Positions 1 through 64,000 of a stretch of 64,000 nt of DNA are shown here, one piece after another. Position 1 is the stretch's first letter. The number at the start of each line of letters is the position of its first letter. The position numbers and the translations under genes are program-made. The notes beneath the pieces were generated by a model that made no database searches, had not been told where the DNA came from, and worked only from the letters and a program-made list of their open reading frames with translations. Origin of the DNA: Treponema sp. (lineage in GTDB: Bacteria; Spirochaetota; Spirochaetia; Treponematales; Breznakiellaceae). Location: positions 27,868-91,867 of the forward strand of contig JAIRUQ010000015.1 of assembly GCA_031254315.1 (NCBI GenBank), given 5' to 3'.

Positions 1-838
1 TGCACAAAAGTTCAAGGTTCCTCTGGCTTGATTCATCAATGCCCATGTATTCGCTGTCGCGGTATACTTTTAGCGTCCTTATATGCGGAAGAACACTCTT
101 TGAAGTTGTATCAATATAATCCAATAAAGTTCCGGCAGAAATAATTTCGCTAGAGTTTTCTTCGAGACCGAAACTTTTAAGATTGGCAAGCCCAAATTGT
201 TTTTCAAGTCTTGTTTTTGCCTGCGCGATGTCAAAGAGCCAGTCGGCATGGCGGTTTAAGACGAGAGAACTGCGATCGTAAATCGCGGCGGCGATTTCTT
301 TTTCTTCTTCTAAAAGCGATTCCTGTATCAGCATCTCTTTTATTTGAAGGCGTTCAAGCTCCTGACGGAGTATTTCTCCTTCTTTGGGAAAGCAGGTTGA
401 AAAAAAATCGCCTGTAGAAATATCGATATATGAAAAAGAAAGTTCATTTTTATAGAAGGCAAGACAGCTCAGATAATTTGACGCGCCCCTGTCCAAAAAA
501 TCTTCATCGACTGTTGTGCCCGGCGTAATTACTTCTACGACATCGCGCTCCATTACCTTTTGCTTTTCACCGGAAGTGATCTGTTCACAGATAGCGATTT
601 TTTTTCCAAGTTTTAAAAGGCGGGCAATATATGACTTCGCCGCGTGATACGGTACGCCGCACATGGGAAGTCCGTTTCTGCTTGTAAGTGTAAGATTTAA
701 AAGAGCGGAAACTTCCTGCGCGTCCTGCGCGAACATTTCATAAAAATCACCCAGACGGAAGAAAAGGATATTCCCTTCCTGCTCTTTTTTGATGCGTCTG
801 TACTGTTCGAGCATTGGACTGGTGCGGGACAAATCCAT
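1..838 (-). CDS. mutS: DNA mismatch repair protein MutS, N-terminal part (runs off window start)
   Basis: Reverse-strand translation from ATG at 838 reads MDLSRTSPMLEQYRRIKKEQEGNILFFRLGDFYEMFAQDAQEVSALLNLTLTSRNGLPMCGVPYHAAKSYIARLLKLGKKIAICEQ, a typical MutS N-terminal domain; open to the window edge. Confidence 0.95.
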   Translation of the reverse strand, partial: MDLSRTSPMLEQYRRIKKEQEGNILFFRLGDFYEMFAQDAQEVSALLNLTLTSRNGLPMCGVPYHAAKSYIARLLKLGKKIAICEQITSGEKQKVMERDVVEVITPGTTVDEDFLDRGASNYLSCLAFYKNELSFSYIDISTGDFFSTCFPKEGEILRQELERLQIKEMLIQESLLEEEKEIAAAIYDRSSLVLNRHADWLFDIAQAKTRLEKQFGLANLKSFGLEENSSEIISAGTLLDYIDTTSKSVLPHIRTLKVYRDSEYMGIDESSQRNLELLC

Positions 839-844
839 AACTAG

Positions 845-1372
845 CTAATTTCTGGATCGTGTACGCAAACTCTGAATTAGTCTATCCGTTATGTCAACAG
901 TTGGGCTGAACCAGACAATACCGGGAGTATCTTTCAAGTTAAATACCGCGCTACAGCCCTCGCTTTCGGCGATATAGCGAATTTCGTCATAAACTTGAGT
1001 CATAAACGATCCGGATTGCATAAGCCTTGCCTGGTCTCTTTGAAGCTCCGCTGTTTTTGTCTGATGATATTCCCTTAAAAATTCAGACCTTCTGTTGATC
1101 AGGTTTTCCAGTCTAAGAGCCTCTGTCTGATTGTCAGCAAGCTGAGCGTCGGCGTGCCTTGACCTTAGCTCCAGTATTTCGGCGGATAATCTGTTAATCT
1201 CATTCTGTACCCTTGTAGCACGTTCTTGGAATTCTCTTACAGCTCTTGATTCTTGAAAGAACGTCGTATAGACCCTAGGCAGATCAACTACCATAAACCG
1301 CGTAATCTGCTGACCGAATACTCCGGAAAGACAAACTACATTCAACAATAAAACTAATAAAATACGTTTCAT
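845..1372 (-). CDS. OmpH/Skp family periplasmic chaperone
   Basis: Signal peptide plus coiled-coil Skp-like sequence (VDLPRVYTTFFQESRAVREFQ); next to bamA. Confidence 0.85.
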   Translation of the reverse strand: MKRILLVLLLNVVCLSGVFGQQITRFMVVDLPRVYTTFFQESRAVREFQERATRVQNEINRLSAEILELRSRHADAQLADNQTEALRLENLINRRSEFLREYHQTKTAELQRDQARLMQSGSFMTQVYDEIRYIAESEGCSAVFNLKDTPGIVWFSPTVDITDRLIQSLRTRSRN

Positions 1373-1381
1373 ACACCACCT

Positions 1382-3919
1382 CTAATATGATAAAACAAAT
1401 GACATTACAAGGTCTAGTCCCATTGCCGGATTATTCGGGTCCCCAAAAATAGCTCCCGGTTCCCATTTTATATTACCGTTGACAATTGTAAAGCGTTTTA
1501 GAAGGCTAAGGCGGATTGGGAATTGCGGCATTGTAAACCTAAAACCGCCTCCAAAGCTAAATCTCATATTTTCTATGGTAAAATTGTCATCTCCCTCATG
1601 GTTCTGTCCAAAATAATAGCCCTGCGTTTTTTCTACACCTGCGGCATCAAAAAATAAATCAAATGATAAAATACCGCGTACTACAGGAAATCGTAATTCT
1701 ACCCAGCTATCCAACAGCAAGAGTCCTTTATTACGGTACTCGGTGTTCCAGCCCCTTCCTACAAACATACCATCTACAGCAAGTTTATTTGCGTCTTCAA
1801 TCGTTGGGGTTCCCCTGCCGGGTTGTCCAAAAAGCACTGATAACCCCACATGTAAGCCCAATACGCTTTTAAAATTCCATGAATCCGTTACGGGAACATC
1901 AAACAATGTCAAAAAATATTCAGCTTTTGAATCGTTTTTAATATAATGTTCTCTTTCGTTCTCCAAAATACCGTATAATCCTGTACGGTTAAAAAGATAA
2001 TATCCGCGCGAAGGATCGTAGAAAATGTCGCGTTGATCAAGAGAAAACGATAACCATAATGAATTTTTTGGCATCCATGTGTTGTTGCCCGCTCTAAGCG
2101 CCGGATCAAAAGGTCTGTATAATTCGTCATTATATGTATTTCTTATTATACCCGCGCGTCCTCCTCCGCTTATGCCAAAGATACCAAAAAAGGTACTCCA
2201 TCTGTAGCCGGTGGAAAGACCCAAAGAAATATACAGCTGATCATAGGACATTAAATAATCCCTCGGAGGAAGATATCTGTTATTTGCATATTCTTCGCGG
2301 GAATTAAAACCATCAGGATAAGCGTAGTCTTCATCGCCATTAAAGAAAGGAGCGTGATTATTCATAGTCGCATAACGTTTTGAATAATTGGTGGAAAAAT
2401 CAGCGCCCAAAGAAAGCGGAAGCCCAAACGCCCATCTATGCAGATAATTTAACGAGACTGTAAGTGAATCAATAACTGACGAGTTTATTTCGGCTCCAAG
2501 TTCGTTCCCGCTTCCAGCGACATTACGATCATTCCATTTAATAAGACCGGATATTGGGAATGCGTTAGGGTCGGCGCTCCCGGAAAAGGTTAAGCCAAAT
2601 TGAATGTCAGAAGTCATCTGTTCTTCAAAAGTAAACACCAAATCCATAAGGTTCTCGGTGCTTCCCTGAAGCGTGTCCGGCATGATCATTGAAAAATATT
2701 GCAGATTATAAAGGTTTCGCATAGCTTCCATAACCTTGGTTTTTGAGAATACATCTCCCGGTTCCAATGGAATTTCCCTTAAAATTACATGCGATTTTGT
2801 TTTAGAATTTCCGATTATAATAATATTTTCTATGTAAGCCCTGCTTCTTTCTACAATGGTAACAGTATAAGAAAGCGTATTTGTTTGAATATCTTTGTTA
2901 GGCGTTCTTATTATTGAATTATAAATATATCCGTTTTCATAATAAAGATCGGCGACACGCTGTAAATCCATTTCTACTTTTGTCATATTGACAATTTCAT
3001 CAACTTTTGACGTTACAAGTCTTTCAAGCTGTTCTGTTGTAAAAATAATGTTGCCTTCGAATGTAACTCCGCCAAACTTGAATTCACTGCCCTCTTCTAT
3101 CATGAAGGTAAGAACCAAATTGGTTCCACGATCATTACTGTCATAAGTGCGGGTAACATCCCTTACAATAGCGTCTATATATCCCCTGTCTCTGTAATAC
3201 TTGGTTATTGTTTCCCTGTCAGCTATAAGTTTTGTTTCCTGAAAAGCCCCGTCACTTAAAATAAAGGATTTAGCTTTTAAAGAAAGTTGGCTTCTCAGCG
3301 TATTGCTGGGAAATCGCGTATTCCCCTGAAAATTAATCTTTGATATTGATATTCTTTCATTCTCAGTAATATGAAAAATAAGATTTATTGTTGAATCCCC
3401 GGCTTGTGTTTCTGATGACGTAATAGATACGTTTGGATAACCTTTTTCTATGTATTTGTTGATAAGCGCCTGAATATCCGCCCTGATCTTCGCCTGATTG
3501 TAAATGTCATTTACCCTGGAAGTTAATACCTCCTGAAGTTCCCTGGGGCGAAGACCGGAGTTTCCGACAAAGCTGATCCTTCCGATAACAGGTCTTTCAA
3601 CTACGCTAAACCTGATAATTACTTCATTACCTGAGGAAGTCGCACGATGGATGCTTGGCTCTATACGGTCAAAATATTCAAGGGCATAGAGTTTCCCCTG
3701 CATTTCCCAGAAAATATTTTCGTCAAAGTTACGCCCCTTGTAGGGAGACATAATCTCGTCAAGTTCTCTCTGCGTCATATTTCTTAATCCAGAAAAAACA
3801 ATATCCCTTATGGGTTTGCCCTGATACCAGCTCCAGTCCTCAGCCTCTTGGGACTCTTCTTGAGAAAAAGCAAATACGGTAATTGTGAGCAACAAAAAAG
3901 CAAAAACTCTAACTCTCAT
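1382..3919 (-). CDS. bamA: Outer membrane protein assembly factor BamA
   Basis: 845 aa with signal peptide, POTRA-like repeats (IENIIIIGNSKTKSHVILREIPLEPGDVFS) and a C-terminal barrel (GRGWNTEYRNKG). Confidence 0.93.
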   Translation of the reverse strand: MRVRVFAFLLLTITVFAFSQEESQEAEDWSWYQGKPIRDIVFSGLRNMTQRELDEIMSPYKGRNFDENIFWEMQGKLYALEYFDRIEPSIHRATSSGNEVIIRFSVVERPVIGRISFVGNSGLRPRELQEVLTSRVNDIYNQAKIRADIQALINKYIEKGYPNVSITSSETQAGDSTINLIFHITENERISISKINFQGNTRFPSNTLRSQLSLKAKSFILSDGAFQETKLIADRETITKYYRDRGYIDAIVRDVTRTYDSNDRGTNLVLTFMIEEGSEFKFGGVTFEGNIIFTTEQLERLVTSKVDEIVNMTKVEMDLQRVADLYYENGYIYNSIIRTPNKDIQTNTLSYTVTIVERSRAYIENIIIIGNSKTKSHVILREIPLEPGDVFSKTKVMEAMRNLYNLQYFSMIMPDTLQGSTENLMDLVFTFEEQMTSDIQFGLTFSGSADPNAFPISGLIKWNDRNVAGSGNELGAEINSSVIDSLTVSLNYLHRWAFGLPLSLGADFSTNYSKRYATMNNHAPFFNGDEDYAYPDGFNSREEYANNRYLPPRDYLMSYDQLYISLGLSTGYRWSTFFGIFGISGGGRAGIIRNTYNDELYRPFDPALRAGNNTWMPKNSLWLSFSLDQRDIFYDPSRGYYLFNRTGLYGILENEREHYIKNDSKAEYFLTLFDVPVTDSWNFKSVLGLHVGLSVLFGQPGRGTPTIEDANKLAVDGMFVGRGWNTEYRNKGLLLLDSWVELRFPVVRGILSFDLFFDAAGVEKTQGYYFGQNHEGDDNFTIENMRFSFGGGFRFTMPQFPIRLSLLKRFTIVNGNIKWEPGAIFGDPNNPAMGLDLVMSFVLSY

Positions 3920-3927
3920 TAAAACTC

Positions 3928-6900
3928 CTAAAATGACTTACTCCAGCTTAGAGTAATTGAATTATCGCTCACCCACAAATTTTCCGGGTGATATGGGAAA
4001 AAATCCCAACGGATATTGACAAAAGGAGTGTTCAACTCAATTCCGATATCCGGTTCAAACGTTAAACCGCCCAATAAAGTGCTGTTTTCATCATATCTCA
4101 TTGTGAGCGTCCCTTGGATAAACATATCCTGTCCTATGTACTTACCTATGAAAACAGTTGTATTATCGAAATAGTTACCTACACTATTACTTCTGTCAAC
4201 AGGTGTCTGCCCAAGATTGCTGGCTCCGGTTACAACCGCGTTTTGTAGAAATCTTGTCCTTACACTGAACATATCCAACCCAAATAAGTCCCTTACTTTC
4301 CGCTCAAATTGCCGTAAAGACACAAATTGCGCAAAAACATCCGAACTTGTGATAAATTGGGTCAAAAGATCAGTTGTTGAGATGAGAATTAAACGCTGAA
4401 CTTCTTCAGAATTTTCATCTCCCTGAACAATATTGAAATTCTGTCCTAACATAGAATAAATTTCAAGTTGAGTCAAGCTGGGGTATGCTTCAAAACGCGG
4501 TTGAAAACTGAATAACGGCTGATTATCAATAACCATAGAGATTGTTACAGGACCCGACTCCGAACGGTCGCGGATTTCGGCTCTTGCAGTCAGGCGGGGA
4601 TCAAATTGGGTCTCATTCTCCCTGAAAACTATGCTCCCTTGCCGTATATAAAAGGTACGGTCAAAGTAATTTAGTTCCCCCGATCTTATCTTAACATCGC
4701 TGATCAACGAAAATTGTCCCGCCTGAGAATCACTGGAAATACGAATTACAGTTCCCATTTCGGGATTTGCCCTTAAAATTGGACTGTTGGTAGGCCAGAC
4801 AAATTCCACCATGGAACCTGTGGTAACAGCTAACTCTACAATCATGTTAATAGTCATATTGTCAGGGTTTTCAGCCTCCGTAATAACCCCGATTTCATCC
4901 ATATTCAGACCAAGTTCAGTTTCATGCGCTAAAAGAGAGCCTCTTAACTCTATCAAGGACTCCATTCCGTTGAAGTTAAAATTAAGGTTCCCGGAAGCTG
5001 TCCCATTAGCAAGAAACCCTACTACGTTGATGTCATAGGGAATTGGAGTTTCCCTCGGGATAGAAATATCAAGACCGGTGTTTACAGGAGCCCAATTTTC
5101 AAAAATAAACCAGCCGTTTAAATTTGCACTACCGCTACCGGAAACAGTAACTACAGGACCAAAAGTCATTTCATAGCCTTCCGCGAGAACGTTAAAAGGA
5201 GCCGCTCTTAATTCTTCTGGTAAATAATTTGGAATCAGAAAGCGAAAACTTGTTCCCCTTGCTGTCCCGAAAAATTCAGGATTTCCCACAGGACCTCTTA
5301 TATCAATCTGTCCGCTGACATAACCTCCTGCAATTGAAAATTCCTGCTCATCGGCAGTTAATGCCCATAACGACGGCATATCAATATAAAAGTTATTGCA
5401 ACGGGCGTCCAAAATTCCGTCTTTAAACGTCCCTAAAATAGCCCCGCGTATCGGAACCGGATCGGAAAGCCCCATGAAAAAATTACCGTCGCTGTCCATT
5501 TCCAGCCTGATCATATCCTTTACGCCGCCTGAAAGTGAAATCGCCCCCTCGTTACCTGCAAATTCAAAAAGAAACTCATCTTGATCCATTTTTCCAAAAA
5601 CAATATCCGTAAACTTAAGGGTTCCGTCAAAGTTATTGACGGCTTGCGTTAATTCCAACCATGAATCAACCTGACCGAAATTTGCGTCAAATTCCATTTT
5701 TCCCTCTACCCGTTTTCCGTTTGCATAACCTTGGATGTCAGCTCTCGCCATAGCGGTTCCTTCACTTCTGCTTAATACTAATTCCGGTAAAAGCACTCTG
5801 ATCTTCGCATAGTCCATCTTTAGATTTCGTATTATTAATTCATCATTGGAAACATTAGCGATAACAGACATTTGAACAGGATCGTTTCCCACCCTTGAAG
5901 CAAGCGATATTAAGTTAAGGCGCGCGTTAAATGATTCGATAGAATCCCACAAGACCGCGGCGTCCGCGCTGATTAAAACAGGAGTATTTAATTTTACAAA
6001 ACGGTTAACATGCATATTGGAAACAGACATATCAAGGCTGATATGTTCATCTCTAAAGATGCCGTCAAAAAAATAAAACTCTCCGGCTTCTTTTCCGTCT
6101 GTTATGTCTATAAAAAATTCAATGGTTGAAAAATCAATATCCCAGCCAAAGTCCGCTTTTCCGGTAAGCGTACCGACAGCATCATTGTATAATATATCCT
6201 TGAAATTCGCACCCTTCTGATCCGCGGCTCCTGTTATTTTAAGAAAGTCGTTTCCTGCAGGCGAGTTTGCCTCTCTTGCCGCAAAACGGTTTACATCGAC
6301 ATTCCAGAAATCTCGTGCGTTAAAGCGCAATGTTGTGTAAAAATTGAGGTAAACAGGCTTTGAATTTACAGGTATCGGATAATCAATGCCCTCTACATAA
6401 CCTGATATCGCGCCTGAACTTGACGCATTCCCATAGACATGAAGCCCTGCAGGATCGCTAATTATCAACGTGTTTCTGTCAAGTATTTGCCCATCTACAT
6501 TCCATGCCAGATCCTGATAATTCGCGTTTACTTTAAAAACAAGCTCCATAGGATTAGCAAAATTTATATTCGCGGATAAATAAAAATCATGCTCGCTTCC
6601 CTTGAATATACCTTCACTTAATGTAAACTGACGATCCGTACCTGACAATGATAGCAATCCGCTTTTAGAACCGATATTAAATTCAATACTTGGTGCATTA
6701 TACACAATATTGTTAAAGTCAGTAGAAAAGAAAATCTCGGTGTTAATCGAAGAATCCTTAAGAAGCGGACGGACTGCGGGTAAAAGATTTAAGTCATCAG
6801 AAAAGGGGCGGAAAACTTCAGCTATTTCAAAAAGTGAAACAGAATCTAACGCAAGGGTGGCTTCGAGTTGCCGGGGATCATTGCTATAGACAGCGTCAAG

Positions 6901-8391
6901 ATATACATCTCCTTTGTCTTTTATAAAAGCGGAAGCGGTTACAACCGTATCTTTTTGGGAGGGATATAAAAAAATGTCCATATTATCAAACTGCGCCCGC
7001 GCGATTTTAATTTGTTCTCCCGCTATGTGAACTTCTCCTTTATTTGTTGATACATTAAAAACAGCGTTAACATCTTCATCGCCTGTAAGACTGAATCTGT
7101 CAAAAGAGAGATTCCCATTGCAAGTAAGGGGAGAAAAACCGATGTTTCCTCTTGCCTGTACAGCTCCGCTAAAAAAAGCGTTCCTGCTTGAAGGAGAAAA
7201 AAAGGCAAGGCGGAAATTATTAATAACTGCCGATTTATCATTTCCGTATATGTCAATTAAAATTGAATCGGCTGAGTTTTCTCCCCTTAAGCCGTTAATA
7301 TCAACAACGTAATTCAAACGTTCATTTTCATAACTCAGCGACGAATTTCCTGTTATCTGCATTGAAAGCAAATCTTTTACATTATTCATATTATGGGGAA
7401 AAATCAGTATTTCGCTTGGCTTAAAATTATCAAGTTGTACTTCCGCCGATACGTCTTTTGTTCCTATGTTGTATTGAAAAAAGAACGTATTATCTTCTGC
7501 AGGACTGTTTACCGTAAATGTATCATTATTATAAAATATGTTAATATTAAAAGGAATCATGTTAAATAAAGGACTGGTAGTTACGTTATTTACAGGAGGG
7601 TTAAAAAAAGACGTTGATTTTTTTACTCCGTCCTGCTGGGAGCATGTCATATAGTAAACTGAAACTTCAGCGTTTCCGTCATTTAAATCGGTTGAATATG
7701 TCCCGTTAAGACCTGCGTCTGTCGCGATAATAATTGTCTTTTCCAGAATGTCAGCTAACTTGACCTCAGCGTAAAACCTTCCGAACACTTCAACTTTACC
7801 CTTATTCTCTTTCAGGTTAAGATTCATATTCTCTATTTTGTACGCTGAATAACCGTCAACAATATTAATGTTTAAATGCTGGATTTGATAATCGGCATTA
7901 CGGGGAAGAAAGTCGGATAGTTTATTCACGGAAGTCGTTTCATTATCGTTTTCTTTTGCTTTAATTAGAGAGGTCAATATATCTATAGTTTCCTTATCTT
8001 TTTCAGTATCTATGTTAATTTCCGGCTGTACTATTTGAACGGTACGGATAAATGTTTTTTTCTTTAACAGTAACTCAATTATGGAATAGTGAATTCTGAC
8101 GCGGTAAACCGTAAAGAGCGGAATCTCGCCTTTCTTAAAAGAAAGATTTCTTATATCAAAGGAGCCAAAAAATGACGGTCGCAACGATGAATAATGTATA
8201 TTAAGACCTGTATATTCTTCCAGTTTTTCGATAAATTCAACGCGGAGCCTTTGCATTTCCTGTGCGAGAGCGGTCTGTATCGGCTTTAAAGCAACCGCAG
8301 AAACGGCAACTAAGACAAAAAAGACGAGAATTTTTATATAGACTAAACGGGGAACCTTGTTTTTCCCGTCTTTTTTAATAAAAATTGACAA
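3928..8391 (-). CDS. tamB: TamB-family translocation/assembly module protein (DUF490)
   Basis: 1487 aa, N-terminal TM, C-terminal TamB-like region (ILRANPEMGTVIRISSD...LTQLEIYSMLGQ); adjacent to bamA. Confidence 0.85.
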   Translation of the reverse strand: MSIFIKKDGKNKVPRLVYIKILVFFVLVAVSAVALKPIQTALAQEMQRLRVEFIEKLEEYTGLNIHYSSLRPSFFGSFDIRNLSFKKGEIPLFTVYRVRIHYSIIELLLKKKTFIRTVQIVQPEINIDTEKDKETIDILTSLIKAKENDNETTSVNKLSDFLPRNADYQIQHLNINIVDGYSAYKIENMNLNLKENKGKVEVFGRFYAEVKLADILEKTIIIATDAGLNGTYSTDLNDGNAEVSVYYMTCSQQDGVKKSTSFFNPPVNNVTTSPLFNMIPFNINIFYNNDTFTVNSPAEDNTFFFQYNIGTKDVSAEVQLDNFKPSEILIFPHNMNNVKDLLSMQITGNSSLSYENERLNYVVDINGLRGENSADSILIDIYGNDKSAVINNFRLAFFSPSSRNAFFSGAVQARGNIGFSPLTCNGNLSFDRFSLTGDEDVNAVFNVSTNKGEVHIAGEQIKIARAQFDNMDIFLYPSQKDTVVTASAFIKDKGDVYLDAVYSNDPRQLEATLALDSVSLFEIAEVFRPFSDDLNLLPAVRPLLKDSSINTEIFFSTDFNNIVYNAPSIEFNIGSKSGLLSLSGTDRQFTLSEGIFKGSEHDFYLSANINFANPMELVFKVNANYQDLAWNVDGQILDRNTLIISDPAGLHVYGNASSSGAISGYVEGIDYPIPVNSKPVYLNFYTTLRFNARDFWNVDVNRFAAREANSPAGNDFLKITGAADQKGANFKDILYNDAVGTLTGKADFGWDIDFSTIEFFIDITDGKEAGEFYFFDGIFRDEHISLDMSVSNMHVNRFVKLNTPVLISADAAVLWDSIESFNARLNLISLASRVGNDPVQMSVIANVSNDELIIRNLKMDYAKIRVLLPELVLSRSEGTAMARADIQGYANGKRVEGKMEFDANFGQVDSWLELTQAVNNFDGTLKFTDIVFGKMDQDEFLFEFAGNEGAISLSGGVKDMIRLEMDSDGNFFMGLSDPVPIRGAILGTFKDGILDARCNNFYIDMPSLWALTADEQEFSIAGGYVSGQIDIRGPVGNPEFFGTARGTSFRFLIPNYLPEELRAAPFNVLAEGYEMTFGPVVTVSGSGSANLNGWFIFENWAPVNTGLDISIPRETPIPYDINVVGFLANGTASGNLNFNFNGMESLIELRGSLLAHETELGLNMDEIGVITEAENPDNMTINMIVELAVTTGSMVEFVWPTNSPILRANPEMGTVIRISSDSQAGQFSLISDVKIRSGELNYFDRTFYIRQGSIVFRENETQFDPRLTARAEIRDRSESGPVTISMVIDNQPLFSFQPRFEAYPSLTQLEIYSMLGQNFNIVQGDENSEEVQRLILISTTDLLTQFITSSDVFAQFVSLRQFERKVRDLFGLDMFSVRTRFLQNAVVTGASNLGQTPVDRSNSVGNYFDNTTVFIGKYIGQDMFIQGTLTMRYDENSTLLGGLTFEPDIGIELNTPFVNIRWDFFPYHPENLWVSDNSITLSWSKSF

Positions 8392-8494
8392 AATTATTCC
8401 TTAATATTGCTCCCTATAATTATAATACCTTAACAGGCAAAAAGTCACAGAATTGCCTTTAAAAAAGGTGAGAATTGTGATATTATACCTGTAA

Positions 8495-9286
8495 ATGAAC
8501 AATCTTCGAGAATCTAGTCTAATACCACGCAGTTATGTTCCGGCTGAAACAAGCCAAAATATCCGAAGGTCAGGTCTAAAACCTATAGTAAATTTACTCT
8601 CGGATGTGCCTCCGCTTGAGTATAGTTCAAAGTTGAAGACACCGTTGGGAGTTGTTCCGGGGAATATCATTCCCAATTTCGCGGTATTGGAAGGCGGAGA
8701 TGGGAGTGGAACCACTACACAGCTATCTTTACTCACCGAACGCCTTAAAAATACTGAAAAACCTGTGTTTTTTCCCACTTTTGAGCCTACAGACGGTCAA
8801 ATTGGCGCTCTAATACGCTCTGCGCTGAGAAAAGAACTGCCTCTTAACCCCGAAACCCTCGCTATGCTCTTCGCCTGCGACAGAAATGAGCATTTATACG
8901 GTGATGACGGTATCATCGTGCGTGTAAACAGGGGGGAACTTGTCGTCAGCGACAGATATGTCTGCTCTTCTCTGGTTTATCAGGGGATTGAATGTGGTGA
9001 TGAACTGCCGATGGCTCTTAATTCGCGCTTTGGCATACCGCAAGTTACGATTTTTCTGGATGTTGAGCCGGAAATTGCCCTCGCCAGAGTGAACAAGAGA
9101 AAGACCCTCGATATATACGAATACAGAGAATTTCAGGAAAAAGTACGCGATAGATACAGAGCCGTTTTGGATAATTACAGCAGTATGGGGGCAAGAGTGG
9201 AAACAATAGACGCCTCAAAGAGCATCGAAGAAGTGTCCGATCAGGTGTGGAGTATTATTTCAAGTCTGCCGATATTTAAGTTATAG
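8495..9286 (+). CDS. tmk: Thymidylate kinase (start uncertain; possible ~60 aa N-terminal extension)
   Basis: AVLEGGDGSGTTTQLSLLTERL P-loop-like region, VVSDRYVCSSLVYQG (DRY/H motif), FLDVEPEIALARVNKR. Confidence 0.85.
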   Translation: MNNLRESSLIPRSYVPAETSQNIRRSGLKPIVNLLSDVPPLEYSSKLKTPLGVVPGNIIPNFAVLEGGDGSGTTTQLSLLTERLKNTEKPVFFPTFEPTDGQIGALIRSALRKELPLNPETLAMLFACDRNEHLYGDDGIIVRVNRGELVVSDRYVCSSLVYQGIECGDELPMALNSRFGIPQVTIFLDVEPEIALARVNKRKTLDIYEYREFQEKVRDRYRAVLDNYSSMGARVETIDASKSIEEVSDQVWSIISSLPIFKL

Positions 9287-9894
9287 TGAAAATAGCCATT
9301 CGAATAACCGCCGTCCTCGTTCTGTTTGCCATAGCAATTCCGGCAAACGGATATTTTGTAACCTACAAAGAGCAGTATTACAGGCTCTTTCATTTGCATT
9401 ATATTCAGTCCCCCGATGATACCATGGAAAACATATACTGGCTGGAACATGCCCTTAGGGCTGATTTCGCCAATCCTCTTCACGCTCTTACCTTAATCGA
9501 AAACGAAATCCAGTGGGAAAAATACCGCTATCTTTTTAATATGCACATAAATCTAAAAATGATAGAACAGTACATTTTCTTGGGCAACAAATGGAACAAA
9601 CGTAACGCTTATTTCTACAATGCCCATTTTAGGGACCAAAATCTTGAAAGTCTTGAAACAGCAGAAACCTGCTACCGCACCGCTCTTTATTACTGGGATG
9701 AGGCTTTAAACTGGGCGCAGAGGGCAAACGAAAGGCGCTTTAGGTGGATTGATCTGTCCGGCATTCATTTCTGGCAGGACGAAGCTTTCAGGATAGAAAA
9801 TGGTTCGCTAAACTACCGCAGAACCATTGAGCGTGAACTGCAATTCCTGCAAAGAGTACGCGAAAGATTTCAAGCAATGGAAAACTACTATTAG
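9286..9894 (+). CDS. Conserved hypothetical protein with signal peptide
   Basis: 202 aa ORF, GTG start overlapping the tmk stop; hydrophobic N-terminus; no recognised family. Confidence 0.7.
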   Translation: MKIAIRITAVLVLFAIAIPANGYFVTYKEQYYRLFHLHYIQSPDDTMENIYWLEHALRADFANPLHALTLIENEIQWEKYRYLFNMHINLKMIEQYIFLGNKWNKRNAYFYNAHFRDQNLESLETAETCYRTALYYWDEALNWAQRANERRFRWIDLSGIHFWQDEAFRIENGSLNYRRTIERELQFLQRVRERFQAMENYY

Positions 9895-9913
9895 GCAGTC
9901 TTTTCCAAATACT

Positions 9914-10000
9914 CACACAAAGGCACAAAGAGAGGATAACAAGAATAGATAAAATTTCCCCTTCTTCCCCTCTTTCTCTTCCTTCGTGCCTTTGTGTGAA
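9914..10000. repeat. Intergenic palindrome, CACAAAGG family
   Basis: cacacaaaggcacaaagagagga ... cttccttcgtgcctttgtgtga, between convergent genes. Confidence 0.85.
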
Positions 10001-10007
10001 AATATTC

Positions 10008-11984
10008 CTAAAAAAGCTCCCCCTGCGCCGGCGTATCTTTAGCGTTTGAAATCAGTTTCAAGAACTCTTCCTCATCAATAATTTTGATTCCTAATTCATT
10101 GGCTTTTTTGTTTTTGGAAGAGCCGGAACTTATGTCATTTGTAACAAGATAGGAAAGTCCTTTTACTACCGAAGATTTTGCCTGCGCTCCAAGAGATTTT
10201 ATTTTTTCTTCGGCTTCACTCCTCTTCATAGTTTTTAGCTCTCCTGTAAAACAGAAAGAAAGTGAGCGCAGAGGTTGGGAACCTTCCGGCGGCGGCTCTA
10301 AAATTGAAATTACGCCTGTTTTTAATACCGCATCCATTTCGCGCGTACACTCTTTTAGCCCTTCTACGATGACTAAGGCGGTTATTTCCCCAAGACCGTA
10401 AACGGCGCTTAAATCGGTAACAGAGGCGGCGCGAAGTTTTTCCAGAGTGTCAAAGCCGGAGAGCACGAGCTTTTCCATTGTTGTTTCGGCGACTCCTTCA
10501 AAGTCAAAACCGGCAACAAAGGCAGAAAGAGACAATTCCCGTTTTGTCTGAATATGACGGATCACTTTAGCGGCGGACAACTCCCCCATTCTGTCGTAGG
10601 CGGAAAGTTCCTCAGTCGTTAATTTGTACAATTCATGAATGTGCCTGATGTTCTTTTCAAATAACTGCCGCAGAAGTTTTTCGCCGAGTTCTCGGATATC
10701 AAGGACGGAAACCCACTTTTCTAATCTGTGTAAAAGACGCTTGGGACATTGAAGGTTGGGGCAGTAAAGCCTTGTTCCTCCGTCAACAAGTTCTGTATCG
10801 CAAGTGCCGCAGACTTTTGGAAAGTCAATTTCTTGAGTTTTTTCAGAAGACGGAACGGGGGCAAGCCCTTCGATCTTTGGAATTATTTCTCCGCGCTTTA
10901 CCACAGAAACCGCGGAGCCGATCTTTAGCCCCATAGCGCGAATCATATCCGGGTTGTTAAGGTTTGCCCGTTTTACGGTAGTTCCGGCAAGGCGTACAGG
11001 ATCGACAACTCCTATCGGCGTGTATGTCGCGCCCGATTCGCTCCAAATAACTTCACGAAGGACGCTGAACGCCGTTTCAAGTTCAAACTTAAAAGCGATC
11101 TGCTTTTCAGGGCGCGCTTTGCGAAGGTCAGCCATATCGGTCTCTACGTCCTTTACCACAAGACCGTCAATGTCAAAGGGGAGTTTTTCCCTGTTTTTTG
11201 CGGTCTCGTCACGGTAATCGATAATTTCCCAAGCTGTGGTAAAGGACTTTGTTTCTGTCGTTTGAAAGCCGCGCTTTTTTAACCAGTCGAGTTTTTGCAA
11301 TTCATCCTTAAAGAAACGGTCATCGTCAACGGCGGACGCGTCATAAACAATGAGATTTAAGTCCTCGCACCCCTGTCCGTCCTTACGGCGCATAATCCCG
11401 TTGGCGGCATTACGGCAGTTCGCCTTTGATTGGTATTTACTCTCCCAGACAGCGTGGGTCATGATTACCTCCCCCCTTACGCCGCCTGTAAACGAAACGT
11501 CAAGTTTGGAGACAGTGCCGCTCATGCGCCGCGCGTTAAAGGTAATCTCATCGCCTATAATGCCGTCCCCGCGTGTTACGGCTCTGATGAGCGTCCCTTT
11601 TTCATACTGCAATTCAAGACTCGCGCCGTCTAATTTATACTGAACGATGAATTTTTTCGTTAACCTAGTTTTTTCATTGGTTAACGGCGTGTTTTTTTGC
11701 GTCTCCATCCCCATTTTTTTCGCCCAGTCGATGAATTCTTGAGGGTTGGAAGCCTTATCCTGACTTCCCATAGGAATAAGGTGGCGTGCTTTGGGGAAAC
11801 CATCAACATCCGGTCCAGTCCCTATTTTTTTAAGCGCTGGGCTATCCGGGGACAGGGACTTTAATTCATCCCAAAGAAGGTCAAATTCCCCGTCTGAAAT
11901 TTCCGCTTCCCCATTGTAATACGACGCCTGATATTTTTTAATCAACTCCTCAAGTTCAGCTACTCTATCCTGCTTTGAGCTCAT
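10008..11984 (-). CDS. ligA: NAD-dependent DNA ligase LigA
   Basis: KLDGASLELQYEKG adenylation motif, zinc-finger CGTCDTELVDGGTRLYCPNLQCP, HhH and BRCT regions; start set at MSSKQDRVAELEELIKKYQ. Confidence 0.93.
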   Translation of the reverse strand: MSSKQDRVAELEELIKKYQASYYNGEAEISDGEFDLLWDELKSLSPDSPALKKIGTGPDVDGFPKARHLIPMGSQDKASNPQEFIDWAKKMGMETQKNTPLTNEKTRLTKKFIVQYKLDGASLELQYEKGTLIRAVTRGDGIIGDEITFNARRMSGTVSKLDVSFTGGVRGEVIMTHAVWESKYQSKANCRNAANGIMRRKDGQGCEDLNLIVYDASAVDDDRFFKDELQKLDWLKKRGFQTTETKSFTTAWEIIDYRDETAKNREKLPFDIDGLVVKDVETDMADLRKARPEKQIAFKFELETAFSVLREVIWSESGATYTPIGVVDPVRLAGTTVKRANLNNPDMIRAMGLKIGSAVSVVKRGEIIPKIEGLAPVPSSEKTQEIDFPKVCGTCDTELVDGGTRLYCPNLQCPKRLLHRLEKWVSVLDIRELGEKLLRQLFEKNIRHIHELYKLTTEELSAYDRMGELSAAKVIRHIQTKRELSLSAFVAGFDFEGVAETTMEKLVLSGFDTLEKLRAASVTDLSAVYGLGEITALVIVEGLKECTREMDAVLKTGVISILEPPPEGSQPLRSLSFCFTGELKTMKRSEAEEKIKSLGAQAKSSVVKGLSYLVTNDISSGSSKNKKANELGIKIIDEEEFLKLISNAKDTPAQGELF

Positions 11985-12050
11985 GGGAGCATTATAGCAC
12001 ATTTTTCCCTTTAAGGCGCAAATCAAATACATACATTTGTCTGAATTAAT

Positions 12051-12225
12051 CACACAAAGGCACAAAGGCACAAAGGGGAAGAAGAAGGAGAAGTGAACAA
12101 CAGGTTGAGCGCATCCTTCATACTATTCCGTCTTTCCTTCCTCCATCTTCCTTCGTGCCTTTGTGCCTTTGTGTGAGTACATTCTTCATACTCTCCCCTC
12201 TTCCCTCCGTGTTCTCCGTGGTAAA
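12051..12225. repeat. CACAAAGG-family palindrome plus half of a CACGGAG-family element
   Basis: cacacaaaggcacaaaggcacaaagg ... ccttcgtgcctttgtgcctttgtgtg, then ctccgtgttctccgtggt. Confidence 0.85.
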
Positions 12226-12307
12226 AATTCTTTTTGTATACGCACATGAGGAGGATACATATTCCCTAGAGCCCATTTAATATTGTATAATTTTAGGGAG
12301 GGGAAAA

Positions 12308-15300
12308 ATGGGTGTCTTTGAAATTTATGTAGAAAAAAAACAGGCTTTCGCGCAGGAAGCAGTTTCTGTGGCGGCGGACTTACGGCTTGGACTTCAACTG
12401 GAAAGTATAACTTCTGTCAGGATCATAAACCGCTATTTCGCCGAGGGCATTTCCCAGGACGATTTTAACTCAGTCAAAAACACGATTTTTTCAGAGCCTC
12501 CTGTTGATATTGTCTATGATAAACTGCCGCCTTTTGACGAGGCGCGTGTTTTCGCGGTAGAGTTCCTTCCCGGTCAGTTTGACCAAAGAGCCGATTCCTG
12601 CGCCCAGTGTATATCTCTTGCTACGGGGAAAGAAAGACCGGTTATTCATTCATCGAAAATCTTCGCTTTGTACGGAAATATTGGCGATGAAGATTTTGTC
12701 CGTATTAAATCATGGCTTATAAACCCTGTTGAGAGCCGGCAGGCAGAAATGGAAAAACCGCATACCCTCGTTCAGAATTTCGCGGCTCCTAAAGACGTTG
12801 AGTTCATTGACGGGTTTAACGCTCTTTCTTCCGACAAACTTGAAGAGCTACGCAAGGAGATGAACCTTGCGATGGATTTATCCGACCTGCAGTTTTGTCA
12901 GGTTTATTTTCGTGACGAAGAAAAACGCGACCCTTCAGTAACGGAAATCCGTGTCCTTGACACATATTGGTCGGATCACTGCCGCCACACGACATTCTTA
13001 ACGGAGATTGAAGAGATACAAATTGACGATCCTCTCCTGCGCGAAAGTTACGGTAGGTATTTGTCATTGCGCTCATCTCTTGGTCGCTCAAAAAAGCCTG
13101 TTACTTTGATGGATATGGCTACGATAGGAGTGAAGGCTCTTAAAAAGAAAAAACTACTTTCTGATTTGGATGAATCACAGGAGATAAATGCCTGTTCTGT
13201 AAAAATAAAAGTTGATGTTGACGGCAAGAATCAGGACTGGCTTTTAATGTTCAAAAACGAAACACACAACCACCCCACAGAAATTGAACCGTTTGGCGGA
13301 GCGGCTACCTGTCTTGGAGGGGCGATACGCGATCCACTCTCCGGGCGCGCCTTTGTCTATCAGGCTATGCGCGTAACAGGAGCGGGAAATCCTCTGCAAG
13401 GTTCCTCCTCTACCCTGCCCGGTAAGTTGCCACAGCGAAAAATTTGCCGTACTGCCGCGGCAGGTTACAGTTCATATGGTAATCAGATTGGACTTGCCAC
13501 AGGCATGGTGAATGAAATTTATCATACGGGATATGTCGCTAAACGTATGGAAATAGGCGCTGTTATAGGAGCCGCTCCCGCAAAAAATGTTGTAAGAAAA
13601 ACTCCGTCCCCTTCTGATGTTGTGATCCTCCTTGGCGGCAGAACAGGGCGCGACGGTATTGGGGGCGCGACAGGCTCATCAAAATCACACACGTCAACTT
13701 CTCTTGAAACTTGCGGCGCGGATGTTCAAAAAGGGAACGCCCCCGAAGAGCGAAAAATACAGCGGCTTTTTCGTAATCCTTCTGCCACACGTTTAATAAA
13801 ACGTTGTAACGATTTTGGCGCGGGAGGCGTAAGCGTCTCTGTAGGTGAAATCGCTGACGGTCTTTTAATTGACTTAAACAAGGTATTAAAAAAATACGAA
13901 GGTCTTGACGGAACTGAACTTGCAATAAGCGAAAGTCAGGAGAGGATGTCCATTGTTACGGCAAAAGAGGATGCCTCTGATTTTATTGCGTTAGCCGCTA
14001 ATGAAAATCTTGAAGCTGAGATTATTGCGGAAGTTACTAAGGAGCCGCGTCTTGTAATGAAATGGAACGGAAAAACAATAGTTGACATTTCAAGGGAATT
14101 GCTAAATTCCAACGGCGCAAAAAAATATGCTAAAGTGCGCGTAACAAAACCGCAGGCGATAACCAGCGAAAATCGTGTTTTGAACGAGAAAGAACTTGAA
14201 GATTTTATCGCAAGCATTAATATATGTTCGCAAAAAGGGCTTTTGGATCGTTTTGATTCATCTATAGGAGCCGCTACAGCCATCGCTCCTTTTGGCGGTA
14301 AATATCAGCTTACGCCCGCCCAGACAATGGCGGCTAAAATACCCGTATTGAACGGAGAGACAAAAACGTTCTCTCTTATGTCATGGGGCTTTGATCCGGA
14401 GATTTCAACTGTAAGTCCGTATCATGGTTCTGTTTTCGCGGTTGTTTTTTCTGTCGCTAAGATTATAGCTTCCGGCGGGCGCAGAAGCAAATGCCGCCTG
14501 ACATTTCAGGAGTATTTTGAAAGGTTACGCGACGATTCTGTACGCTGGGGAAAGCCTGTAGCCGCTTTGCTTGGAGCGTTAGACGCACAGATCGGTCTTG
14601 AAACCGCGGCAATCGGCGGTAAGGATTCGATGTCCGGCAGTTTTGAGAATATTGATGTTCCTCCTACTCTTGTTTCATTTGCGGTTTCTACAATAAAAAT
14701 TGATAACATTATAACGCCGGAATTCAAAAAACCGGACAGTTTAGTTTTTCTCATAAAACCGCCGTTTTCTGTGTATGAAAAGCCGAATTTTGCCGCAATT
14801 CGCGCATATTTTGACACTGTTGAAAAACTTATCGCGAAGGGAAAAATCCTTTCCGCGTGGGCGGTCGGCTCCGGCGGCACTGCGGAAGCTATAATTAAAA
14901 TGTGTTTTGGCAACCGTATCGGTTTTTTCGCGGAAACAGAGCTTTTTTCCGGTTGCGGTTTTTGCGGTTTTATCGTGGAAACGGAAGAACCATTGCGAAT
15001 AAAGAGCGAATATTTAGGCTCTACAACAAAAGAGTATACACTTAGAACAAAATCTTTTAAAATTGAGTTGGAAAAACTGCAATCTTCATGGGAAAACACA
15101 TTAGAACCTGTTTATCCGTATTTGATAAAACAAGAAGGAAAAACTGAGAGTTTTTATTACAAGCATGAACATACTCCAACTTTATCAAACAAGAAAACAG
15201 GACGCTCAAAACCAACATTTATAATACCGGTTTTCCCCGGCACAAACAGCGAATATGACACCGCAAGAGCGATAGAAAAAGCCGGAGGAACAGCAAAAAT

Positions 15301-16006
15301 ATTTGTTATACGAAATCTAAGCTCTTCTGATATAGCGCAAAGTGTTAAAGAATTCACAAAAGAGGTAAGAGGCGCACAGGCTATTGTTTTTCCCGGAGGA
15401 TTTTCAGGCGGCGATGAACCCGATGGCTCCGGCAAGTTTATAACGGCTTTTATTCGCAATCCAGCGGTTTCAGACGCTGTAACGGAGCTATTGCAAAACC
15501 GCGACGGTCTTATCTGCGGAATATGTAACGGTTTTCAAGCACTTATAAAATTGGGTCTTGTGCCTTACGGACAAATACGCGCGATGACGGAAGACTCCCC
15601 TACTCTTACCTTTAACACAATCGGAAGACATCAGTCTGTGCTTGTTAATACAAAAATAGTTTCAAACAAATCCCCTTGGCTGTCCCACCTTGAATTAGGT
15701 TCACAGTACATTGTCCCGATTTCTCACGGCGAAGGACGCTTTATCGCTGATGAAACTCTTATCCGCTCCCTTGCGTCTAACGGACAAATCGCGACACAGT
15801 ATGTGGATTTTGACGGCAATTCATCGCAGGATATACGTTTTAATCCTAACAATTCATTCTTTGCAGTAGAAGGCATAACATCCCCCGACGGACGCGTCTT
15901 TGGCAGAATGGCACATAACGAACGTTTTGATGTTGGTCTTTATAAAAATATTCCGGGAATACGCAAAATGGACATCTTCGCAGGCGCAGTTTTATATTTC
16001 AGCTAA
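12308..16006 (+). CDS. purL: Phosphoribosylformylglycinamidine synthase (large single-chain form)
   Basis: 1232 aa; FKNETHNHPTEIEPFGGAATCLGGAIRD; C-terminal glutaminase GICNGFQALIKLG. Confidence 0.95.
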   Translation: MGVFEIYVEKKQAFAQEAVSVAADLRLGLQLESITSVRIINRYFAEGISQDDFNSVKNTIFSEPPVDIVYDKLPPFDEARVFAVEFLPGQFDQRADSCAQCISLATGKERPVIHSSKIFALYGNIGDEDFVRIKSWLINPVESRQAEMEKPHTLVQNFAAPKDVEFIDGFNALSSDKLEELRKEMNLAMDLSDLQFCQVYFRDEEKRDPSVTEIRVLDTYWSDHCRHTTFLTEIEEIQIDDPLLRESYGRYLSLRSSLGRSKKPVTLMDMATIGVKALKKKKLLSDLDESQEINACSVKIKVDVDGKNQDWLLMFKNETHNHPTEIEPFGGAATCLGGAIRDPLSGRAFVYQAMRVTGAGNPLQGSSSTLPGKLPQRKICRTAAAGYSSYGNQIGLATGMVNEIYHTGYVAKRMEIGAVIGAAPAKNVVRKTPSPSDVVILLGGRTGRDGIGGATGSSKSHTSTSLETCGADVQKGNAPEERKIQRLFRNPSATRLIKRCNDFGAGGVSVSVGEIADGLLIDLNKVLKKYEGLDGTELAISESQERMSIVTAKEDASDFIALAANENLEAEIIAEVTKEPRLVMKWNGKTIVDISRELLNSNGAKKYAKVRVTKPQAITSENRVLNEKELEDFIASINICSQKGLLDRFDSSIGAATAIAPFGGKYQLTPAQTMAAKIPVLNGETKTFSLMSWGFDPEISTVSPYHGSVFAVVFSVAKIIASGGRRSKCRLTFQEYFERLRDDSVRWGKPVAALLGALDAQIGLETAAIGGKDSMSGSFENIDVPPTLVSFAVSTIKIDNIITPEFKKPDSLVFLIKPPFSVYEKPNFAAIRAYFDTVEKLIAKGKILSAWAVGSGGTAEAIIKMCFGNRIGFFAETELFSGCGFCGFIVETEEPLRIKSEYLGSTTKEYTLRTKSFKIELEKLQSSWENTLEPVYPYLIKQEGKTESFYYKHEHTPTLSNKKTGRSKPTFIIPVFPGTNSEYDTARAIEKAGGTAKIFVIRNLSSSDIAQSVKEFTKEVRGAQAIVFPGGFSGGDEPDGSGKFITAFIRNPAVSDAVTELLQNRDGLICGICNGFQALIKLGLVPYGQIRAMTEDSPTLTFNTIGRHQSVLVNTKIVSNKSPWLSHLELGSQYIVPISHGEGRFIADETLIRSLASNGQIATQYVDFDGNSSQDIRFNPNNSFFAVEGITSPDGRVFGRMAHNERFDVGLYKNIPGIRKMDIFAGAVLYFS

Positions 16007-16026
16007 TGTTATTTCAAGAAGAAAAA

Positions 16027-16096
16027 ACCACGGAGGACACGGAGAACACGGAGTTCTGATTAGCTTTCTTCCTCTTCCTCCGTGAACTCCGTGGTT
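16027..16096. repeat. Intergenic palindrome, CACGGAG family
   Basis: accacggaggacacggagaacacggagtt ... cctccgtgaactccgtggt between convergent purL and purH. Confidence 0.88.
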
Positions 16097-16112
16097 AATA
16101 TTCTTATTGGTA

Positions 16113-17750
16113 CTAATGCTTGAAATGCCGCAAACCTGTGAACACCATCGCTATTCCGTGTTTATCGCAGGCTTCGATTGACAGTTTATCGTTCATGGAG
16201 CCGCCGGGCTGTATGATTGCTTTTATCCCCGCTTTTGCCGCGGCGTCAACGACATCCGCAAACGGGAAGAACGCGTCAGAGGCGAGAACTCTCGAAGGAA
16301 GGCTGTCTCTCCATGGACTTCCTCCGGTATCAGCCGACTCTTTTGTCGCGGCATCCATAACAGCGGCGCTTCTTTCCAAAGCGTGAATTGTGGGCCAGAT
16401 TCTGTTAACCTGCCCGCCGCCAATTCCTGTCGCAGAAAGCTCTTTTACGATCATTATCGCGTTTGATTTTACAAATGTTACGGCTCTCATGCCAAAGATC
16501 ATGTCGGCTATGTCCCGCTGTTCAGGAGCGGTTTTTGTTACAACTTCCCACTTGTCAAGAAGGCTTAAATCTCTTTGTTGAACTAAAAGACCGCCGTCAA
16601 CGGCAATACATTCGTGCGCTTCTTTTGGCGCTTTTCTTATTCTGATAACGCGAAGGTTCTTTTTCTTTTTAAGGATTTCAAGCGCTTCATCATCAAAGTC
16701 AGGGGCGGCGACAATCTCTAAAAACAACTCGCCAAGTTTAAAAGCGACAGCCTTATCAACCTTTGTATTACAGGCGATTATGCCGCCAAAAATTGATACG
16801 CGATCGCACGCGAAAACTTTTTCATAAGCCTCATGCAATGTGTCCCCAAGCGCGATTCCACAGGGGGTGTTATGCTTTACCGCAACACAGCAGATTTTTC
16901 CGCTTGAGACAGCGGAAGGAATAAGGCGCTTAATTTCGTCCTCTCCTGCCGGCATCGTCCCGTCTGCAGACAGCCCAAATGCGCAACACGCTTTCCAAGC
17001 TACATCAAGGTCTCTGATATTGTTATAACCCAATTCTTTGCCGTTCAATTGCTCAAAACCGTCAAGCGCACCGGGACGGTCGGTATTCAGGTAAAGAGCC
17101 GCCGACTGATGCCCATTTTCCCCGTAACGCAGAGACTGCCCCATTTTAAGGGAAACCGGCAGGAATCTTGGGTATTCCTCGTCTAACAGATAGCGGGCAA
17201 TCGCGGCATCATAAGCGGAAGTTAAATCGAACACTTTACCGGCAAGCCGCTTCTTAAACTCCAGCGGCACTTGTCCGGCTTTTATTCCGCTTATCGCTTC
17301 GTTATAATCCGCCGGGTCTGTAAGGACAATTACATCGCGGAAATTCTTGGCGGCTGAGCGCAACATTCCCGGTCCGCCAATATCGATAAATTCAATGGTT
17401 TCTTCGTTTGAAAGCCCTGCTTGCACCTTTTCAAAGAAAGGATATAGATTGACGCAGACAAGGTCGATAGGCTCAAGTTTCTGAGTTTTTAGGGTCTCAA
17501 GGTGGCTTGGAACGTCCCTGCGAGCCAAAATACCGGCATGAATCGCCGGATGAAGCGTTTTTACGCGTCCGTCAAGGCACTCAGGAAAGCCTGTAACCGC
17601 TGAAACATCCGTAACAGGGATTTTATTCTCTTGCAGGTATTTGGAAGTACCGCCTGTCGAAATTATCTCCCATCCACCGGTGTGCAAAAATTCAGCAAGA
17701 TCAAGGATGCCGTCCTTATAAAAAACACTAACAAGCGCCCGTTTCTTCAT
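16113..17750 (-). CDS. purH: Bifunctional AICAR formyltransferase/IMP cyclohydrolase
   Basis: MKKRALVSVFYKDGILDLAEFLHTGGWEIISTGGTSKYL; VKHNTPCGIALG; FFPFADVVDAAAKAGIKAIIQPGGS. Confidence 0.95.
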   Translation of the reverse strand: MKKRALVSVFYKDGILDLAEFLHTGGWEIISTGGTSKYLQENKIPVTDVSAVTGFPECLDGRVKTLHPAIHAGILARRDVPSHLETLKTQKLEPIDLVCVNLYPFFEKVQAGLSNEETIEFIDIGGPGMLRSAAKNFRDVIVLTDPADYNEAISGIKAGQVPLEFKKRLAGKVFDLTSAYDAAIARYLLDEEYPRFLPVSLKMGQSLRYGENGHQSAALYLNTDRPGALDGFEQLNGKELGYNNIRDLDVAWKACCAFGLSADGTMPAGEDEIKRLIPSAVSSGKICCVAVKHNTPCGIALGDTLHEAYEKVFACDRVSIFGGIIACNTKVDKAVAFKLGELFLEIVAAPDFDDEALEILKKKKNLRVIRIRKAPKEAHECIAVDGGLLVQQRDLSLLDKWEVVTKTAPEQRDIADMIFGMRAVTFVKSNAIMIVKELSATGIGGGQVNRIWPTIHALERSAAVMDAATKESADTGGSPWRDSLPSRVLASDAFFPFADVVDAAAKAGIKAIIQPGGSMNDKLSIEACDKHGIAMVFTGLRHFKH

Positions 17751-17814
17751 GTTATTTCACCTCAAAATAAGCATTGCGGTCTAGCATTTCGCAATTAAGC
17801 CGTAAAAAGATTTT

Positions 17815-17896
17815 TGCGGCCTAGAAGACTTGAACTTCCATGCCTCTCGGCACCAGCACCTCAAGCTGGCGTGTCTACCAGTTCCACCAAGGCCGC
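17815..17896 (-). tRNA. tRNA-Leu (anticodon GAG)
   Basis: Reverse strand GCGGCCTTGGTGGAACTGGTAGACACGCCAGCTTGAGGTGCTGGTGCCGAGAGGCATGGAAGTTCAAGTCTTCTAGGCCGCA; class II variable arm, loop TTGAGGT. Confidence 0.95.
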
Positions 17897-17905
17897 AGGA
17901 ATACT

Positions 17906-18020
17906 GACTTTAGAGAGAACCCGGTTGGTTCTCTCTAAAGTCTTGCATTTTTTCAGGCTAAAGCCTTACAAAAATGCGATTTCCTAAGGTAATTTTTCAG
18001 AAACTGAAGTTTCTGAAAAA
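17906..18020. repeat. Three-hairpin repeat element, copy 1
   Basis: Stem 1 GACTTTAGAGAGAACC-CGGTT-GGTTCTCTCTAAAGTC (17906-17942); stem 2 GCATTTTT..AGGCT-AA-AGCCT..AAAAATGC (17945-17977); stem 3 TTTTTCAGAAAC-TGAA-GTTTCTGAAAAA (17993-18020). Second copy at 50692-50808. Confidence 0.9.
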
Positions 18021-18097
18021 CCTCGTTATATTTTTATCAAAAATCAGTATTTCTGTCAATCCCTAATACCCTAATCTTTTTTTGCCGATGATAAAAT

Positions 18098-20869
18098 ATG
18101 AAAAAGTCATTTCTTTTCGCGTCATTATGCGTTTTTAGCGTTCTTTCATTGGTCGTAATAAGTTGCGCGACCAAATCGGCTCCTACAGATATTTGGGAAC
18201 TTCTTCGCAGGGGAGATTTAGATACAAGCAAATATTTTCTTGGCGAATTCGACGTTAATGCCGTCGATCCGAACGGAAGAACACCGCTCCATTATGCGGC
18301 GGAGAGGAGAGACCCTCAACTTGCGTTTTTCTTCCTGTCTCATGGGGCAAATCCTAATGCCGTTGATTTTCAAGGACAAACTCCTCTTGGCATAAGCGTA
18401 GAAAATAATGACTTCGCGGTTACTCAGGTTCTTTCCACAGGCGGAGCTGATATCCACCATCCCATAATAAACAATACAACTGCAGTGTATCTCGCTCTTG
18501 AGAACGGAAATACAATTTTTAAGGCGCTTCTTAATCCCGATTCTGTGGCGTTATCCGATAAAACGGGAAAAACTGTGCTCCACATGGCGACAATCGCCGG
18601 TAATTTAGGCGCGGTAAACGATATTCTTACAATACTGCCCTCATCAAAAGTCTCCATAAACGCATCTGACAATGATTCAAAGAACGCGCTTGATTACGCT
18701 TTAAGCCGTCCTAATTCAAGAAATCACATGGCAATCGCAGAACAGTTAATTTTATCCGGCGCATTTTCTGAAAATCCGATATTTCAATATTTAGGACCTG
18801 CGGCGCGTAGCGCTAATTACAATATTCGTAGAAATGAAGGGCTAACCCCTATTCACAACGCGGTAATATCAAATTATACCGGTCTTATATCGTTTCTTTT
18901 AGAAAAAAATATCGATCTTAACATTAAAAGCGCGTCAGGAGCCACACCTCTGCATGAAGCCGCAAGAATGGGAAATATTGACGTGATTAGTATGTTTCTT
19001 AATAACGGCGCGGATGTAAACGCGAGGGACGCAAGAGGCAATACTCCCCTTCATATGGGAATTCCCGTCGAAGTTCACAGAGAAGTCGCCACAATGCTTT
19101 TACAAAAAGGAGCCGATCCTAATATTCGCGATGAGCATGGCGATACTCCCCTTCATATTGCAATTATTCTTAACCGTCCTGTCGATGTAATACAGACATT
19201 ACTCGCTGGCGGAAGCGATCCTTATATCAGAAATATCGAGGGAAAAACACCTCTTTATATAGCGGTTCAGGAAAACAGAATTCAAATTGTTCCGCTTTTA
19301 TTAACATACAGCTCTGAAATATTTGCGGCTGACAACACCGGAACTACTCCTTTTGACATAGCGGCAAGAAGTAACACAAATACTTTTAACCTTCTTATCA
19401 CTCCCGAAACTGTAAATCAAAGGGACAGCGCGGGAAATACAATGCTTCACGCCGCTGTAAAAAACAGCGCAAATCCCCAGCAAATAGCGCGTATTCTCGA
19501 TCAAAGAGCGATTGTTGACGCTAGAAACATGGAAGGAGACACCGCTCTCCATATCGCTGTACGGATGAACCAGAGGGAGAGCGGAGAATTTCTTATCTCG
19601 CGCGGCGCTAACATTTTTTCTGTTAATTCAGCGGGTCTTAGCCCACTTTATTTGGCGCTCTCCTCTGCCCCAATGCGTGAATGGATAATAAATTCAAATA
19701 CCATTCTAGCAAAAGACGGCTTAGGAAATAACATACTTCACTATGCAGTCGGATGGAGTCTTAATAATTCAATTCCCGTTATTATAAGACACGGAATATC
19801 CATAGACGAACAAAACGCGATGGGACAACCACCGCTTTTTATGGCAATACAGACAGACAGTCCTTCTACAATTAGAACGCTAGTTGAAAATAACGCTAAC
19901 ATTGAACTTAGAGACAATCAGGGAAATTCCGCTCTTCATGCCGCAGTACGCTGGAACTCTGTAAAGTCTTTTCCGGTTCTTGTCTCTTACGGAATTGATA
20001 TTAACGCTCGTTCTGTAAGCGGCAATACTCCCCTTCATGACGCTGTTGTTCTGAATATGTCAGATATTGAAACAATGCTTATAAGATCGGGCGCAAATCT
20101 TGAAGCGAGAAATATAGAGGGAGATACTCCTTTCATGGAAGCCGTAAAAGCAGGTTCGACATCCTCAATTGAAAAACTCGCACAGAACGGAGCGGCTTCT
20201 TCTACAAGGAATACAAGGGGCGACACTCCTCTTCATATCGCAGTTAGTCTGGAACGTTATGAGATTATCAGCGTACTGCTTAGAATGGGCGCTTCAATTC
20301 ATGCACGTAACACAAGGAACAGAACTCCGTTCCAAATAGCCCTTAGCATATCGCCAAGAATGGTTTCCGCGCTTTTAACACGAGACAGAATAAACACTTC
20401 CGATGACATGGGCAATTCGGCTCTTCATGTCGCTCTGCAGGAAAGGGCAAGCGAAGAAATGATAAGAACGATTATAGGGCAAGGTGTAAGACTTGACGCT
20501 GTGGACAGCAACGGAAAAACTTCTCTGCGTTTTGCCGTAGATTTGGATTTATTGGTATTGGCAAAGTTAATAGCTGACGCCGGAGCCGATCCTTTTGTTT
20601 CCGCAGTAGATAACAAAAACCCGGCGGAAGTCGCCTTCTCAAAAGGTCCCGATTCTGTAAGAGCTCTTTTTTCAGGAAGAGCGATAAACGCAAGGGACAG
20701 CTCAGGAAATACAATCCTTCACCTTGCGGCAAGAGTCGGCAATCCTCAGACAATTGTACTCCTCCTTGAACTTGGCGCGAACAGAAGCATTAGAAACGTT
20801 TCATCAGAAACTCCTGTAACTATCGCCGAAAGATGGAACCGTAGAGAAAACGCCGAATTATTAAGGTAG
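18098..20869 (+). CDS. Large ankyrin-repeat lipoprotein
   Basis: Signal peptide with lipobox-like VVISC; many ankyrin units (NARDARGNTPLHMGIPVE, GDTPLHIAVSLERYEIISVLLRMGASIHARN) along 923 aa. Confidence 0.93.
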   Translation: MKKSFLFASLCVFSVLSLVVISCATKSAPTDIWELLRRGDLDTSKYFLGEFDVNAVDPNGRTPLHYAAERRDPQLAFFFLSHGANPNAVDFQGQTPLGISVENNDFAVTQVLSTGGADIHHPIINNTTAVYLALENGNTIFKALLNPDSVALSDKTGKTVLHMATIAGNLGAVNDILTILPSSKVSINASDNDSKNALDYALSRPNSRNHMAIAEQLILSGAFSENPIFQYLGPAARSANYNIRRNEGLTPIHNAVISNYTGLISFLLEKNIDLNIKSASGATPLHEAARMGNIDVISMFLNNGADVNARDARGNTPLHMGIPVEVHREVATMLLQKGADPNIRDEHGDTPLHIAIILNRPVDVIQTLLAGGSDPYIRNIEGKTPLYIAVQENRIQIVPLLLTYSSEIFAADNTGTTPFDIAARSNTNTFNLLITPETVNQRDSAGNTMLHAAVKNSANPQQIARILDQRAIVDARNMEGDTALHIAVRMNQRESGEFLISRGANIFSVNSAGLSPLYLALSSAPMREWIINSNTILAKDGLGNNILHYAVGWSLNNSIPVIIRHGISIDEQNAMGQPPLFMAIQTDSPSTIRTLVENNANIELRDNQGNSALHAAVRWNSVKSFPVLVSYGIDINARSVSGNTPLHDAVVLNMSDIETMLIRSGANLEARNIEGDTPFMEAVKAGSTSSIEKLAQNGAASSTRNTRGDTPLHIAVSLERYEIISVLLRMGASIHARNTRNRTPFQIALSISPRMVSALLTRDRINTSDDMGNSALHVALQERASEEMIRTIIGQGVRLDAVDSNGKTSLRFAVDLDLLVLAKLIADAGADPFVSAVDNKNPAEVAFSKGPDSVRALFSGRAINARDSSGNTILHLAARVGNPQTIVLLLELGANRSIRNVSSETPVTIAERWNRRENAELLR

Positions 20870-21065
20870 TACCTCGACGTTAAAACACATCTTCTCATCC
20901 TCGATAAAACAACTTCAATGTAAAAATTGTAGGCATAATACGTTAAATATGTCAAAATTACAAATTATGTCCAAATAACTGTTGCAATATTACGGAATTT
21001 TGTTGTAAAATAAGATAAAATAGCAAAAACACAGCTTGTTTTTCCTATCCGTAAGGAGGAGCTAA

Positions 21066-21848
21066 ATGACGGTGAGAGAGCAATTGCTTGAAATTTCTGA
21101 ACTAAATATAGCAAAAAGATTGATACAAATGAACGAAGATGAACTTCATGATTATGTTCAAAAATTGAACTCATTTGTAGAAGAATTTCCGGCGCATGAG
21201 ATAAACATAAAAAAAGCTCTCTTAGATAAAGATTACCTCTCTCTCTCAAAAAACCTTGTTTTCATAAAAGATATGCTTATTTCTATCTATGCCGACGCTC
21301 TAGCTGATGATTGCCTAAAACAAATAAACGGATTTACAGATATTAAACATGAAAAAATAGAAGCGTATATAACTTATTTTTTGTCGATGCTGACCATGTT
21401 GTCCATCGATATACAAATGGCAATACTTAAAGATGAAAATGTTCTTGAAAATAAGCAAACAGGCAAAACTACGGATGATCCACAGGTCGAGCAAAAAACC
21501 ATTTTGGCGGTTGACGACAACGCGTTTTTCTTAGATATATTAAAAAATATTTTAAAAGATTCAGAATATAAATTGACCTGTGTAGTTTCAAGCAGGGACG
21601 CTTTAAAATTTATTCAAAACCGCCGTCCCAGCTTATTTATTTTGGATATTGAAATGCCTCAATTAAACGGATATGAGCTTGCGAAAAAAATCAGGGAAGC
21701 CGGACATACATCTCCGATTATTTTTCTGACAGCTAACGCCACTAAAGATTATGTCATAAATGCAGTTAATGCCGGAGGCGTGGATTTTATTGTAAAACCG
21801 CCAAACAAAGAATATGTTCTCTCACGAATTGCCAAACATATTTTATAA
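21066..21848 (+). CDS. Response regulator with N-terminal helical domain and C-terminal CheY-like receiver
   Basis: ILAVDDNAFFLDILKNILKDSEY...LFILDIEMPQLNGYELAKKIRE...IIFLTANATKDY...GVDFIVKPPNKEYV. Confidence 0.88.
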   Translation: MTVREQLLEISELNIAKRLIQMNEDELHDYVQKLNSFVEEFPAHEINIKKALLDKDYLSLSKNLVFIKDMLISIYADALADDCLKQINGFTDIKHEKIEAYITYFLSMLTMLSIDIQMAILKDENVLENKQTGKTTDDPQVEQKTILAVDDNAFFLDILKNILKDSEYKLTCVVSSRDALKFIQNRRPSLFILDIEMPQLNGYELAKKIREAGHTSPIIFLTANATKDYVINAVNAGGVDFIVKPPNKEYVLSRIAKHIL

Positions 21849-21859
21849 GGGAGGCTTAC

Positions 21860-24637
21860 ATGATTAAATTTTTAACTCATTTACACATAAGCAAACGATT
21901 GCTTTTACAATTTTCTCTGGTTTTTGCCGCTTTTTTAATAATGGTAATTATTAGCAGTTCTTTCGCTTCGTATCAAGTTTCTAAAAGTATCGCTTCTTAC
22001 GGAAAAGAAGTTATGACAACGGCAAACGAAACATTCAAAGCAATACTGATGGGACATGCCGCATCCCTTCAGGATGTCGCTTTTTCCCTTGAAAGGTTAC
22101 GGCTCCAAAATTCCGCGAATGTCAGAGAACTCTATGACGAGTTACAAGACTGGTCAGATTTGATAGTTGGTAAGGAAGAACTATTTTCTTCCTTGATGGC
22201 TGTCTACGCTGTTGTGGACGGTTATTTCATAGCCGGCTCGCATTGGATACCTCCTGAAGGTTTTTCAATTGAAGAACGGTCATGGTACATCGGCGCTTAT
22301 GAAAAGGACGGTGAGATTTATTACAGTGATATATATCAAGATGCGGAAACGTTTGAGTATTGCATAACACTTTCAAGACTGCTATTTGAAGAAGACGGAC
22401 AGCCATTCGGGGTGTTAGCTGTAGATTTGTACATGTCCGGTATATCCGACTTTGTCAACGGCTTGCGTTTAATGGACACAGGCTATGGAGTGCTTTTCAG
22501 CTCCGACCTTGTTGTCGTCCTTCATCCGAATGAATCCCTAATAGGTATGCATTTAGCGTCAATTAACGACGGCTTAGGCGGTTATGCGAAAATCGCGGAA
22601 AATTTAGTAAACAGTAATGCAGTAACAGCTTTTGATTTTACGACACATGCCGGTGAAAAGAGCGTAACATTCTGTAGGCGGCTTTTTAACGGCAGTTACA
22701 TAGGAATCGTCGCTCCAAGTAAAACGTATTACAGTGAAGTAACAACAATGCAGATAGCTATGTCGCTGACGGGTTTTGTATTGATGATATCATTATGTAT
22801 AGTGCTGGCGTATATGCATATCGCCGTACGCCGCTCCGATGAGGCAAACAGAATCAAATCTTCTTTCCTTGCAAATATGTCCCACGAGATTCGCACACCC
22901 ATGAACGCCGTCATTGGAATGTCAGAACTTTTAAAACATGAGCGGCTTAACGGGCGGCAGATGGGTTATGTTAGCGACATTCATTCATCAGCCCATTCGC
23001 TTTTAGCCATTATCAACAACATATTGGATCTGTCAAAAATTGAATCCGGAAAATTAGCGCTTAGTCCTGTCGATTATGATTTTCACGCTTTTATAGATAA
23101 TATATCTTCCATGTTCAAGTTTGTAGCGCATAAGAAAGATTTGGAATTTAAGTTTGAAAGTTCAGATAAACTTCCTGATTATCTTTTTGGCGATGATATA
23201 AGACTCAGGCAGGTATTAACAAATATTTGCGGAAACGCCGTTAAATTTACAGAAAAGGGAAGCGTTACATTTAAAGTGCAGGCAATGCCCGGCAAGCTCT
23301 TGTTTGAAATTAAAGATACGGGCAAGGGAATACATAAAGAAGATCTGCCGACATTATTCGATGCCTTTGCGCAAGTTGACGCTTCAAAAAACCGGGGCAT
23401 TATCGGAACAGGCTTGGGGCTTTCTATAAGTAAATCTTTTATTGAAATGATGGGCGGCAATATAATAGTTGACAGTGAGTACGGACAGGGAACAAGCTTT
23501 ATGGTAATGATCCCGTTGGTTTTGGGTAACAAGAGTAAGGTTAAGAACGAAGAAAAACTTGAAGACGTTCAGAATATAGACGCGCCTGACGCGAATGTTT
23601 TAGTAGTTGACGATAATGAATTTAACATTAAAGTTGCGGTTGGTTTGCTTAATTTATATAAAATTAACGCTAAAACTGCATCAGGGGGCAAAGAAGCGAT
23701 TGATATGATACAGAAAAACGAATTTGATATTGTGTTTATGGATCATATGATGCCGGGAATGGACGGAGTTGAAGCGACAAACGAAATAAGAAAACTCGGC
23801 GGAAAATATAAACAACTTGCCGTCATCGCGCTGACTGCCAATGCGGTTAAAGGCGCAAAGGAAATGTTTTTAGAAAACGGATTTAACGACTTGGTTACAA
23901 AGCCGATTGAGATTCGGGAATTAAACAGAGCGCTTGAAAAATGGCTCCCGCCTGAAAAGATCAAACGCAAACCGGAAGAAGATACAACGGAAACAGAAAA
24001 AAATCTTGCTACCGCAGTTAATGAAGATGACGCGCAAACGCTTAATTTTTTATCTGCCCTTTCCCAAATAGCCGAAATAAATACAGAAATAGGGCTGAAC
24101 AATGTTTCAGGAGTGAAAAAGTTATACTATGAAAACGCGGCATTATTCTGTAAAAATTTATTAACGGAATGTGAAAAAATGTCTGCTTTTTTAAACAACG
24201 ACGACATCTCTAATTTTTCAATTTCCGTCCACGCGATGAAGTCCATGCTTGCGACAATCGGAGCTGTGAGTTTATCCGAATTGGCTTTGAAGCTGGAAAC
24301 CGCTTCTAAGAAAAAAGAATACGATTACTGTGTGCAATATTTCCCCGAATTAAAAGAAAAACTTCTATCCCTGCACGAGCGTTTATCGGTAATTCTCCCC
24401 GATAAAAAAGACAATTCCGCAAAGAAACCGGGAGACGCTTCTTATCTTCGCGCTCAAATTGAAATGGCGCTTTCTGCCGCCGCTGATTTTGACAGTGACT
24501 CAAGTCTGGAAGTTATAAAAGAGCTGTTATCCTACGATTTTGGCGATGAGATCAATACGGTTCTACAAAACACTCATGCGGAGCTTAAGAATTTTAATTT
24601 TGACGGAGCTATGAAAAGCATGGAAGCTGTTAAATAG
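21860..24637 (+). CDS. Hybrid sensor histidine kinase (sensor region, HisKA, HATPase, receiver, Hpt-like)
   Basis: FLANMSHEIRTPMNAVIGMSELLK; GTGLGLSISKSFIEMMGG; VLVVDDNEFNIKVAVGLL...VFMDHMMPGMDGVEAT; C-terminal SVHAMKSMLATIGA Hpt-like. Confidence 0.92.
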   Translation: MIKFLTHLHISKRLLLQFSLVFAAFLIMVIISSSFASYQVSKSIASYGKEVMTTANETFKAILMGHAASLQDVAFSLERLRLQNSANVRELYDELQDWSDLIVGKEELFSSLMAVYAVVDGYFIAGSHWIPPEGFSIEERSWYIGAYEKDGEIYYSDIYQDAETFEYCITLSRLLFEEDGQPFGVLAVDLYMSGISDFVNGLRLMDTGYGVLFSSDLVVVLHPNESLIGMHLASINDGLGGYAKIAENLVNSNAVTAFDFTTHAGEKSVTFCRRLFNGSYIGIVAPSKTYYSEVTTMQIAMSLTGFVLMISLCIVLAYMHIAVRRSDEANRIKSSFLANMSHEIRTPMNAVIGMSELLKHERLNGRQMGYVSDIHSSAHSLLAIINNILDLSKIESGKLALSPVDYDFHAFIDNISSMFKFVAHKKDLEFKFESSDKLPDYLFGDDIRLRQVLTNICGNAVKFTEKGSVTFKVQAMPGKLLFEIKDTGKGIHKEDLPTLFDAFAQVDASKNRGIIGTGLGLSISKSFIEMMGGNIIVDSEYGQGTSFMVMIPLVLGNKSKVKNEEKLEDVQNIDAPDANVLVVDDNEFNIKVAVGLLNLYKINAKTASGGKEAIDMIQKNEFDIVFMDHMMPGMDGVEATNEIRKLGGKYKQLAVIALTANAVKGAKEMFLENGFNDLVTKPIEIRELNRALEKWLPPEKIKRKPEEDTTETEKNLATAVNEDDAQTLNFLSALSQIAEINTEIGLNNVSGVKKLYYENAALFCKNLLTECEKMSAFLNNDDISNFSISVHAMKSMLATIGAVSLSELALKLETASKKKEYDYCVQYFPELKEKLLSLHERLSVILPDKKDNSAKKPGDASYLRAQIEMALSAAADFDSDSSLEVIKELLSYDFGDEINTVLQNTHAELKNFNFDGAMKSMEAVK

Positions 24638-24643
24638 GGGTGT

Positions 24644-24964
24644 TTATACTCGTAACAGTAATTCTTTCTTGCTAGAGTTTTTTGGATAGGCTGTTATTTC
24701 CAGCCCCATACCGAGGCTTTCCAAATAATCTATCAATGTCGAAATCCTTATGTCTTTACGATTTTCCAGTTTTGAAACAGCGGTTTGAGTAAAGTTTACT
24801 AGTTCATTCTGTCTCAATCCGTATTTTTCTCGAAGCATACCAAGCCTAATATTAAGGCTTTCCTGTTCAGCCATTTTTTGGGCTTTTGCTAGAACTGCAG
24901 GGTTCATTTTCGCATCAAGCTCTCTTATAGGGTGTGTTTTCTTTAAAACTTTTTTTCCCGCCAT
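24644..24964 (-). CDS. XRE-family HTH antitoxin (HigA-like)
   Basis: LREKYGLRQNELVNFTQTAVSKLENRKDIRISTLIDYLESLG; immediately downstream of a HigB-like ORF. Confidence 0.8.
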   Translation of the reverse strand: MAGKKVLKKTHPIRELDAKMNPAVLAKAQKMAEQESLNIRLGMLREKYGLRQNELVNFTQTAVSKLENRKDIRISTLIDYLESLGMGLEITAYPKNSSKKELLLRV

Positions 24965-24978
24965 CTTGTTTCTCCTTA

Positions 24979-25326
24979 TTATTTGGTATTATGGTACTGT
25001 CGGTAGATTTCTTCTGCTTGCTTTATCAAATTCCTATAGAACCGTTTCTCATTTTTTCCTTTCTTATCCCCGCCGATAAGCAGAAGCGCTTTGCGTTCCT
25101 CATCAAAAAGAAAAGCTACCCTGTATACATGATTTTCAGTTAGCGCCCGTAACTCTTTGAGATTACTTAGGTTACTTCCTTTTAAAGTATCAGCATGGGG
25201 ACGGGGTAAGTGCGGACCGTATTCTGTCAGAAGTTCAACCTTCATACGGATTGATACCTGTCCATTCTCAGCCTGTTCCAAAAACCAAGCGTCATATTCG
25301 TCTGTAGTTTCTACTTCCCATTTCAT
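24979..25326 (-). CDS. HigB/Gp49-like (RelE superfamily) toxin
   Basis: VELLTEYGPHLPRPHADTLKGSNLSNLKELRALTENHVYRVAFLFDEERKALLLIGGDKKGKNEKRFYRNLIKQAEEIY, typical DUF891-like pattern; toxin-first order. Confidence 0.82.
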   Translation of the reverse strand: MKWEVETTDEYDAWFLEQAENGQVSIRMKVELLTEYGPHLPRPHADTLKGSNLSNLKELRALTENHVYRVAFLFDEERKALLLIGGDKKGKNEKRFYRNLIKQAEEIYRQYHNTK

Positions 25327-25379
25327 CTTTTTTAAATATATGAAGTATAATTCATATTGTCAAGTACTCGAAATTCTTA

Positions 25380-25571
25380 TTTCTGTTTTTATTGACAGAC
25401 GCGGGACTCCACTCCAGCCCTCAACTCCTGTTTCGGGCTTCCGTGCCGGGGTTTTGTGCTAGCGGCGCACATCCTGTGCGCCTTCCCTCCCTGCCGGTCG
25501 GCGCACAAAACCCTTCGAGTCCCAAATTACTCGATTTTTTTTAATTATTCACAAGTTACTTGTTTTTTTAG
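25380..25571 (-). repeat. tRNA-Arg(CCG) 3'-end-duplicating structured element (element X)
   Basis: 30 bp tttctgtttttattgacagacgcgggactc at 25380-25409 exactly repeats 25572-25601 (tRNA-Arg 3' end plus flank). Internal stems GGGACTC/GAGTCCC (25403-25409/25517-25523), GTTTTGTGC/GCACAAAAC (25451-25459/25503-25511), GGCGCACA-TCC-TGTGCGCC (25464-25482). Confidence 0.85.
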
Positions 25572-25584
25572 TTTCTGTTTTTAT

Positions 25585-25658
<74 letters not shown>

Positions 25659-25668
25659 TGATTTGACC

Positions 25669-25689
25669 AAAAACCCAACCGGGGTTTTT
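25669..25689 (-). terminator. Hairpin/terminator-like downstream of the 25745-27196 gene
   Basis: Minus strand AAAAACCC-CGGTT-GGGTTTTT. Confidence 0.5.
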
Positions 25690-25744
25690 AGAGGTTCCCT
25701 CAATCTAACTGAAAAAAGAGCCGCTGTCAAGAATAGGGAAAACG

Positions 25745-27196
25745 CTACTTGTCGCTGTCAAATACTGTCTCTCCTATCTTTAAACGAGTCATATCAACAG
25801 AGGAACGGTATTTTTTCAACGCTTCCTTCTCCCTTGCCAGCTCCCTAAATGAATATACCGTTTTGCCGCTTCTTGTAACCTCAACCTGAGGTTGGGAAAT
25901 TACACCCATGTCTTTGATTACCCTATCTTCAGCTGTAACAAAATTTGAAGGACAGCAGAAAATATTAAGCGGCGAGAAACTTTCTGATTCAATTTTTTCA
26001 GGAGTTGACCATATTTTGTTAAAACTAAAACGTTTAAAGTTTTCCATTTTAATTTTTTCATTTTCTTTTTTTTCCGAAAAATAGCGGAATATTGGGATTA
26101 ACCAAAATAAAACAGAAAATGTTAATGGTATAAGTCCCAAAACTATTCCGATAAAATCATGCGGCGAAATAATAATCTTTTCAAGTAATTTATGTGTATT
26201 AGCGTAAAGAGCCGGAGCTATTTTGTACTGGAAATCATTTATTATTTGACCAACATTTAATGACTGATATAAAAAGTAAGAGCCAAATATGAGATTTACG
26301 GTATTAATCACTGCAAAACATCCGTTCATGGCTGTCGAATTAACAGAAAATGTTTTAATATTTTTTATGGGCGGAATAAGTTCGTCAAGTTTTTCTGTAC
26401 CGGATGTCAAAAGCAAGTTTTCAAAACGATAAACAATTGTTCCGTCTTCCGTTACTTCCGGGCTTCCGTCATATTTACAACAAAAGGAAATAATAGAACT
26501 TTCGGCTGACTTGGAATCTTGACCAGTGAACGCCATGTACTCAGGCAGACATATAACGCCCTTGTTTGCCTGTATATATGTAATGATTGCTTTGCTCTGC
26601 TTCTCATCCCAGTCTTTGTTAGGTTCCCCCTCTCCAAAGACAAAAGAGAAAATAGACTTGTGCATGGGACGTTTTGGCTTGTCTTTTTTCTTGACATTTC
26701 CGTACCCATCACGAGGGCGGGTCAGTTCGGAATAAAACCATATACGCCATATAAGTTCAAACAAACCAAAACTTAAGTTTGCTCCTCCCCTGCCCCCTTT
26801 ACTGCCTGATTTGGATGCGACAGAAATAAAAACACTCGCCAGAGCTAAGGCAATAAAGAGCAAAAAATAGCCTATCAGCATTATCATGATCCAGAATTTA
26901 AAAAGAAAAACACTTGTCTTTTTTATAACACTTTTTACTTTTCGCGCAAACCTTCCCAAAAGCGTACCAAAACTTTTATATCTGCTTGTAAAACCATGCG
27001 GAAAATAATAGAGAATTTCTCCTGACTGCGTTACACGCAAATGCCCTGAATATTCATCCGCTATTTTAGGCAAAAGTTCGTTTACTGTGGCAAGAGGGAG
27101 CGCCGTAGATGAACAGATATCCGCTACAGTCGCGCCTTTTTTGCGGCGTTTTAGGACGCTGACTATTTTTTGATACGATACGCTTTGTGCGTCCAT
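25745..27196 (-). CDS. Hypothetical membrane protein with repeated small domain ending in ..GxxxYxF
   Basis: 483 aa; two hydrophobic regions; repeated motifs VTQSGEILYYFPHGF, VTEDGTIVYRFENLL, VTRSGKTVYSFREL. Start ATG preceded by AGGAGAG. Confidence 0.75.
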   Translation of the reverse strand: MDAQSVSYQKIVSVLKRRKKGATVADICSSTALPLATVNELLPKIADEYSGHLRVTQSGEILYYFPHGFTSRYKSFGTLLGRFARKVKSVIKKTSVFLFKFWIMIMLIGYFLLFIALALASVFISVASKSGSKGGRGGANLSFGLFELIWRIWFYSELTRPRDGYGNVKKKDKPKRPMHKSIFSFVFGEGEPNKDWDEKQSKAIITYIQANKGVICLPEYMAFTGQDSKSAESSIISFCCKYDGSPEVTEDGTIVYRFENLLLTSGTEKLDELIPPIKNIKTFSVNSTAMNGCFAVINTVNLIFGSYFLYQSLNVGQIINDFQYKIAPALYANTHKLLEKIIISPHDFIGIVLGLIPLTFSVLFWLIPIFRYFSEKKENEKIKMENFKRFSFNKIWSTPEKIESESFSPLNIFCCPSNFVTAEDRVIKDMGVISQPQVEVTRSGKTVYSFRELAREKEALKKYRSSVDMTRLKIGETVFDSDK

Positions 27197-27211
27197 TACG
27201 CTCTCCTAAAA

Positions 27212-27338
27212 GTTAGTATCTGCCATTAAAACGGCAGATACTAACACGATAAGCGACATTAAAACGTCGCTTATCTCCGAGTATCTGCCATTAAAACGGC
27301 AGATATGTGCGATAGGCGGCATTAAAACGCCGCCTATC
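27212..27338. repeat. Four tandem hairpins with identical ATTAAAAC loop
   Basis: GTTAGTATCTGCC-ATTAAAAC-GGCAGATACTAAC; GATAAGCGAC-ATTAAAAC-GTCGCTTATC; TATCTGCC-ATTAAAAC-GGCAGATA; GATAGGCGGC-ATTAAAAC-GCCGCCTATC. Confidence 0.95.
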
Positions 27339-27435
27339 AATTATAACTTGAAAAAACAGGTTGTTGGAAGCGGAAAAAAGTTTTACGCCATATGTGTAGA
27401 GAGTCGGCGGCGTGTTTATGCACTATGAATACACA

Positions 27436-27467
27436 AAAAAAAGCGGAAGCATTTGCTTCCGCTTTTT
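27436..27467. terminator. Rho-independent (bidirectional) terminator
   Basis: AAAAAGCGGAAGC-ATTT-GCTTCCGCTTTTT just downstream of the 27491 stop (minus strand). Confidence 0.85.
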
Positions 27468-27490
27468 AAATCTACTTTTTATAACTTTAA

Positions 27491-30400
27491 TTAATCGCTT
27501 TGAGCCGGCGGTATTACAGCGCTTGCTATGTCTAGGTTGCCGTGCTGACCGTCCCACATGTTGTTGTAAATTCCATCCCTTGTTTCAACTACCGTTGTCC
27601 TTCCGGGGAATACTGCATAATGTTCCTTACATGGAACCCATCCTTGGAAAAGGGCTTGGGTCTGCGTTGGAGCCTGAGTAACAACCGTACTAGCGGGCAA
27701 CGGACCATATAGAACATCGACATACGCAGGTACGTTAATACCCCATGTAACCCATATCCAAAGATAATCACCGTAATCAGTTGCGGAAATATTATTAACA
27801 ATATTGGCATTGGTACGGCTATAGGTTTGTCTATTATCAGTATTCAAACCAGCCGCATCAATAGGCGTTAAGAGCTTGATCTTCCTGTATTTAGACGGGT
27901 CACGGGCAAGCGGGAAATTCGGTGTTGTCGGATCACCAGATGTTGAATCTCCTCCGCGTATCCATATACGGTTAAGTATGTTGGCAGGTACTTTACCGTT
28001 ATTATTGTCGCTCCTATTGAGACGAACGTTATTACCTGCAGTATTTCCGTTTATGGTTTGTTTGTTATACACAAACACAGAACGGTATGCGGCTTCATAA
28101 GCATAAGATGACCATGTTCCGGTTCCTACCCGCGCTCTTGCCCTAATGTTAAATTCCTGTCCGCCTGTTAAATAATTTTCACTGCCGATATTAAAAGGAC
28201 TTGCGGTTCCCGTGGTTGCGTTTGTTGTCCAATTCGCCGCCATAGCCGCGTTGAAATTCAACCCCAAGGCTACCCAGTTTACGCTTGGATCAACTGTCGA
28301 GAAATTCCCCATTCCATTTACACCGCTCTGCGGACGCATTCTAACATTTTGATAGGATTGCCATGACCTATCGCCTGTATTTGGAAGATACCGCGTATAA
28401 TTAGCCGCGTTCCAAGCGCCTGGGGGATTGTTCTGTCCATTCCTCCAAATCAGATTACCGGCGCTGTCATCCTTACTCCTATAAGTATAGTCAATATTGG
28501 CTTCCGGGGTTCTGCTCTCAATCTTTACATTTGTTTGTAATGGTTGTCTTGCCTGACGGGTATTACCTGCTGAGGTTCCAAAATCTACAACACTGTCATC
28601 GCCTTTGTTGATCCTGATTACAGGCGGTTCAATACCGCTGTAAGTAATAGTGGTTGCGTTTGCTCCAGTTGTTGAAACAACATGAGGTACCTCCGGATTT
28701 GTAATTCCTCCGCTTGGTTTTCCTAAGGAGTCCTTTACAAAGCCTTTTGGTAGCGACCATTCATAGGTAGCGCCAAGAACAGGAAGAGAAGTTCCACCGG
28801 TTGTAGCGCCGTTAAGGTTTATGCGAAGAATACGAGGATCATTTCCGCTGTTTATAATAGTAACGCCCTGATCTTTTGCGCTATAAACAATAGCTTCGGC
28901 GGCGCGTAAGATAATCATTATCTGAGCCGCAGTGTAAGTTGTACCTCCAACAGTAACGGCTTCGGCGTTATTTGGGTTTATATTGTACTTTAAAACATAC
29001 TTGATAGTTGTATCGGATGTTAGAACATCACCGGCTCCGGCGGCTGTCGCTCCGTTACTTCCCTTTTCATAAAGGGCTTCCCCAATCGCCTGCCACTGAG
29101 CAATGGTCATAGTAATGGCTTTCGCATTAGTAAATGGAGAATTAGTAGCCCAAATATCCGTACGACTATTGAAGAGTTCCGCGAATCGCCTTTCTGTCAA
29201 TACTATTGGCATACGGTAGCCAGTCTCTGTTTGCATTATCATGAATTTATTTTCCGTATCGCCTCTGTAAATATCGCGGTCAAATGTAAATTGCAAATAA
29301 TTTCCGGAAGAATATTGTATACCGCTAGCCATATTTCTGTTAGTCAGATCAGGATAGCCCCTAAGAATTGTAATATTTTTCTGCATATTGAATCTGCCAG
29401 ACGAGCCTGTAACAGGAAGAGTAACCCAAGTATTTATATTTTGACCTTCGGCATCAGAAAAATTTCCTCCATTCCAAGAAATTGATGTAACATCCAGTTT
29501 AACTCCGTTAGCTGTATAGTCATCCTCACCCAATACATACCTAAAAGTCAACTTGGTTGAGTTGTCGCCGTTAACGTAGACTGCCCTTTTTTGTGGATTT
29601 GTATTTAACACAAGCTCAGGACTAGTCGCGGAAATTTTTACAGGTATGCGGAAATACATATCTATGTCAATAGAGGACTTACCTGAAACTCCATAACTGT
29701 AGACTCCGTCAGGATTAGCGGAACTGAGCCTTAAAAGAATTTCTCCCCTGTCAACTATGACACCGGCTATTTCGTCAGAATTATCTGAGCGATTTTTTGT
29801 TGTCTCTGCGGCATCAAACTGCCGCGCTACTATACGATATGTACCGTTAAGCGGAAGATCAATTGGGTCTGTCTTGAATTTAGAGTTTGCACTGGAGGTA
29901 ATATTACCCGAATACGTACTCCAACTGTAGGATGTAGGATCGGTGCTGTATTCCACAGTAACAAGATTACTTTCAAGCCCGTCAATAACAAAAGTAGCCT
30001 GACCGTAATATCTGCCCGCTCCAATGCCCGTAACTTCCGGCTTAAGCGGGTTTGTTGTATCAACTATTATGGCATTAATTTGGCTTACGGATGTTACAGT
30101 AGTCTCATCTGATAACGAATTTCCCGCTATGTCCGCGATACTGCCTCCGCTCAGGTTCAGTACATTTGCGGCAAGAGCATTGGTGTTCTGCCCAGCCGCT
30201 ACGTTATACAAGAAGGATAGACTGTTTTCTCCTACTGTATTTTGGAAAGTCGCTACTCCTCCACCGGAGTTCAGTGTTAGTATAGGATAGCCGGTTACCT
30301 TAATTGGTTCATTAAAAATCACCGTAATATAGATTGAACTGCCTATTCCGTATCCGCCGGGACGGGTCGCGGAGGAAGTAGTAATCTGACTGACGGTCGG

Positions 30401-33400
30401 GGCTTTCCTATCAATAAGTATGTTTTTTTGTCTGGCAAGCGACATAGCGTTATTTCTGTTAAGAACATTGAGTTTACCGGCTTCTTCCATAAATACTACT
30501 TTCGCGCCATCCGTTACAGCCACCCAGTCGCTCTGAACAAGACCTTCTATGTCATCTACATTCAGATTTCCAGTTGTGTCACCGCCATTTTCTTCAGTGT
30601 TGGTTGGCGGATTCTTAAATAAATCATAATTAAAACTGAGCCTTGTTGACCCGGCTCCGCTCTGATAAGAAGCTTCTCCACCGTTACTTAATTTCATTTT
30701 AAGCGTATTGCGAAGACCAATAAGAGCATTCTCAAAGGCAGTATCACCAGCAGTACCACTAGGATAATTGGCTCTATTAAGTGTTACGGCTTGGTTAAAG
30801 TCCATAAAGATTTCAATATAGCGGGTAGTCGAGCCTTCAGAAGGATATGTCGCCTTGCTACCGCCGTATGTACCATCTACAACAGAGCTTGAAATTCTTG
30901 TAAGGGTGGGGTTATTCGTTGTTATAGTAATCTGTCTTTCAGCCTGACCCGGATTCCCGGCAAGGTCTTGAAGGATTGAAGTTAAGAAGACCGTCGCGTC
31001 CTCATTTATAGTGATAAATTCATGTCTGTCTGTTTCCCAAGTACCGCCATCTGTAGTGCTTAAAATAAATTTAGAGTTGGGAACTACAAAATCAAATTGA
31101 TTTAGTTCTCCTTCCCATCGTACAACAGGTACGCCTCCCATGCGGGTAAGATGTCTGTTGGCAATAGTACTCCATTGTGTCATAGAATTATCTGACCAAG
31201 AGCCCTTAAGCCAAATTTTTGTTCCTGACGCGATTGAAGGTAACATCAGATTCCATTCCCATGGAATTCCAGCCGAAGTAGTAGTCGTATCTTCAATCCA
31301 AATTTCCAGAATCTGTATACTCGGTCTTACATTGTCGCCGCGTGTTGTAAATGAACGCGGACTTGATGAAAGCGCAGTACCATGTTCGTTATAGCTTAAT
31401 ACGCGGACATAAAACAGTTGATCGTCAAATGGATTCTGTCCGGCTCCGTTTCCTATGTTTAAGTCAGTAAAAATATTCAAATCCAGTGCAAATTTCCATT
31501 CTTCCTGAGACGATGGATTTTTATTCCCCTCGAAACCACTAAAATTAATTCTGGAAGCAGAAGGGGCGCTACCGGTACCGCTAACAGAGGCAACTTCCCA
31601 TATTTTATTTCCATAAGTATCTGTGATCACTTTGCTTCCATCTGCAGTTACTTGACCGCCTGTTCTCGCGGTCTCCCACACGGGGGCGTTTTGATCGGCA
31701 AAACGCGTAAGATTTTCAACATCAGAGGCAAGTTTTGGGTTGGTCCATGCGATAGTTACCCTGTCAACTCTTACATTATGCCCTTCATCAGTAGTGCTTG
31801 TACACGCATCATGATCTTCTACTTGCGCGATTCCGTTGATTGTAACCTTACCATTTGTATCGCCCCAAAGTATCTGTCCATCATTCGCAATTGATACGAT
31901 TGTAGGAGTGGAATTGCTTAAAATCGTAAAGTAGGCAATGTATGGGTCTCCTTCTTTTCCGTTTATATCAGTTACGGTTACAACAATTTTAAACGTACCT
32001 GTACCAAAACTAGATAAAGCCGTGAATGGCCAACGGAATCTTGTAGTTCTATCTCCATCTAGAGTGTCTAAAAGGAAATAATTAGGAGCTGTTTTCGGAA
32101 GAATCTCATTATAGTTTTCATCAACTCTGTAAACCTCCCGTTTTACAGACAAAACGCCGTCGTCATCATAAGCATAATTGCTTTGATCAATTCCGCCGCG
32201 CTGAATTGTCGGAATAGTTGCATTAGCAGGAGGCTTTTCACCTTCTCTTACCTTGTACCCAAAATTTATATGAGCGTAGGGTTTGTCGGCATCAGGCAAA
32301 TAAAATACCCAGCCTTTTGAATTGTATTCACGATTGCCATGAGTATCATCTACATAAGAAATAAACTGTATTGGCGTTACTGTACTACTCGGCAATAACG
32401 CGACAGAGGGCAATAATGTAATTGAATCGTCTACTTTTGTATAATTACCAAGACCTGAAAAATTTACAGAACTGCCGATAGTACCGGCGGTAAATGCTCC
32501 TGCCTGCGGAAGAAGCCCTCTGCTTTCCCATACACTGGAATCCCAAGTCCAATAAATTGTTTTTCCTGTTTTTTCTTGACCAATGTCAGTATAATCGCCA
32601 ATGTTATGAGGGTTTGACATCTCAAGTGTCAGTTTATACCCTTCATCATAGGGTGTAGATGGAGCAGGATAGTTTCCTTCGGGAAGTTCTATAAAATACG
32701 CTATGTCCTTAAAATCACTGACAAAATGCATACGGGAATTATAAGTACCTTCTGGATTGCCAAACGGATCAAAGATATACACCGAAGAATCGGGAGGTGT
32801 TGGATTGGAAAGCGAACTTCCGTCTAAACTGTTCTTTAACAGGGGAAGCCTTATTCTAAGGTTGGGCGCTTTGTTGTTAAAACGAACCTTCCATTTTTGG
32901 AATGAATTAGAATCATAATTACCGGCTGTATCCCACGCACTTACTGTAATTGTATACTCGCCTGTTTGCATTTGCTCCATTAATAACGGAAGACTCCAAT
33001 ATACCGTATCGTCTATTAAAGACCAAGACGGCGGAGGGACTAGATCATCACCTCCTACAAATTTCTCAGGATAGTCTGCGCTTGTATAACTTTTCCAAAG
33101 GTCCTGATCGCTTTCACGGAACTTCCAACCGCCTTCCCATTTCCATTCACGCCCCATTCTTACGGTAGAGAAATTCTCCTTATTGTAGTAATCAAGGGTT
33201 ATAGTCATAAGGGCAACAGTCGATACGCTACGCGCCGTTCCTTCAAGAGTAAAAACTTCATTAACGTCCGCATAGTTTTGACCTACAGTCCTCGCGGGAC
33301 CTGAAATAGTTACAACAGGACCTTTCATATTGATCCTGTGTCCAAGCCCGATATCGCATGTTAAAAGCGTCATAGAAGCCAAAACTAAAATTATAATCGC

Positions 33401-33415
33401 CAAAAATCGTTTCAT
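27491..33415 (-). CDS. Giant lipoprotein with Ig-like/adhesin-type repeats
   Basis: MKRFLAIIILVLASMTLLTCDIGLG lipoprotein signal; ~1970 aa of beta-rich repeats (STDPTSYSWSTYSG; ILIDRKAPTVSQITTSSATRPGGYGIGSSIYITVIFNEPIKVTGYPILTLNSGG). ORF track starts at 33514, but the signal peptide and RBS favour 33415. Confidence 0.85.
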   Translation of the reverse strand: MKRFLAIIILVLASMTLLTCDIGLGHRINMKGPVVTISGPARTVGQNYADVNEVFTLEGTARSVSTVALMTITLDYYNKENFSTVRMGREWKWEGGWKFRESDQDLWKSYTSADYPEKFVGGDDLVPPPSWSLIDDTVYWSLPLLMEQMQTGEYTITVSAWDTAGNYDSNSFQKWKVRFNNKAPNLRIRLPLLKNSLDGSSLSNPTPPDSSVYIFDPFGNPEGTYNSRMHFVSDFKDIAYFIELPEGNYPAPSTPYDEGYKLTLEMSNPHNIGDYTDIGQEKTGKTIYWTWDSSVWESRGLLPQAGAFTAGTIGSSVNFSGLGNYTKVDDSITLLPSVALLPSSTVTPIQFISYVDDTHGNREYNSKGWVFYLPDADKPYAHINFGYKVREGEKPPANATIPTIQRGGIDQSNYAYDDDGVLSVKREVYRVDENYNEILPKTAPNYFLLDTLDGDRTTRFRWPFTALSSFGTGTFKIVVTVTDINGKEGDPYIAYFTILSNSTPTIVSIANDGQILWGDTNGKVTINGIAQVEDHDACTSTTDEGHNVRVDRVTIAWTNPKLASDVENLTRFADQNAPVWETARTGGQVTADGSKVITDTYGNKIWEVASVSGTGSAPSASRINFSGFEGNKNPSSQEEWKFALDLNIFTDLNIGNGAGQNPFDDQLFYVRVLSYNEHGTALSSSPRSFTTRGDNVRPSIQILEIWIEDTTTTSAGIPWEWNLMLPSIASGTKIWLKGSWSDNSMTQWSTIANRHLTRMGGVPVVRWEGELNQFDFVVPNSKFILSTTDGGTWETDRHEFITINEDATVFLTSILQDLAGNPGQAERQITITTNNPTLTRISSSVVDGTYGGSKATYPSEGSTTRYIEIFMDFNQAVTLNRANYPSGTAGDTAFENALIGLRNTLKMKLSNGGEASYQSGAGSTRLSFNYDLFKNPPTNTEENGGDTTGNLNVDDIEGLVQSDWVAVTDGAKVVFMEEAGKLNVLNRNNAMSLARQKNILIDRKAPTVSQITTSSATRPGGYGIGSSIYITVIFNEPIKVTGYPILTLNSGGGVATFQNTVGENSLSFLYNVAAGQNTNALAANVLNLSGGSIADIAGNSLSDETTVTSVSQINAIIVDTTNPLKPEVTGIGAGRYYGQATFVIDGLESNLVTVEYSTDPTSYSWSTYSGNITSSANSKFKTDPIDLPLNGTYRIVARQFDAAETTKNRSDNSDEIAGVIVDRGEILLRLSSANPDGVYSYGVSGKSSIDIDMYFRIPVKISATSPELVLNTNPQKRAVYVNGDNSTKLTFRYVLGEDDYTANGVKLDVTSISWNGGNFSDAEGQNINTWVTLPVTGSSGRFNMQKNITILRGYPDLTNRNMASGIQYSSGNYLQFTFDRDIYRGDTENKFMIMQTETGYRMPIVLTERRFAELFNSRTDIWATNSPFTNAKAITMTIAQWQAIGEALYEKGSNGATAAGAGDVLTSDTTIKYVLKYNINPNNAEAVTVGGTTYTAAQIMIILRAAEAIVYSAKDQGVTIINSGNDPRILRINLNGATTGGTSLPVLGATYEWSLPKGFVKDSLGKPSGGITNPEVPHVVSTTGANATTITYSGIEPPVIRINKGDDSVVDFGTSAGNTRQARQPLQTNVKIESRTPEANIDYTYRSKDDSAGNLIWRNGQNNPPGAWNAANYTRYLPNTGDRSWQSYQNVRMRPQSGVNGMGNFSTVDPSVNWVALGLNFNAAMAANWTTNATTGTASPFNIGSENYLTGGQEFNIRARARVGTGTWSSYAYEAAYRSVFVYNKQTINGNTAGNNVRLNRSDNNNGKVPANILNRIWIRGGDSTSGDPTTPNFPLARDPSKYRKIKLLTPIDAAGLNTDNRQTYSRTNANIVNNISATDYGDYLWIWVTWGINVPAYVDVLYGPLPASTVVTQAPTQTQALFQGWVPCKEHYAVFPGRTTVVETRDGIYNNMWDGQHGNLDIASAVIPPAQSD

Positions 33416-33438
33416 ATCTTTCCTCCTAAATCCTTTTA

Positions 33439-36400
33439 TCACGGGTTGTAGAACTGTTGCTGATAACGGTAGATAATTCCGCCGTACGGAGCCGCAACGG
33501 AGTTTTGGTTCCACTGATCATTTGTATTAAACAAATAATTGCCTGCCCCAGTGCCTCTTATAAGTTTGCCCTTCTGATACCAGTCTGTAACAATTTCCCA
33601 AGTTATCCAGATATAGCAATTATTAGCGTTATCATAAGCGAGATCCGCCGTAGTACCGTTCAAACGGTAAGCAGTCTTTGAAAAATAATTATTAATCGCG
33701 CTGTCATTAGGGCTATTAATATCCGCATCCCTAAGCGGGAAACCCGCAACTACTGGAATAACCGGAAGATCAAATCCCTGTACTAAAAGACGGGCTACGT
33801 TAGTACCAGCCGTTTGGAATCTTGGTTGGCGGTAAATCAATGTAGTTTTATATACCCCTTCCATTCCGGCATAACCGTTAGTCGATTCAGGGGCTACTGA
33901 GACAGTCAACTGCGGACCCCGCGCATAGCTTCCTGTAGTAGTAACTTCGTTTTTACGGGCGACAGCTACAATATAATCACGCCGTCCTGTAAATAATGTT
34001 GTAGCTGTATTATTTGCGGCTGTATTAGAAGTTGTATCCCATGCGTCTCCAATATAGATAGAACCGTTCTGTCCATTTATAGCGGAACTTCCCCACTGCC
34101 TGCCTCTGCCAGTTCCGCCAAAGTTATTTCCTCCCAGATTCTGCCCCAAAGTTGTTAGGACATTCATTGAGAAAACGCCGTTGCTTAGTGTATGCGCAGG
34201 CGCTTGTGTTGACGCGCTCTGCCTGTTATTGGGAACTAACAATCTGCTAAAGAAGCTTTCATTATCTCGGTTAGCAGTAACTCCGACATCATCATTGCCA
34301 ATATCATTGTTCTGATAACCTGTATTAGCTAACGTTGACAGATTAAGACCTTCACCTGTGCCAAAGAAATCAGCACGGACATTCACAGTGCTAGTGAATG
34401 GATTTAACGGTGTTGTTCCGGCAAAATTAATTCTTGTTCTTACAGTATCATAGTATATTGTCGCGCCCGGAGTTTCACAGTCTATTCGCACCATTGTATC
34501 TATTGGCGGAATGCTTTGTACTCCGGCGGTACTAACAAAGCCCCTGTCAACATTTTCCTGTATTCCATTGTTGCCATCGTATGAGATTTTTTCCACACGG
34601 ACAACGGGGTTCTCCGTACCGCCTGACCAGAAACGGAAGTCTCCAGCCGCTACTCCTCCCACGAAAGAATTCCCCGCGTCATCAGTAAAAGCTCCATCTT
34701 CTACAAGCACTTCCCAAATACGTCCCTTTTGAAGGTCTGTTATTGGTACTGTAACTGTAGTCCTGTTAGCATTTAAAGTAACAGAAGGAACGTGAATTTC
34801 CTGCCATTTCCATTTAGCCGCGTTAAAGACTGTCCGTAAATTGGCTATGTTTTGTGTTTCGGTTGCGGTTCGTCCTTCGATTAACCCTGTGTTAAAGTTC
34901 AGTACCATTTTTGTTGTAGTATTAGGACGTGCGTTACCCTGTGTTCCGGTAGTAAGACCGTGTGTATTCTTTATATAAAAATTCTCTGTTCTATCTCGCC
35001 CTCTGCCCTGATCTCTAAGCGGCAATTCATTGCCGTCGGCGTTCTTTAGCCATCTCTGATACTGTTCTTTTACACCTGACTCGAAGCTGTAGTTATAAAG
35101 AGCGTCAAATTCATCGGTAGTAAGTATGGGTGGAATCGCCCATGTCCCATAAGGTCTAATCGTAATGTATTTTCCGGGAACCGGATTAACAGCTGTGTCG
35201 AAGGTAAGTGTAATACTATTTACGCCCTCTGCCAATAAACCGCCGTTATAATTTACGTTCTGACCGGCAGGACGCGCTGGAGTTGTACCTGTCAGTACAG
35301 GTCCGGCAGGACGTATACCAAATTCCGGACGAGCCATATTGAATGATGAGGCATTAGTTATAGGACGTCTGGTATCAGTTGGAGTGGCAGTGCCGGTGTA
35401 CGCAACCAGATCGTTGCCGTATTCATCTGTTACGCCGGTAAAGGATATTGCCGACAGTTTTATGTTTCTCATCGGGACAGTTAAACCTGTTTGGGGAACT
35501 GTCCAGTTAACGCATAGCATTGTAGAGCTTGCCGACTCGGTATATGCCAGCGTGTTTGTAATTGTCGCAGTTCCATTAAATGTCCCCTCTGTTCCCGTAA
35601 TTGTAAAAGTCGCCCTTGCCGGTGAATTAGTGGGATTATTAATATTAGTATTATTCGCCCCCTTAAGAACATCGGAGAAGTAGAATTTAAATGTCATTGC
35701 CGTCCCTCTGGGATACCAGCCATCGGGGAGGCTTACGTCTACACCTTGCAACTCAGGCGCACGTGAATTTATTATAACCTGCCTAGGTTGTGGAATATTA
35801 GAGCTGTTACCCGCCAGATCTACCTGCCATGCCGTTATCATAGATGTTGAAGGTTTATAAGTATCAAGATTCCTGTTATTTCTATCTGTATCTGAAAGAG
35901 TCGCTCTGCCTGACACGACTTGCGGATTAGTGCCGCCCGTAGTTGAATACCTAAGGTTTGTCTCCGTACCCGTTACGTTTAGGTAAACAGTGTTATTGTA
36001 AATAACAGGGTCTCCTGTAAGTCCTGTGGCTATGGCAGTGCCGCCGGTAGCCACTGTGAAAAACCCGACAGTCGGTGCAGGCGGCGTAGTTGTTTTTATA
36101 CGAGCTTGCTGGGCAGTATAATTTACATTGCCATCAGGATATGAAACGGTTGCCGCAGCTCCTGTACGGTTAGCCTCAGAAAGACTGCCTCCCAAACCAG
36201 TATAATTAATAATTTGATTGCCTACCGCGTCGGATATTGAACCTCCATTAGCGGTGATCCATACGCCATTATACGACGCCCATATAACTTGTTGGTTGTC
36301 TATAGTAGTAGGTTCACTCAATACTTTGGTAAAGTATATAACATACCTTCCGGCTTCCTGCACGACTCTGGAGAAAGACAATTCCACCCTGTTAGTGTTA

Positions 36401-39282
36401 TTTGTTGAGGCAAAAACAGAAACTCTTGGAGCGCCGGAAACCTGTACCTGCTCGCTCGCGTAGAGTTTAAGGGTAAGTGTTTTTCCGTTGTTAAAGTACG
36501 ACGTACCGGTGAATCCGTCAAGCTGGACAAAAGATGCACGCAGTATTGACGGGCGTGTCGCGTCAATGGTAATCGGCGTTTTATTCTGCAAACTGTTAGT
36601 GTGGTTTTCAAATATTGATAAAGCTTCACTGTTCTGGTATGAGAAAATACTACCGGCATTATCTAAAGGATTAAGCGCTGTATACAGAAGAGCCGTATCA
36701 TCGTTTTCTTTTATCTCATAAACAAATCTTAAAATAGTTCCACCGTTTTGATCTATGACTTTGCCGGTTCCATCTTTAGGCATTTCTGCGTAAAAAGATA
36801 CCGCAGGCTGACCCGTTCCCGGATTGGTCTTATAAAGGCGCAGTCTTGGCAGTCGATCTTCATAAGCTACAGGAATTCTTATTGACATTGAGAATGCAAC
36901 TTCAAAAGTGAGCGTTTTTCCGATTCCATAAGTACCTGTTCCGTTTGTACAAGAGATCGATTCAAGAACCGGTCTATTCGACATAGTAATAGTACGCTCT
37001 ATTTCTGTTGTAAGACCAAGTATATTTCTCGCCTCAAAACCATAAACTTTGAGTGAGCCTTCAATATAATTATTTTTTATATAATCCGATGATACTGTCC
37101 GCTCCCAAGCTCTTGAACTCTGGTTTTGGGTAGTAGGTCCTACAAAACTTACGCCATTGGCTTTGCCGTCATCTTTGTTATAAATAAGCTGGCTATTTGT
37201 GACCAAGGCAACTCCGCTGTTTCCGCGTGTTACCATCATACTCAGATCAAGGTCTTCTGCTACATCGTGATAGGAGTGCCGCGATACAGGCCATGTTATA
37301 TCAATTTGCGGTCCCTGCGTTGTTCCGTCCAGACGGAAAGTCTTTGTAATAGGATTACCGTTATCTGCCACAATAACAAAGAGTTTTTCATCATTTACTA
37401 AAGCATCCCCGGCTCCGATGGTAGGACTTCTGGCATATTTAAAGTCATCAAGGATATGGAAAGTACAGCTAAAGTCTGTCCTCTTGTAAGGCACTCCGTT
37501 AAGCATCATCTCTATAGGTTCGCCAAGTTCAAGGTTCCATACCTTAATACCGTTAGACATTATTTTATTTTCACCCTGAGGGAGAGGGTTAAGTTCGTCA
37601 TCTTTTATAGTTTTTATCGCGGTCTCTCCACTTGATGTGCTCAAACCTGTAGCAGTCCCGGCAGTTCCGGCAGGCGCGTCGGGGCTAGCAGGAGCCGTGC
37701 GCGGTGTAACCCACGCGATATGAATACTGTCTACTCCGTTCCTGTCCAACGTATAGCCTGAAATTACAAAAGATTCGCCATCACCCTCTGCTAAACTTGG
37801 GAAAACATTTTCCCTTTCCGGCTTTTCAATAATAACAAGAGGCGAGTTTTGATCCTGTACCTGAATTCTTATCGACGGATATACACTCCAGTTTATCTGA
37901 GGGCTTGGAGGGAATGAAAAACCCTGTCCTGCCGGCTTCCCATCCTGTACAAGCGCAATAAGACGGTATTCTCCCGTATCTAATCCAACCGTACTTAGCG
38001 GGAAGTCCTGAAATCTTTCTGTCCCATTATATTTACTGGTATTACCTATAGCGTTTAACGCCGCAGATAGAGTCGTAGATGAAGGGGCAATAAGAGATTG
38101 AAGGTAAGCGTCTTCGGAGCCACCGGACATTCCGGCGTTACTTCGTAAAGTATCAAAGGCTTCTTTTTTTACAAGACCGTAATAAACATTTCCTAGCCGG
38201 TCATCATCATAGAAATCCATCAAAAGAGCGCTAGGACTGCCCACTTGCAGTATTAACATGTTACTTACCATATCTTTTGTATCAAAATAAATATGAGGAG
38301 AATCCGAGTCGATATACCAGCATGTTCCGCCTACATCTTCAATACGAACATTCGCGTCAGGCGCCGGTTGACCGGTCTGCTCGTCCCCATTCCATGAATT
38401 CTGACCCGAGTTCCATGCTAATATTTCAAATCTAATATAATGCGCACGCCCACGCCCGCTTAACCCTAATAAATCCGGTCTCCACGTTGCCAATTGAGAT
38501 GCTGTAATATCCCATGTAGGGTTCCGCCTGTCAGCTATATTATTAGAAGGTTTTATCGGACCATCATTATTTATAAGTTCTCCGAATGAGTCATAAATAT
38601 TTAACCGTGAAGCGCCTACCGCAAATTCGCTTTTAATTTCTAAATTAACGGTAAATGTTTCATTCTGGTAGTCGTCAATATTCTCCCATTTGATGCTACG
38701 ATACGCTTCATAAGTGTCAAAACCTATTTCATAGTAATAGTCCAGATCATGAAGTGTACTTTCAAATCCTTTAAAAATTCCATGTTCATAATTTGGATGC
38801 CTTATAATATTAGCTTTTTCTACCCACGGGGGTACAATATCCGCCTTGATCATTTTTACATCAAGATTATCGTTTCCGAATTTGTCATAGGCGTATACTT
38901 TTATATTGTAAAATAAATCTCCTATTTCGTTTATGACTAAATAAGCTACCCATGTTCCGTCGGGATTAATGGTGTAGGACGTTATACTCGCATCAACAAG
39001 CCGGGGATGCGTGTCCGTAGTCCATACTTCAAACCTAAGTTTTGTAACGCCCACATTGTCAGTCCATATTCCGCTCAGTTCTATCGCCCTTCCCAACGTT
39101 ATGCTTGGAAACATTTCTTCATCAATAGGTTTTAGAATTCTGATGTCAGGATTTACGGTATCTACCGGATCACCAAGCCCCATCTGTAAATCATCACAGG
39201 CAGTAAAAAGTACGCAAAGAATCAAAACTGCGCCTGTGATTAGCCGCCGCGAATTAACTGTTTTTTTCAAAAAACTTACCAT
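33439..39282 (-). CDS. Giant lipoprotein with Ig-like repeats, apparent paralog of the downstream gene
   Basis: AVLILCVLFTACDDLQMGLGDP lipobox; 1947 aa; shares sequence style with the neighbour (GIGKTLTFEVAFSMSIRIPVAYEDRLPRLRLY; TPGATIYYDTVRT versus TPEANIDYTYRS). Confidence 0.87.
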   Translation of the reverse strand: MVSFLKKTVNSRRLITGAVLILCVLFTACDDLQMGLGDPVDTVNPDIRILKPIDEEMFPSITLGRAIELSGIWTDNVGVTKLRFEVWTTDTHPRLVDASITSYTINPDGTWVAYLVINEIGDLFYNIKVYAYDKFGNDNLDVKMIKADIVPPWVEKANIIRHPNYEHGIFKGFESTLHDLDYYYEIGFDTYEAYRSIKWENIDDYQNETFTVNLEIKSEFAVGASRLNIYDSFGELINNDGPIKPSNNIADRRNPTWDITASQLATWRPDLLGLSGRGRAHYIRFEILAWNSGQNSWNGDEQTGQPAPDANVRIEDVGGTCWYIDSDSPHIYFDTKDMVSNMLILQVGSPSALLMDFYDDDRLGNVYYGLVKKEAFDTLRSNAGMSGGSEDAYLQSLIAPSSTTLSAALNAIGNTSKYNGTERFQDFPLSTVGLDTGEYRLIALVQDGKPAGQGFSFPPSPQINWSVYPSIRIQVQDQNSPLVIIEKPERENVFPSLAEGDGESFVISGYTLDRNGVDSIHIAWVTPRTAPASPDAPAGTAGTATGLSTSSGETAIKTIKDDELNPLPQGENKIMSNGIKVWNLELGEPIEMMLNGVPYKRTDFSCTFHILDDFKYARSPTIGAGDALVNDEKLFVIVADNGNPITKTFRLDGTTQGPQIDITWPVSRHSYHDVAEDLDLSMMVTRGNSGVALVTNSQLIYNKDDGKANGVSFVGPTTQNQSSRAWERTVSSDYIKNNYIEGSLKVYGFEARNILGLTTEIERTITMSNRPVLESISCTNGTGTYGIGKTLTFEVAFSMSIRIPVAYEDRLPRLRLYKTNPGTGQPAVSFYAEMPKDGTGKVIDQNGGTILRFVYEIKENDDTALLYTALNPLDNAGSIFSYQNSEALSIFENHTNSLQNKTPITIDATRPSILRASFVQLDGFTGTSYFNNGKTLTLKLYASEQVQVSGAPRVSVFASTNNTNRVELSFSRVVQEAGRYVIYFTKVLSEPTTIDNQQVIWASYNGVWITANGGSISDAVGNQIINYTGLGGSLSEANRTGAAATVSYPDGNVNYTAQQARIKTTTPPAPTVGFFTVATGGTAIATGLTGDPVIYNNTVYLNVTGTETNLRYSTTGGTNPQVVSGRATLSDTDRNNRNLDTYKPSTSMITAWQVDLAGNSSNIPQPRQVIINSRAPELQGVDVSLPDGWYPRGTAMTFKFYFSDVLKGANNTNINNPTNSPARATFTITGTEGTFNGTATITNTLAYTESASSTMLCVNWTVPQTGLTVPMRNIKLSAISFTGVTDEYGNDLVAYTGTATPTDTRRPITNASSFNMARPEFGIRPAGPVLTGTTPARPAGQNVNYNGGLLAEGVNSITLTFDTAVNPVPGKYITIRPYGTWAIPPILTTDEFDALYNYSFESGVKEQYQRWLKNADGNELPLRDQGRGRDRTENFYIKNTHGLTTGTQGNARPNTTTKMVLNFNTGLIEGRTATETQNIANLRTVFNAAKWKWQEIHVPSVTLNANRTTVTVPITDLQKGRIWEVLVEDGAFTDDAGNSFVGGVAAGDFRFWSGGTENPVVRVEKISYDGNNGIQENVDRGFVSTAGVQSIPPIDTMVRIDCETPGATIYYDTVRTRINFAGTTPLNPFTSTVNVRADFFGTGEGLNLSTLANTGYQNNDIGNDDVGVTANRDNESFFSRLLVPNNRQSASTQAPAHTLSNGVFSMNVLTTLGQNLGGNNFGGTGRGRQWGSSAINGQNGSIYIGDAWDTTSNTAANNTATTLFTGRRDYIVAVARKNEVTTTGSYARGPQLTVSVAPESTNGYAGMEGVYKTTLIYRQPRFQTAGTNVARLLVQGFDLPVIPVVAGFPLRDADINSPNDSAINNYFSKTAYRLNGTTADLAYDNANNCYIWITWEIVTDWYQKGKLIRGTGAGNYLFNTNDQWNQNSVAAPYGGIIYRYQQQFYNP

Positions 39283-39299
39283 CGTATCCTCCCGATTTA

Positions 39300-42200
39300 T
39301 TAGAAGATATATAATCTTAATCCCATAATAATATGTGGGATTACTACTTGTATATTATTCGCCGCCGCTGGTACATCTGTCGGAACAAACCACAGCGAAG
39401 CTTCCGTAAACAAACTGAATGTTCTAAGGTACTTCTGTTTTGGAATTGTTACCTTGGGGAACTCAATCTGGAATAAAAGCGCGCTCATCCATGACGGCTC
39501 CCCGCTCTGGGTGTAGCCTTCGCTCGCAAGATCAAAGAGGGAGAAGTTCGCGCCTATTGCAAAGGATGCAAATAGCCATTCAAAGTCAGGTCCCAAAAAC
39601 CTTCTAAACGGCAAGTTGTAAAGTGAGGCTAATAGCTTAATACCAAATACATGACCGCCGTAACGAACATCTGATTCCCCGCTCGCGCTTCTGGGTTTGC
39701 CGCCCAAAGATACCCAAATATCATCGGTCATAAATCCGTATTGGAACTGAACCTTAACGTTGTCGTCAAAGAAACTCAAACCAAATCCAAAATCTGTATA
39801 TGTAGCTCCACCGGCGAATATATTGGGCATTTCATTGAATGTCTGTTTTAAGAACGGCGGAATAATGCCTTCAAAGTAAAGTCCTTGCAAGAAGCCCGGT
39901 ACTTCATAAAGCGCCTTGTCGCCTACGCGCAAATGGTATGTAAGACTTGTAAGTTCTATATCATCGGTCGCAGAAGCTGAGTACGCTATTTCTGTGTTGT
40001 ACCTTCCACCGGGTTCAGGAGTGATAAGCCGCACAACAGGATTCGTTTTATCAACTTGTACCAACATTCTTGTCAGTGCGATTTCTTCGTTTTTCATTGT
40101 GGTTCTTACTACTATATAATGCATTCCTTCCGGCATATCTCCGGTTTCAAGGCGGTAACGGTAATCAATGTCACGCGCCGCCGCTCTGCTTGTCCTAGTG
40201 AAGGTTCTTCCGTTGTCAAAACTGATCTCTGTATAGTCCGGCACTTTCGCGTTAATCGCGGCTTTTACTTCTCTTGGCGTGGATCTATCCGCGAGAAGTT
40301 CTCTGTCTTCTTCGCTTAATACATAGCCTGTGCGTCCGTAAAGATACGGTCTGTCATAAGCGAACTCGCCGAATTTAAAGCTGTCTATTGTTACCCACGG
40401 ACCGTCTCCCTGATAAACGATCTGGTATGATCTGGACATTACAAGTGGTCCGCCGCCAAAACTGCTGTGTACTATAACCGTATTGTTTCCGGGATTAAGG
40501 TATTCACCGCTAAGCGCGAAGTTGTAGTACCCTGTTGAATCTACTTCTGCTACCGTCGCGTCCCTTCCGTTGACTCTGATCGTTACAGTTCCTGCCGCAT
40601 CTGCGCCACCGGCGTATCCGTACAGGTTGAACTCTCCGCTTACAACTTCATTTTCAAGCGGATAGAGTATTTCTACAAAGTTTTTGTATGTCTGGCGCGC
40701 AAGTTGTAAGTTACGCGAGACACGGGTAATGTTTCCCGCCCTGTCGTTCGCTATGACCGCAACATTGTAGAAGCCGTCGGGAAGAGCGGCAATTTCAAGT
40801 CCTTCGCGGATTACAGGATTTAATTCTATGCGCCTGTTTCTTAAACTTGCAGGAATTGTTACGCCTTCAAGACTGCGAAGCTCTATGCTAAGCGAGCTAA
40901 GGTTAGGATCAAGAGCGCGTCCCATTACCGATACATGACCGACAGACATTGAACCGTCGCCGGGACTGTCAAGGATTACCTCAGGCGGCGTATTGTCAAT
41001 GTTGATCATATTCGCGTAGGTTGCCGGCACATCGTACCTGTCCACTACACGAATAAAGACAACGTGAGCGCCGTCTTTTAATATTCTTGTGTTAAATTGA
41101 TATGTCCACTGTATTGTTTCAGAAGCTGTTCCAAACGTGCTTCTTACAGTGTTAAATGTATTTCCGTTATCAAGAGACACCTGCACTGACTTTAGACCGT
41201 TTCTGTCAAACGCCGTGCCGCGTATTTCTATTGCGTCTTTTAATACTGTGTCGTAAAGCGGATAAACTACTGTAGCCGCCGGTTCAATAAGCGATACGCG
41301 GAAGTTCCTTGTTACAGGCTGGCTTCTTACGCCGTAGATGTCTTCCGCTACTACCGTTACAGAGTGTTCGTTATCTGTCAGGCTGGAAAGGAGTATAGGT
41401 ATGGAGAACCCGTTTTCGGCGTCAATTGTCTGCCACGCGCCTGAGTCAATTCTATACTGCGCTCCCTTTATTCCGTCGTCATCGAACATTACACCCGATA
41501 CTATAAAATCCGTTGTTATTACTTCATTGTCCTGCGGCAGTATTACATGCACTACAGGTATGTCCATTTCTCTGTCTATTACAAAGTCCCATCTGTTAGC
41601 CTGACTTGTATTTCCGGCTTTGTCCGTAAATGTAAAGTTCATGCTCTCATCAAGAGGCATTTGTGTCGAATCCATTAATACTTCAAAGAACCGCGGGTCG
41701 TAATCTTTGTCCCAAGACGCGCTGTTGTACACTTCTCTGGTTATCGACGAAGCGCCTCCCCTTGCCGGTCTGCTGTACGAAATTGTATCAAGCGAGCCGC
41801 CTTCTTCAACTGCGAACGCCATCCGTATTGTTCCGTTTACCCTGGCGTCCGTTACAGGCATTACCAACTGCGCCTGCGGAGCCTGTGTGTCTTTTAATAC
41901 CGTAAAACCTTGAGTCGCGCTTAAACCTGATTCGTTAGACACCCTTACCAATATAGTAACAGCGCCGTCGGCAACGGACGATATGTCCACCTGCCTTGAA
42001 ACGTTTGTATTTACAGGGGCGCGAAGAGATGAAAGGTCAGAACTTGAAAGAAGACCTGTCCAGCTATCTCCCATGTCCAGCGATACGTCTACAGCGTTTA
42101 CCCTGCCCCTGCTTGATATATTAAAATTCACAGGTGCGCTGTTTCTTACCCAGTTGTAGTTTGTAGCGCTCGTAGTTATAACAGGACCTGACGAGTCAGA

Positions 42201-44237
42201 AAGAACTCTGTACTGACTGCTTGTAAATGTCCCCGCCGTACCCGTATCAAGCCGTAAAGAGAACGGACCTGCTTCGCCGTCGCCTGTGGCGGTCAGCAAC
42301 ACGCGTCCGCGATTGTCAATTTCTACGTTGAGCATATTTGAACCCGATGAAAGAACCGCGTTTGCCAGCGGAACCGGGCTTATTCCCATCAATGTCTCAC
42401 CGGATTTTAGCAGAATGCGCCCGTCTGTAAGCGTATTCGCCCTTACCCATGAGAATGTATTTTCTAACAGCCCGTACGCGCTCACAAACACATATTCGTC
42501 AAAAACACCTTCTTGTCCGCTACGGTCAGCCGCTGTTAATCTTATTCTTAAAAGACCTTCCGGTAACTGTTCGGGAACCGGTACTGTCGCCGTGAAAACA
42601 TCCCTTGAGCCTGTCAGTCTAACCATGGCAGGACTCGCGTCCCCAAATGAAACTGTCGCGTTAACAGGAACCGCCGGAGACCTGACTGTCACCTGCATTG
42701 TCATTCTTGGCGAGGGCTTTATTACCATTCCTGTATAAAAAGTCGCTACAGAAGGACTCCTTCCTTCCTGCGAAGTTATCGAAACAATCTCCGGCGCTGG
42801 AATCGCTCCGGCTGTCGCTATACCTCTTACCGCGACCTTTGGTCCTACCATTCCTGTAACGTCTTTTGCCCATACTTCAAGGTTATGGTTTCCTTCGGGA
42901 ATGTTCGGTATCATAAACTGAAAATATCCGTTCGCCGGTATTTCTACTGCGGCTCCCCCATCAAGCGAATAGAAAACTGATGCTACCGCCGTGTTGTCTG
43001 TCGCCGTTCCTTTTACTACAAGAGTATTTCCCTTTATTAATCCGGGAACAGGAGAAGTCAATGTTACTACGGGCAGATCGGCTGTGGGATTTACCCTGTA
43101 CCTCTGTCTTGTTACGCTCGTGTTGCCGGATACGTCAACAGCGCGCACTTCTACGTCTATGCTTGACGCTTTTTGATTTCTAAGGTCTACGTCCGCTGTC
43201 CACCAATGGTTTCCGGGAAGCAGTTCAACTTCTCCGCTCGCACTCCCCGCTTTCCATGTTACAGAACGCAGTCCAACAGGATGCTGTGCGTAACCGGCTA
43301 TTGAGAATAGTCCGTTTACCGTCGTGTTCGCCTCAGGATAAACGATCTTCACATCGGGGGCAGTATTGTTTACAAACAGCAGGTGCGCCGCAGTTCCAAT
43401 GCTACCGCAACTGTCTATACCTCTGAACCACAGTACCGCAGGTCCATCATCAAATATCTTTGTGTCTATGTTTATTTCCCAGTTGTAGAGTCCGGTTCTT
43501 CTGTCCAGAGAAGGGCGTGCCGCTATATAACGTTCCCCGCCGTCTACAGAATAGCTAAAAGCGCTTATTCCGTTTCCGTCCGCGACCGTTCCTCTAAGCC
43601 TTAACCTTCCTGAAACCAGCGCTCCTACTTCATGGCTTGTTACTGCCGCGTCCGGTTTTTTGCGGTCGAGCGTCCAGTAAACTACAGATTTTCTGTGCTG
43701 TCTCGGTTTGAAACTATCAGATATGCCGGACAAGCCGTTTATGTCTACCGCCCATGCGGTTACCGTATAATTTCCGTCCGTCCATATATCGCCGTTTGTC
43801 GTGTCCAAAAAGTATGACCAGTAATCAGAGCCGCTGGCATTCACGCGCAAAAGCTCCTCTCCCCTGCCGTCCGTGCCGCGCGTAATTGACAGTTCTACAT
43901 GGTCAACAGCGTCGTCATCAAAAGCAAGTCCTACTATGTTCATATTCCCCTGTACGCGCATATGCGGAAGGGGGTTTATTATCGTTACATAGGGAAGATC
44001 CGAAGCCGGGTCTATGGTAATATTATCCGGTCCCGACCTTGCCGTGTTTCCGGCTCTGTCGGTAGCTTCAATGTAATAATTGTACCTACCGGGCTTTCTT
44101 TCGGACGTGTCCATTGTGTCTTGAAATCCTGAAGGATCAGCGGCTGTCCTGTTATCGTTGTCTTTACCGCCTGCCGCCCATAGACCGCTGGTGAAAACCG
44201 CCAACAAAATAAAGATAAAAAATTTTCTCACGCTCAT
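39300..44237 (-). CDS. Giant Ig-like-repeat surface protein with probable C-terminal outer-membrane barrel
   Basis: Signal peptide MSVRKFFIFILLAVFTSGLWA; repeated Ig-like units (PVPGLIKGNTLVVKGTATDNTAVASVFYSLDGGA, PLYDTVLKDAIEIRGTAFDRNGLKSVQVSLDNG); last ~170 aa aromatic/beta-rich ending ...MGLRLYIF. Confidence 0.85.
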   Translation of the reverse strand: MSVRKFFIFILLAVFTSGLWAAGGKDNDNRTAADPSGFQDTMDTSERKPGRYNYYIEATDRAGNTARSGPDNITIDPASDLPYVTIINPLPHMRVQGNMNIVGLAFDDDAVDHVELSITRGTDGRGEELLRVNASGSDYWSYFLDTTNGDIWTDGNYTVTAWAVDINGLSGISDSFKPRQHRKSVVYWTLDRKKPDAAVTSHEVGALVSGRLRLRGTVADGNGISAFSYSVDGGERYIAARPSLDRRTGLYNWEINIDTKIFDDGPAVLWFRGIDSCGSIGTAAHLLFVNNTAPDVKIVYPEANTTVNGLFSIAGYAQHPVGLRSVTWKAGSASGEVELLPGNHWWTADVDLRNQKASSIDVEVRAVDVSGNTSVTRQRYRVNPTADLPVVTLTSPVPGLIKGNTLVVKGTATDNTAVASVFYSLDGGAAVEIPANGYFQFMIPNIPEGNHNLEVWAKDVTGMVGPKVAVRGIATAGAIPAPEIVSITSQEGRSPSVATFYTGMVIKPSPRMTMQVTVRSPAVPVNATVSFGDASPAMVRLTGSRDVFTATVPVPEQLPEGLLRIRLTAADRSGQEGVFDEYVFVSAYGLLENTFSWVRANTLTDGRILLKSGETLMGISPVPLANAVLSSGSNMLNVEIDNRGRVLLTATGDGEAGPFSLRLDTGTAGTFTSSQYRVLSDSSGPVITTSATNYNWVRNSAPVNFNISSRGRVNAVDVSLDMGDSWTGLLSSSDLSSLRAPVNTNVSRQVDISSVADGAVTILVRVSNESGLSATQGFTVLKDTQAPQAQLVMPVTDARVNGTIRMAFAVEEGGSLDTISYSRPARGGASSITREVYNSASWDKDYDPRFFEVLMDSTQMPLDESMNFTFTDKAGNTSQANRWDFVIDREMDIPVVHVILPQDNEVITTDFIVSGVMFDDDGIKGAQYRIDSGAWQTIDAENGFSIPILLSSLTDNEHSVTVVAEDIYGVRSQPVTRNFRVSLIEPAATVVYPLYDTVLKDAIEIRGTAFDRNGLKSVQVSLDNGNTFNTVRSTFGTASETIQWTYQFNTRILKDGAHVVFIRVVDRYDVPATYANMINIDNTPPEVILDSPGDGSMSVGHVSVMGRALDPNLSSLSIELRSLEGVTIPASLRNRRIELNPVIREGLEIAALPDGFYNVAVIANDRAGNITRVSRNLQLARQTYKNFVEILYPLENEVVSGEFNLYGYAGGADAAGTVTIRVNGRDATVAEVDSTGYYNFALSGEYLNPGNNTVIVHSSFGGGPLVMSRSYQIVYQGDGPWVTIDSFKFGEFAYDRPYLYGRTGYVLSEEDRELLADRSTPREVKAAINAKVPDYTEISFDNGRTFTRTSRAAARDIDYRYRLETGDMPEGMHYIVVRTTMKNEEIALTRMLVQVDKTNPVVRLITPEPGGRYNTEIAYSASATDDIELTSLTYHLRVGDKALYEVPGFLQGLYFEGIIPPFLKQTFNEMPNIFAGGATYTDFGFGLSFFDDNVKVQFQYGFMTDDIWVSLGGKPRSASGESDVRYGGHVFGIKLLASLYNLPFRRFLGPDFEWLFASFAIGANFSLFDLASEGYTQSGEPSWMSALLFQIEFPKVTIPKQKYLRTFSLFTEASLWFVPTDVPAAANNIQVVIPHIIMGLRLYIF

Positions 44238-44404
44238 CCTTTCCCCCTTCATGTCTCTTTTTAAAGAAACTCGAGTAAAAATTTAAACCCCTCCAAAATA
44301 TAGAAAAATCCTAACTTATATCATACTACATATATACAGTTTTTTGCAACTTTTTTTCAACAAATTTTCTTTATTTTTATTATAATTATAAATGCCTTTT
44401 TTTC

Positions 44405-44433
44405 TTGCCAAAAAAACAAATATTCTGTAAAAT
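44405..44433 (+). promoter_or_regulatory. Putative sigma70-type promoter of the pyr operon
   Basis: TTGCCA (44405-44410), 17-bp spacer, TAAAAT (44428-44433). Confidence 0.5.
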
Positions 44434-44440
44434 TAAAATC

Positions 44441-44506
44441 ATGAGGTCTGTAAAAACTTCAAAAACCGTCATTATAGCCGCCTATAAGGGCGGTTTTTTT
44501 GTATAA
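44441..44506 (+). CDS. Putative 21-aa leader peptide overlapping the pyr attenuator
   Basis: ATGAGGTCTGTAAAAACTTCAAAAACCGTCATTATAGCCGCCTATAAGGGCGGTTTTTTTGTATAA = [21 protein letters not shown]; no clear RBS. Confidence 0.4.
44477..44500 (+). terminator. Intrinsic terminator/attenuator in the pyrB leader
   Basis: GCCGCC-TATAAG-GGCGGT followed by T-run (TTTTTTT), ending 18 nt before pyrB ATG. Confidence 0.75.
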
Positions 44507-44517
44507 TTGGGGGGAAA

Positions 44518-45453
44518 ATGGCTAATATTTCAAAAATTAAGGGAAAATCTCTGGTAGAGCCCGAAGATTTCTCCGTGGAAGAGATGGAATCCCTGTTTTT
44601 AATGTCCGAAAAAATCGAAAAAAACGAAAAATACTTGCGTGAAAGTTGCCGGGGAAAGCTCCTCGCTACCCTCTTTTTTGAGCCAAGCACCCGTACCCGC
44701 TTGAGTTTTGAGGCGGCTATGCTCCGCCTTGGGGGGAGCTGTCTTGGGTTTGCCGACAGCGGTTCTTCCTCCGCAGTCAAGGGGGAAAGCCTCGCGGACA
44801 CAATCCGTATGGCGGCAAGTTACGCCGACGCTATTGTCATGAGGAACCCAAAGGAAGGGTCGGCTCTTTTGGCAAAGCGCTACTCTTATGTTCCTGTTAT
44901 AAATGCCGGAGACGGGGGGCATCACCACCCTACTCAGACCCTTACAGACCTTCTTACGATTAGGCGGCTTTTGGGTAAAATCGGCAATCTTACCGTAGGC
45001 TTCTGCGGCGATCTTAAATTCGGCAGAACCGTACACTCTCTCGCCAAAGCGCTTGCCCGTTATGAAAAGATAAAGATGATCTTTATCTCCCCAAAAGAAC
45101 TTGTCCTTCCTGAATATATAAAAACAATTTTAAAGAAAAGAAATGTTCTGTTTGAAGAAAGGGAAAACCTTGAAAAATCCATGCCTGAACTGGACGTGCT
45201 TTACATGACAAGGGTTCAGAGGGAGAGGTTTTTTAACGAGGATGATTATATCCGCCTGAAGGACATATATGTTCTTAACAGCGATAAAATGTCCTTAGGG
45301 AAGGAGAAAATGATCGTTTTACACCCCCTGCCCCGCGTAAACGAAATCGCGGTCGAAGTTGATTCTGACCCAAGAGCGGTTTATTTTAAACAGGCGAAAT
45401 ACGGAATGTATGTCCGCATGGCGTTATTAGCCTCAATTTTAGGAGTGAAGTAA
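44518..45453 (+). CDS. pyrB: Aspartate carbamoyltransferase catalytic chain
   Basis: [48 protein letters not shown]. Confidence 0.95.
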
Positions 45454-45454
45454 A

Positions 45455-45889
45455 ATGCTTAACATAGATGAAATAAAAAACGGTATTGTTATAGATCATA
45501 TCAAGGCGGGGCTTGGTATTCGTATTTTTAACTGGTTAAACCTTGATAAAGCTCCGTATACTGTGGCATTTGTCGGAAACGCCCATTCTGGAAGTAGCGG
45601 CAAAAAGGACATCATTAAAATTGACAATACAATTTCGATCAATTTTGACTTACTTGGATTAATCGATCCCAATATTACCGTAAATATTATAGAGAATGAA
45701 AAAGTTACAAAAAAGATAAAACTTTCTCTTCCCCAAAAAGTAGAAAATGTGCTAACTTGTAAAAATCCGCGTTGTATAAGTTCTACGGAAAAATATCTGC
45801 CCCATGTTTTTCATCTGGAAAACGGGGAACAGCGTACATACCGTTGTGAATACTGCGATGAAATTATTTCCGCCGGAGATTTTACATGA
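45455..45889 (+). CDS. pyrI: Aspartate carbamoyltransferase regulatory chain
   Basis: GIVIDHIKAGLGIRIFNWLNL; zinc motif CKNPRCISSTE...YRCEYCDEII; follows pyrB. Confidence 0.92.
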   Translation: MLNIDEIKNGIVIDHIKAGLGIRIFNWLNLDKAPYTVAFVGNAHSGSSGKKDIIKIDNTISINFDLLGLIDPNITVNIIENEKVTKKIKLSLPQKVENVLTCKNPRCISSTEKYLPHVFHLENGEQRTYRCEYCDEIISAGDFT

Positions 45890-46782
45890 GTCAGCCTGTT
45901 CCTGCTATAGATTTATTATTTGAATCTGTCAAAAAAAAAGGTCATGTCTGCGTTGGGCTTGATACTTCGGCGGAATATGTCCCGCCTATGGAAAGGCGCA
46001 AAGCCCAAAACGATTCTGAGGCGGTGCTTTCCTTTAATAAAGCGTTAATTGATGTAACCTTTGATGCCGCCGCTTGTTTTAAGGTACAGATCGCGTATTA
46101 CGAAGAGATGGGCAAAGCGGGGCTTTGCGCCTACAGCGAAACGTTAAAATATATCCGTTCAAAGGGCGGCATTGTAATCACCGACATAAAGCGCGGAGAT
46201 ATTGCCGACACCGCGCTCCGCTACGCGAAAGCCCACTTTCAAGGCGATTTTGAGGCGGATTTTGTTACTTTAAGCCCATATATGGGCATGGACTCAATAG
46301 AGCCGTGGCACAAAACAGCGCGAAATCTTGGCAAGGGCGCGTTTGTTCTTATGCGTACAAGCAATCCCGGAATGAGGGATTTTGAGTATTTGGAAATCGC
46401 TAATAGCGGGGGAAAACGTCTTTATCACGCTATTGGCGATAAAATGTCAGCGTTGGCGGATGAGGCAAAAGGCAGCCATGGCTACGGGCTTTTTGGGGTC
46501 GTGGTTGGCTGTACAGAGAGGGATGAAGCGGAGGAAATCAGGAAAAACTATCCAAACCTGTTTTTCCTCATCCCCGGTTACGGAGCGCAGGGAGGCGGCG
46601 CGAAGGACGCGGCTTTGCTGTTAAAAAACGGAAACGGCGGCGTAGTAAACGCTTCACGCTCGATAATAACGGCATGGCAGAAAGCTGACAAAGATATTGA
46701 AAAGGTTGATAATAATTTTGCCGCGCAGGAGGCAGGAAAAGCGGCAGTTAAGATGAGAGACGAGATATTGGCAGAAGTATAA
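45886..46782 (+). CDS. pyrF: Orotidine 5'-phosphate decarboxylase
   Basis: HVCVGLDTSAEYVPP, GGIVITDIKRGDIADTALRYA, LIPGYGAQGGGAKDA; ATGA overlap with pyrI. Confidence 0.93.
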   Translation: MSQPVPAIDLLFESVKKKGHVCVGLDTSAEYVPPMERRKAQNDSEAVLSFNKALIDVTFDAAACFKVQIAYYEEMGKAGLCAYSETLKYIRSKGGIVITDIKRGDIADTALRYAKAHFQGDFEADFVTLSPYMGMDSIEPWHKTARNLGKGAFVLMRTSNPGMRDFEYLEIANSGGKRLYHAIGDKMSALADEAKGSHGYGLFGVVVGCTERDEAEEIRKNYPNLFFLIPGYGAQGGGAKDAALLLKNGNGGVVNASRSIITAWQKADKDIEKVDNNFAAQEAGKAAVKMRDEILAEV

Positions 46783-46806
46783 AAAGTAGTTTTATGGAGT
46801 AGTATT

Positions 46807-47577
46807 GTGGTTAAAAGCATTGTTTGTGAACTTAAACAAAACTCCCCTGTAACAGAAGAATATTTTATTCTTGAATTTATTTGGGATCACGCCCCCCCGA
46901 AAGCGGGGCAATTTTTTATGGTAAAACCCTTGCGGAGCGTTGTTTTTTTACCGCGACCATTTGGTATTTTTGAATACAACGCGGAGCAAAAAACCGTAAA
47001 GTTCCTTATCGCGAAAAAGGGCAAGGGGACAGAGGAACTTTTTCGGCTTCAAACCGGAGAAAAAGTACAGCTAACAGGACCTCTTGGCAACTGTTTCGCG
47101 GATTTTTTGCCGGAGACGGGCAAGGCGGCTCTTGTCGGGGGAAGCGCTGGAGTCGCTCCTTTAGCGGCTCTTGTCGCCGAAAAACCCGATTATCAATTTT
47201 ACTTTTATGCCGGTTTTAAAAAAGGCTTCCGCGAAAAAGAACAGGAAAACGCGATTCTTGGCTCTGCCTTAAAAGCAAAAAAAGTTGTTGTAACCGCCGA
47301 AGACGGCGGGAACGCAATTAACGGTTTTATTACGGATTATATTTTTGAGCCTGAAAGTTATGATGTAATTTTTGGATGCGGTCCATTGGGCATGATGAAC
47401 GCGTTAAAGAAAAAGTGCGCGGCGAAAAACGTGCCGTGCTTTTTGTCAATGGAAAGCAGATTTGCCTGCGGAGTCGGAGCCTGTAACGGCTGTACCCTTC
47501 ACCTTGCGAGCGGCATGAAGCGGTGCTGTAAAGACGGTCCTGTTTTTCCCGCCGGGGAGATAAACTTTAATGAGTGA
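46807..47577 (+). CDS. pyrK: Dihydroorotate dehydrogenase electron transfer subunit
   Basis: FAD/NAD domain, [2Fe-2S] cysteines in SRFACGVGACNGCTLHLASGMKRCCKDGPVF. Confidence 0.92.
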   Translation: MVKSIVCELKQNSPVTEEYFILEFIWDHAPPKAGQFFMVKPLRSVVFLPRPFGIFEYNAEQKTVKFLIAKKGKGTEELFRLQTGEKVQLTGPLGNCFADFLPETGKAALVGGSAGVAPLAALVAEKPDYQFYFYAGFKKGFREKEQENAILGSALKAKKVVVTAEDGGNAINGFITDYIFEPESYDVIFGCGPLGMMNALKKKCAAKNVPCFLSMESRFACGVGACNGCTLHLASGMKRCCKDGPVFPAGEINFNE

Positions 47578-48529
47578 TACTATGAGCGAAACAGTTACAG
47601 AAAACACTATTGATATGTCTGTTAATTTGGCGGGAGTTAAATTAAGAAATCCGGTTATTGCCGCGTCGGGAACATTCGGTAACGGAAGCGAATACAGCGA
47701 AATTATTGATGTTTCACTTCTTGGCGGAATTTGCACAAAGGGACTGACAATGACACCGCGCGAGGGAAACACAGGGGTACGCGTCTGGGAAACTCCAAGC
47801 GGATTAATAAATTCAGTCGGTCTTGAAAATGTAGGCATTTCTTCATTCATCGAAAATAAACTGCCATTCTTGCGTCAGCTTGGACCCGCCGTAATCGCCA
47901 ATCTTTCGGGAGGCTCATCCGATGAATATGTCGAGGGAGCTGTCCTTCTAAACGAATCGTCTGTGGACATGATAGAGTTAAACATTTCATGCCCAAATGT
48001 TAAAGTCGGCGGATTGTCATTCGGCATGGATCCGGGAACTGCCGCCGCCCTTGTCTCCGCAGTACGCCGCGTTTGTACAAACAAGCCGCTGATAGTTAAA
48101 CTTTCACCTAACGCGCCTAATATAGCGTCTATCGCTCTTTCCTGCGTAAGAGCCGGAGCGGACGCTTTCTCCCTTGTAAACTCATTTAAGGCGATGGCGA
48201 TAGATGTTGCCGGCAAAAAACCTGTTTTTGAAAATATCACCGCAGGGCTTTGCGGTCCGGCAATCCGCCCAATCGCCCTTCGCCTTGTCTGGGAGTTATT
48301 CGACACTCTAAAAGACTCAAAATTAAACGTTCCAATCGTAGGAATCGGAGGTATCGCCTGTACAAATGACGCTCTTGAATTCCTTATGGCAGGCTCCTGC
48401 GCCATTCAGGTAGGCAGTGCGACTTTTTCTAATCCGCACACAATGATAGAAATCATTGACGGGTTACACAAATACATGTCAGATAACAAATTATCAGCTA
48501 TAAGCGAAATTTCTATAAGGGAGAAATAA
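47570..48529 (+). CDS. pyrD: Dihydroorotate dehydrogenase (class 1B type)
   Basis: VNLAGVKLRNPVIAASGTFGNG, ELNISCPNVKVGGLSFGMDP, VGIGGIACTNDALEFLMAG. Confidence 0.94.
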   Translation: MSDTMSETVTENTIDMSVNLAGVKLRNPVIAASGTFGNGSEYSEIIDVSLLGGICTKGLTMTPREGNTGVRVWETPSGLINSVGLENVGISSFIENKLPFLRQLGPAVIANLSGGSSDEYVEGAVLLNESSVDMIELNISCPNVKVGGLSFGMDPGTAAALVSAVRRVCTNKPLIVKLSPNAPNIASIALSCVRAGADAFSLVNSFKAMAIDVAGKKPVFENITAGLCGPAIRPIALRLVWELFDTLKDSKLNVPIVGIGGIACTNDALEFLMAGSCAIQVGSATFSNPHTMIEIIDGLHKYMSDNKLSAISEISIREK

Positions 48530-49122
48530 TGGACAAAGTAATTGAATTACTGAGGGAATCAGAGGCTCTGCTGGAAGGGCACTTTCTTTTAAGCTCAGGA
48601 CGCCACTCGGATAAATATTTTCAATGCGCAAAACTTTTACAGTACCCTGACAAGGCGCGGGCGGCTTTAGAACAGGCGGTTGAAAAAATACGCGAGGACA
48701 TGAAAAGCGGAAAAATTAAAGTTGATATTGTAGTGGGTCCCGCGATTGGCGGAATAATCGCGGCGTGGGAGGTCGCAAGACAACTTGGACTTCCGGCGAT
48801 TTTTACAGAGAGAGACGATAACGGAGCGATGAGCATACGACGCGGCTTTGAGATTCAAAACGGACAAAATGTTTTAATAGTCGAAGATGTTGTAACTACG
48901 GGAAAATCATCTTTGGAGTGCGCTACCGCTCTTGAGGGAGCCGGAGCTGTAATATCAGCCCTTGCCTGCATTGTTGACAGGCGGGCACAAGGAGCGCAGG
49001 ACATTCCGTGGGCGTTCTATCCGGCGGTTAAAATAACTGCGGGAAACTGGGACGCTTCAGAGTGCGAGTTGTGCAAGCAGGGAATTCCTGCGGTAAAACC
49101 CGGTTCAAGAAAAATAACGTGA
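48529..49122 (+). CDS. pyrE: Orotate phosphoribosyltransferase
   Basis: LLSSGRHSDKYFQCAKLLQYP; VLIVEDVVTTGKSSLECATAL PRPP motif. Confidence 0.94.
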   Translation: MDKVIELLRESEALLEGHFLLSSGRHSDKYFQCAKLLQYPDKARAALEQAVEKIREDMKSGKIKVDIVVGPAIGGIIAAWEVARQLGLPAIFTERDDNGAMSIRRGFEIQNGQNVLIVEDVVTTGKSSLECATALEGAGAVISALACIVDRRAQGAQDIPWAFYPAVKITAGNWDASECELCKQGIPAVKPGSRKIT

Positions 49123-49841
49123 GTAAGTCATCACTTTATACAGTTGTCTTTCAAAACGATCAGATAATCGCTGTGAACAAGTCATCAGGCGTTTCAGTCG
49201 GCGGAGACAGATGGGATGAATCGAAAGAAAGACTGGACAGGCTTCTTGAAAGGGATTTTAACTTACCAAAGATTTATACGGTGCACAGGATAGACAAGGA
49301 AACATCGGGGCTTGTCGTATTCGCGAAAAACGCCCAGACACACAAAAATTTATCGGTTGCTTTTGAACAGCGAAAAGTTTCCAAGCGTTACACGGCGATT
49401 GTTCACGGAAGACCTTCATGGAAAGAGACATCTTGCGATCTCGCGCTTGTTCCAAACGGCAATAAAAAACATCAGACAATTATCGACAAATTCCGGGGCA
49501 AAGAATCTTTAACACATTTTGTTTTAATTTTAAGCGCTGGAAATTACAGTGTGCTTGAAGCTCTGCCGCAAACGGGAAGGATTCATCAGATTAGGGTACA
49601 CGCCGCGGCATTAGGACACCCTGTAGTCTGCGACGAATTATACGGAAAAATGTCACCTATTAAACTTTCTTCTTTTAAGAGGGCATGGCGCGGCGATCCA
49701 AAAGAAGAGCGTCCGCTGTTGGCAAGGCTTGGACTTCACGCGCAAGAATTGATTTTACCCGATGGACAGATTATTACGGCTCCCCTCCCCAAAGACATGT
49801 CAAGTTTAATTAATCAGATGAAGAAGCAGAATACTAATTAG
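49119..49841 (+). CDS. RluA-family RNA pseudouridine synthase
   Basis: IYTVHRIDKETSGLVVFAKNAQTHK (RID motif), LPQTGRIHQIRVHAAALGHPVVCDELYG; GTGA overlap with pyrE stop. Confidence 0.9.
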   Translation: MSKSSLYTVVFQNDQIIAVNKSSGVSVGGDRWDESKERLDRLLERDFNLPKIYTVHRIDKETSGLVVFAKNAQTHKNLSVAFEQRKVSKRYTAIVHGRPSWKETSCDLALVPNGNKKHQTIIDKFRGKESLTHFVLILSAGNYSVLEALPQTGRIHQIRVHAAALGHPVVCDELYGKMSPIKLSSFKRAWRGDPKEERPLLARLGLHAQELILPDGQIITAPLPKDMSSLINQMKKQNTN

Positions 49842-49849
49842 CAACAAGA

Positions 49850-49994
49850 GATCAACGAATTACGCGAATTAAACGAATGAACACGAATATTTTTTGGGAG
49901 TTGATATTCGTGTAATTCGTCTTATTAGTTTAATTTGTTGATCCTCTTCTCTTTCCTTCTTTCTTCCCTTTGTGCCTTAGTGTCTTTGTGTGAG
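49850..49994. repeat. ACGAATT-family palindrome followed by a CACAAAGG-family half element
   Basis: gatcaacgaattacgcgaattaaacgaatgaacacgaatat ... atattcgtgtaattcgtcttattagtttaatttgttgatc, then ccctttgtgccttagtgtctttgtgtg; between convergent genes. Confidence 0.85.
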
Positions 49995-50010
49995 GTCTTT
50001 TGAGAATAAT

Positions 50011-50235
50011 CTAATCTTTTTTACTAAAATCAACCTTGGGAATAACAACGGCGGATTTGGACGCGGCTCTGTTTTCAGCTTTGATCGCGTCGTAAACTTC
50101 CTGACGGAAAACTTTTACTTTTTTGGGCGCGTCAATTCCGATGCGAACCTGATCGCCTCTGATTTCTATAATAGAAATTGTTATATCGTCGCCAATTACA
50201 ACTTTTTCATCTACTTTTCTTGACAGTATAAGCAT
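50011..50235 (-). CDS. csrA: Carbon storage regulator CsrA
   Basis: [51 protein letters not shown]. Confidence 0.97.
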
Positions 50236-50239
50236 TATA

Positions 50240-50677
50240 TTATCCTTTAGCGTTCATTTCGGCTATAACGTCATGCTTTGTTTTCCATTTCGCGTCCGCA
50301 AGAATCGCCTGCATTGCTGTCATATTTTCCGTATTTATTACTATGGGTCCCTGAAGGTTAGCTGTTATGGGACCGCCATCCTGAGGAATCGTAATAATCA
50401 CAAGAATCATCGCATTCTCAGGAGATTTTAATCCAATTTCTGAAAGCTCTTCGTTGGTAATATTAAGCTCATAATCTTTTCTGAAGATAAAAGGGTTAAG
50501 CAAAATAAAGGCGATTTCTTTTTCATTAATCGACTGGAGCCAGATAAAAGGCTGAGCTTCCGCGTCAATTAATACATATTCCTTGTAATCTTCAAAACCA
50601 AAAAGCCCCTGGGGTATTGTTACCTTCTGTTTCTCTTCAACATCAATCTGACCAAAGGCTTTTGTGTCTACTTTCAT
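50240..50677 (-). CDS. fliW: Flagellar assembly factor FliW
   Basis: [50 protein letters not shown]; start at 50677 with RBS AGAGGAG. The upstream ORF-track start (50734) lies in the three-hairpin element. Confidence 0.94.
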
Positions 50678-50691
50678 AAAAAAACTCCTCT

Positions 50692-50808
50692 GACTTGCGA
50701 GAGAACCCGGTTGGTTCTCTCGCAAGTCCTGCATTTTCTCGGGCTAAAGCCCTACAAAAATGCGATTTTCTAATGAAGTTATTTAGAAACTGAAGTTTCT
50801 AAATAACT
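50692..50808. repeat. Three-hairpin repeat element, copy 2
   Basis: GACTTGCGAGAGAACC-CGGTT-GGTTCTCTCGCAAGTC (50692-50728); GCATTTT..GGGCT-AA-AGCCC..AAAATGC (50731-50763); AGTTATTTAGAAAC-TGAA-GTTTCTAAATAACT (50777-50808). Confidence 0.9.
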
Positions 50809-50815
50809 CTTGTTG

Positions 50816-52069
50816 CTAACGCAGGAAGTCCAACAAAGACATCGGAAGAATCTTCGCGGCGGCTTGTAAAGCCGCCTGTTGCGCGACCTGCGACATTTTC
50901 ATTTCTGTAATCGTCTGCGCCAAATCAATCCCTGTTTCCCTTCCAAGCATGTCTGTAACATTTGGAATCTGCTGGGTGATTCTCATCCACGCGAACTCGG
51001 CTCTTTCTTTGCGGCTACTAACGTCAGCCATTCTATATGCTACATTATTGACCACCAGCTCCATTCCTGCAATACCCTGACTGCCTATAAACTCATGATC
51101 CCCTCTTAACATACCGTCCCTAAGCCGTATTACCATATCGAATATTGAACCGCCGTAAACCCTCGCGTCCGCGCTCCAGTTGGGCGCGTTATTTTCCATA
51201 TTTCCCGCGATTATTCCTAAATCGCGTAACACAGTAGCACCACCTACACGGTCTTCGGCGCGGATAAGGTGGGCGTTTGTTCCTTCAAGAACAAGCCCTC
51301 TTGAAGTGGGGTCTATGTATGCTTTCACCGGAGCGGGAGAATCATTTATCTTTGCGACAATCGCGGGTAAAGTATCGCCTACACTTACATTTATTTCAAC
51401 ACCGTCAATAAAGAACGCGCCGGGTTCCTGTACTCTGTAATCCGTCGCGTCTGTCGTAGAATATATTTGCATTCTTTCTGCCCAAAACGCTTCGCCTCCG
51501 CCAAGGTCAAGATCAAGAAACATATTGTCGCCAATTTCGACCTTTCTTGAGGGTCCGGCTCCACGGTATTCTACGGCAGTGATCATTGTCTCTCCGCCGC
51601 CTTGTACAGTCCCCTCTACTATCCTGAACGGCTGTGTAAAAACCTTATCGCCTGCAAAAACCTGTCTTGTATCGGGACCAAGCGCGTTGGAAACTGAAAC
51701 CATTTCTTTTAAAAGCTCATTTACTTCAAGCGCCATTATTCTTAAGTCATCCGGTGTGTTTGTACCGTTCGCCGCATTAACCGCAAGCTCTCTGATTCTA
51801 TGGGTAATCGGCATTATTTCGTTTGCTAAATAATCATGGGTGTTATCAAAATGCTTCATAGCAACTTGAGTATTCGTTTCAAAGCGGTTAAGCCTTGTGA
51901 TAAACGAGTCGTACCTCGCGGCATGAGCCGCTCCAATCGGATCGTCCCTTAAACGTTGTATTCTGCTTCCCGTTCCGATTTTTTTCTGAATATTGCTCAT
52001 GTTATCTTCATGCCTTCGTAAATGAAACTGCATATCCGTTACCGGCATGTTAGTTGCTATTCTTTTCAT
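50816..52069 (-). CDS. flgL: Flagellar hook-associated protein 3
   Basis: MKRIATNMPVTDMQFHLRRHEDNMSNIQKKIGTGSRIQRLRDDPIGAAHAARYDS; next to flgK. Confidence 0.92.
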   Translation of the reverse strand: MKRIATNMPVTDMQFHLRRHEDNMSNIQKKIGTGSRIQRLRDDPIGAAHAARYDSFITRLNRFETNTQVAMKHFDNTHDYLANEIMPITHRIRELAVNAANGTNTPDDLRIMALEVNELLKEMVSVSNALGPDTRQVFAGDKVFTQPFRIVEGTVQGGGETMITAVEYRGAGPSRKVEIGDNMFLDLDLGGGEAFWAERMQIYSTTDATDYRVQEPGAFFIDGVEINVSVGDTLPAIVAKINDSPAPVKAYIDPTSRGLVLEGTNAHLIRAEDRVGGATVLRDLGIIAGNMENNAPNWSADARVYGGSIFDMVIRLRDGMLRGDHEFIGSQGIAGMELVVNNVAYRMADVSSRKERAEFAWMRITQQIPNVTDMLGRETGIDLAQTITEMKMSQVAQQAALQAAAKILPMSLLDFLR

Positions 52070-52093
52070 CTTATTCCTCCATGTTATCCTTGC

Positions 52094-53983
52094 TTACACA
52101 CCCATTCGGTTGATTAATGTGTCAAGCATTGAATTGACAGTCGCAATATACCTCGCGACAGCTTCGTATCCTTTCTGAAATCGTATAATATCAGTAAATT
52201 CATCATTTATGTTTACGCCGGATATCGACTCTCTTTTTTCTTTTAAACCTTTCATTATCTGGTTTTCTGTTGCCAGCGATGTTTCCGCCTGTTTACCAAG
52301 AGCCCCTATGTATCCTATGGAGTAGGCAAAATAATCATCAATTGTCATGTGACGCCCTACCATGACTGAATTATTCCTGAGTGAAGCGATTGCCTGAGCC
52401 GCGTCTCCGTTTCCGGGATTGGCAGGTCTTCCGTTTACACCGAAGCCTGCCGCGACAGCGGACGGATCATTTTGAATAACAGGATTTACTTCTACCCAGC
52501 CTGAAGGGTGCGCTATAGGAGCTACAGCGTAATCTTCAGCTCCGCCGCGAAGGCTTACTACAGCGTTCGCAGTTCCCCAGTCATAAGCGCCTTCTGCTCC
52601 CGATTCTAAAAGAAGTCCTGAATAGCCAGCTAAAAAATGACCTGAATCTTCAACATGGCGTATAACAAAGTCGGGGTTGACTCTCTGCCCGTCGATTAAG
52701 CCGGCAGGAGTTCCTTTCAGCGAAAGATGACCGTCCCTGTTAAGACGGGCAACAACTTCCGCTCCCGAGTTATTTATGCGTGTAACAATATCGCTGACTG
52801 TGTCTGTTATATAATAAGGAACCTGAATCTCTCTGTCCGCGCCGGAAAGGGTTATTACTCCTTCAAAGCCCGGTTGTGCCTGAGGATCGAGGGTATGTTG
52901 CCCGTTCATGCGGTATATGTAACTGGAATCGAATATACCGTCTCCTGAACGATCGTAATTTCCGTTTACGTTAGTAACAAACGGATATTCAGAGAAGAAG
53001 TTTATTCCGGTAATACCGTTTGCTCCGTAAGCCTCGCTGTGTATTTCATTGACAAGGTCTGTGAAATTCATTGTCATGTTGTCGAGGTTTTGGATTTCCT
53101 GCTGAATTGTTACATCGCGTAATTCCATGAGGGCGCCAAGGCGACCAAGCGAGAAATTCATTTCATGTCCGGTGTCCTTCCAGTAAATATACGCGAAACT
53201 TTCAGCGTCAACATCTTTTCTCATTTCAAACTGACGGCTAATCTGCCCTTGTACCAGAATATGTCCTGAAGTATGAACCATAAATTCATCGGGGTCTGTT
53301 TGGGTAACCGTAACATTAATTAAGCCCGAAAGGTCATCTACAAGCAAATCGCGTCTATCCATAAGATCGTTCGGATTGTCGCCCTGCGCCTTGATGCGCT
53401 GAATGTCTCCGTTAAGAAGCGCGATTTGACTTGAAAGATAATTTACCCTTGCGACCGTTATCTCTATATCATCATTAGCTTGAATCTGTAAAGTTGAAAG
53501 ACCTTGATAATGATTATGAATACTGTCAATTAATGTTTTTCCCCTTTCAATAACGGATACACGGTCTTCGTTTGCCGATGCGTTATAAGAAAGTGATTGC
53601 CATCCGTCCCAGAAATTGTCCATTTTGCTTCTTACGGAATTCATTCCGTGTTCAAGATACAAAACTTCCATATCATCTATATAAGTGTTCCTGACATCCC
53701 AGTAACCTTCACGTGAAGCCTGCGCTACAATTCTTCTGTCTAAAAGCTGATCCCTTATGCGTTCAATCCTTTCAATTATAACACCCTGCCCTATTTGTCC
53801 CGGAGTTTCAGCGCGGTTAAGACCGGGCATATATATAGGCTCCATAGATGTCCTTTCTACTCTCTGCCTTGAATATCCCGGAGTATCAACATTGTCCAAG
53901 TTATGACCGACAGTAGCTATAGCCTGCTGATGGGCATGCATGCCCCTTCTTCCGATTTCCAATCCCATAAATGTTGAAGTCAT
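52094..53983 (-). CDS. flgK: Flagellar hook-associated protein 1
   Basis: GLEIGRRGMHAHQQAIATVGHNLDNVDTPGYSRQRVERTS; C-terminal FQKGYEAVARYIATVNSMLDTLINRMGV. Confidence 0.94.
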   Translation of the reverse strand: MTSTFMGLEIGRRGMHAHQQAIATVGHNLDNVDTPGYSRQRVERTSMEPIYMPGLNRAETPGQIGQGVIIERIERIRDQLLDRRIVAQASREGYWDVRNTYIDDMEVLYLEHGMNSVRSKMDNFWDGWQSLSYNASANEDRVSVIERGKTLIDSIHNHYQGLSTLQIQANDDIEITVARVNYLSSQIALLNGDIQRIKAQGDNPNDLMDRRDLLVDDLSGLINVTVTQTDPDEFMVHTSGHILVQGQISRQFEMRKDVDAESFAYIYWKDTGHEMNFSLGRLGALMELRDVTIQQEIQNLDNMTMNFTDLVNEIHSEAYGANGITGINFFSEYPFVTNVNGNYDRSGDGIFDSSYIYRMNGQHTLDPQAQPGFEGVITLSGADREIQVPYYITDTVSDIVTRINNSGAEVVARLNRDGHLSLKGTPAGLIDGQRVNPDFVIRHVEDSGHFLAGYSGLLLESGAEGAYDWGTANAVVSLRGGAEDYAVAPIAHPSGWVEVNPVIQNDPSAVAAGFGVNGRPANPGNGDAAQAIASLRNNSVMVGRHMTIDDYFAYSIGYIGALGKQAETSLATENQIMKGLKEKRESISGVNINDEFTDIIRFQKGYEAVARYIATVNSMLDTLINRMGV

Positions 53984-53994
53984 AACTATCTCCT

Positions 53995-54504
53995 TTAAAA
54001 GCTTCTGTTAAGAACCATACTTCGCATATCATCTGAAAAATGTGTTCCGGCTTTGGTATACATTTTTCCCGCCCGTTCAGGGAAGGCAAGATCAAAAAAG
54101 TCTTTAAGAACGGCTTTAATTCCCAAAAGATACGACATAAGGTCGTCATTTGCCATTCGCAGTTTTATTGATTCAAGTTTAAGACTGCGATATATCGAAG
54201 TTAAATCATTACGTTGATTTTCCGGCAGAATCGAAACAAGTTCGTAAAAGCGCCCTTTTGCGTCTAAGTTGTCGGTAAAGCTCTGCTGATGAATAAGAGT
54301 TTTAAAAACCGAAAAAAGGTGATCACGCTCAATTTCAAGGTCTTCGAGTTTACTTTCGATTCCGTTCATCGCGCTTAAATTATCTTCAAAAGTAGTCCAC
54401 TGGCGCTCTGTAACCGCAAGCCGTATTTTTTCCTGCACGGCGACAGCGGTTTGAACAAGTTCAAATTCCTGTAAAAGAATATCCCTGCACTTTTCGTAGA
54501 TCAT
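53995..54504 (-). CDS. FlgN-like flagellar chaperone
   Basis: 169 aa helical protein immediately upstream of flgK in the operon. Confidence 0.6.
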   Translation of the reverse strand: MIYEKCRDILLQEFELVQTAVAVQEKIRLAVTERQWTTFEDNLSAMNGIESKLEDLEIERDHLFSVFKTLIHQQSFTDNLDAKGRFYELVSILPENQRNDLTSIYRSLKLESIKLRMANDDLMSYLLGIKAVLKDFFDLAFPERAGKMYTKAGTHFSDDMRSMVLNRSF

Positions 54505-54570
54505 GATTACTCCTCTACATTGTATATCGGAGTAAAAACCCGGCTATTTTAGCAATAATTCGGATAAGAC

Positions 54571-54730
54571 ATCACACTAAGGCACGGAGGCACAAAGAGG
54601 GAAGAAGAGTTAAAAGAGGGCTTGGGCTTGGACTTATCCTTCTTGTTTTTTCTTATTAAAAATCATGGTAGGAAGTGCGCCATTAACTGGTTAAGCGCCA
54701 CTCTTTGTGTCTTTGTGCCTTTGTGTGAGT
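54571..54730. repeat. Intergenic palindrome, CACAAAGG family (long loop)
   Basis: atcacactaaggcacggaggcacaaagagg ... ctctttgtgtctttgtgcctttgtgtga. Confidence 0.8.
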
Positions 54731-54739
54731 CTTTGGGAA

Positions 54740-57031
54740 TTAATTTAGGTAATATTTGATGATTGTGAGGACGTTTTTGTTGTCTAAACGGGAATATTTG
54801 ACGCTGTCCATGGTTTTTTTGACCAATACTATGCCCAAACCGCCTACATCGCGGTCAATAATGTCTTTTTGAAGGTTAGGAGCATCCTGTTCAAGGGGAT
54901 TGAAGGGCTTTCCGCTGTCCTCAAACCTGATTACCGCCCTTTCCCTTGCTGAAATGAAAATCGTTACATCTCCGACCCCGTCGCCATAAGCGTATCTGGA
55001 GATATTCGAAAAAATCTCTTCGACAGCAAGATCAATTTGATTCACAAGAATATCAGGATATTTGCATTTTTCAAGCTCGGCGTTTATAAAGGACAAAACT
55101 TTTTCAAGGTTTTCAAGATTAGCCTCGATTGTCAGCTTGTTATCATCAAGTCTTTGGTCGCGGTTAATTGTCAGGGCAAGCATGGTAATGTCATCCGCCT
55201 GCTCCGCTCCGTCCGCGAAATTCTCAACTCCGTGTTTTACGGCGGACAATATGTCCTTTGGCGATGAAGAAGCGCATTTATTGAGCGTGTCCAAAAGCCT
55301 CTCCTCTCCAAACAATTTTTTGTCCTGATTCATAGCTTCTGTAACGCCGTCGGTGTATAAATAAATCGTGTCCCCTTCTTCTAGGAGCATTTCTTCTTCT
55401 GTGAATTCAGCGTCCTTAAAAATAGCTAAAACAAAGTTAGGCTTTGTCCTAACGTATTCAAAAGAGCCGTTCTTCTTTTTAATAAGAGGCGGATTATGCC
55501 CGGCGTTTACAAAGGTGAGTCTTCCGGTCGGTATGTTGTAAATACCCATAAAGACGGTAACAAATATACACGCTTCATTATTTTCACAGAGTTTGTTGTT
55601 TACAAATTCTAAAGTAACTTTCGGGCTCTTTGCCGAGGCTGAATTGCTAATCAGAGTTTTTGCGTTTACCATAAATAAAGATGCCGGAATACCCTTGCCT
55701 GAAACATCTCCAATACCGATAACAAGATTATCTTTATCCAGTAAAAAGAAATCATATAAATCGCCGCCTACTTCTCTTGCCGGGATCATTGTCGCATAAA
55801 TGTCAAATTCATTTCTTCCGGGAAATGCAGGGAAAACGCTTGGCAACATATTTGTCTGAATGTCCCTTGCGATGGTAAGTTCCGTACTTATACGTTTTTT
55901 TTCTTCCCGGTCGTAGGCGTTCTCTTCGATTGATTTTTTTAACTCGCCTGTCATCCTGTTAAATGTTTTGGCAAGCTGACCTAATTCGTCTTTTGAATTA
56001 ATGTTAATCTGCATATCAAGATTGCCAAGCGCAACTTGCGCAACATCATTGATAAGTTTTTTTAACGGCATGTTGATAAATTTTGATATTAGCATATATT
56101 CAAAGCACAGCATTGCTACAATTGCTAATTCAATAATAACTAAAAATATTCTATTTTGTCTTTCTATATCTGCAAATATTTCTTCTTCCGGGATTTGGAC
56201 TGTTATAAGCCAGCCGTTCATCATATAGCGCCCAAACTGCATGTAGTTAATTCCGTTATATTTAAAAAAGTCGGCATTTATATCCCAGGGAATATTTTTT
56301 ATGGAATCTCCGACAAAACTGTTTTCATGATCGCTTGCAATAACATAATCTTTTTTTGGTATACATAATAAAACTAAACTGTTTTCTGTTGGTTTAATTT
56401 CTATTAATTGTTTAATAACTTCATTAATTTCCCAGTCAACCGTCGTTACGCCGATAAGTTTTCCGTTTGAAAAAATACCGGCTCCCGCTGTTGTCATTAA
56501 ACTTGATGCGGGGTTAGAGTCTTTATACGGGCTTAACCATACAACTTGATATGGCTCTTTAATACTGCTAATCATTTCGTGATACCAGTCCATAGAAAGA
56601 TAATCAATATTGTTTATATCGAAGGAAGGGTTAAAGATAACTTCTCCGGTTTGGGCGTTCTTAAAGACATAAAGACCGGCGCGTAATTGATTGCTTTTGT
56701 AGCTATAAGGCTCAAACCAAAAACCGCCGCCGACAGCATTTGGAAGTCCGCGAAGACCTTCTTCCGCATATTTTTGCCCTGACTCTTGCGTCAGTCCTTC
56801 ATAATAAAGCAGTCCTCCTATTGTGTAGAAAACAGCTCCGCGTTCAAGTTCGGCGATTATCTTGTTGACTTTTTCTGTTTCAAAATCAAGGCTTTTTTCG
56901 ATGTTCTCAAGACGCATCTGTTTGTAAACTCCGGTTGTAACAATAGAATAGAAAATAAAAGCAACGCCTACCAGAGCCATAAAGAGAAGAACTATTATCA
57001 ATATTTTTGTTCTAAGCGAATGGATCACCAT
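54740..57031 (-). CDS. Sensor-PP2C phosphatase (RsbU/SpoIIE type) with C-terminal RsbW-like HATPase domain
   Basis: TM/extracellular sensor, HAMP, ARDIQTNMLPSVFPAFPGRNEFDIYATMIPAREVGGDLYDFFLLDKDNLVIGIGDVSGKGIPASLFM; C-terminal DLAVEEIFSNISRYAYGDG...GGLGIVLVKKTMD. Confidence 0.9.
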   Translation of the reverse strand: MVIHSLRTKILIIVLLFMALVGVAFIFYSIVTTGVYKQMRLENIEKSLDFETEKVNKIIAELERGAVFYTIGGLLYYEGLTQESGQKYAEEGLRGLPNAVGGGFWFEPYSYKSNQLRAGLYVFKNAQTGEVIFNPSFDINNIDYLSMDWYHEMISSIKEPYQVVWLSPYKDSNPASSLMTTAGAGIFSNGKLIGVTTVDWEINEVIKQLIEIKPTENSLVLLCIPKKDYVIASDHENSFVGDSIKNIPWDINADFFKYNGINYMQFGRYMMNGWLITVQIPEEEIFADIERQNRIFLVIIELAIVAMLCFEYMLISKFINMPLKKLINDVAQVALGNLDMQININSKDELGQLAKTFNRMTGELKKSIEENAYDREEKKRISTELTIARDIQTNMLPSVFPAFPGRNEFDIYATMIPAREVGGDLYDFFLLDKDNLVIGIGDVSGKGIPASLFMVNAKTLISNSASAKSPKVTLEFVNNKLCENNEACIFVTVFMGIYNIPTGRLTFVNAGHNPPLIKKKNGSFEYVRTKPNFVLAIFKDAEFTEEEMLLEEGDTIYLYTDGVTEAMNQDKKLFGEERLLDTLNKCASSSPKDILSAVKHGVENFADGAEQADDITMLALTINRDQRLDDNKLTIEANLENLEKVLSFINAELEKCKYPDILVNQIDLAVEEIFSNISRYAYGDGVGDVTIFISARERAVIRFEDSGKPFNPLEQDAPNLQKDIIDRDVGGLGIVLVKKTMDSVKYSRLDNKNVLTIIKYYLN

Positions 57032-57036
57032 GACTA

Positions 57037-57351
57037 TTATTTTACTATCATTTCTTTAAGAGCGACCATATTTAAAACATTGCTTACAATTTCCGACGGT
57101 TGTTCAATCTTTAGAGAACCGTCCGCTTCCGCCGCTTGTTTATAGATTTTAAGAATAACCCTTATCCCAATAGAACTGAGATATTCAACACTTGACATAT
57201 TCAATATTATGATTTTTTGTCCGTTTTTTAGGGCATCTTCCATTTTAGATTGAAATTCATCCGCGCTATTTGTGTCGATTCGCCCTTTTACAGTGAACCT
57301 GCATATGCCGTCTTCAATGGCTTGGGTAATTTCAAAGCTGTCTTCTACCAT
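57037..57351 (-). CDS. STAS-domain anti-sigma factor antagonist
   Basis: GRIDTNSADEFQSKMEDALKNGQKIIILNMSSVEYLSSIGIRVILKIYK. Confidence 0.9.
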   Translation of the reverse strand: MVEDSFEITQAIEDGICRFTVKGRIDTNSADEFQSKMEDALKNGQKIIILNMSSVEYLSSIGIRVILKIYKQAAEADGSLKIEQPSEIVSNVLNMVALKEMIVK

Positions 57352-57545
57352 CCATTTCTCCAGTTAAATTATGAAAATTATATCGGAAAAATCGACAATA
57401 GACAATAGGCGGATGGGGAATATTTAGGAGCAAAACAGGGGCAAGGAACAATGGAAAAACAGCTCTGAGTGTGCCGGGGAAGCTATGAGCAATAGCAGGG
57501 AACAGGTGTGTTGCTTCATTTAGCCTTTTTATGCTATATTAAGCT

Positions 57546-57824
57546 GTGGAAGAAGAATTTATCTTCAAACTGAGTGCTTTCAAACATGGTATAAATGAGG
57601 CGGATATTCGCAACGCTTTTAAGCAACGGATGTTTGATTATGCCATGAAAGATGAAGAACACAAGTACCTGCTTCTTGGGCTTGCCCGTGACGGTAGCCT
57701 GCTTGAAATTATTTACAATGTTCTTGAAAATGATGTCATAAATGTGTTTCATGCTATGAAGTGCCGTAAAGCATATTTTTCTCTTTTGAGAACAAGGGGA
57801 CAAGATGAAAGAAATGACCGATGA
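57546..57824 (+). CDS. BrnT-like toxin
   Basis: KHGINEADIRNAFKQRMFDYAMKDEEHKYLLLGLARDGSLLEIIYNVLENDVINVFHAMKCRKAY; GTG start; overlaps the next small ORF. Confidence 0.55.
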   Translation: MEEEFIFKLSAFKHGINEADIRNAFKQRMFDYAMKDEEHKYLLLGLARDGSLLEIIYNVLENDVINVFHAMKCRKAYFSLLRTRGQDERNDR

Positions 57825-58035
57825 TGAAGCCGAATATTGGGATGAATACTTCACCAATAATACCATAATGCCTGATATGAGCAAACCGGGGGGCTTTGCC
57901 CGCAAATACGGCATGACGGTAAAGCTTGACCCTGAAACCACCCGTTTCCTTGCCGCACATGCCGAAGCCACCAATAAAACATTTGCTGAAATCATTAATG
58001 AACTGGTAAAAGAAAAAATAGCCGTTTCATTATAA
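57805..58035 (+). CDS. Putative antitoxin (BrnA/RHH-like)
   Basis: 76 aa; C-terminal VKLDPETTRFLAAHAEATNKTFAEIINELVKEKI resembles ribbon-helix-helix; overlaps toxin-like ORF. Confidence 0.55.
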   Translation: MKEMTDDEAEYWDEYFTNNTIMPDMSKPGGFARKYGMTVKLDPETTRFLAAHAEATNKTFAEIINELVKEKIAVSL

Positions 58036-58037
58036 TT

Positions 58038-58111
58038 TGCGCCCGACAGGACTCGAACCTGCCACCTACGGATTCGAAGTCCGTTACTCTATCCAGATGA
58101 GCTACAGGCGC
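58038..58111 (-). tRNA. tRNA-Arg (anticodon TCG)
   Basis: Reverse strand GCGCCTGTAGCTCATCTGGATAGAGTAACGGACTTCGAATCCGTAGGTGGCAGGTTCGAGTCCTGTCGGGCGCA; loop CTTCGAA. Confidence 0.93.
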
Positions 58112-58128
58112 GGCTTAATCACTCTGTT

Positions 58129-58312
58129 TGGGTGGATGACGGGTTTCGCCTTGCATTCGGCAACATCCTGTTGCCTCATTCCAGGCCGGAGTTCAGCCCT
58201 GACGCCGCCATCCATGGCGGCTTTTCCTTCGGCGGGCTGAACCCTTCGAAACCCGAATCTTTCCATAAACAATAAAAAAATTATTTTTTTTATAACCTCC
58301 CGAAGATTATAT
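58129..58312 (-). repeat. tRNA-His 3'-end-duplicating structured element (element Y)
   Basis: 20 bp tgggtggatgacgggtttcg at 58129-58148 exactly repeats 58313-58332 (tRNA-His 3' end). Stems GGGTTTCG/CGAAACCC (58141-58148/58247-58254), GTTCAGCCC/GGGCTGAAC (58191-58199/58234-58242), hairpins 58159-58175 and 58204-58221. Confidence 0.85.
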
Positions 58313-58314
58313 TG

Positions 58315-58387
58315 GGTGGATGACGGGTTTCGAACCCGCGACGACAAGATCCACAATCTTGTACTCTACCCCTGAGCTACATCCACC
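58315..58387 (-). tRNA. tRNA-His (anticodon GTG)
   Basis: Reverse strand GGTGGATGTAGCTCAGGGGTAGAGTACAAGATTGTGGATCTTGTCGTCGCGGGTTCGAAACCCGTCATCCACC. Confidence 0.94.
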
Positions 58388-58424
58388 GTGTGATTATCAA
58401 ATATGAGGAAAATGCCGCTTTTTG

Positions 58425-59270
58425 TCAAGCAGAAGGGATAGATAGCTGTCTTTCCTGAATAATATGGACATTCTGACGTGGAAAGGGTATAAAAAGACCG
58501 GCTTCTTCGAACTTTTCTCTAAAAATTCGCATGTGTTTCCAGTAAACATCCCAGTAATCAGGGATTTTTGCCCATGCCCTGACAACAATACTTATGTAAC
58601 TGTCCTGCATTGAATGGACTACTATCTGCACGGGCGGATCCTGCAAAAATCTTGTTTCAAGACTTATCAATTCATTTAATACATTAAAAGCGTTTTCAAT
58701 CGAATCTGAATAGGCTATCCTAACCGGAATTTCCATCCGGCGTCTTCCGTTACGGGAAATATTCTTAAGCGGAGTTCCCAAAATAAATGAATTTTGAACT
58801 GAAATATAAATCCCGTCAGGAGTTTCCAGAATTGTTGTAAAAAGATTAATTTCTTTTACTGTCCCGTTGTAAGTATCAAACTCAATAAACTCTCCGATAC
58901 GGTAACTTCCAACAAAAAAAAGAATAATTCCGGCGGCAATATTTGTAAGAGTATCTTTTAACGCAAGCCCAACCGCGATACCTGCCGCGCCCAATATAGC
59001 GAGAAGACTCGCCGTATTTACTCCAAATACATTGAGTATCATGATTAAACAGATGATAAATATGCCATAACTTACAACATATCGTAAAACAGAAGTTATT
59101 GTATCATCAACTTTTAATTTGCCGGTAGATGTCTTATTAATTAATTTTTTTAATCCTTTTGTAATTAATAAACCAATAGCGGCTATAATCAACGAGACAA
59201 TTATTTTCCAGCCTATACTGAAAACTATTTCGTGATAGTTATTCCAAAGGTCTAATATTTTATCTTTCAT
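58425..59270 (-). CDS. MscS-family mechanosensitive channel
   Basis: LLAILGAAGIAVGLALKDTLTNIAAGIILFFVGSYRIGEFIEFDTYNGTVKEINLFTTILETPDG. Confidence 0.92.
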   Translation of the reverse strand: MKDKILDLWNNYHEIVFSIGWKIIVSLIIAAIGLLITKGLKKLINKTSTGKLKVDDTITSVLRYVVSYGIFIICLIMILNVFGVNTASLLAILGAAGIAVGLALKDTLTNIAAGIILFFVGSYRIGEFIEFDTYNGTVKEINLFTTILETPDGIYISVQNSFILGTPLKNISRNGRRRMEIPVRIAYSDSIENAFNVLNELISLETRFLQDPPVQIVVHSMQDSYISIVVRAWAKIPDYWDVYWKHMRIFREKFEEAGLFIPFPRQNVHIIQERQLSIPSA

Positions 59271-59271
59271 G

Positions 59272-60513
59272 TTATCTTATATGGCGAACAAAAGCATCGC
59301 TGTAACCTATACTTTTAAATCTCTGCAGTACAGCGGCGCTTTCACCTTGATTTAACGGACCGATTACAATGCGCAATAAATCATCTCTGCTTTCTTTCAA
59401 TATTTTTGGATCATATCTTTTATCAATTTGATTGATCGCGCTCTCTATTGATTCAGCGCGGAAAGATGCGAGTTGAACATAATATTGCCCCGGAACCAGT
59501 TGTGATATTGTCTGGACAGAGAATTTTTGATCAACAGAAGTCTGCGGCTCTTGCGGAGATACAACAACCTCTAGCGGCGGAATAATATCCGAAGGATCAA
59601 TTCCGTATTCAGATAAACCCGACTCAGGCGGTTTTTCTTCTGTTTCTACCAGTACCAGCTCAACCGGCGTCTCTTCAACTTGCTCTTCCGTCTCTTCAGC
59701 TAATTCTTCGACCTCTTCAAAAAATTCTTCTTCTGTTTCTACAGCTAATTCTTCGCCTTCTTCAAAGAGTTCTTCTTCCGTCTCTACAGCTATTTCTTCG
59801 ATTTCTTCAAGGAATTCCTCTTCCGTTTCTAAAACTAATTCTTCAGCTTCTTCAAAGAGATATTCTTCTGTATCAGGTATTTCAACCAATTCCCATGTGT
59901 CTTCCCAAAATTCATCCACAGGCTCAGGATCGGTGTATGGGTCTATCGAAGCGTATCTTGGAACATCAACAATTTCCGCACCGCCCGGTCCGCCCCATTC
60001 AGATTCAGGTATGTAGCTTCTGCCTGTAAAACCGCTCATCGAAGCGGGAGGTTCAGGCGGAGTCTCAATAAGAGGGGGAACATAAGTGTCATTGCCATAA
60101 ACTTCGGCAAGGAGGCGACCTTCGTCCATCACAGCCCCGGAATCATATTCAGAAGCGCCTGAGGTTACGCTTTCTGAAAAACGCACATAAGCCATAGGAT
60201 CGTTGGGCTGTACCATCCTGATCCTGCTGACTGATCCGGCTCTCATTCCGATTAAATTTGCCGCTTCCTGTGAAACGGTCGCAAGAAGACCGGGGCTGTT
60301 TAAGCTGTTCGCTACAATCGCCCGCGTACTTTTGCCGCTTTCAATATTTGTAATTTCTACTATTGTGTTGCGGGGGAACGAATTGGTAGCGACATAAAAC
60401 CCCGAAGCCGGTAGCTCTCCTGACGGAGCGACTGCGGCGGCTCCTTCCCAAGGCGAAGACCCTTGCAACGTAAATAAAGCCGCGATAATGCATATAAATA
60501 CTCTTATTTTCAT
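59272..60513 (-). CDS. Signal-peptide protein with Glu-rich 15-aa tandem repeat and C-terminal SPOR-like domain
   Basis: ETEEEFLEEIEEIAV-ETEEELFEEGEELAV-ETEEEFFEEVEELAE; C-terminal GQYYVQLASFRAESIESAINQIDKRYDPKILKESRDDLLRIVIGPLNQGESAAVLQRFKSIGYSDAFVRHI. Confidence 0.82.
   Translation of the reverse strand: MKIRVFICIIAALFTLQGSSPWEGAAAVAPSGELPASGFYVATNSFPRNTIVEITNIESGKSTRAIVANSLNSPGLLATVSQEAANLIGMRAGSVSRIRMVQPNDPMAYVRFSESVTSGASEYDSGAVMDEGRLLAEVYGNDTYVPPLIETPPEPPASMSGFTGRSYIPESEWGGPGGAEIVDVPRYASIDPYTDPEPVDEFWEDTWELVEIPDTEEYLFEEAEELVLETEEEFLEEIEEIAVETEEELFEEGEELAVETEEEFFEEVEELAEETEEQVEETPVELVLVETEEKPPESGLSEYGIDPSDIIPPLEVVVSPQEPQTSVDQKFSVQTISQLVPGQYYVQLASFRAESIESAINQIDKRYDPKILKESRDDLLRIVIGPLNQGESAAVLQRFKSIGYSDAFVRHIR
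59680..59880 (-). repeat. Imperfect ~45-bp in-frame tandem repeat encoding (E/D)TEEE(F/L)xEExEExxx
   Basis: Repeated ttcttc-rich units in the nucleotide sequence; 15-aa period in translation. Confidence 0.75.
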
Positions 60514-60525
60514 ACTATTCCCCTG

Positions 60526-61005
60526 TTATTCGCTAATATAGGGGACAAGTCCCCTTACAATTGTTTTTATTCCGTCAACTTCATCTCTTGTTGTCCTGTA
60601 CGTTCTTCCCGGAATTCGTCTTTCCAGAATTTTTTCTCCTGTATCTACCTTAAAAATAAAAAACAAAATTTCAGACGGCTGTCGCGCCCCTTCGATATAA
60701 TCCAGTTGCGCAATAAGTAAATATTCAATTCCCATTTCCACAGCTGATTGAATGTCAAAATTAATTGCCCGCAAAATATCGCCTGACGGTCTTGCCTCAA
60801 GGCGTAGTATCGGAGCGTTGCTTACGACATGACCGGTATCAAAGAAAATATCCATAAATGAGTTTTCCCAATATAATGAATGTTCGTTACGCCCTTCGTT
60901 TTCAGAGATTCCGGTTTCAATTACAAAAAATGAAACCATAGACGCCCCTGCGCTTAAATTTAAAAAAACGCCAAATATTACGACAAGCGCGATTTGTTTA
61001 GTCAT
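60526..61005 (-). CDS. Hypothetical protein with signal peptide
   Basis: MTKQIALVVIFGVFLNLSAGASMVSFFVIETG; start 61005 preferred over the 61047 ORF start. Confidence 0.65.
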   Translation of the reverse strand: MTKQIALVVIFGVFLNLSAGASMVSFFVIETGISENEGRNEHSLYWENSFMDIFFDTGHVVSNAPILRLEARPSGDILRAINFDIQSAVEMGIEYLLIAQLDYIEGARQPSEILFFIFKVDTGEKILERRIPGRTYRTTRDEVDGIKTIVRGLVPYISE

Positions 61006-61067
61006 TAGTCCTCCATCAATATTATCGGCACTCTTTTCTAAACACAAAATAGGATTATACTGTCTTT

Positions 61068-61595
61068 ATGAATTACTATGCCATTCAGGTAAAGACATAC
61101 TCAGAGGACAAATTCATCGAAATCTTCAAAACCCAAAACCCTGAAACTGCCCTAACTCTCCATTTTCCCAAAAGACAGCTTAATATCCGCAAAATGGGAA
61201 AAATAAAAACCGCGACTTCGCCGATTTTTCCCGGCTATATCTTTGTAGAAGCCTCAGGCGACAAAGAAATGCAGGAGCGCCAGTGGGAGTTAAGGCGCAC
61301 AAAGGGGTTTTACCGTTTTTTAATATCAAATCAGGAGATAACCCCGCTTGCGGACAGCGACTTGGAACTCGTCCTTCATTTTATAAAAAACGCCGGTTCT
61401 GTAGCCGGGCGTTCCAAAGTTTACTTTAATGAAGACTCCAGAATTATTGTTGTAGAAGGACCCCTCATGGGGCTTGAGGGAAGGATTTTAAAGGTCGATA
61501 AAAGAAAGGGAAGGGCAAAAATAAAACTTGACCTTTACAATGATTCTTTTACTATCGATCTTGCTTTTGAGGTAATAGGGTCGTTGGACAAATAA
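61068..61595 (+). CDS. NusG-family transcription antitermination paralog (LoaP/RfaH-like)
   Basis: YYAIQVKTYSEDKFIEIFKTQNP...SPIFPGYIFVEAS...GLEGRILKVDKRKGRAKIKLDLYNDSFTIDLAFEVI: NGN plus KOW pattern. Confidence 0.85.
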   Translation: MNYYAIQVKTYSEDKFIEIFKTQNPETALTLHFPKRQLNIRKMGKIKTATSPIFPGYIFVEASGDKEMQERQWELRRTKGFYRFLISNQEITPLADSDLELVLHFIKNAGSVAGRSKVYFNEDSRIIVVEGPLMGLEGRILKVDKRKGRAKIKLDLYNDSFTIDLAFEVIGSLDK

Positions 61596-61636
61596 TGCGT
61601 TTTTTAAGTTAGTTTGGGGTTGTCAAAGAAGAATAT

Positions 61637-61706
61637 TAACCACAGAGGAACACGGAGTTTTAATCGTTTGTTCTTCCTCCGTGTTCTCCGTGTACTCCGT
61701 GGTTAA
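61637..61706. repeat. Intergenic palindrome, CACGGAG family
   Basis: taaccacagaggaacacggag ... cctccgtgttctccgtgtactccgtggtta. Confidence 0.85.
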
Positions 61707-61722
61707 TTCTTCTTGCGGATAA

Positions 61723-63198
61723 TTGAGGGGGGGAATTATGGAAAAGTCGAAACGGTTGTACCTGATTGGAGCCGGTTTTGCCGGGCGTACGCTCGCGAGC
61801 GAAATCAAAAAAAAGGCGATTTTTGGCGAAGTAGTAGCGTTCTTAGACGACGACCCTGAAAAAATCGGGCGAAAAATTGACAACATTCCGGTCTTAGGTC
61901 CTATTAGAGATGTCGCTCTCTTACTAAAAACAAACCCCGCCGATGAAGCGATTATAGCGATACCAAGCGCGAGCAGGGAATATCTTCTTGAACTCTACTC
62001 TATTCTTAAAAGAGCGAACTTTCAGAAAATACGAATTCTACCCGGAATATCCCAAATAGTTGAAGGGGACGCCCGCCTTATACAGACGCGCTCAATAGAT
62101 TTGCAGGACTTGCTTGGACGCAACCCCGTAACAATTAACTTAAAACAGAGCCTTTCCTATGTTCGCGGAAAACGTGTAATTGTTACAGGAGCGGGAGGTT
62201 CAATCGGGAGTGAATTGTGCCGTCAGCTTCTTTCCGGCGGCGCGTCAAGGCTCTATCTTTTGGGACACGGAGAGAATTCAATCTATCAGATTGATAGAGA
62301 ATTACGCCTATTACAGGACGAAGGAGTGGGTGAAAAAGCCGCTATTGTTCCTGTAATCGGGGACTTAAAAGACACGACTTACATGGACTACATACTTAGC
62401 CAGTTAAAAGCCGACGCTATTTTTCACACAGCGGCATACAAACACGTCCCAATGATGGAAGAAAATCCCGTCGCGGTAATCGAAAACAACGTACTTGGAA
62501 CAGAAAACCTTATCAATTCCGCCGTAAAACACGGCGTTAAACGCTTTATTCACATCTCCACAGACAAGGCGGTAAATCCCGTCTCGATATACGGCGCTTC
62601 AAAGTTTATCTGCGAACAGATGGTTCTTTCCGCGAGCAAACGCTATACAGGCAAGGGCGCGCCTAACTTTGTAGTCGTCCGCTTTGGCAATGTACTTGGC
62701 TCACGCGGTTCTATCGTTCCCCTTTTCCAGCAACAGATCGAAAAGGGAGGACCTGTAACGGTAACCCACCCGGACGCGCGCAGATTTTTCATGACGATCA
62801 GCGAGGCGTGTTCTTTGGTTCTTAAAACGGGCGGCGTCGGCGAAAACGGCGGACTGTATCTTTTAGACATGGGCGAGCCTGTCCGCATCCGCGATTTAGC
62901 CGAACAGTTGATCCGCTTCCACGGCTATGAACCTGAAACAGAAATAAAGATTGAATACATCGGTCTTCGTCCGGGAGAGCGTCTTGACGAACAGCTTTGG
63001 GAAGCGGACGAACAGCCGGTAGAAACAGAGCATAGCCGTATTCTGCAAATCACCCGGAAAAAACCCTTGACCGTAGAAATTGAGCCTCTGTTGAACGAAC
63101 TCCACCCGGTCTGCAGACTCGATCCTGACAACTCAAAAGCGTACCGCAATGTCGAGCAATTACGGACTGTTTTAAGCCGCTTCAAAATACTTAATTGA
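61723..63198 (+). CDS. CapD/PglF-like nucleotide-sugar dehydratase/epimerase (lacks the N-terminal TM region; frame and start as in ORF track, likely start 61738)
   Basis: GKRVIVTGAGGSIGSELCRQLLSGGASRLYLLGHGENSIYQIDREL; HTAAYKHVPMMEENPVAVIENNVLGT; STDKAVNPVSIYGASK. Confidence 0.9.
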   Translation: MRGGIMEKSKRLYLIGAGFAGRTLASEIKKKAIFGEVVAFLDDDPEKIGRKIDNIPVLGPIRDVALLLKTNPADEAIIAIPSASREYLLELYSILKRANFQKIRILPGISQIVEGDARLIQTRSIDLQDLLGRNPVTINLKQSLSYVRGKRVIVTGAGGSIGSELCRQLLSGGASRLYLLGHGENSIYQIDRELRLLQDEGVGEKAAIVPVIGDLKDTTYMDYILSQLKADAIFHTAAYKHVPMMEENPVAVIENNVLGTENLINSAVKHGVKRFIHISTDKAVNPVSIYGASKFICEQMVLSASKRYTGKGAPNFVVVRFGNVLGSRGSIVPLFQQQIEKGGPVTVTHPDARRFFMTISEACSLVLKTGGVGENGGLYLLDMGEPVRIRDLAEQLIRFHGYEPETEIKIEYIGLRPGERLDEQLWEADEQPVETEHSRILQITRKKPLTVEIEPLLNELHPVCRLDPDNSKAYRNVEQLRTVLSRFKILN

Positions 63199-63231
63199 AA
63201 CAAAGAAACGGTACTATCAAAAAAGAATATA

Positions 63232-63430
63232 AACCACGGAGGACACGGAGAACACGGAGTTGTTGATTAGATTTCTTCTCCTTCCTCCGTGAAACTTCGG
63301 ACATATCCTGTTTTTTGTGCGTGTGGTTCTTTGTTCTTTTCCCTCCTCTTCCTCCGTGAACTCCGTGTCCTCCGTGGTTTTTTCTTTCTTCTTTATTTCT
63401 TCCCTTTGTGCCTTAGCGCCTTTGTGTGGG
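63232..63430. repeat. CACGGAG-family palindrome with enlarged loop plus a CACAAAGG-family half element
   Basis: accacggaggacacggagaacacggagtt ... cctccgtgaa ... cctccgtgaactccgtgtcctccgtggt, then ccctttgtgccttagcgcctttgtgtg. Confidence 0.83.
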
Positions 63431-63487
63431 CTCTTTTTTGAAAAGTCCTTAATTGAAACAATTGCCTAAATCGAATAAAATAAATCA

Positions 63488-64000
63488 ATGGAATCGCTCC
63501 CCTTTCTGGAAGACATATTCCCCCCCGATCTGTTATATGCCACGACCATAAGATCGCCAATCGCAAAGGGGCAGTTAAAATCAATACAGGTTCCCGAACT
63601 CCCGGAAAACTACACTTTCATTTCCGCCAAAGACATACCCGGCGAAAACAAGCTGGAAGGCACTAATATCCCTATCCTTGCGGACACGACCCTTTCCTAT
63701 ATTGGTGAGCCTATTGCCATTCTTATTGGTTCTGACAAAGAAACACTTGAAGACCTTGCCGCAAGGTGCGAGATTCTTTTTAACGAAGAAAAACCTATAT
63801 TTGATTGTAATGACCAAAACAACGAGCCTGTACTAACACGCGAATTGGTTGTCGGGGACACGCACGCGGCGTTTGAAAATTCGGGAAAAATCGTTACAGG
63901 AAGTTACAGCACGGGAATACAGGAGCATTGGTACGCGGAGCCTGTAGGCGCTGTCTGTTGGCTAATAAATGAACAGGGAGGCAAGGGCGCGAAAGCAAAG
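63488..64000 (+). CDS. Xanthine dehydrogenase/aldehyde oxidase-type molybdopterin-binding subunit, N-terminal part (runs off window end)
   Basis: Translation MESLPFLEDIFPPDLLYATTIRSPIAKGQLKSIQVPELPENYTFISAKDIPGENKLEG...LSYIGEPIAILIGSDKETLEDLAARCEILF...GSYSTGIQEHWYAEPVGAVCWL. Confidence 0.85.
   Translation, partial: MESLPFLEDIFPPDLLYATTIRSPIAKGQLKSIQVPELPENYTFISAKDIPGENKLEGTNIPILADTTLSYIGEPIAILIGSDKETLEDLAARCEILFNEEKPIFDCNDQNNEPVLTRELVVGDTHAAFENSGKIVTGSYSTGIQEHWYAEPVGAVCWLINEQGGKGAKAK

Follow-up and report, generated by a model that had tools for sequence, protein, structure and literature searches.

A family of tRNA-linked repeats in spirochaetes with host-matched ends and two conserved GGA hairpin loops

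A folded element between tRNA-His and tRNA-Arg(tcg)

The window, i.e. the whole stretch of 64 000 nucleotides of Treponema sp. DNA analysed here, contains between two tRNA genes a second copy of the 3′ end of tRNA-His, next to a stem that matches the same tRNA. What is such a sequence, how do its ends come to resemble the gene behind which it sits, and could it act as an RNA? The locus is made up as follows.

58314..58386, minus strand: tRNA-His(gtg), the host gene (ARAGORN and Rfam RF00005)
58257..58313, minus strand: AT-rich spacer of 57 nt from tRNA-His to element Y (in the family, length is kept and sequence is not)
58139..58256, minus strand: element Y proper, 118 nt, consisting of P1, a core with P2, P4, P5, and P1′ (covariance model R1, 121 bits)
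58248..58256, minus strand: 5′ strand of P1 of Y, reverse complement of tRNA-His 57-65 at 8 of 9 positions
58204..58221, minus strand: P4 hairpin of Y, GCCGCC-AUGGAU-GGCGGC, from the fold, with the loop GGA at 58211-58213
58148..58186, minus strand: P5 arm of Y, GCCUGGAAUGAGGCAACAGGAUGUUGCCGAAUGCAAGGC, with two purine-rich internal loops, a ACAGGAUGU loop and GGA at 58166-58168
58128..58148, minus strand: direct repeat of the 3′ end of tRNA-His (T-loop position 57 onwards) with flank; its first 9 nt are the 3′ strand of P1
58038..58111, minus strand: tRNA-Arg(tcg), next downstream of Y (ARAGORN)

Read along the minus strand, the order is tRNA-His, spacer, folded element, repeated tRNA-His 3′ end and tRNA-Arg(tcg); in the host genome, R1 matches Y at G000:C99:86006-86123. 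The repeat noticed in the first-pass annotation, 184 bp away from the tRNA end, is indeed there and amounts to 21 nt, TTGGGTGGATGACGGGTTTCG, at 58128-58148 and 58312-58332, as is the inverted pair given for Y (GGGTTTCG at 58141-58148 and CGAAACCC at 58247-58254). The description of the outer stem as the T-arm of the neighbouring tRNA holds in so far as the stem matches its own tRNA, but the 3′ copy covers the tRNA from T-loop position 57 onwards, up to its 3′ end, and is not the T-arm as such. Next to the 5′ strand of P1 comes GAA, itself complementary to UUC 54-56.

A sequence scan revealed a good promoter-like site, TTGACA-17-CATATT, ahead of tRNA-His; from tRNA-His to tRNA-Arg(tcg) it detected nothing terminator-like on the minus strand. 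Both results suggest that Y is probably part of one transcript with both tRNAs. The earlier proposal of a single primary transcript is likely on these grounds and from the shortness of the orthologous loci that are empty (see below).

A second member of the family, X, is found elsewhere in the window.

25401..25525, minus strand: element X (R1, 70 bits; G000:C99:53268-53392)
25585..25658, minus strand: tRNA-Arg(ccg), host of X (ARAGORN)
25380..25409, minus strand: exact 30-nt copy of the tRNA-Arg(ccg) 3′ end with flank (other copy at 25572-25601)

The direct repeat of X extends beyond the tRNA (30 nt exact, 52 nt at 81%). X and Y had been thought to share a structured skeleton, and this is borne out: R1 finds both, both contain the 9-bp stems attributed to them, and both fold beyond dinucleotide shuffles, with minimum free energy z-scores of -5.6 for Y and -5.1 for X.

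Size, range and hosts of the family

With Y as a blastn query against 40 related genomes, matches were obtained in 22, nearly all of them directly 3′ of tRNA genes of many isotypes; those in the T. denticola-like genomes G026 and G029 were discarded as short chance matches within genes. An exact-pattern scan for the P5 motif in 85 462 bacterial and archaeal genomes gave 70 stretches, all 70 of them from spirochaete records, mostly Treponema MAGs but also other Spirochaetaceae and Spirochaetia, and rumen or horse isolates. R1 detected members in 10 of 149 genomes sampled phylum-wide, mainly from the same order. In the host genome, the covariance-model search called for at the outset yielded 17 copies; X and Y are among them, as are four that lie from tRNA-Ala(cgc) to tRNA-Phe and another three that follow tmRNA.

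Of 104 unique full copies, 84 have just upstream, in the same sense, a tRNA or tmRNA gene with a matching 3′ end (calls from ARAGORN -t and -m runs were merged, since a joint run loses some of these tRNAs). The hosts comprise 17 tRNA isotypes and tmRNA, i.e. 18 gene types, and in 71 of the 84 copies the 17 nt compared, starting at position 57, are all identical to the host. Every hosted copy is sense-oriented with its tRNA, and arrays of 2 to 4 copies occur. Most of the remaining 20 copies are near the end of a locus or degenerate, and two have a tmRNA-like end. This appears to be a previously undescribed family of TLR type, found only in spirochaetes; in the open-access literature searched, nothing on tRNA-linked repeats of spirochaetes turned up, and the term itself occurs only in PMC8144298 and one editorial.

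Conserved fold, covariation and GGA loops

All the members tested fold well beyond shuffles, with z-scores of -5 to -9. Covariation was assessed on 37 aligned members and 44 pairs, with 500 shuffles and five measures. Changes on both sides were found in 32 of the 44 pairs, the doubly changed cells numbered 344 as against 113 in shuffles, and on each of the five measures all 500 shuffles stayed below the observed value. When the structure was shifted by 1-3 columns, the paired cells fell from 90% to about 40% and the covariation score from 0.52 to about 0.1. P1 is paired at 97.6% despite differing between host tRNAs. The covariation check suggested for X and Y thus came out far beyond controls. 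That the match of the outer stem by itself shows selection on structure is not supported, since in cores that are 96% identical both strands of P1 have been switched (see below).

P5 consists of a symmetric GNA/GNA loop, two covarying pairs, a tandem GA/GA loop and a hairpin loop of the ACAGGAU type, while P4 has an A(N)GGAN loop with a closing C-G pair. GGA is present in 96 of 99 P4 loops, 89 of which fit C-A(N)GGAN-G; for P5 the figures are 98 and 91 of 102, biased by the search pattern. Since part of the set was retrieved with a pattern that already contained the P5 loop, the unbiased test is P4. The stems around the GGA loops vary freely and the loops are kept, although the GGA loop is lost in some copies (e.g. 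P5 of L002).

Another property of the helices is the rarity of G-U, which makes up 2.8% of the minimum-energy pairs as compared with 11.6% in tRNAs and 12.4% in shuffled elements; slow compensation at the RNA level thus cannot account for everything. Perfect inverted repeats kept or made at the DNA level would fit such scarcity, and strong selection for stable helices could also account for it.

In some copies, other repeats have been inserted in P4 or P5. A REP-like one with a CTAC/GTAG end, CTACTCGGGCTAAAGCCCTCGCGC ... CATCCGCACAGCTTAACGCTGTGCATA, lies inside P4, after the GGA, in several host-genome copies at tmRNA and Ser loci (L140:1861-2123, L147:1644-2069 and L212). The Ala copies of the same genome (loci L188 and L196) carry in both the P4 and P5 loops a repeat ...CCGCCGAATGGCGG... 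/ ...CCGCCGTATGGCGG... with a second hairpin, placed right after AGGATGA; the GGA loops of these TLRs resemble insertion hotspots. In JAIROT, a termite Treponema, a P5 arm directly follows a near-complete tRNA-Trp (L079:7680-7789), as if this tRNA had replaced the rest of the core.

Both ends follow the host gene

The element ends in a copy of the host gene's 3′ end, beginning at T-loop position 57, and opens with the reverse complement of positions 57-65. The latter, the 5′ strand of P1, lies outside any tRNA; compared with the reverse complement of its own host's positions 57-65, it has a mean of 8.07 matches out of 9. With hosts permuted, the mean is 5.40 (sd 0.13, maximum 5.82 in 2000). 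In ten pairs, cores with an identity of 84% or more lie behind different host genes. In the most telling case, from G016, the cores are 96% identical; the P1 strands next to Arg(tcg) are GCAGGAUUC/GAAUCCUGC and those next to His are AGGGGAUUU/AAAUCCCCU, i.e. both strands have been switched. The match thus seems to be created as the copy is laid down: it changes at once with the host gene and has not been built up by slow compensation.

The spacer is kept in length (median 60 nt, with 25 of 47 within 56-68) and variable in sequence, and the distances from gene to element cluster at 57-69. The tRNA genes of the host genome fall into two sets, with either an inverted T-arm strand at +56 to +69 (11-12 of 12 positions) or chance-level matches; tRNA-Arg(tct) is the one borderline case, with 10 of 12 at +146 and no core after it. 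Several origins for these parts were considered and rejected. An inverted copy that predates insertion is contradicted by the element-free tRNAs of the host genome, which have only chance-level matches. A spacer made by snap-back synthesis, with the tRNA flank copied in full and inverted, is significant in only 9 of 44 cases, mostly copies with terminators. A simple target-site duplication does not agree with direct repeats ranging from 7 to about 80 bp while the spacer stays near 60, and the His-locus spacer contains no tRNA-Arg sequence.

Some right ends are irregular. Tandem short extras of GGC plus the tRNA 3′ end, GGCAAGTCCCTTCTCTCGTAG repeated, are seen at a tRNA-Leu(tag) copy (L036), and likewise at the second His copy of L031; they look like footprints of lost copies. 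At the end of one array (L131:7502-7600) the core is deleted, leaving GGGGGCTTG-AAG-CAAGCCCC followed by T7, a lone P1 that resembles an intrinsic terminator.

Dispersal and the search for an enzyme

The orthologous His-Arg(tcg) locus contains the element in G000, G003 (two copies), G008, G009, G011 and G014; in G015, G018 and G005 there is none and the tRNAs are 17-24 nt apart. Orthologous sites are thus filled or empty and near-identical cores occur at different tRNAs; both are marks of a mobile element and indicate that the family disperses. On the core tree, host isotype changes number 49, for 64.4 expected by chance and a minimum of 17, which points to partial inheritance in place along with frequent moves. 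The family both gains and loses copies, and at a new tRNA the two strands of P1 fit the new host.

No mobilising enzyme emerged from the PF00078 and PF01797 candidates. Reverse transcription by a resident enzyme was rejected, since neither the host genome nor several other carriers encode a PF00078 reverse transcriptase. A Y1 transposase gene (PF01797) is present in 10 of 16 carriers and 1 of 15 non-carriers, one of the genes being broken, an association confounded with phylogeny. The only Y1 gene of the host genome, of RAYT type (L167:1342-1938, G000:C102), is flanked by many GGTGACAGTCACC palindromes, probably a repeat family belonging to that gene itself, and not by the TLR element; mobilisation by Y1/RAYT was rejected on both counts. 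The element itself does not belong with RAYT/REP repeats, i.e. GTAG-flanked palindromes tied to a Y1 transposase. A phage-borne element was likewise rejected, as the pattern had zero matches in 2.9 million viral contigs.

What the element might do

The reading that we put first, tentatively and without being persuaded of it, is that Y is a dispersing TLR whose read-through RNA titrates CsrA via the P4 and P5 loops. A C-A(N)GGAN-G hairpin loop is the ligand motif of CsrA/Rsm proteins, and in most copies the loops of both hairpins fit it. Transcribed together with tRNA-His and tRNA-Arg(tcg), Y would be released as a structured RNA and CsrA would be bound through P4 and P5, so that the titration of CsrA would keep pace with the transcription of stable RNA, as has been suggested for RrA/B/F of E. 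coli. P1 would close the RNA, so that the additional tRNA 3′ end could not pair with the real tRNA. A candidate partner is encoded in the window, and csrA was found in 19 of the 20 spirochaete genomes tested.

50011..50235, minus strand: csrA, 74 aa, candidate partner (PF02599, E 9.4e-25; Leu4 and Arg44 seen by inspection)
50240..50734, minus strand: fliW-like gene, directly upstream of csrA (ORF, named from sequence and gene order only)
50816-52069: flgL-like gene, ahead of the fliW-like gene (ORF, named from sequence and gene order only)

We know of no CsrA-sequestering sRNA in spirochaetes. An intrinsic terminator lies between tRNA and element in 18 of 68 copies, which would thus need read-through; in 8 of the 68 a second one follows the element, so that these copies, like RrA/B/F, are flanked by a first and a second terminator.

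The patchy distribution and the few G-U pairs fit a DNA-level mobile element equally. A serious, if doubtful, alternative is a non-autonomous selfish element of about 100-145 bp, which would insert at the T-loop of tRNA or tmRNA genes and restore the gene with its own 3′-end copy, its hairpins being recognised as folded ssDNA or RNA by an enzyme acting in trans and P1 being a by-product of insertion, with no gain for the host. The T-loop, in which the direct repeats begin, is a sublocation of some tRNA integrases. The presence or absence at orthologous sites, the arrays and stubs, the perfect Watson-Crick stems, the inclusion of tmRNA among the hosts, the cores switched between His and Arg(tcg) within one genome and the number of isotype changes, far above the minimum though below chance, would all be expected. 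However, an integrase with 18 specificities would be odd, the only Y1 gene of the host has palindromes of its own, and neither a reverse transcriptase in the host genome or several carriers nor a viral match was found. Copies are also always in the sense of the tRNA, and strand-specific GGA loops are more in keeping with an RNA ligand than with a DNA one.

The two readings may be joined, though we find it unlikely that all parts would hold: a mobile element would insert at almost any tRNA or tmRNA T-loop and rewrite both its ends each time, as a direct and an inverted copy of the new host's T-loop and T-stem strand, and its RNA would be a CsrA ligand. If true, this would be a dispersed CsrA sponge tied to tRNA expression and made by a previously undescribed copying mechanism.

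Still less probable, in our view, is a control of processing or folding of the tRNA transcript. Being complementary to the T-loop and T-stem of its host, the 5′ strand of P1 would pair with either the real T-arm or the end copy, the latter being a decoy that keeps the tRNA folded, or else the structure would guide RNases or termination; the copies with a terminator on either side (8 of 68) would suit such a role. But a minority of host-genome tRNA genes have the inverted copy and the rest have none, so it is not needed for tRNA maturation, and the conserved loops and core are left unexplained. Ordinary debris of unequal exchange at tRNA genes, with neither a structure-dependent function nor dispersal, might account for tandem units and decaying distal copies, yet it deserves hardly any credence in view of the 32 of 44 pairs changed on both sides (0/500 shuffles), the invariant loops and the spread of one family across many genera.

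Comparison with known systems

Under the CsrA-titration reading, counterparts by function would include the sRNAs that sequester CsrA or Rsm proteins. Like CsrB/CsrC and RsmY/RsmZ, the spirochaetal elements present ANGGA hairpin loops as a ligand motif, but they have two conserved GGA hairpins per copy, are tRNA-linked and multi-copy, and no promoter of their own was seen; the match of Y to the RsmZ model is weak and non-significant (15.1 bits, E 0.49, gathering threshold 44). As for mobile DNA, the islands of tyrosine integrases catalogued by Islander (PMC4383910) also duplicate the 3′ end of the gene, restore the host gene and target tmRNA. Unlike these islands, the elements have no integrase, measure about 100-200 bp, use 18 gene types for one family and have as their other end an inverted copy of the T-arm strand.

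In layout, the elements compare with the TLRs of E. coli (Egan and Landy 1978; Rudd 1999; reviewed in PMC8144298), an orphan class since 1978 whose function and origin are unsettled. TLRs are a feature of tRNA and rRNA operons, and a locus may contain from one to five. E. coli has 22 of them at ten loci, with an 18-19 bp 3′ end identical to that of the upstream tRNA or rRNA gene (PMC8144298). Three, RrA, RrB and RrF, lie behind 5S rRNA and are transcribed when polymerase reads through a first terminator, and their GGA motifs bind CsrA in vitro; their deletion has modest effects only, and the 19 non-rRNA TLRs are predicted not to bind CsrA (PMC8144298). Spirochaetal copies share with RrA/RrB/RrF the GGA-loop hairpins, one of them C-AGGAC-G (GGCGGGC-AGGAC-GCCCGCC in the rrnB copy, with the same loop as many P4 copies), and for some the position between two terminators. 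They differ in being behind tRNA genes; no T-arm outer stem was found in rrnB and no sequence homology was shown. In E. coli (NC_000913 2815500-2820500), csrA lies directly beside the serV-argVYZQ cluster with its several TLRs, possibly a coincidence.

The lead to rtT given by the first-pass annotation proved sound for layout and not for sequence. In E. coli K-12, where RtT follows tyrT and tyrV, the spacers measure 56 and 59 nt, the inverted copy 8-10 bp and the direct copy 19 nt, and the Rfam RtT structure (RF00391) already pairs the inverted and direct copies. The outer stem is full in RtT and in the argV TLR (8 bp), shorter or imperfect in others and absent in the rrnB copy. The spirochaetal elements lie in tRNA operons in the same way, with an outer stem about 60 nt behind the tRNA: both groups are in the same sense behind a tRNA gene, have a 3′ end copied from the T-loop on (58-59 in the Arg and Lys TLRs, 57 here) and a similar spacer, pair an inverted T-stem strand with the direct copy, and occur as one to several copies per locus. 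The Rfam RtT model gave no match to Y at E up to 10 (model threshold 45 bits), nor did R1 on the E. coli tyrT region. What is common, as far as these two models go, is the architecture. Unlike E. coli TLRs, the spirochaetal family belongs to another phylum and is also behind tmRNA; it has another core and fold, a full 9-bp P1 at 18 host gene types and two GGA hairpins. A much larger, well-covarying set of TLRs in a second phylum supplies comparative data that had been missing, in which the two GGA loops, the P5 internal loops, the spacing and the T-loop boundary are fixed and others follow the host gene. Two questions can now be put to the test: whether CsrA is tuned by tRNA-linked RNAs, and by what route an element of 100 nt gains ends matched to every new host.

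Follow-up and report, generated by a model that had tools for sequence, protein, structure and literature searches.

Small tRNA-linked elements of Spirochaetia with candidate CsrA-binding loops

Behind two tRNA genes of a Treponema sp. lie short spacers whose hairpins present GGA in the loop, and the 64-kb stretch of DNA that we analysed (the window) also holds csrA. Could RNAs of these spacers titrate CsrA, as the earlier note on this DNA had proposed, or do the hairpins belong to a general repeat family, which was its second thought? We found that both spacers, here called X and Y, belong to a family that looks mobile and targets tRNA genes, which bears out the second thought. That the tRNA-linked elements are also transcribed, bind CsrA and titrate it is a reading of sequence comparisons that we favour by a narrow measure. 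To our knowledge, spirochaetes have no established RNA antagonist of CsrA of the CsrB type, and FliW is the only antagonist known from them.

Two tRNA-linked loci in the window

All features described here are encoded on the minus strand. Y follows the tRNA-His(GTG) gene (58314-58386, predicted by ARAGORN and Rfam), whose 3′ half (58332-58314) is the target. It begins with an inverted copy of the T-arm, CGGGTTTCGAA (58245-58255), the 5′ strand of the outer stem P1. The core (58149-58244; RNA fold z = -4.3) follows, in which stem P2 encloses hairpin P4 and is succeeded by arm P5, and then a direct copy of the tRNA-His 3′ half, CGAAACCCGTCATCCACCC (58130-58148, identical to 58314-58332), which supplies the 3′ strand of P1 and the acceptor end. 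P4 is GCCGCCATGGATGGCGGC (58221-58204), that is GCCGCC-ATGGAT-GGCGGC with a hexaloop, and the P5 hairpin is GGCAACAGGATGTTGCC (58175-58159), GGCAAC-AGGAT-GTTGCC. A predicted tRNA-Arg(TCG) gene (58038-58111), likely the next gene of a tRNA-His operon judging from relatives that lack the element, lies beyond Y.

X stands behind a tRNA-Arg(CCG) gene (25585-25658; ARAGORN and Rfam) and is bounded by a 30-nt direct repeat, of which 17 nt come from the 3′ half of the tRNA and 13 nt lie beyond it (proximal copy 25572-25601, distal copy 25380-25409). Its inverted T-arm copy, GGGACTCGAA (25514-25523), again forms the 5′ strand of P1; P4 is GGCGCACAGGATGTGCGCC (25482-25464), GGCGCAC-AGGAT-GTGCGCC, and the apex of P5 is GAAACAGGAGTTG (25422-25434). 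X and Y thus each present two A(N)GGAX loops on stems, and the three GGA-loop hairpins that the earlier note had described sit exactly where it placed them. So does csrA (50011-50235), which encodes 74 amino acids and retains the RNA-binding residues L4 and R44. Directly upstream of it lies a putative fliW-like gene (50240-50734), whose name is taken from that earlier reading.

If a stem of five or more Watson-Crick pairs is required, the window has six hairpins with an A(N)GGA loop, and the three of X and Y named above are among them; first-order Markov simulations yielded 1.1 on average and never more than 5. The bare word CAGGATG, seen 9 times against 4.9 expected, barely exceeds chance, so the signal lies in the hairpin context and in recurrence among homologous copies.

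A family of elements fitted to tRNA genes

By sequence and predicted fold, X and Y are copies of a small non-coding element family that spans the Spirochaetia. The elements measure ~110-140 nt and follow a tRNA or tmRNA gene at its 3′ side, in the same orientation as that gene. In X and Y a short spacer separates the tRNA from an inverted copy of its T-arm or 3′ half, after which come the core and a direct copy of the tRNA 3′ half. Every element is bounded in this way by two copies, one inverted and one direct, of the 3′ half of its own tRNA. In the genome from which the window comes (3.1 Mb in 127 contigs), 47 matches to tRNAs and one to tmRNA were counted, and about a third of the tRNAs carry one or several elements, often in tandem. 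A covariance model matched 30 sites here and was positive in 48 of 60 relatives, and with a broader model 99 of 393 genomes of the phylum were positive, all from one class; wherever a tRNA or tmRNA gene fell inside the fetched stretch, the element lay 3′ of it on the same strand. Many csrA-bearing spirochaetes (for example family f7) had no elements in the phylum-wide model search, which counts against a CsrA role. A degenerate P2/P5 pattern run on GTDB contigs gave 24 matches; of the 11 loci then tested with the model, one was positive, in a Treponema sp. metagenome-assembled genome (MAG) behind tRNA-Pro (L258). No similarity match was found in plasmids or phages, no Rfam family was matched (X and Y at the gathering threshold; X, Y and 20 loci at relaxed E), and we found no description of the family in the open-access literature.

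The core folds into P1, which derives from the tRNA, P2, within which lie a variable P3 and hairpin P4, and arm P5, whose internal loops are symmetrical (GGA/GGA) and which ends in a hairpin. Stems are GC-rich and mostly of 6-10 bp. Among 65 members, 92.8% of cells were paired and two-sided changes occurred in 37 of 39 pairs. The covariation score was 0.57, as against 0.14 for shuffled and at most 0.09 for slid controls; the alignment was fitted to the structure and so favours it, and pairing in the slid controls fell to 28-40%. Tandem G-A mismatches (GCGAGC-like) occur in many stems, in elements of all families (for example L094 and L099). At several loci (L082, L083, L092, L095, L103 and others) the tRNA 3′ half, a terminator and the inverted copy make up a long, near-perfect palindrome centred on the terminator.

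Signs of mobility appear at the tRNA-His/tRNA-Arg locus, which within the genus is element-free in some species (a gap of a few to ~30 nt) and carries one or two elements in others. Core types there differ between species, and the outer stem matches each species' own T-arm variant. The Y core shares 96% identity with a core found behind tRNA-His in another genome (G003) and 89% with one behind tRNA-Trp (G013). Of 40 comparable cores, the nearest relative stood behind the same tRNA in another genome in 26 cases and behind another tRNA of the same genome in 14, which suggests both descent and hopping. Past the tRNA end, the direct repeat can extend by 0-21 nt. Duplication of the tRNA 3′ half at the far end and empty sites in relatives, both seen here, are the marks of a tRNA-targeted integrative element, and these units of 110-140 nt encode no integrase. 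Behind the tRNA-His of genome G062 (L133), an inverted copy abuts the tRNA 3′ half with no core between, possibly an excision scar. Genome G060 has an island of ~46 kb with a tyrosine-recombinase-like gene at its tRNA-His 3′ end (contig C2, ~3230-49890; L117, L135), and a short element remnant, possibly truncated at its 5′ end, after the neighbouring tRNA-Arg (L135).

Several known systems share parts of this design. Islands and prophages of tyrosine recombinases likewise insert at the T-loop or 3′ half of a tRNA gene, restore the tRNA and leave a distal copy of the 3′ half; the elements differ in being ~110-140 bp long and gene-free, in their extra inverted copy and in placing one core under many tRNAs. 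The rtT repeats of E. coli tyrT stand in tandem behind a tRNA and carry its 3′ end, as the elements do, but occur at one locus and are not known to have an inverted copy; we know of no CsrA-type loops in them. REP/BIME and other MITE-like palindromes are also small, dispersed and palindromic, whereas the elements are linked to tRNAs and have ends copied from the host tRNA; inspection by eye revealed no GTAG/CGTC tag beside the element palindromes.

Apical loops and the presence of csrA

The tips of P4 and P5 are A(N)GGAX loops. In the recognition loop of RsmE/CsrA, as solved by NMR for RsmE, A and GGA are fixed, N is optional and X is free (PMC4005645); the CsrB repeat is CAGGA(U/A/C)G, and selection by SELEX gave the CsrA consensus RUACARGGAUGU and favoured short stems (PMC7652899), a preference against which the GC-rich element stems of mostly 6-10 bp stand. 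Among csrA-bearing genomes, 107 of 115 elements had at least one A(N)GGAX loop and 72 had at least two, and these loops stayed constant while the stems varied freely. Because the models were trained on sequences of A(N)GGAX type, we also counted a sample collected by way of the tRNAs, in which the model was not used; 27 of its 29 elements had such a loop. GGA, on whose conservation in homologous copies the earlier proposal had been made to depend, is therefore conserved on the whole. The exceptions are mostly ACGA, a loop that CsrA should reject, and fall chiefly in P5, where about one loop in six is of this kind.

The comparison can be extended to hosts without CsrA. In family f13, csrA was found in 0 of 119 genomes, yet 15 of these genomes carry tRNA-linked elements in which tRNA frame, terminator and core ends are the same. 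Only 2 of their 19 elements have an A(N)GGA loop, the other apical loops being ACTT, TGT, GGT, CATG and others. In family f4, elements were present in all three csrA-bearing genomes and in none of the five csrA-less ones. The scarcity of the loop in f13, together with the f4 pattern, fits selection for CsrA binding, as judged by comparison. The f13 contrast is that of a single clade, which may have an older subtype of element that lacked the loop from the start, and because elements of one clade are not independent, a Fisher test on the loop counts is not read as a probability. Three draft genomes with no csrA match (G234, G359 and G013) speak against such selection: of their 15 elements, 13 kept A(N)GGAX. 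The claim that the hairpins are candidate CsrA-type sites has thus gained from the comparison (107 of 115 elements in csrA-bearing genomes against 2 of 19 in the csrA-less family f13), and we regard CsrA binding by these loops as well supported on comparative grounds, plausible and somewhat on the probable side.

CsrB, CsrC and RsmX/Y/Z resemble the elements in having a series of hairpins whose loops read CAGGA(U/A/C)G or A(N)GGAX; in these antagonist RNAs the loops bind CsrA. Such RNAs are, however, the products of one or a few dedicated genes of Gammaproteobacteria with many sites each, whereas the elements are dispersed in many places behind tRNAs and have about two sites apiece. Rfam models of Csr/Rsm RNAs gave no match at the gathering threshold, the best being PrrB/RsmZ at 15.1 bits (E 4.5). 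Two RNAs outside Gammaproteobacteria, TwoAYGGAY and Bacillaceae-1, were put forward as CsrA-binding in a motif survey; TwoAYGGAY has a pair of AYGGAY hairpins and a stem with tandem G-A pairs (PMC4333381), and its reported sources are human gut, Gammaproteobacteria and Clostridiales (PMC2864571). The elements resemble TwoAYGGAY (RF01731) in having two hairpin loops of AYGGAY type and tandem G-A pairs, and the RF01731 model gave no match at E up to 10 for the X and Y loci or up to 5 for 20 loci. We know of no tRNA link of TwoAYGGAY.

Two exact A(N)GGA palindromes are widespread in viral contigs, where none is tRNA-linked and few are paired. Pairs without a tRNA link, resembling arrays of CsrA-type hairpins, were seen in the viral contigs L273 (13282-13319) and L325 (2697-2737).

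RNA or DNA, decoy or mobile element

A CsrA-titrating RNA would have to be expressed. Several relatives without an element have tRNA-Arg directly behind tRNA-His, with a gap of a few to ~30 nt, which places Y within a likely operon. Promoter-like sites were found before tRNA-His and at its 3′ end, and none between Y and tRNA-Arg. Lying between two same-strand genes with promoter-like sites upstream, Y is probably transcribed from the tRNA strand. In 8-bp stems read on that strand, G-T outnumbers A-C by 24 to 3, which points to RNA of the tRNA strand; in 6-bp stems the excess is only 13 to 7. Yet G-U makes up 2.5% of minimum-free-energy pairs in the elements against 12.5% in tRNAs, and sense and antisense folds scarcely differ, as would be expected of a DNA hairpin. 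Support for an RNA form is thus real but modest. An intrinsic terminator lies in the spacer between tRNA and element in 2 of 25 cases in the genome of the window, 2 of 44 in the genus and 43 of 109 outside the genus; the last figure speaks against a sponge.

The comparison shows that the elements insert behind tRNA and tmRNA genes and reuse the tRNA 3′ half as their outer stem. What follows from there is our proposal. Since in this genus they stand within or directly behind tRNA transcription units, they are probably transcribed, and their RNA, for which Y is the best case, would be made on the tRNA strand and freed by tRNA processing. The RNA would be a three-way structure closed by P1, whose two stem-capping A(N)GGAX loops would stand 30-45 nt from each other, at a spacing suited to one CsrA dimer. 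CsrA would bind these loops, as their variation rules and the contrast with csrA-less hosts suggest. Supplied by tRNA-coupled transcription, roughly two with each element and as many as ~50 in a genome, such dispersed sites could titrate CsrA in parallel to FliW; this sponge-like role we infer. The near-absence of CsrA loops from the one large csrA-less branch suggests that the elements may be scattered CsrA decoys. More tentatively still, they may be mobile elements of a new class, in which a very small non-coding core would move from one tRNA gene to another, refit its outer stem to each by taking up an inverted and a direct copy of the 3′ half, and keep CsrA sites only where the host has CsrA, leaving a bacterial class with dispersed, tRNA-coupled decoys.

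Much of the same evidence would suit selfish DNA whose hairpins fold in single strands for a recombinase or transposase acting in trans, in the style of attC or IS200/REP, A(N)GGA being a cue for the enzyme and CsrA irrelevant. Inserted and empty tRNA-His sites within one genus, the repeats with their 0-21-nt overrun, the tandem arrays, the re-fitting of one core to different tRNAs (as with Y and the tRNA-Trp core), the core-less and possibly truncated remnants of G062 and G060 and the avoidance of G-U all speak for it. Its difficulties are the G-T excess in 8-bp stems on the tRNA strand and the loops, which vary exactly as CsrA allows (N optional, X free) and are lost where csrA is absent; nor did a non-systematic look reveal an enzyme gene linked to the elements. 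We consider this reading rather unlikely. Mobility and loop evidence would be joined if the transcript of a mobile element recruited the CsrA of the host to serve the element itself, by protecting it, restraining its expression or helping it to spread, and not to regulate the host. We judge this less probable again, as csrA-less hosts still carry elements and the benefit to the element is putative.

Ordinary tRNA trailers serving 3′ processing or termination, or decayed att sites of islands, with GGA loops incidental, would explain the frequent terminators in the spacers of other families and the apparently true integrase island at the same tRNA-His 3′ end in G060. Such an origin is highly improbable given covariation and loop conservation across many families; moreover, island att sites bring neither an inverted copy nor a common core, and most tRNAs of the genome of the window have no element. 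Readings as a plain terminator or att remnant were dropped because of the covariation and loop conservation.

If the elements do bind CsrA, CsrA activity would be tied to tRNA transcription and the RNA sites of a global regulator would be spread by a mobile element. Regardless of CsrA, the spread of a non-coding element that adapts to tRNAs poses a clear question.

The hairpins themselves appear to be invaded. In the genome of the window, two other repeat families, one of ~60-75 nt with ACCGCCGAATGGCGGT and one of ~130 nt with GGGCTAAAGCCCTCGCGC, lie inside GGATG loops of P4 or P5 (L014, 1224-1427; L006, 1643-1845; L041, L030, L019 and L048), as if these hairpins were preferred targets of the two families.
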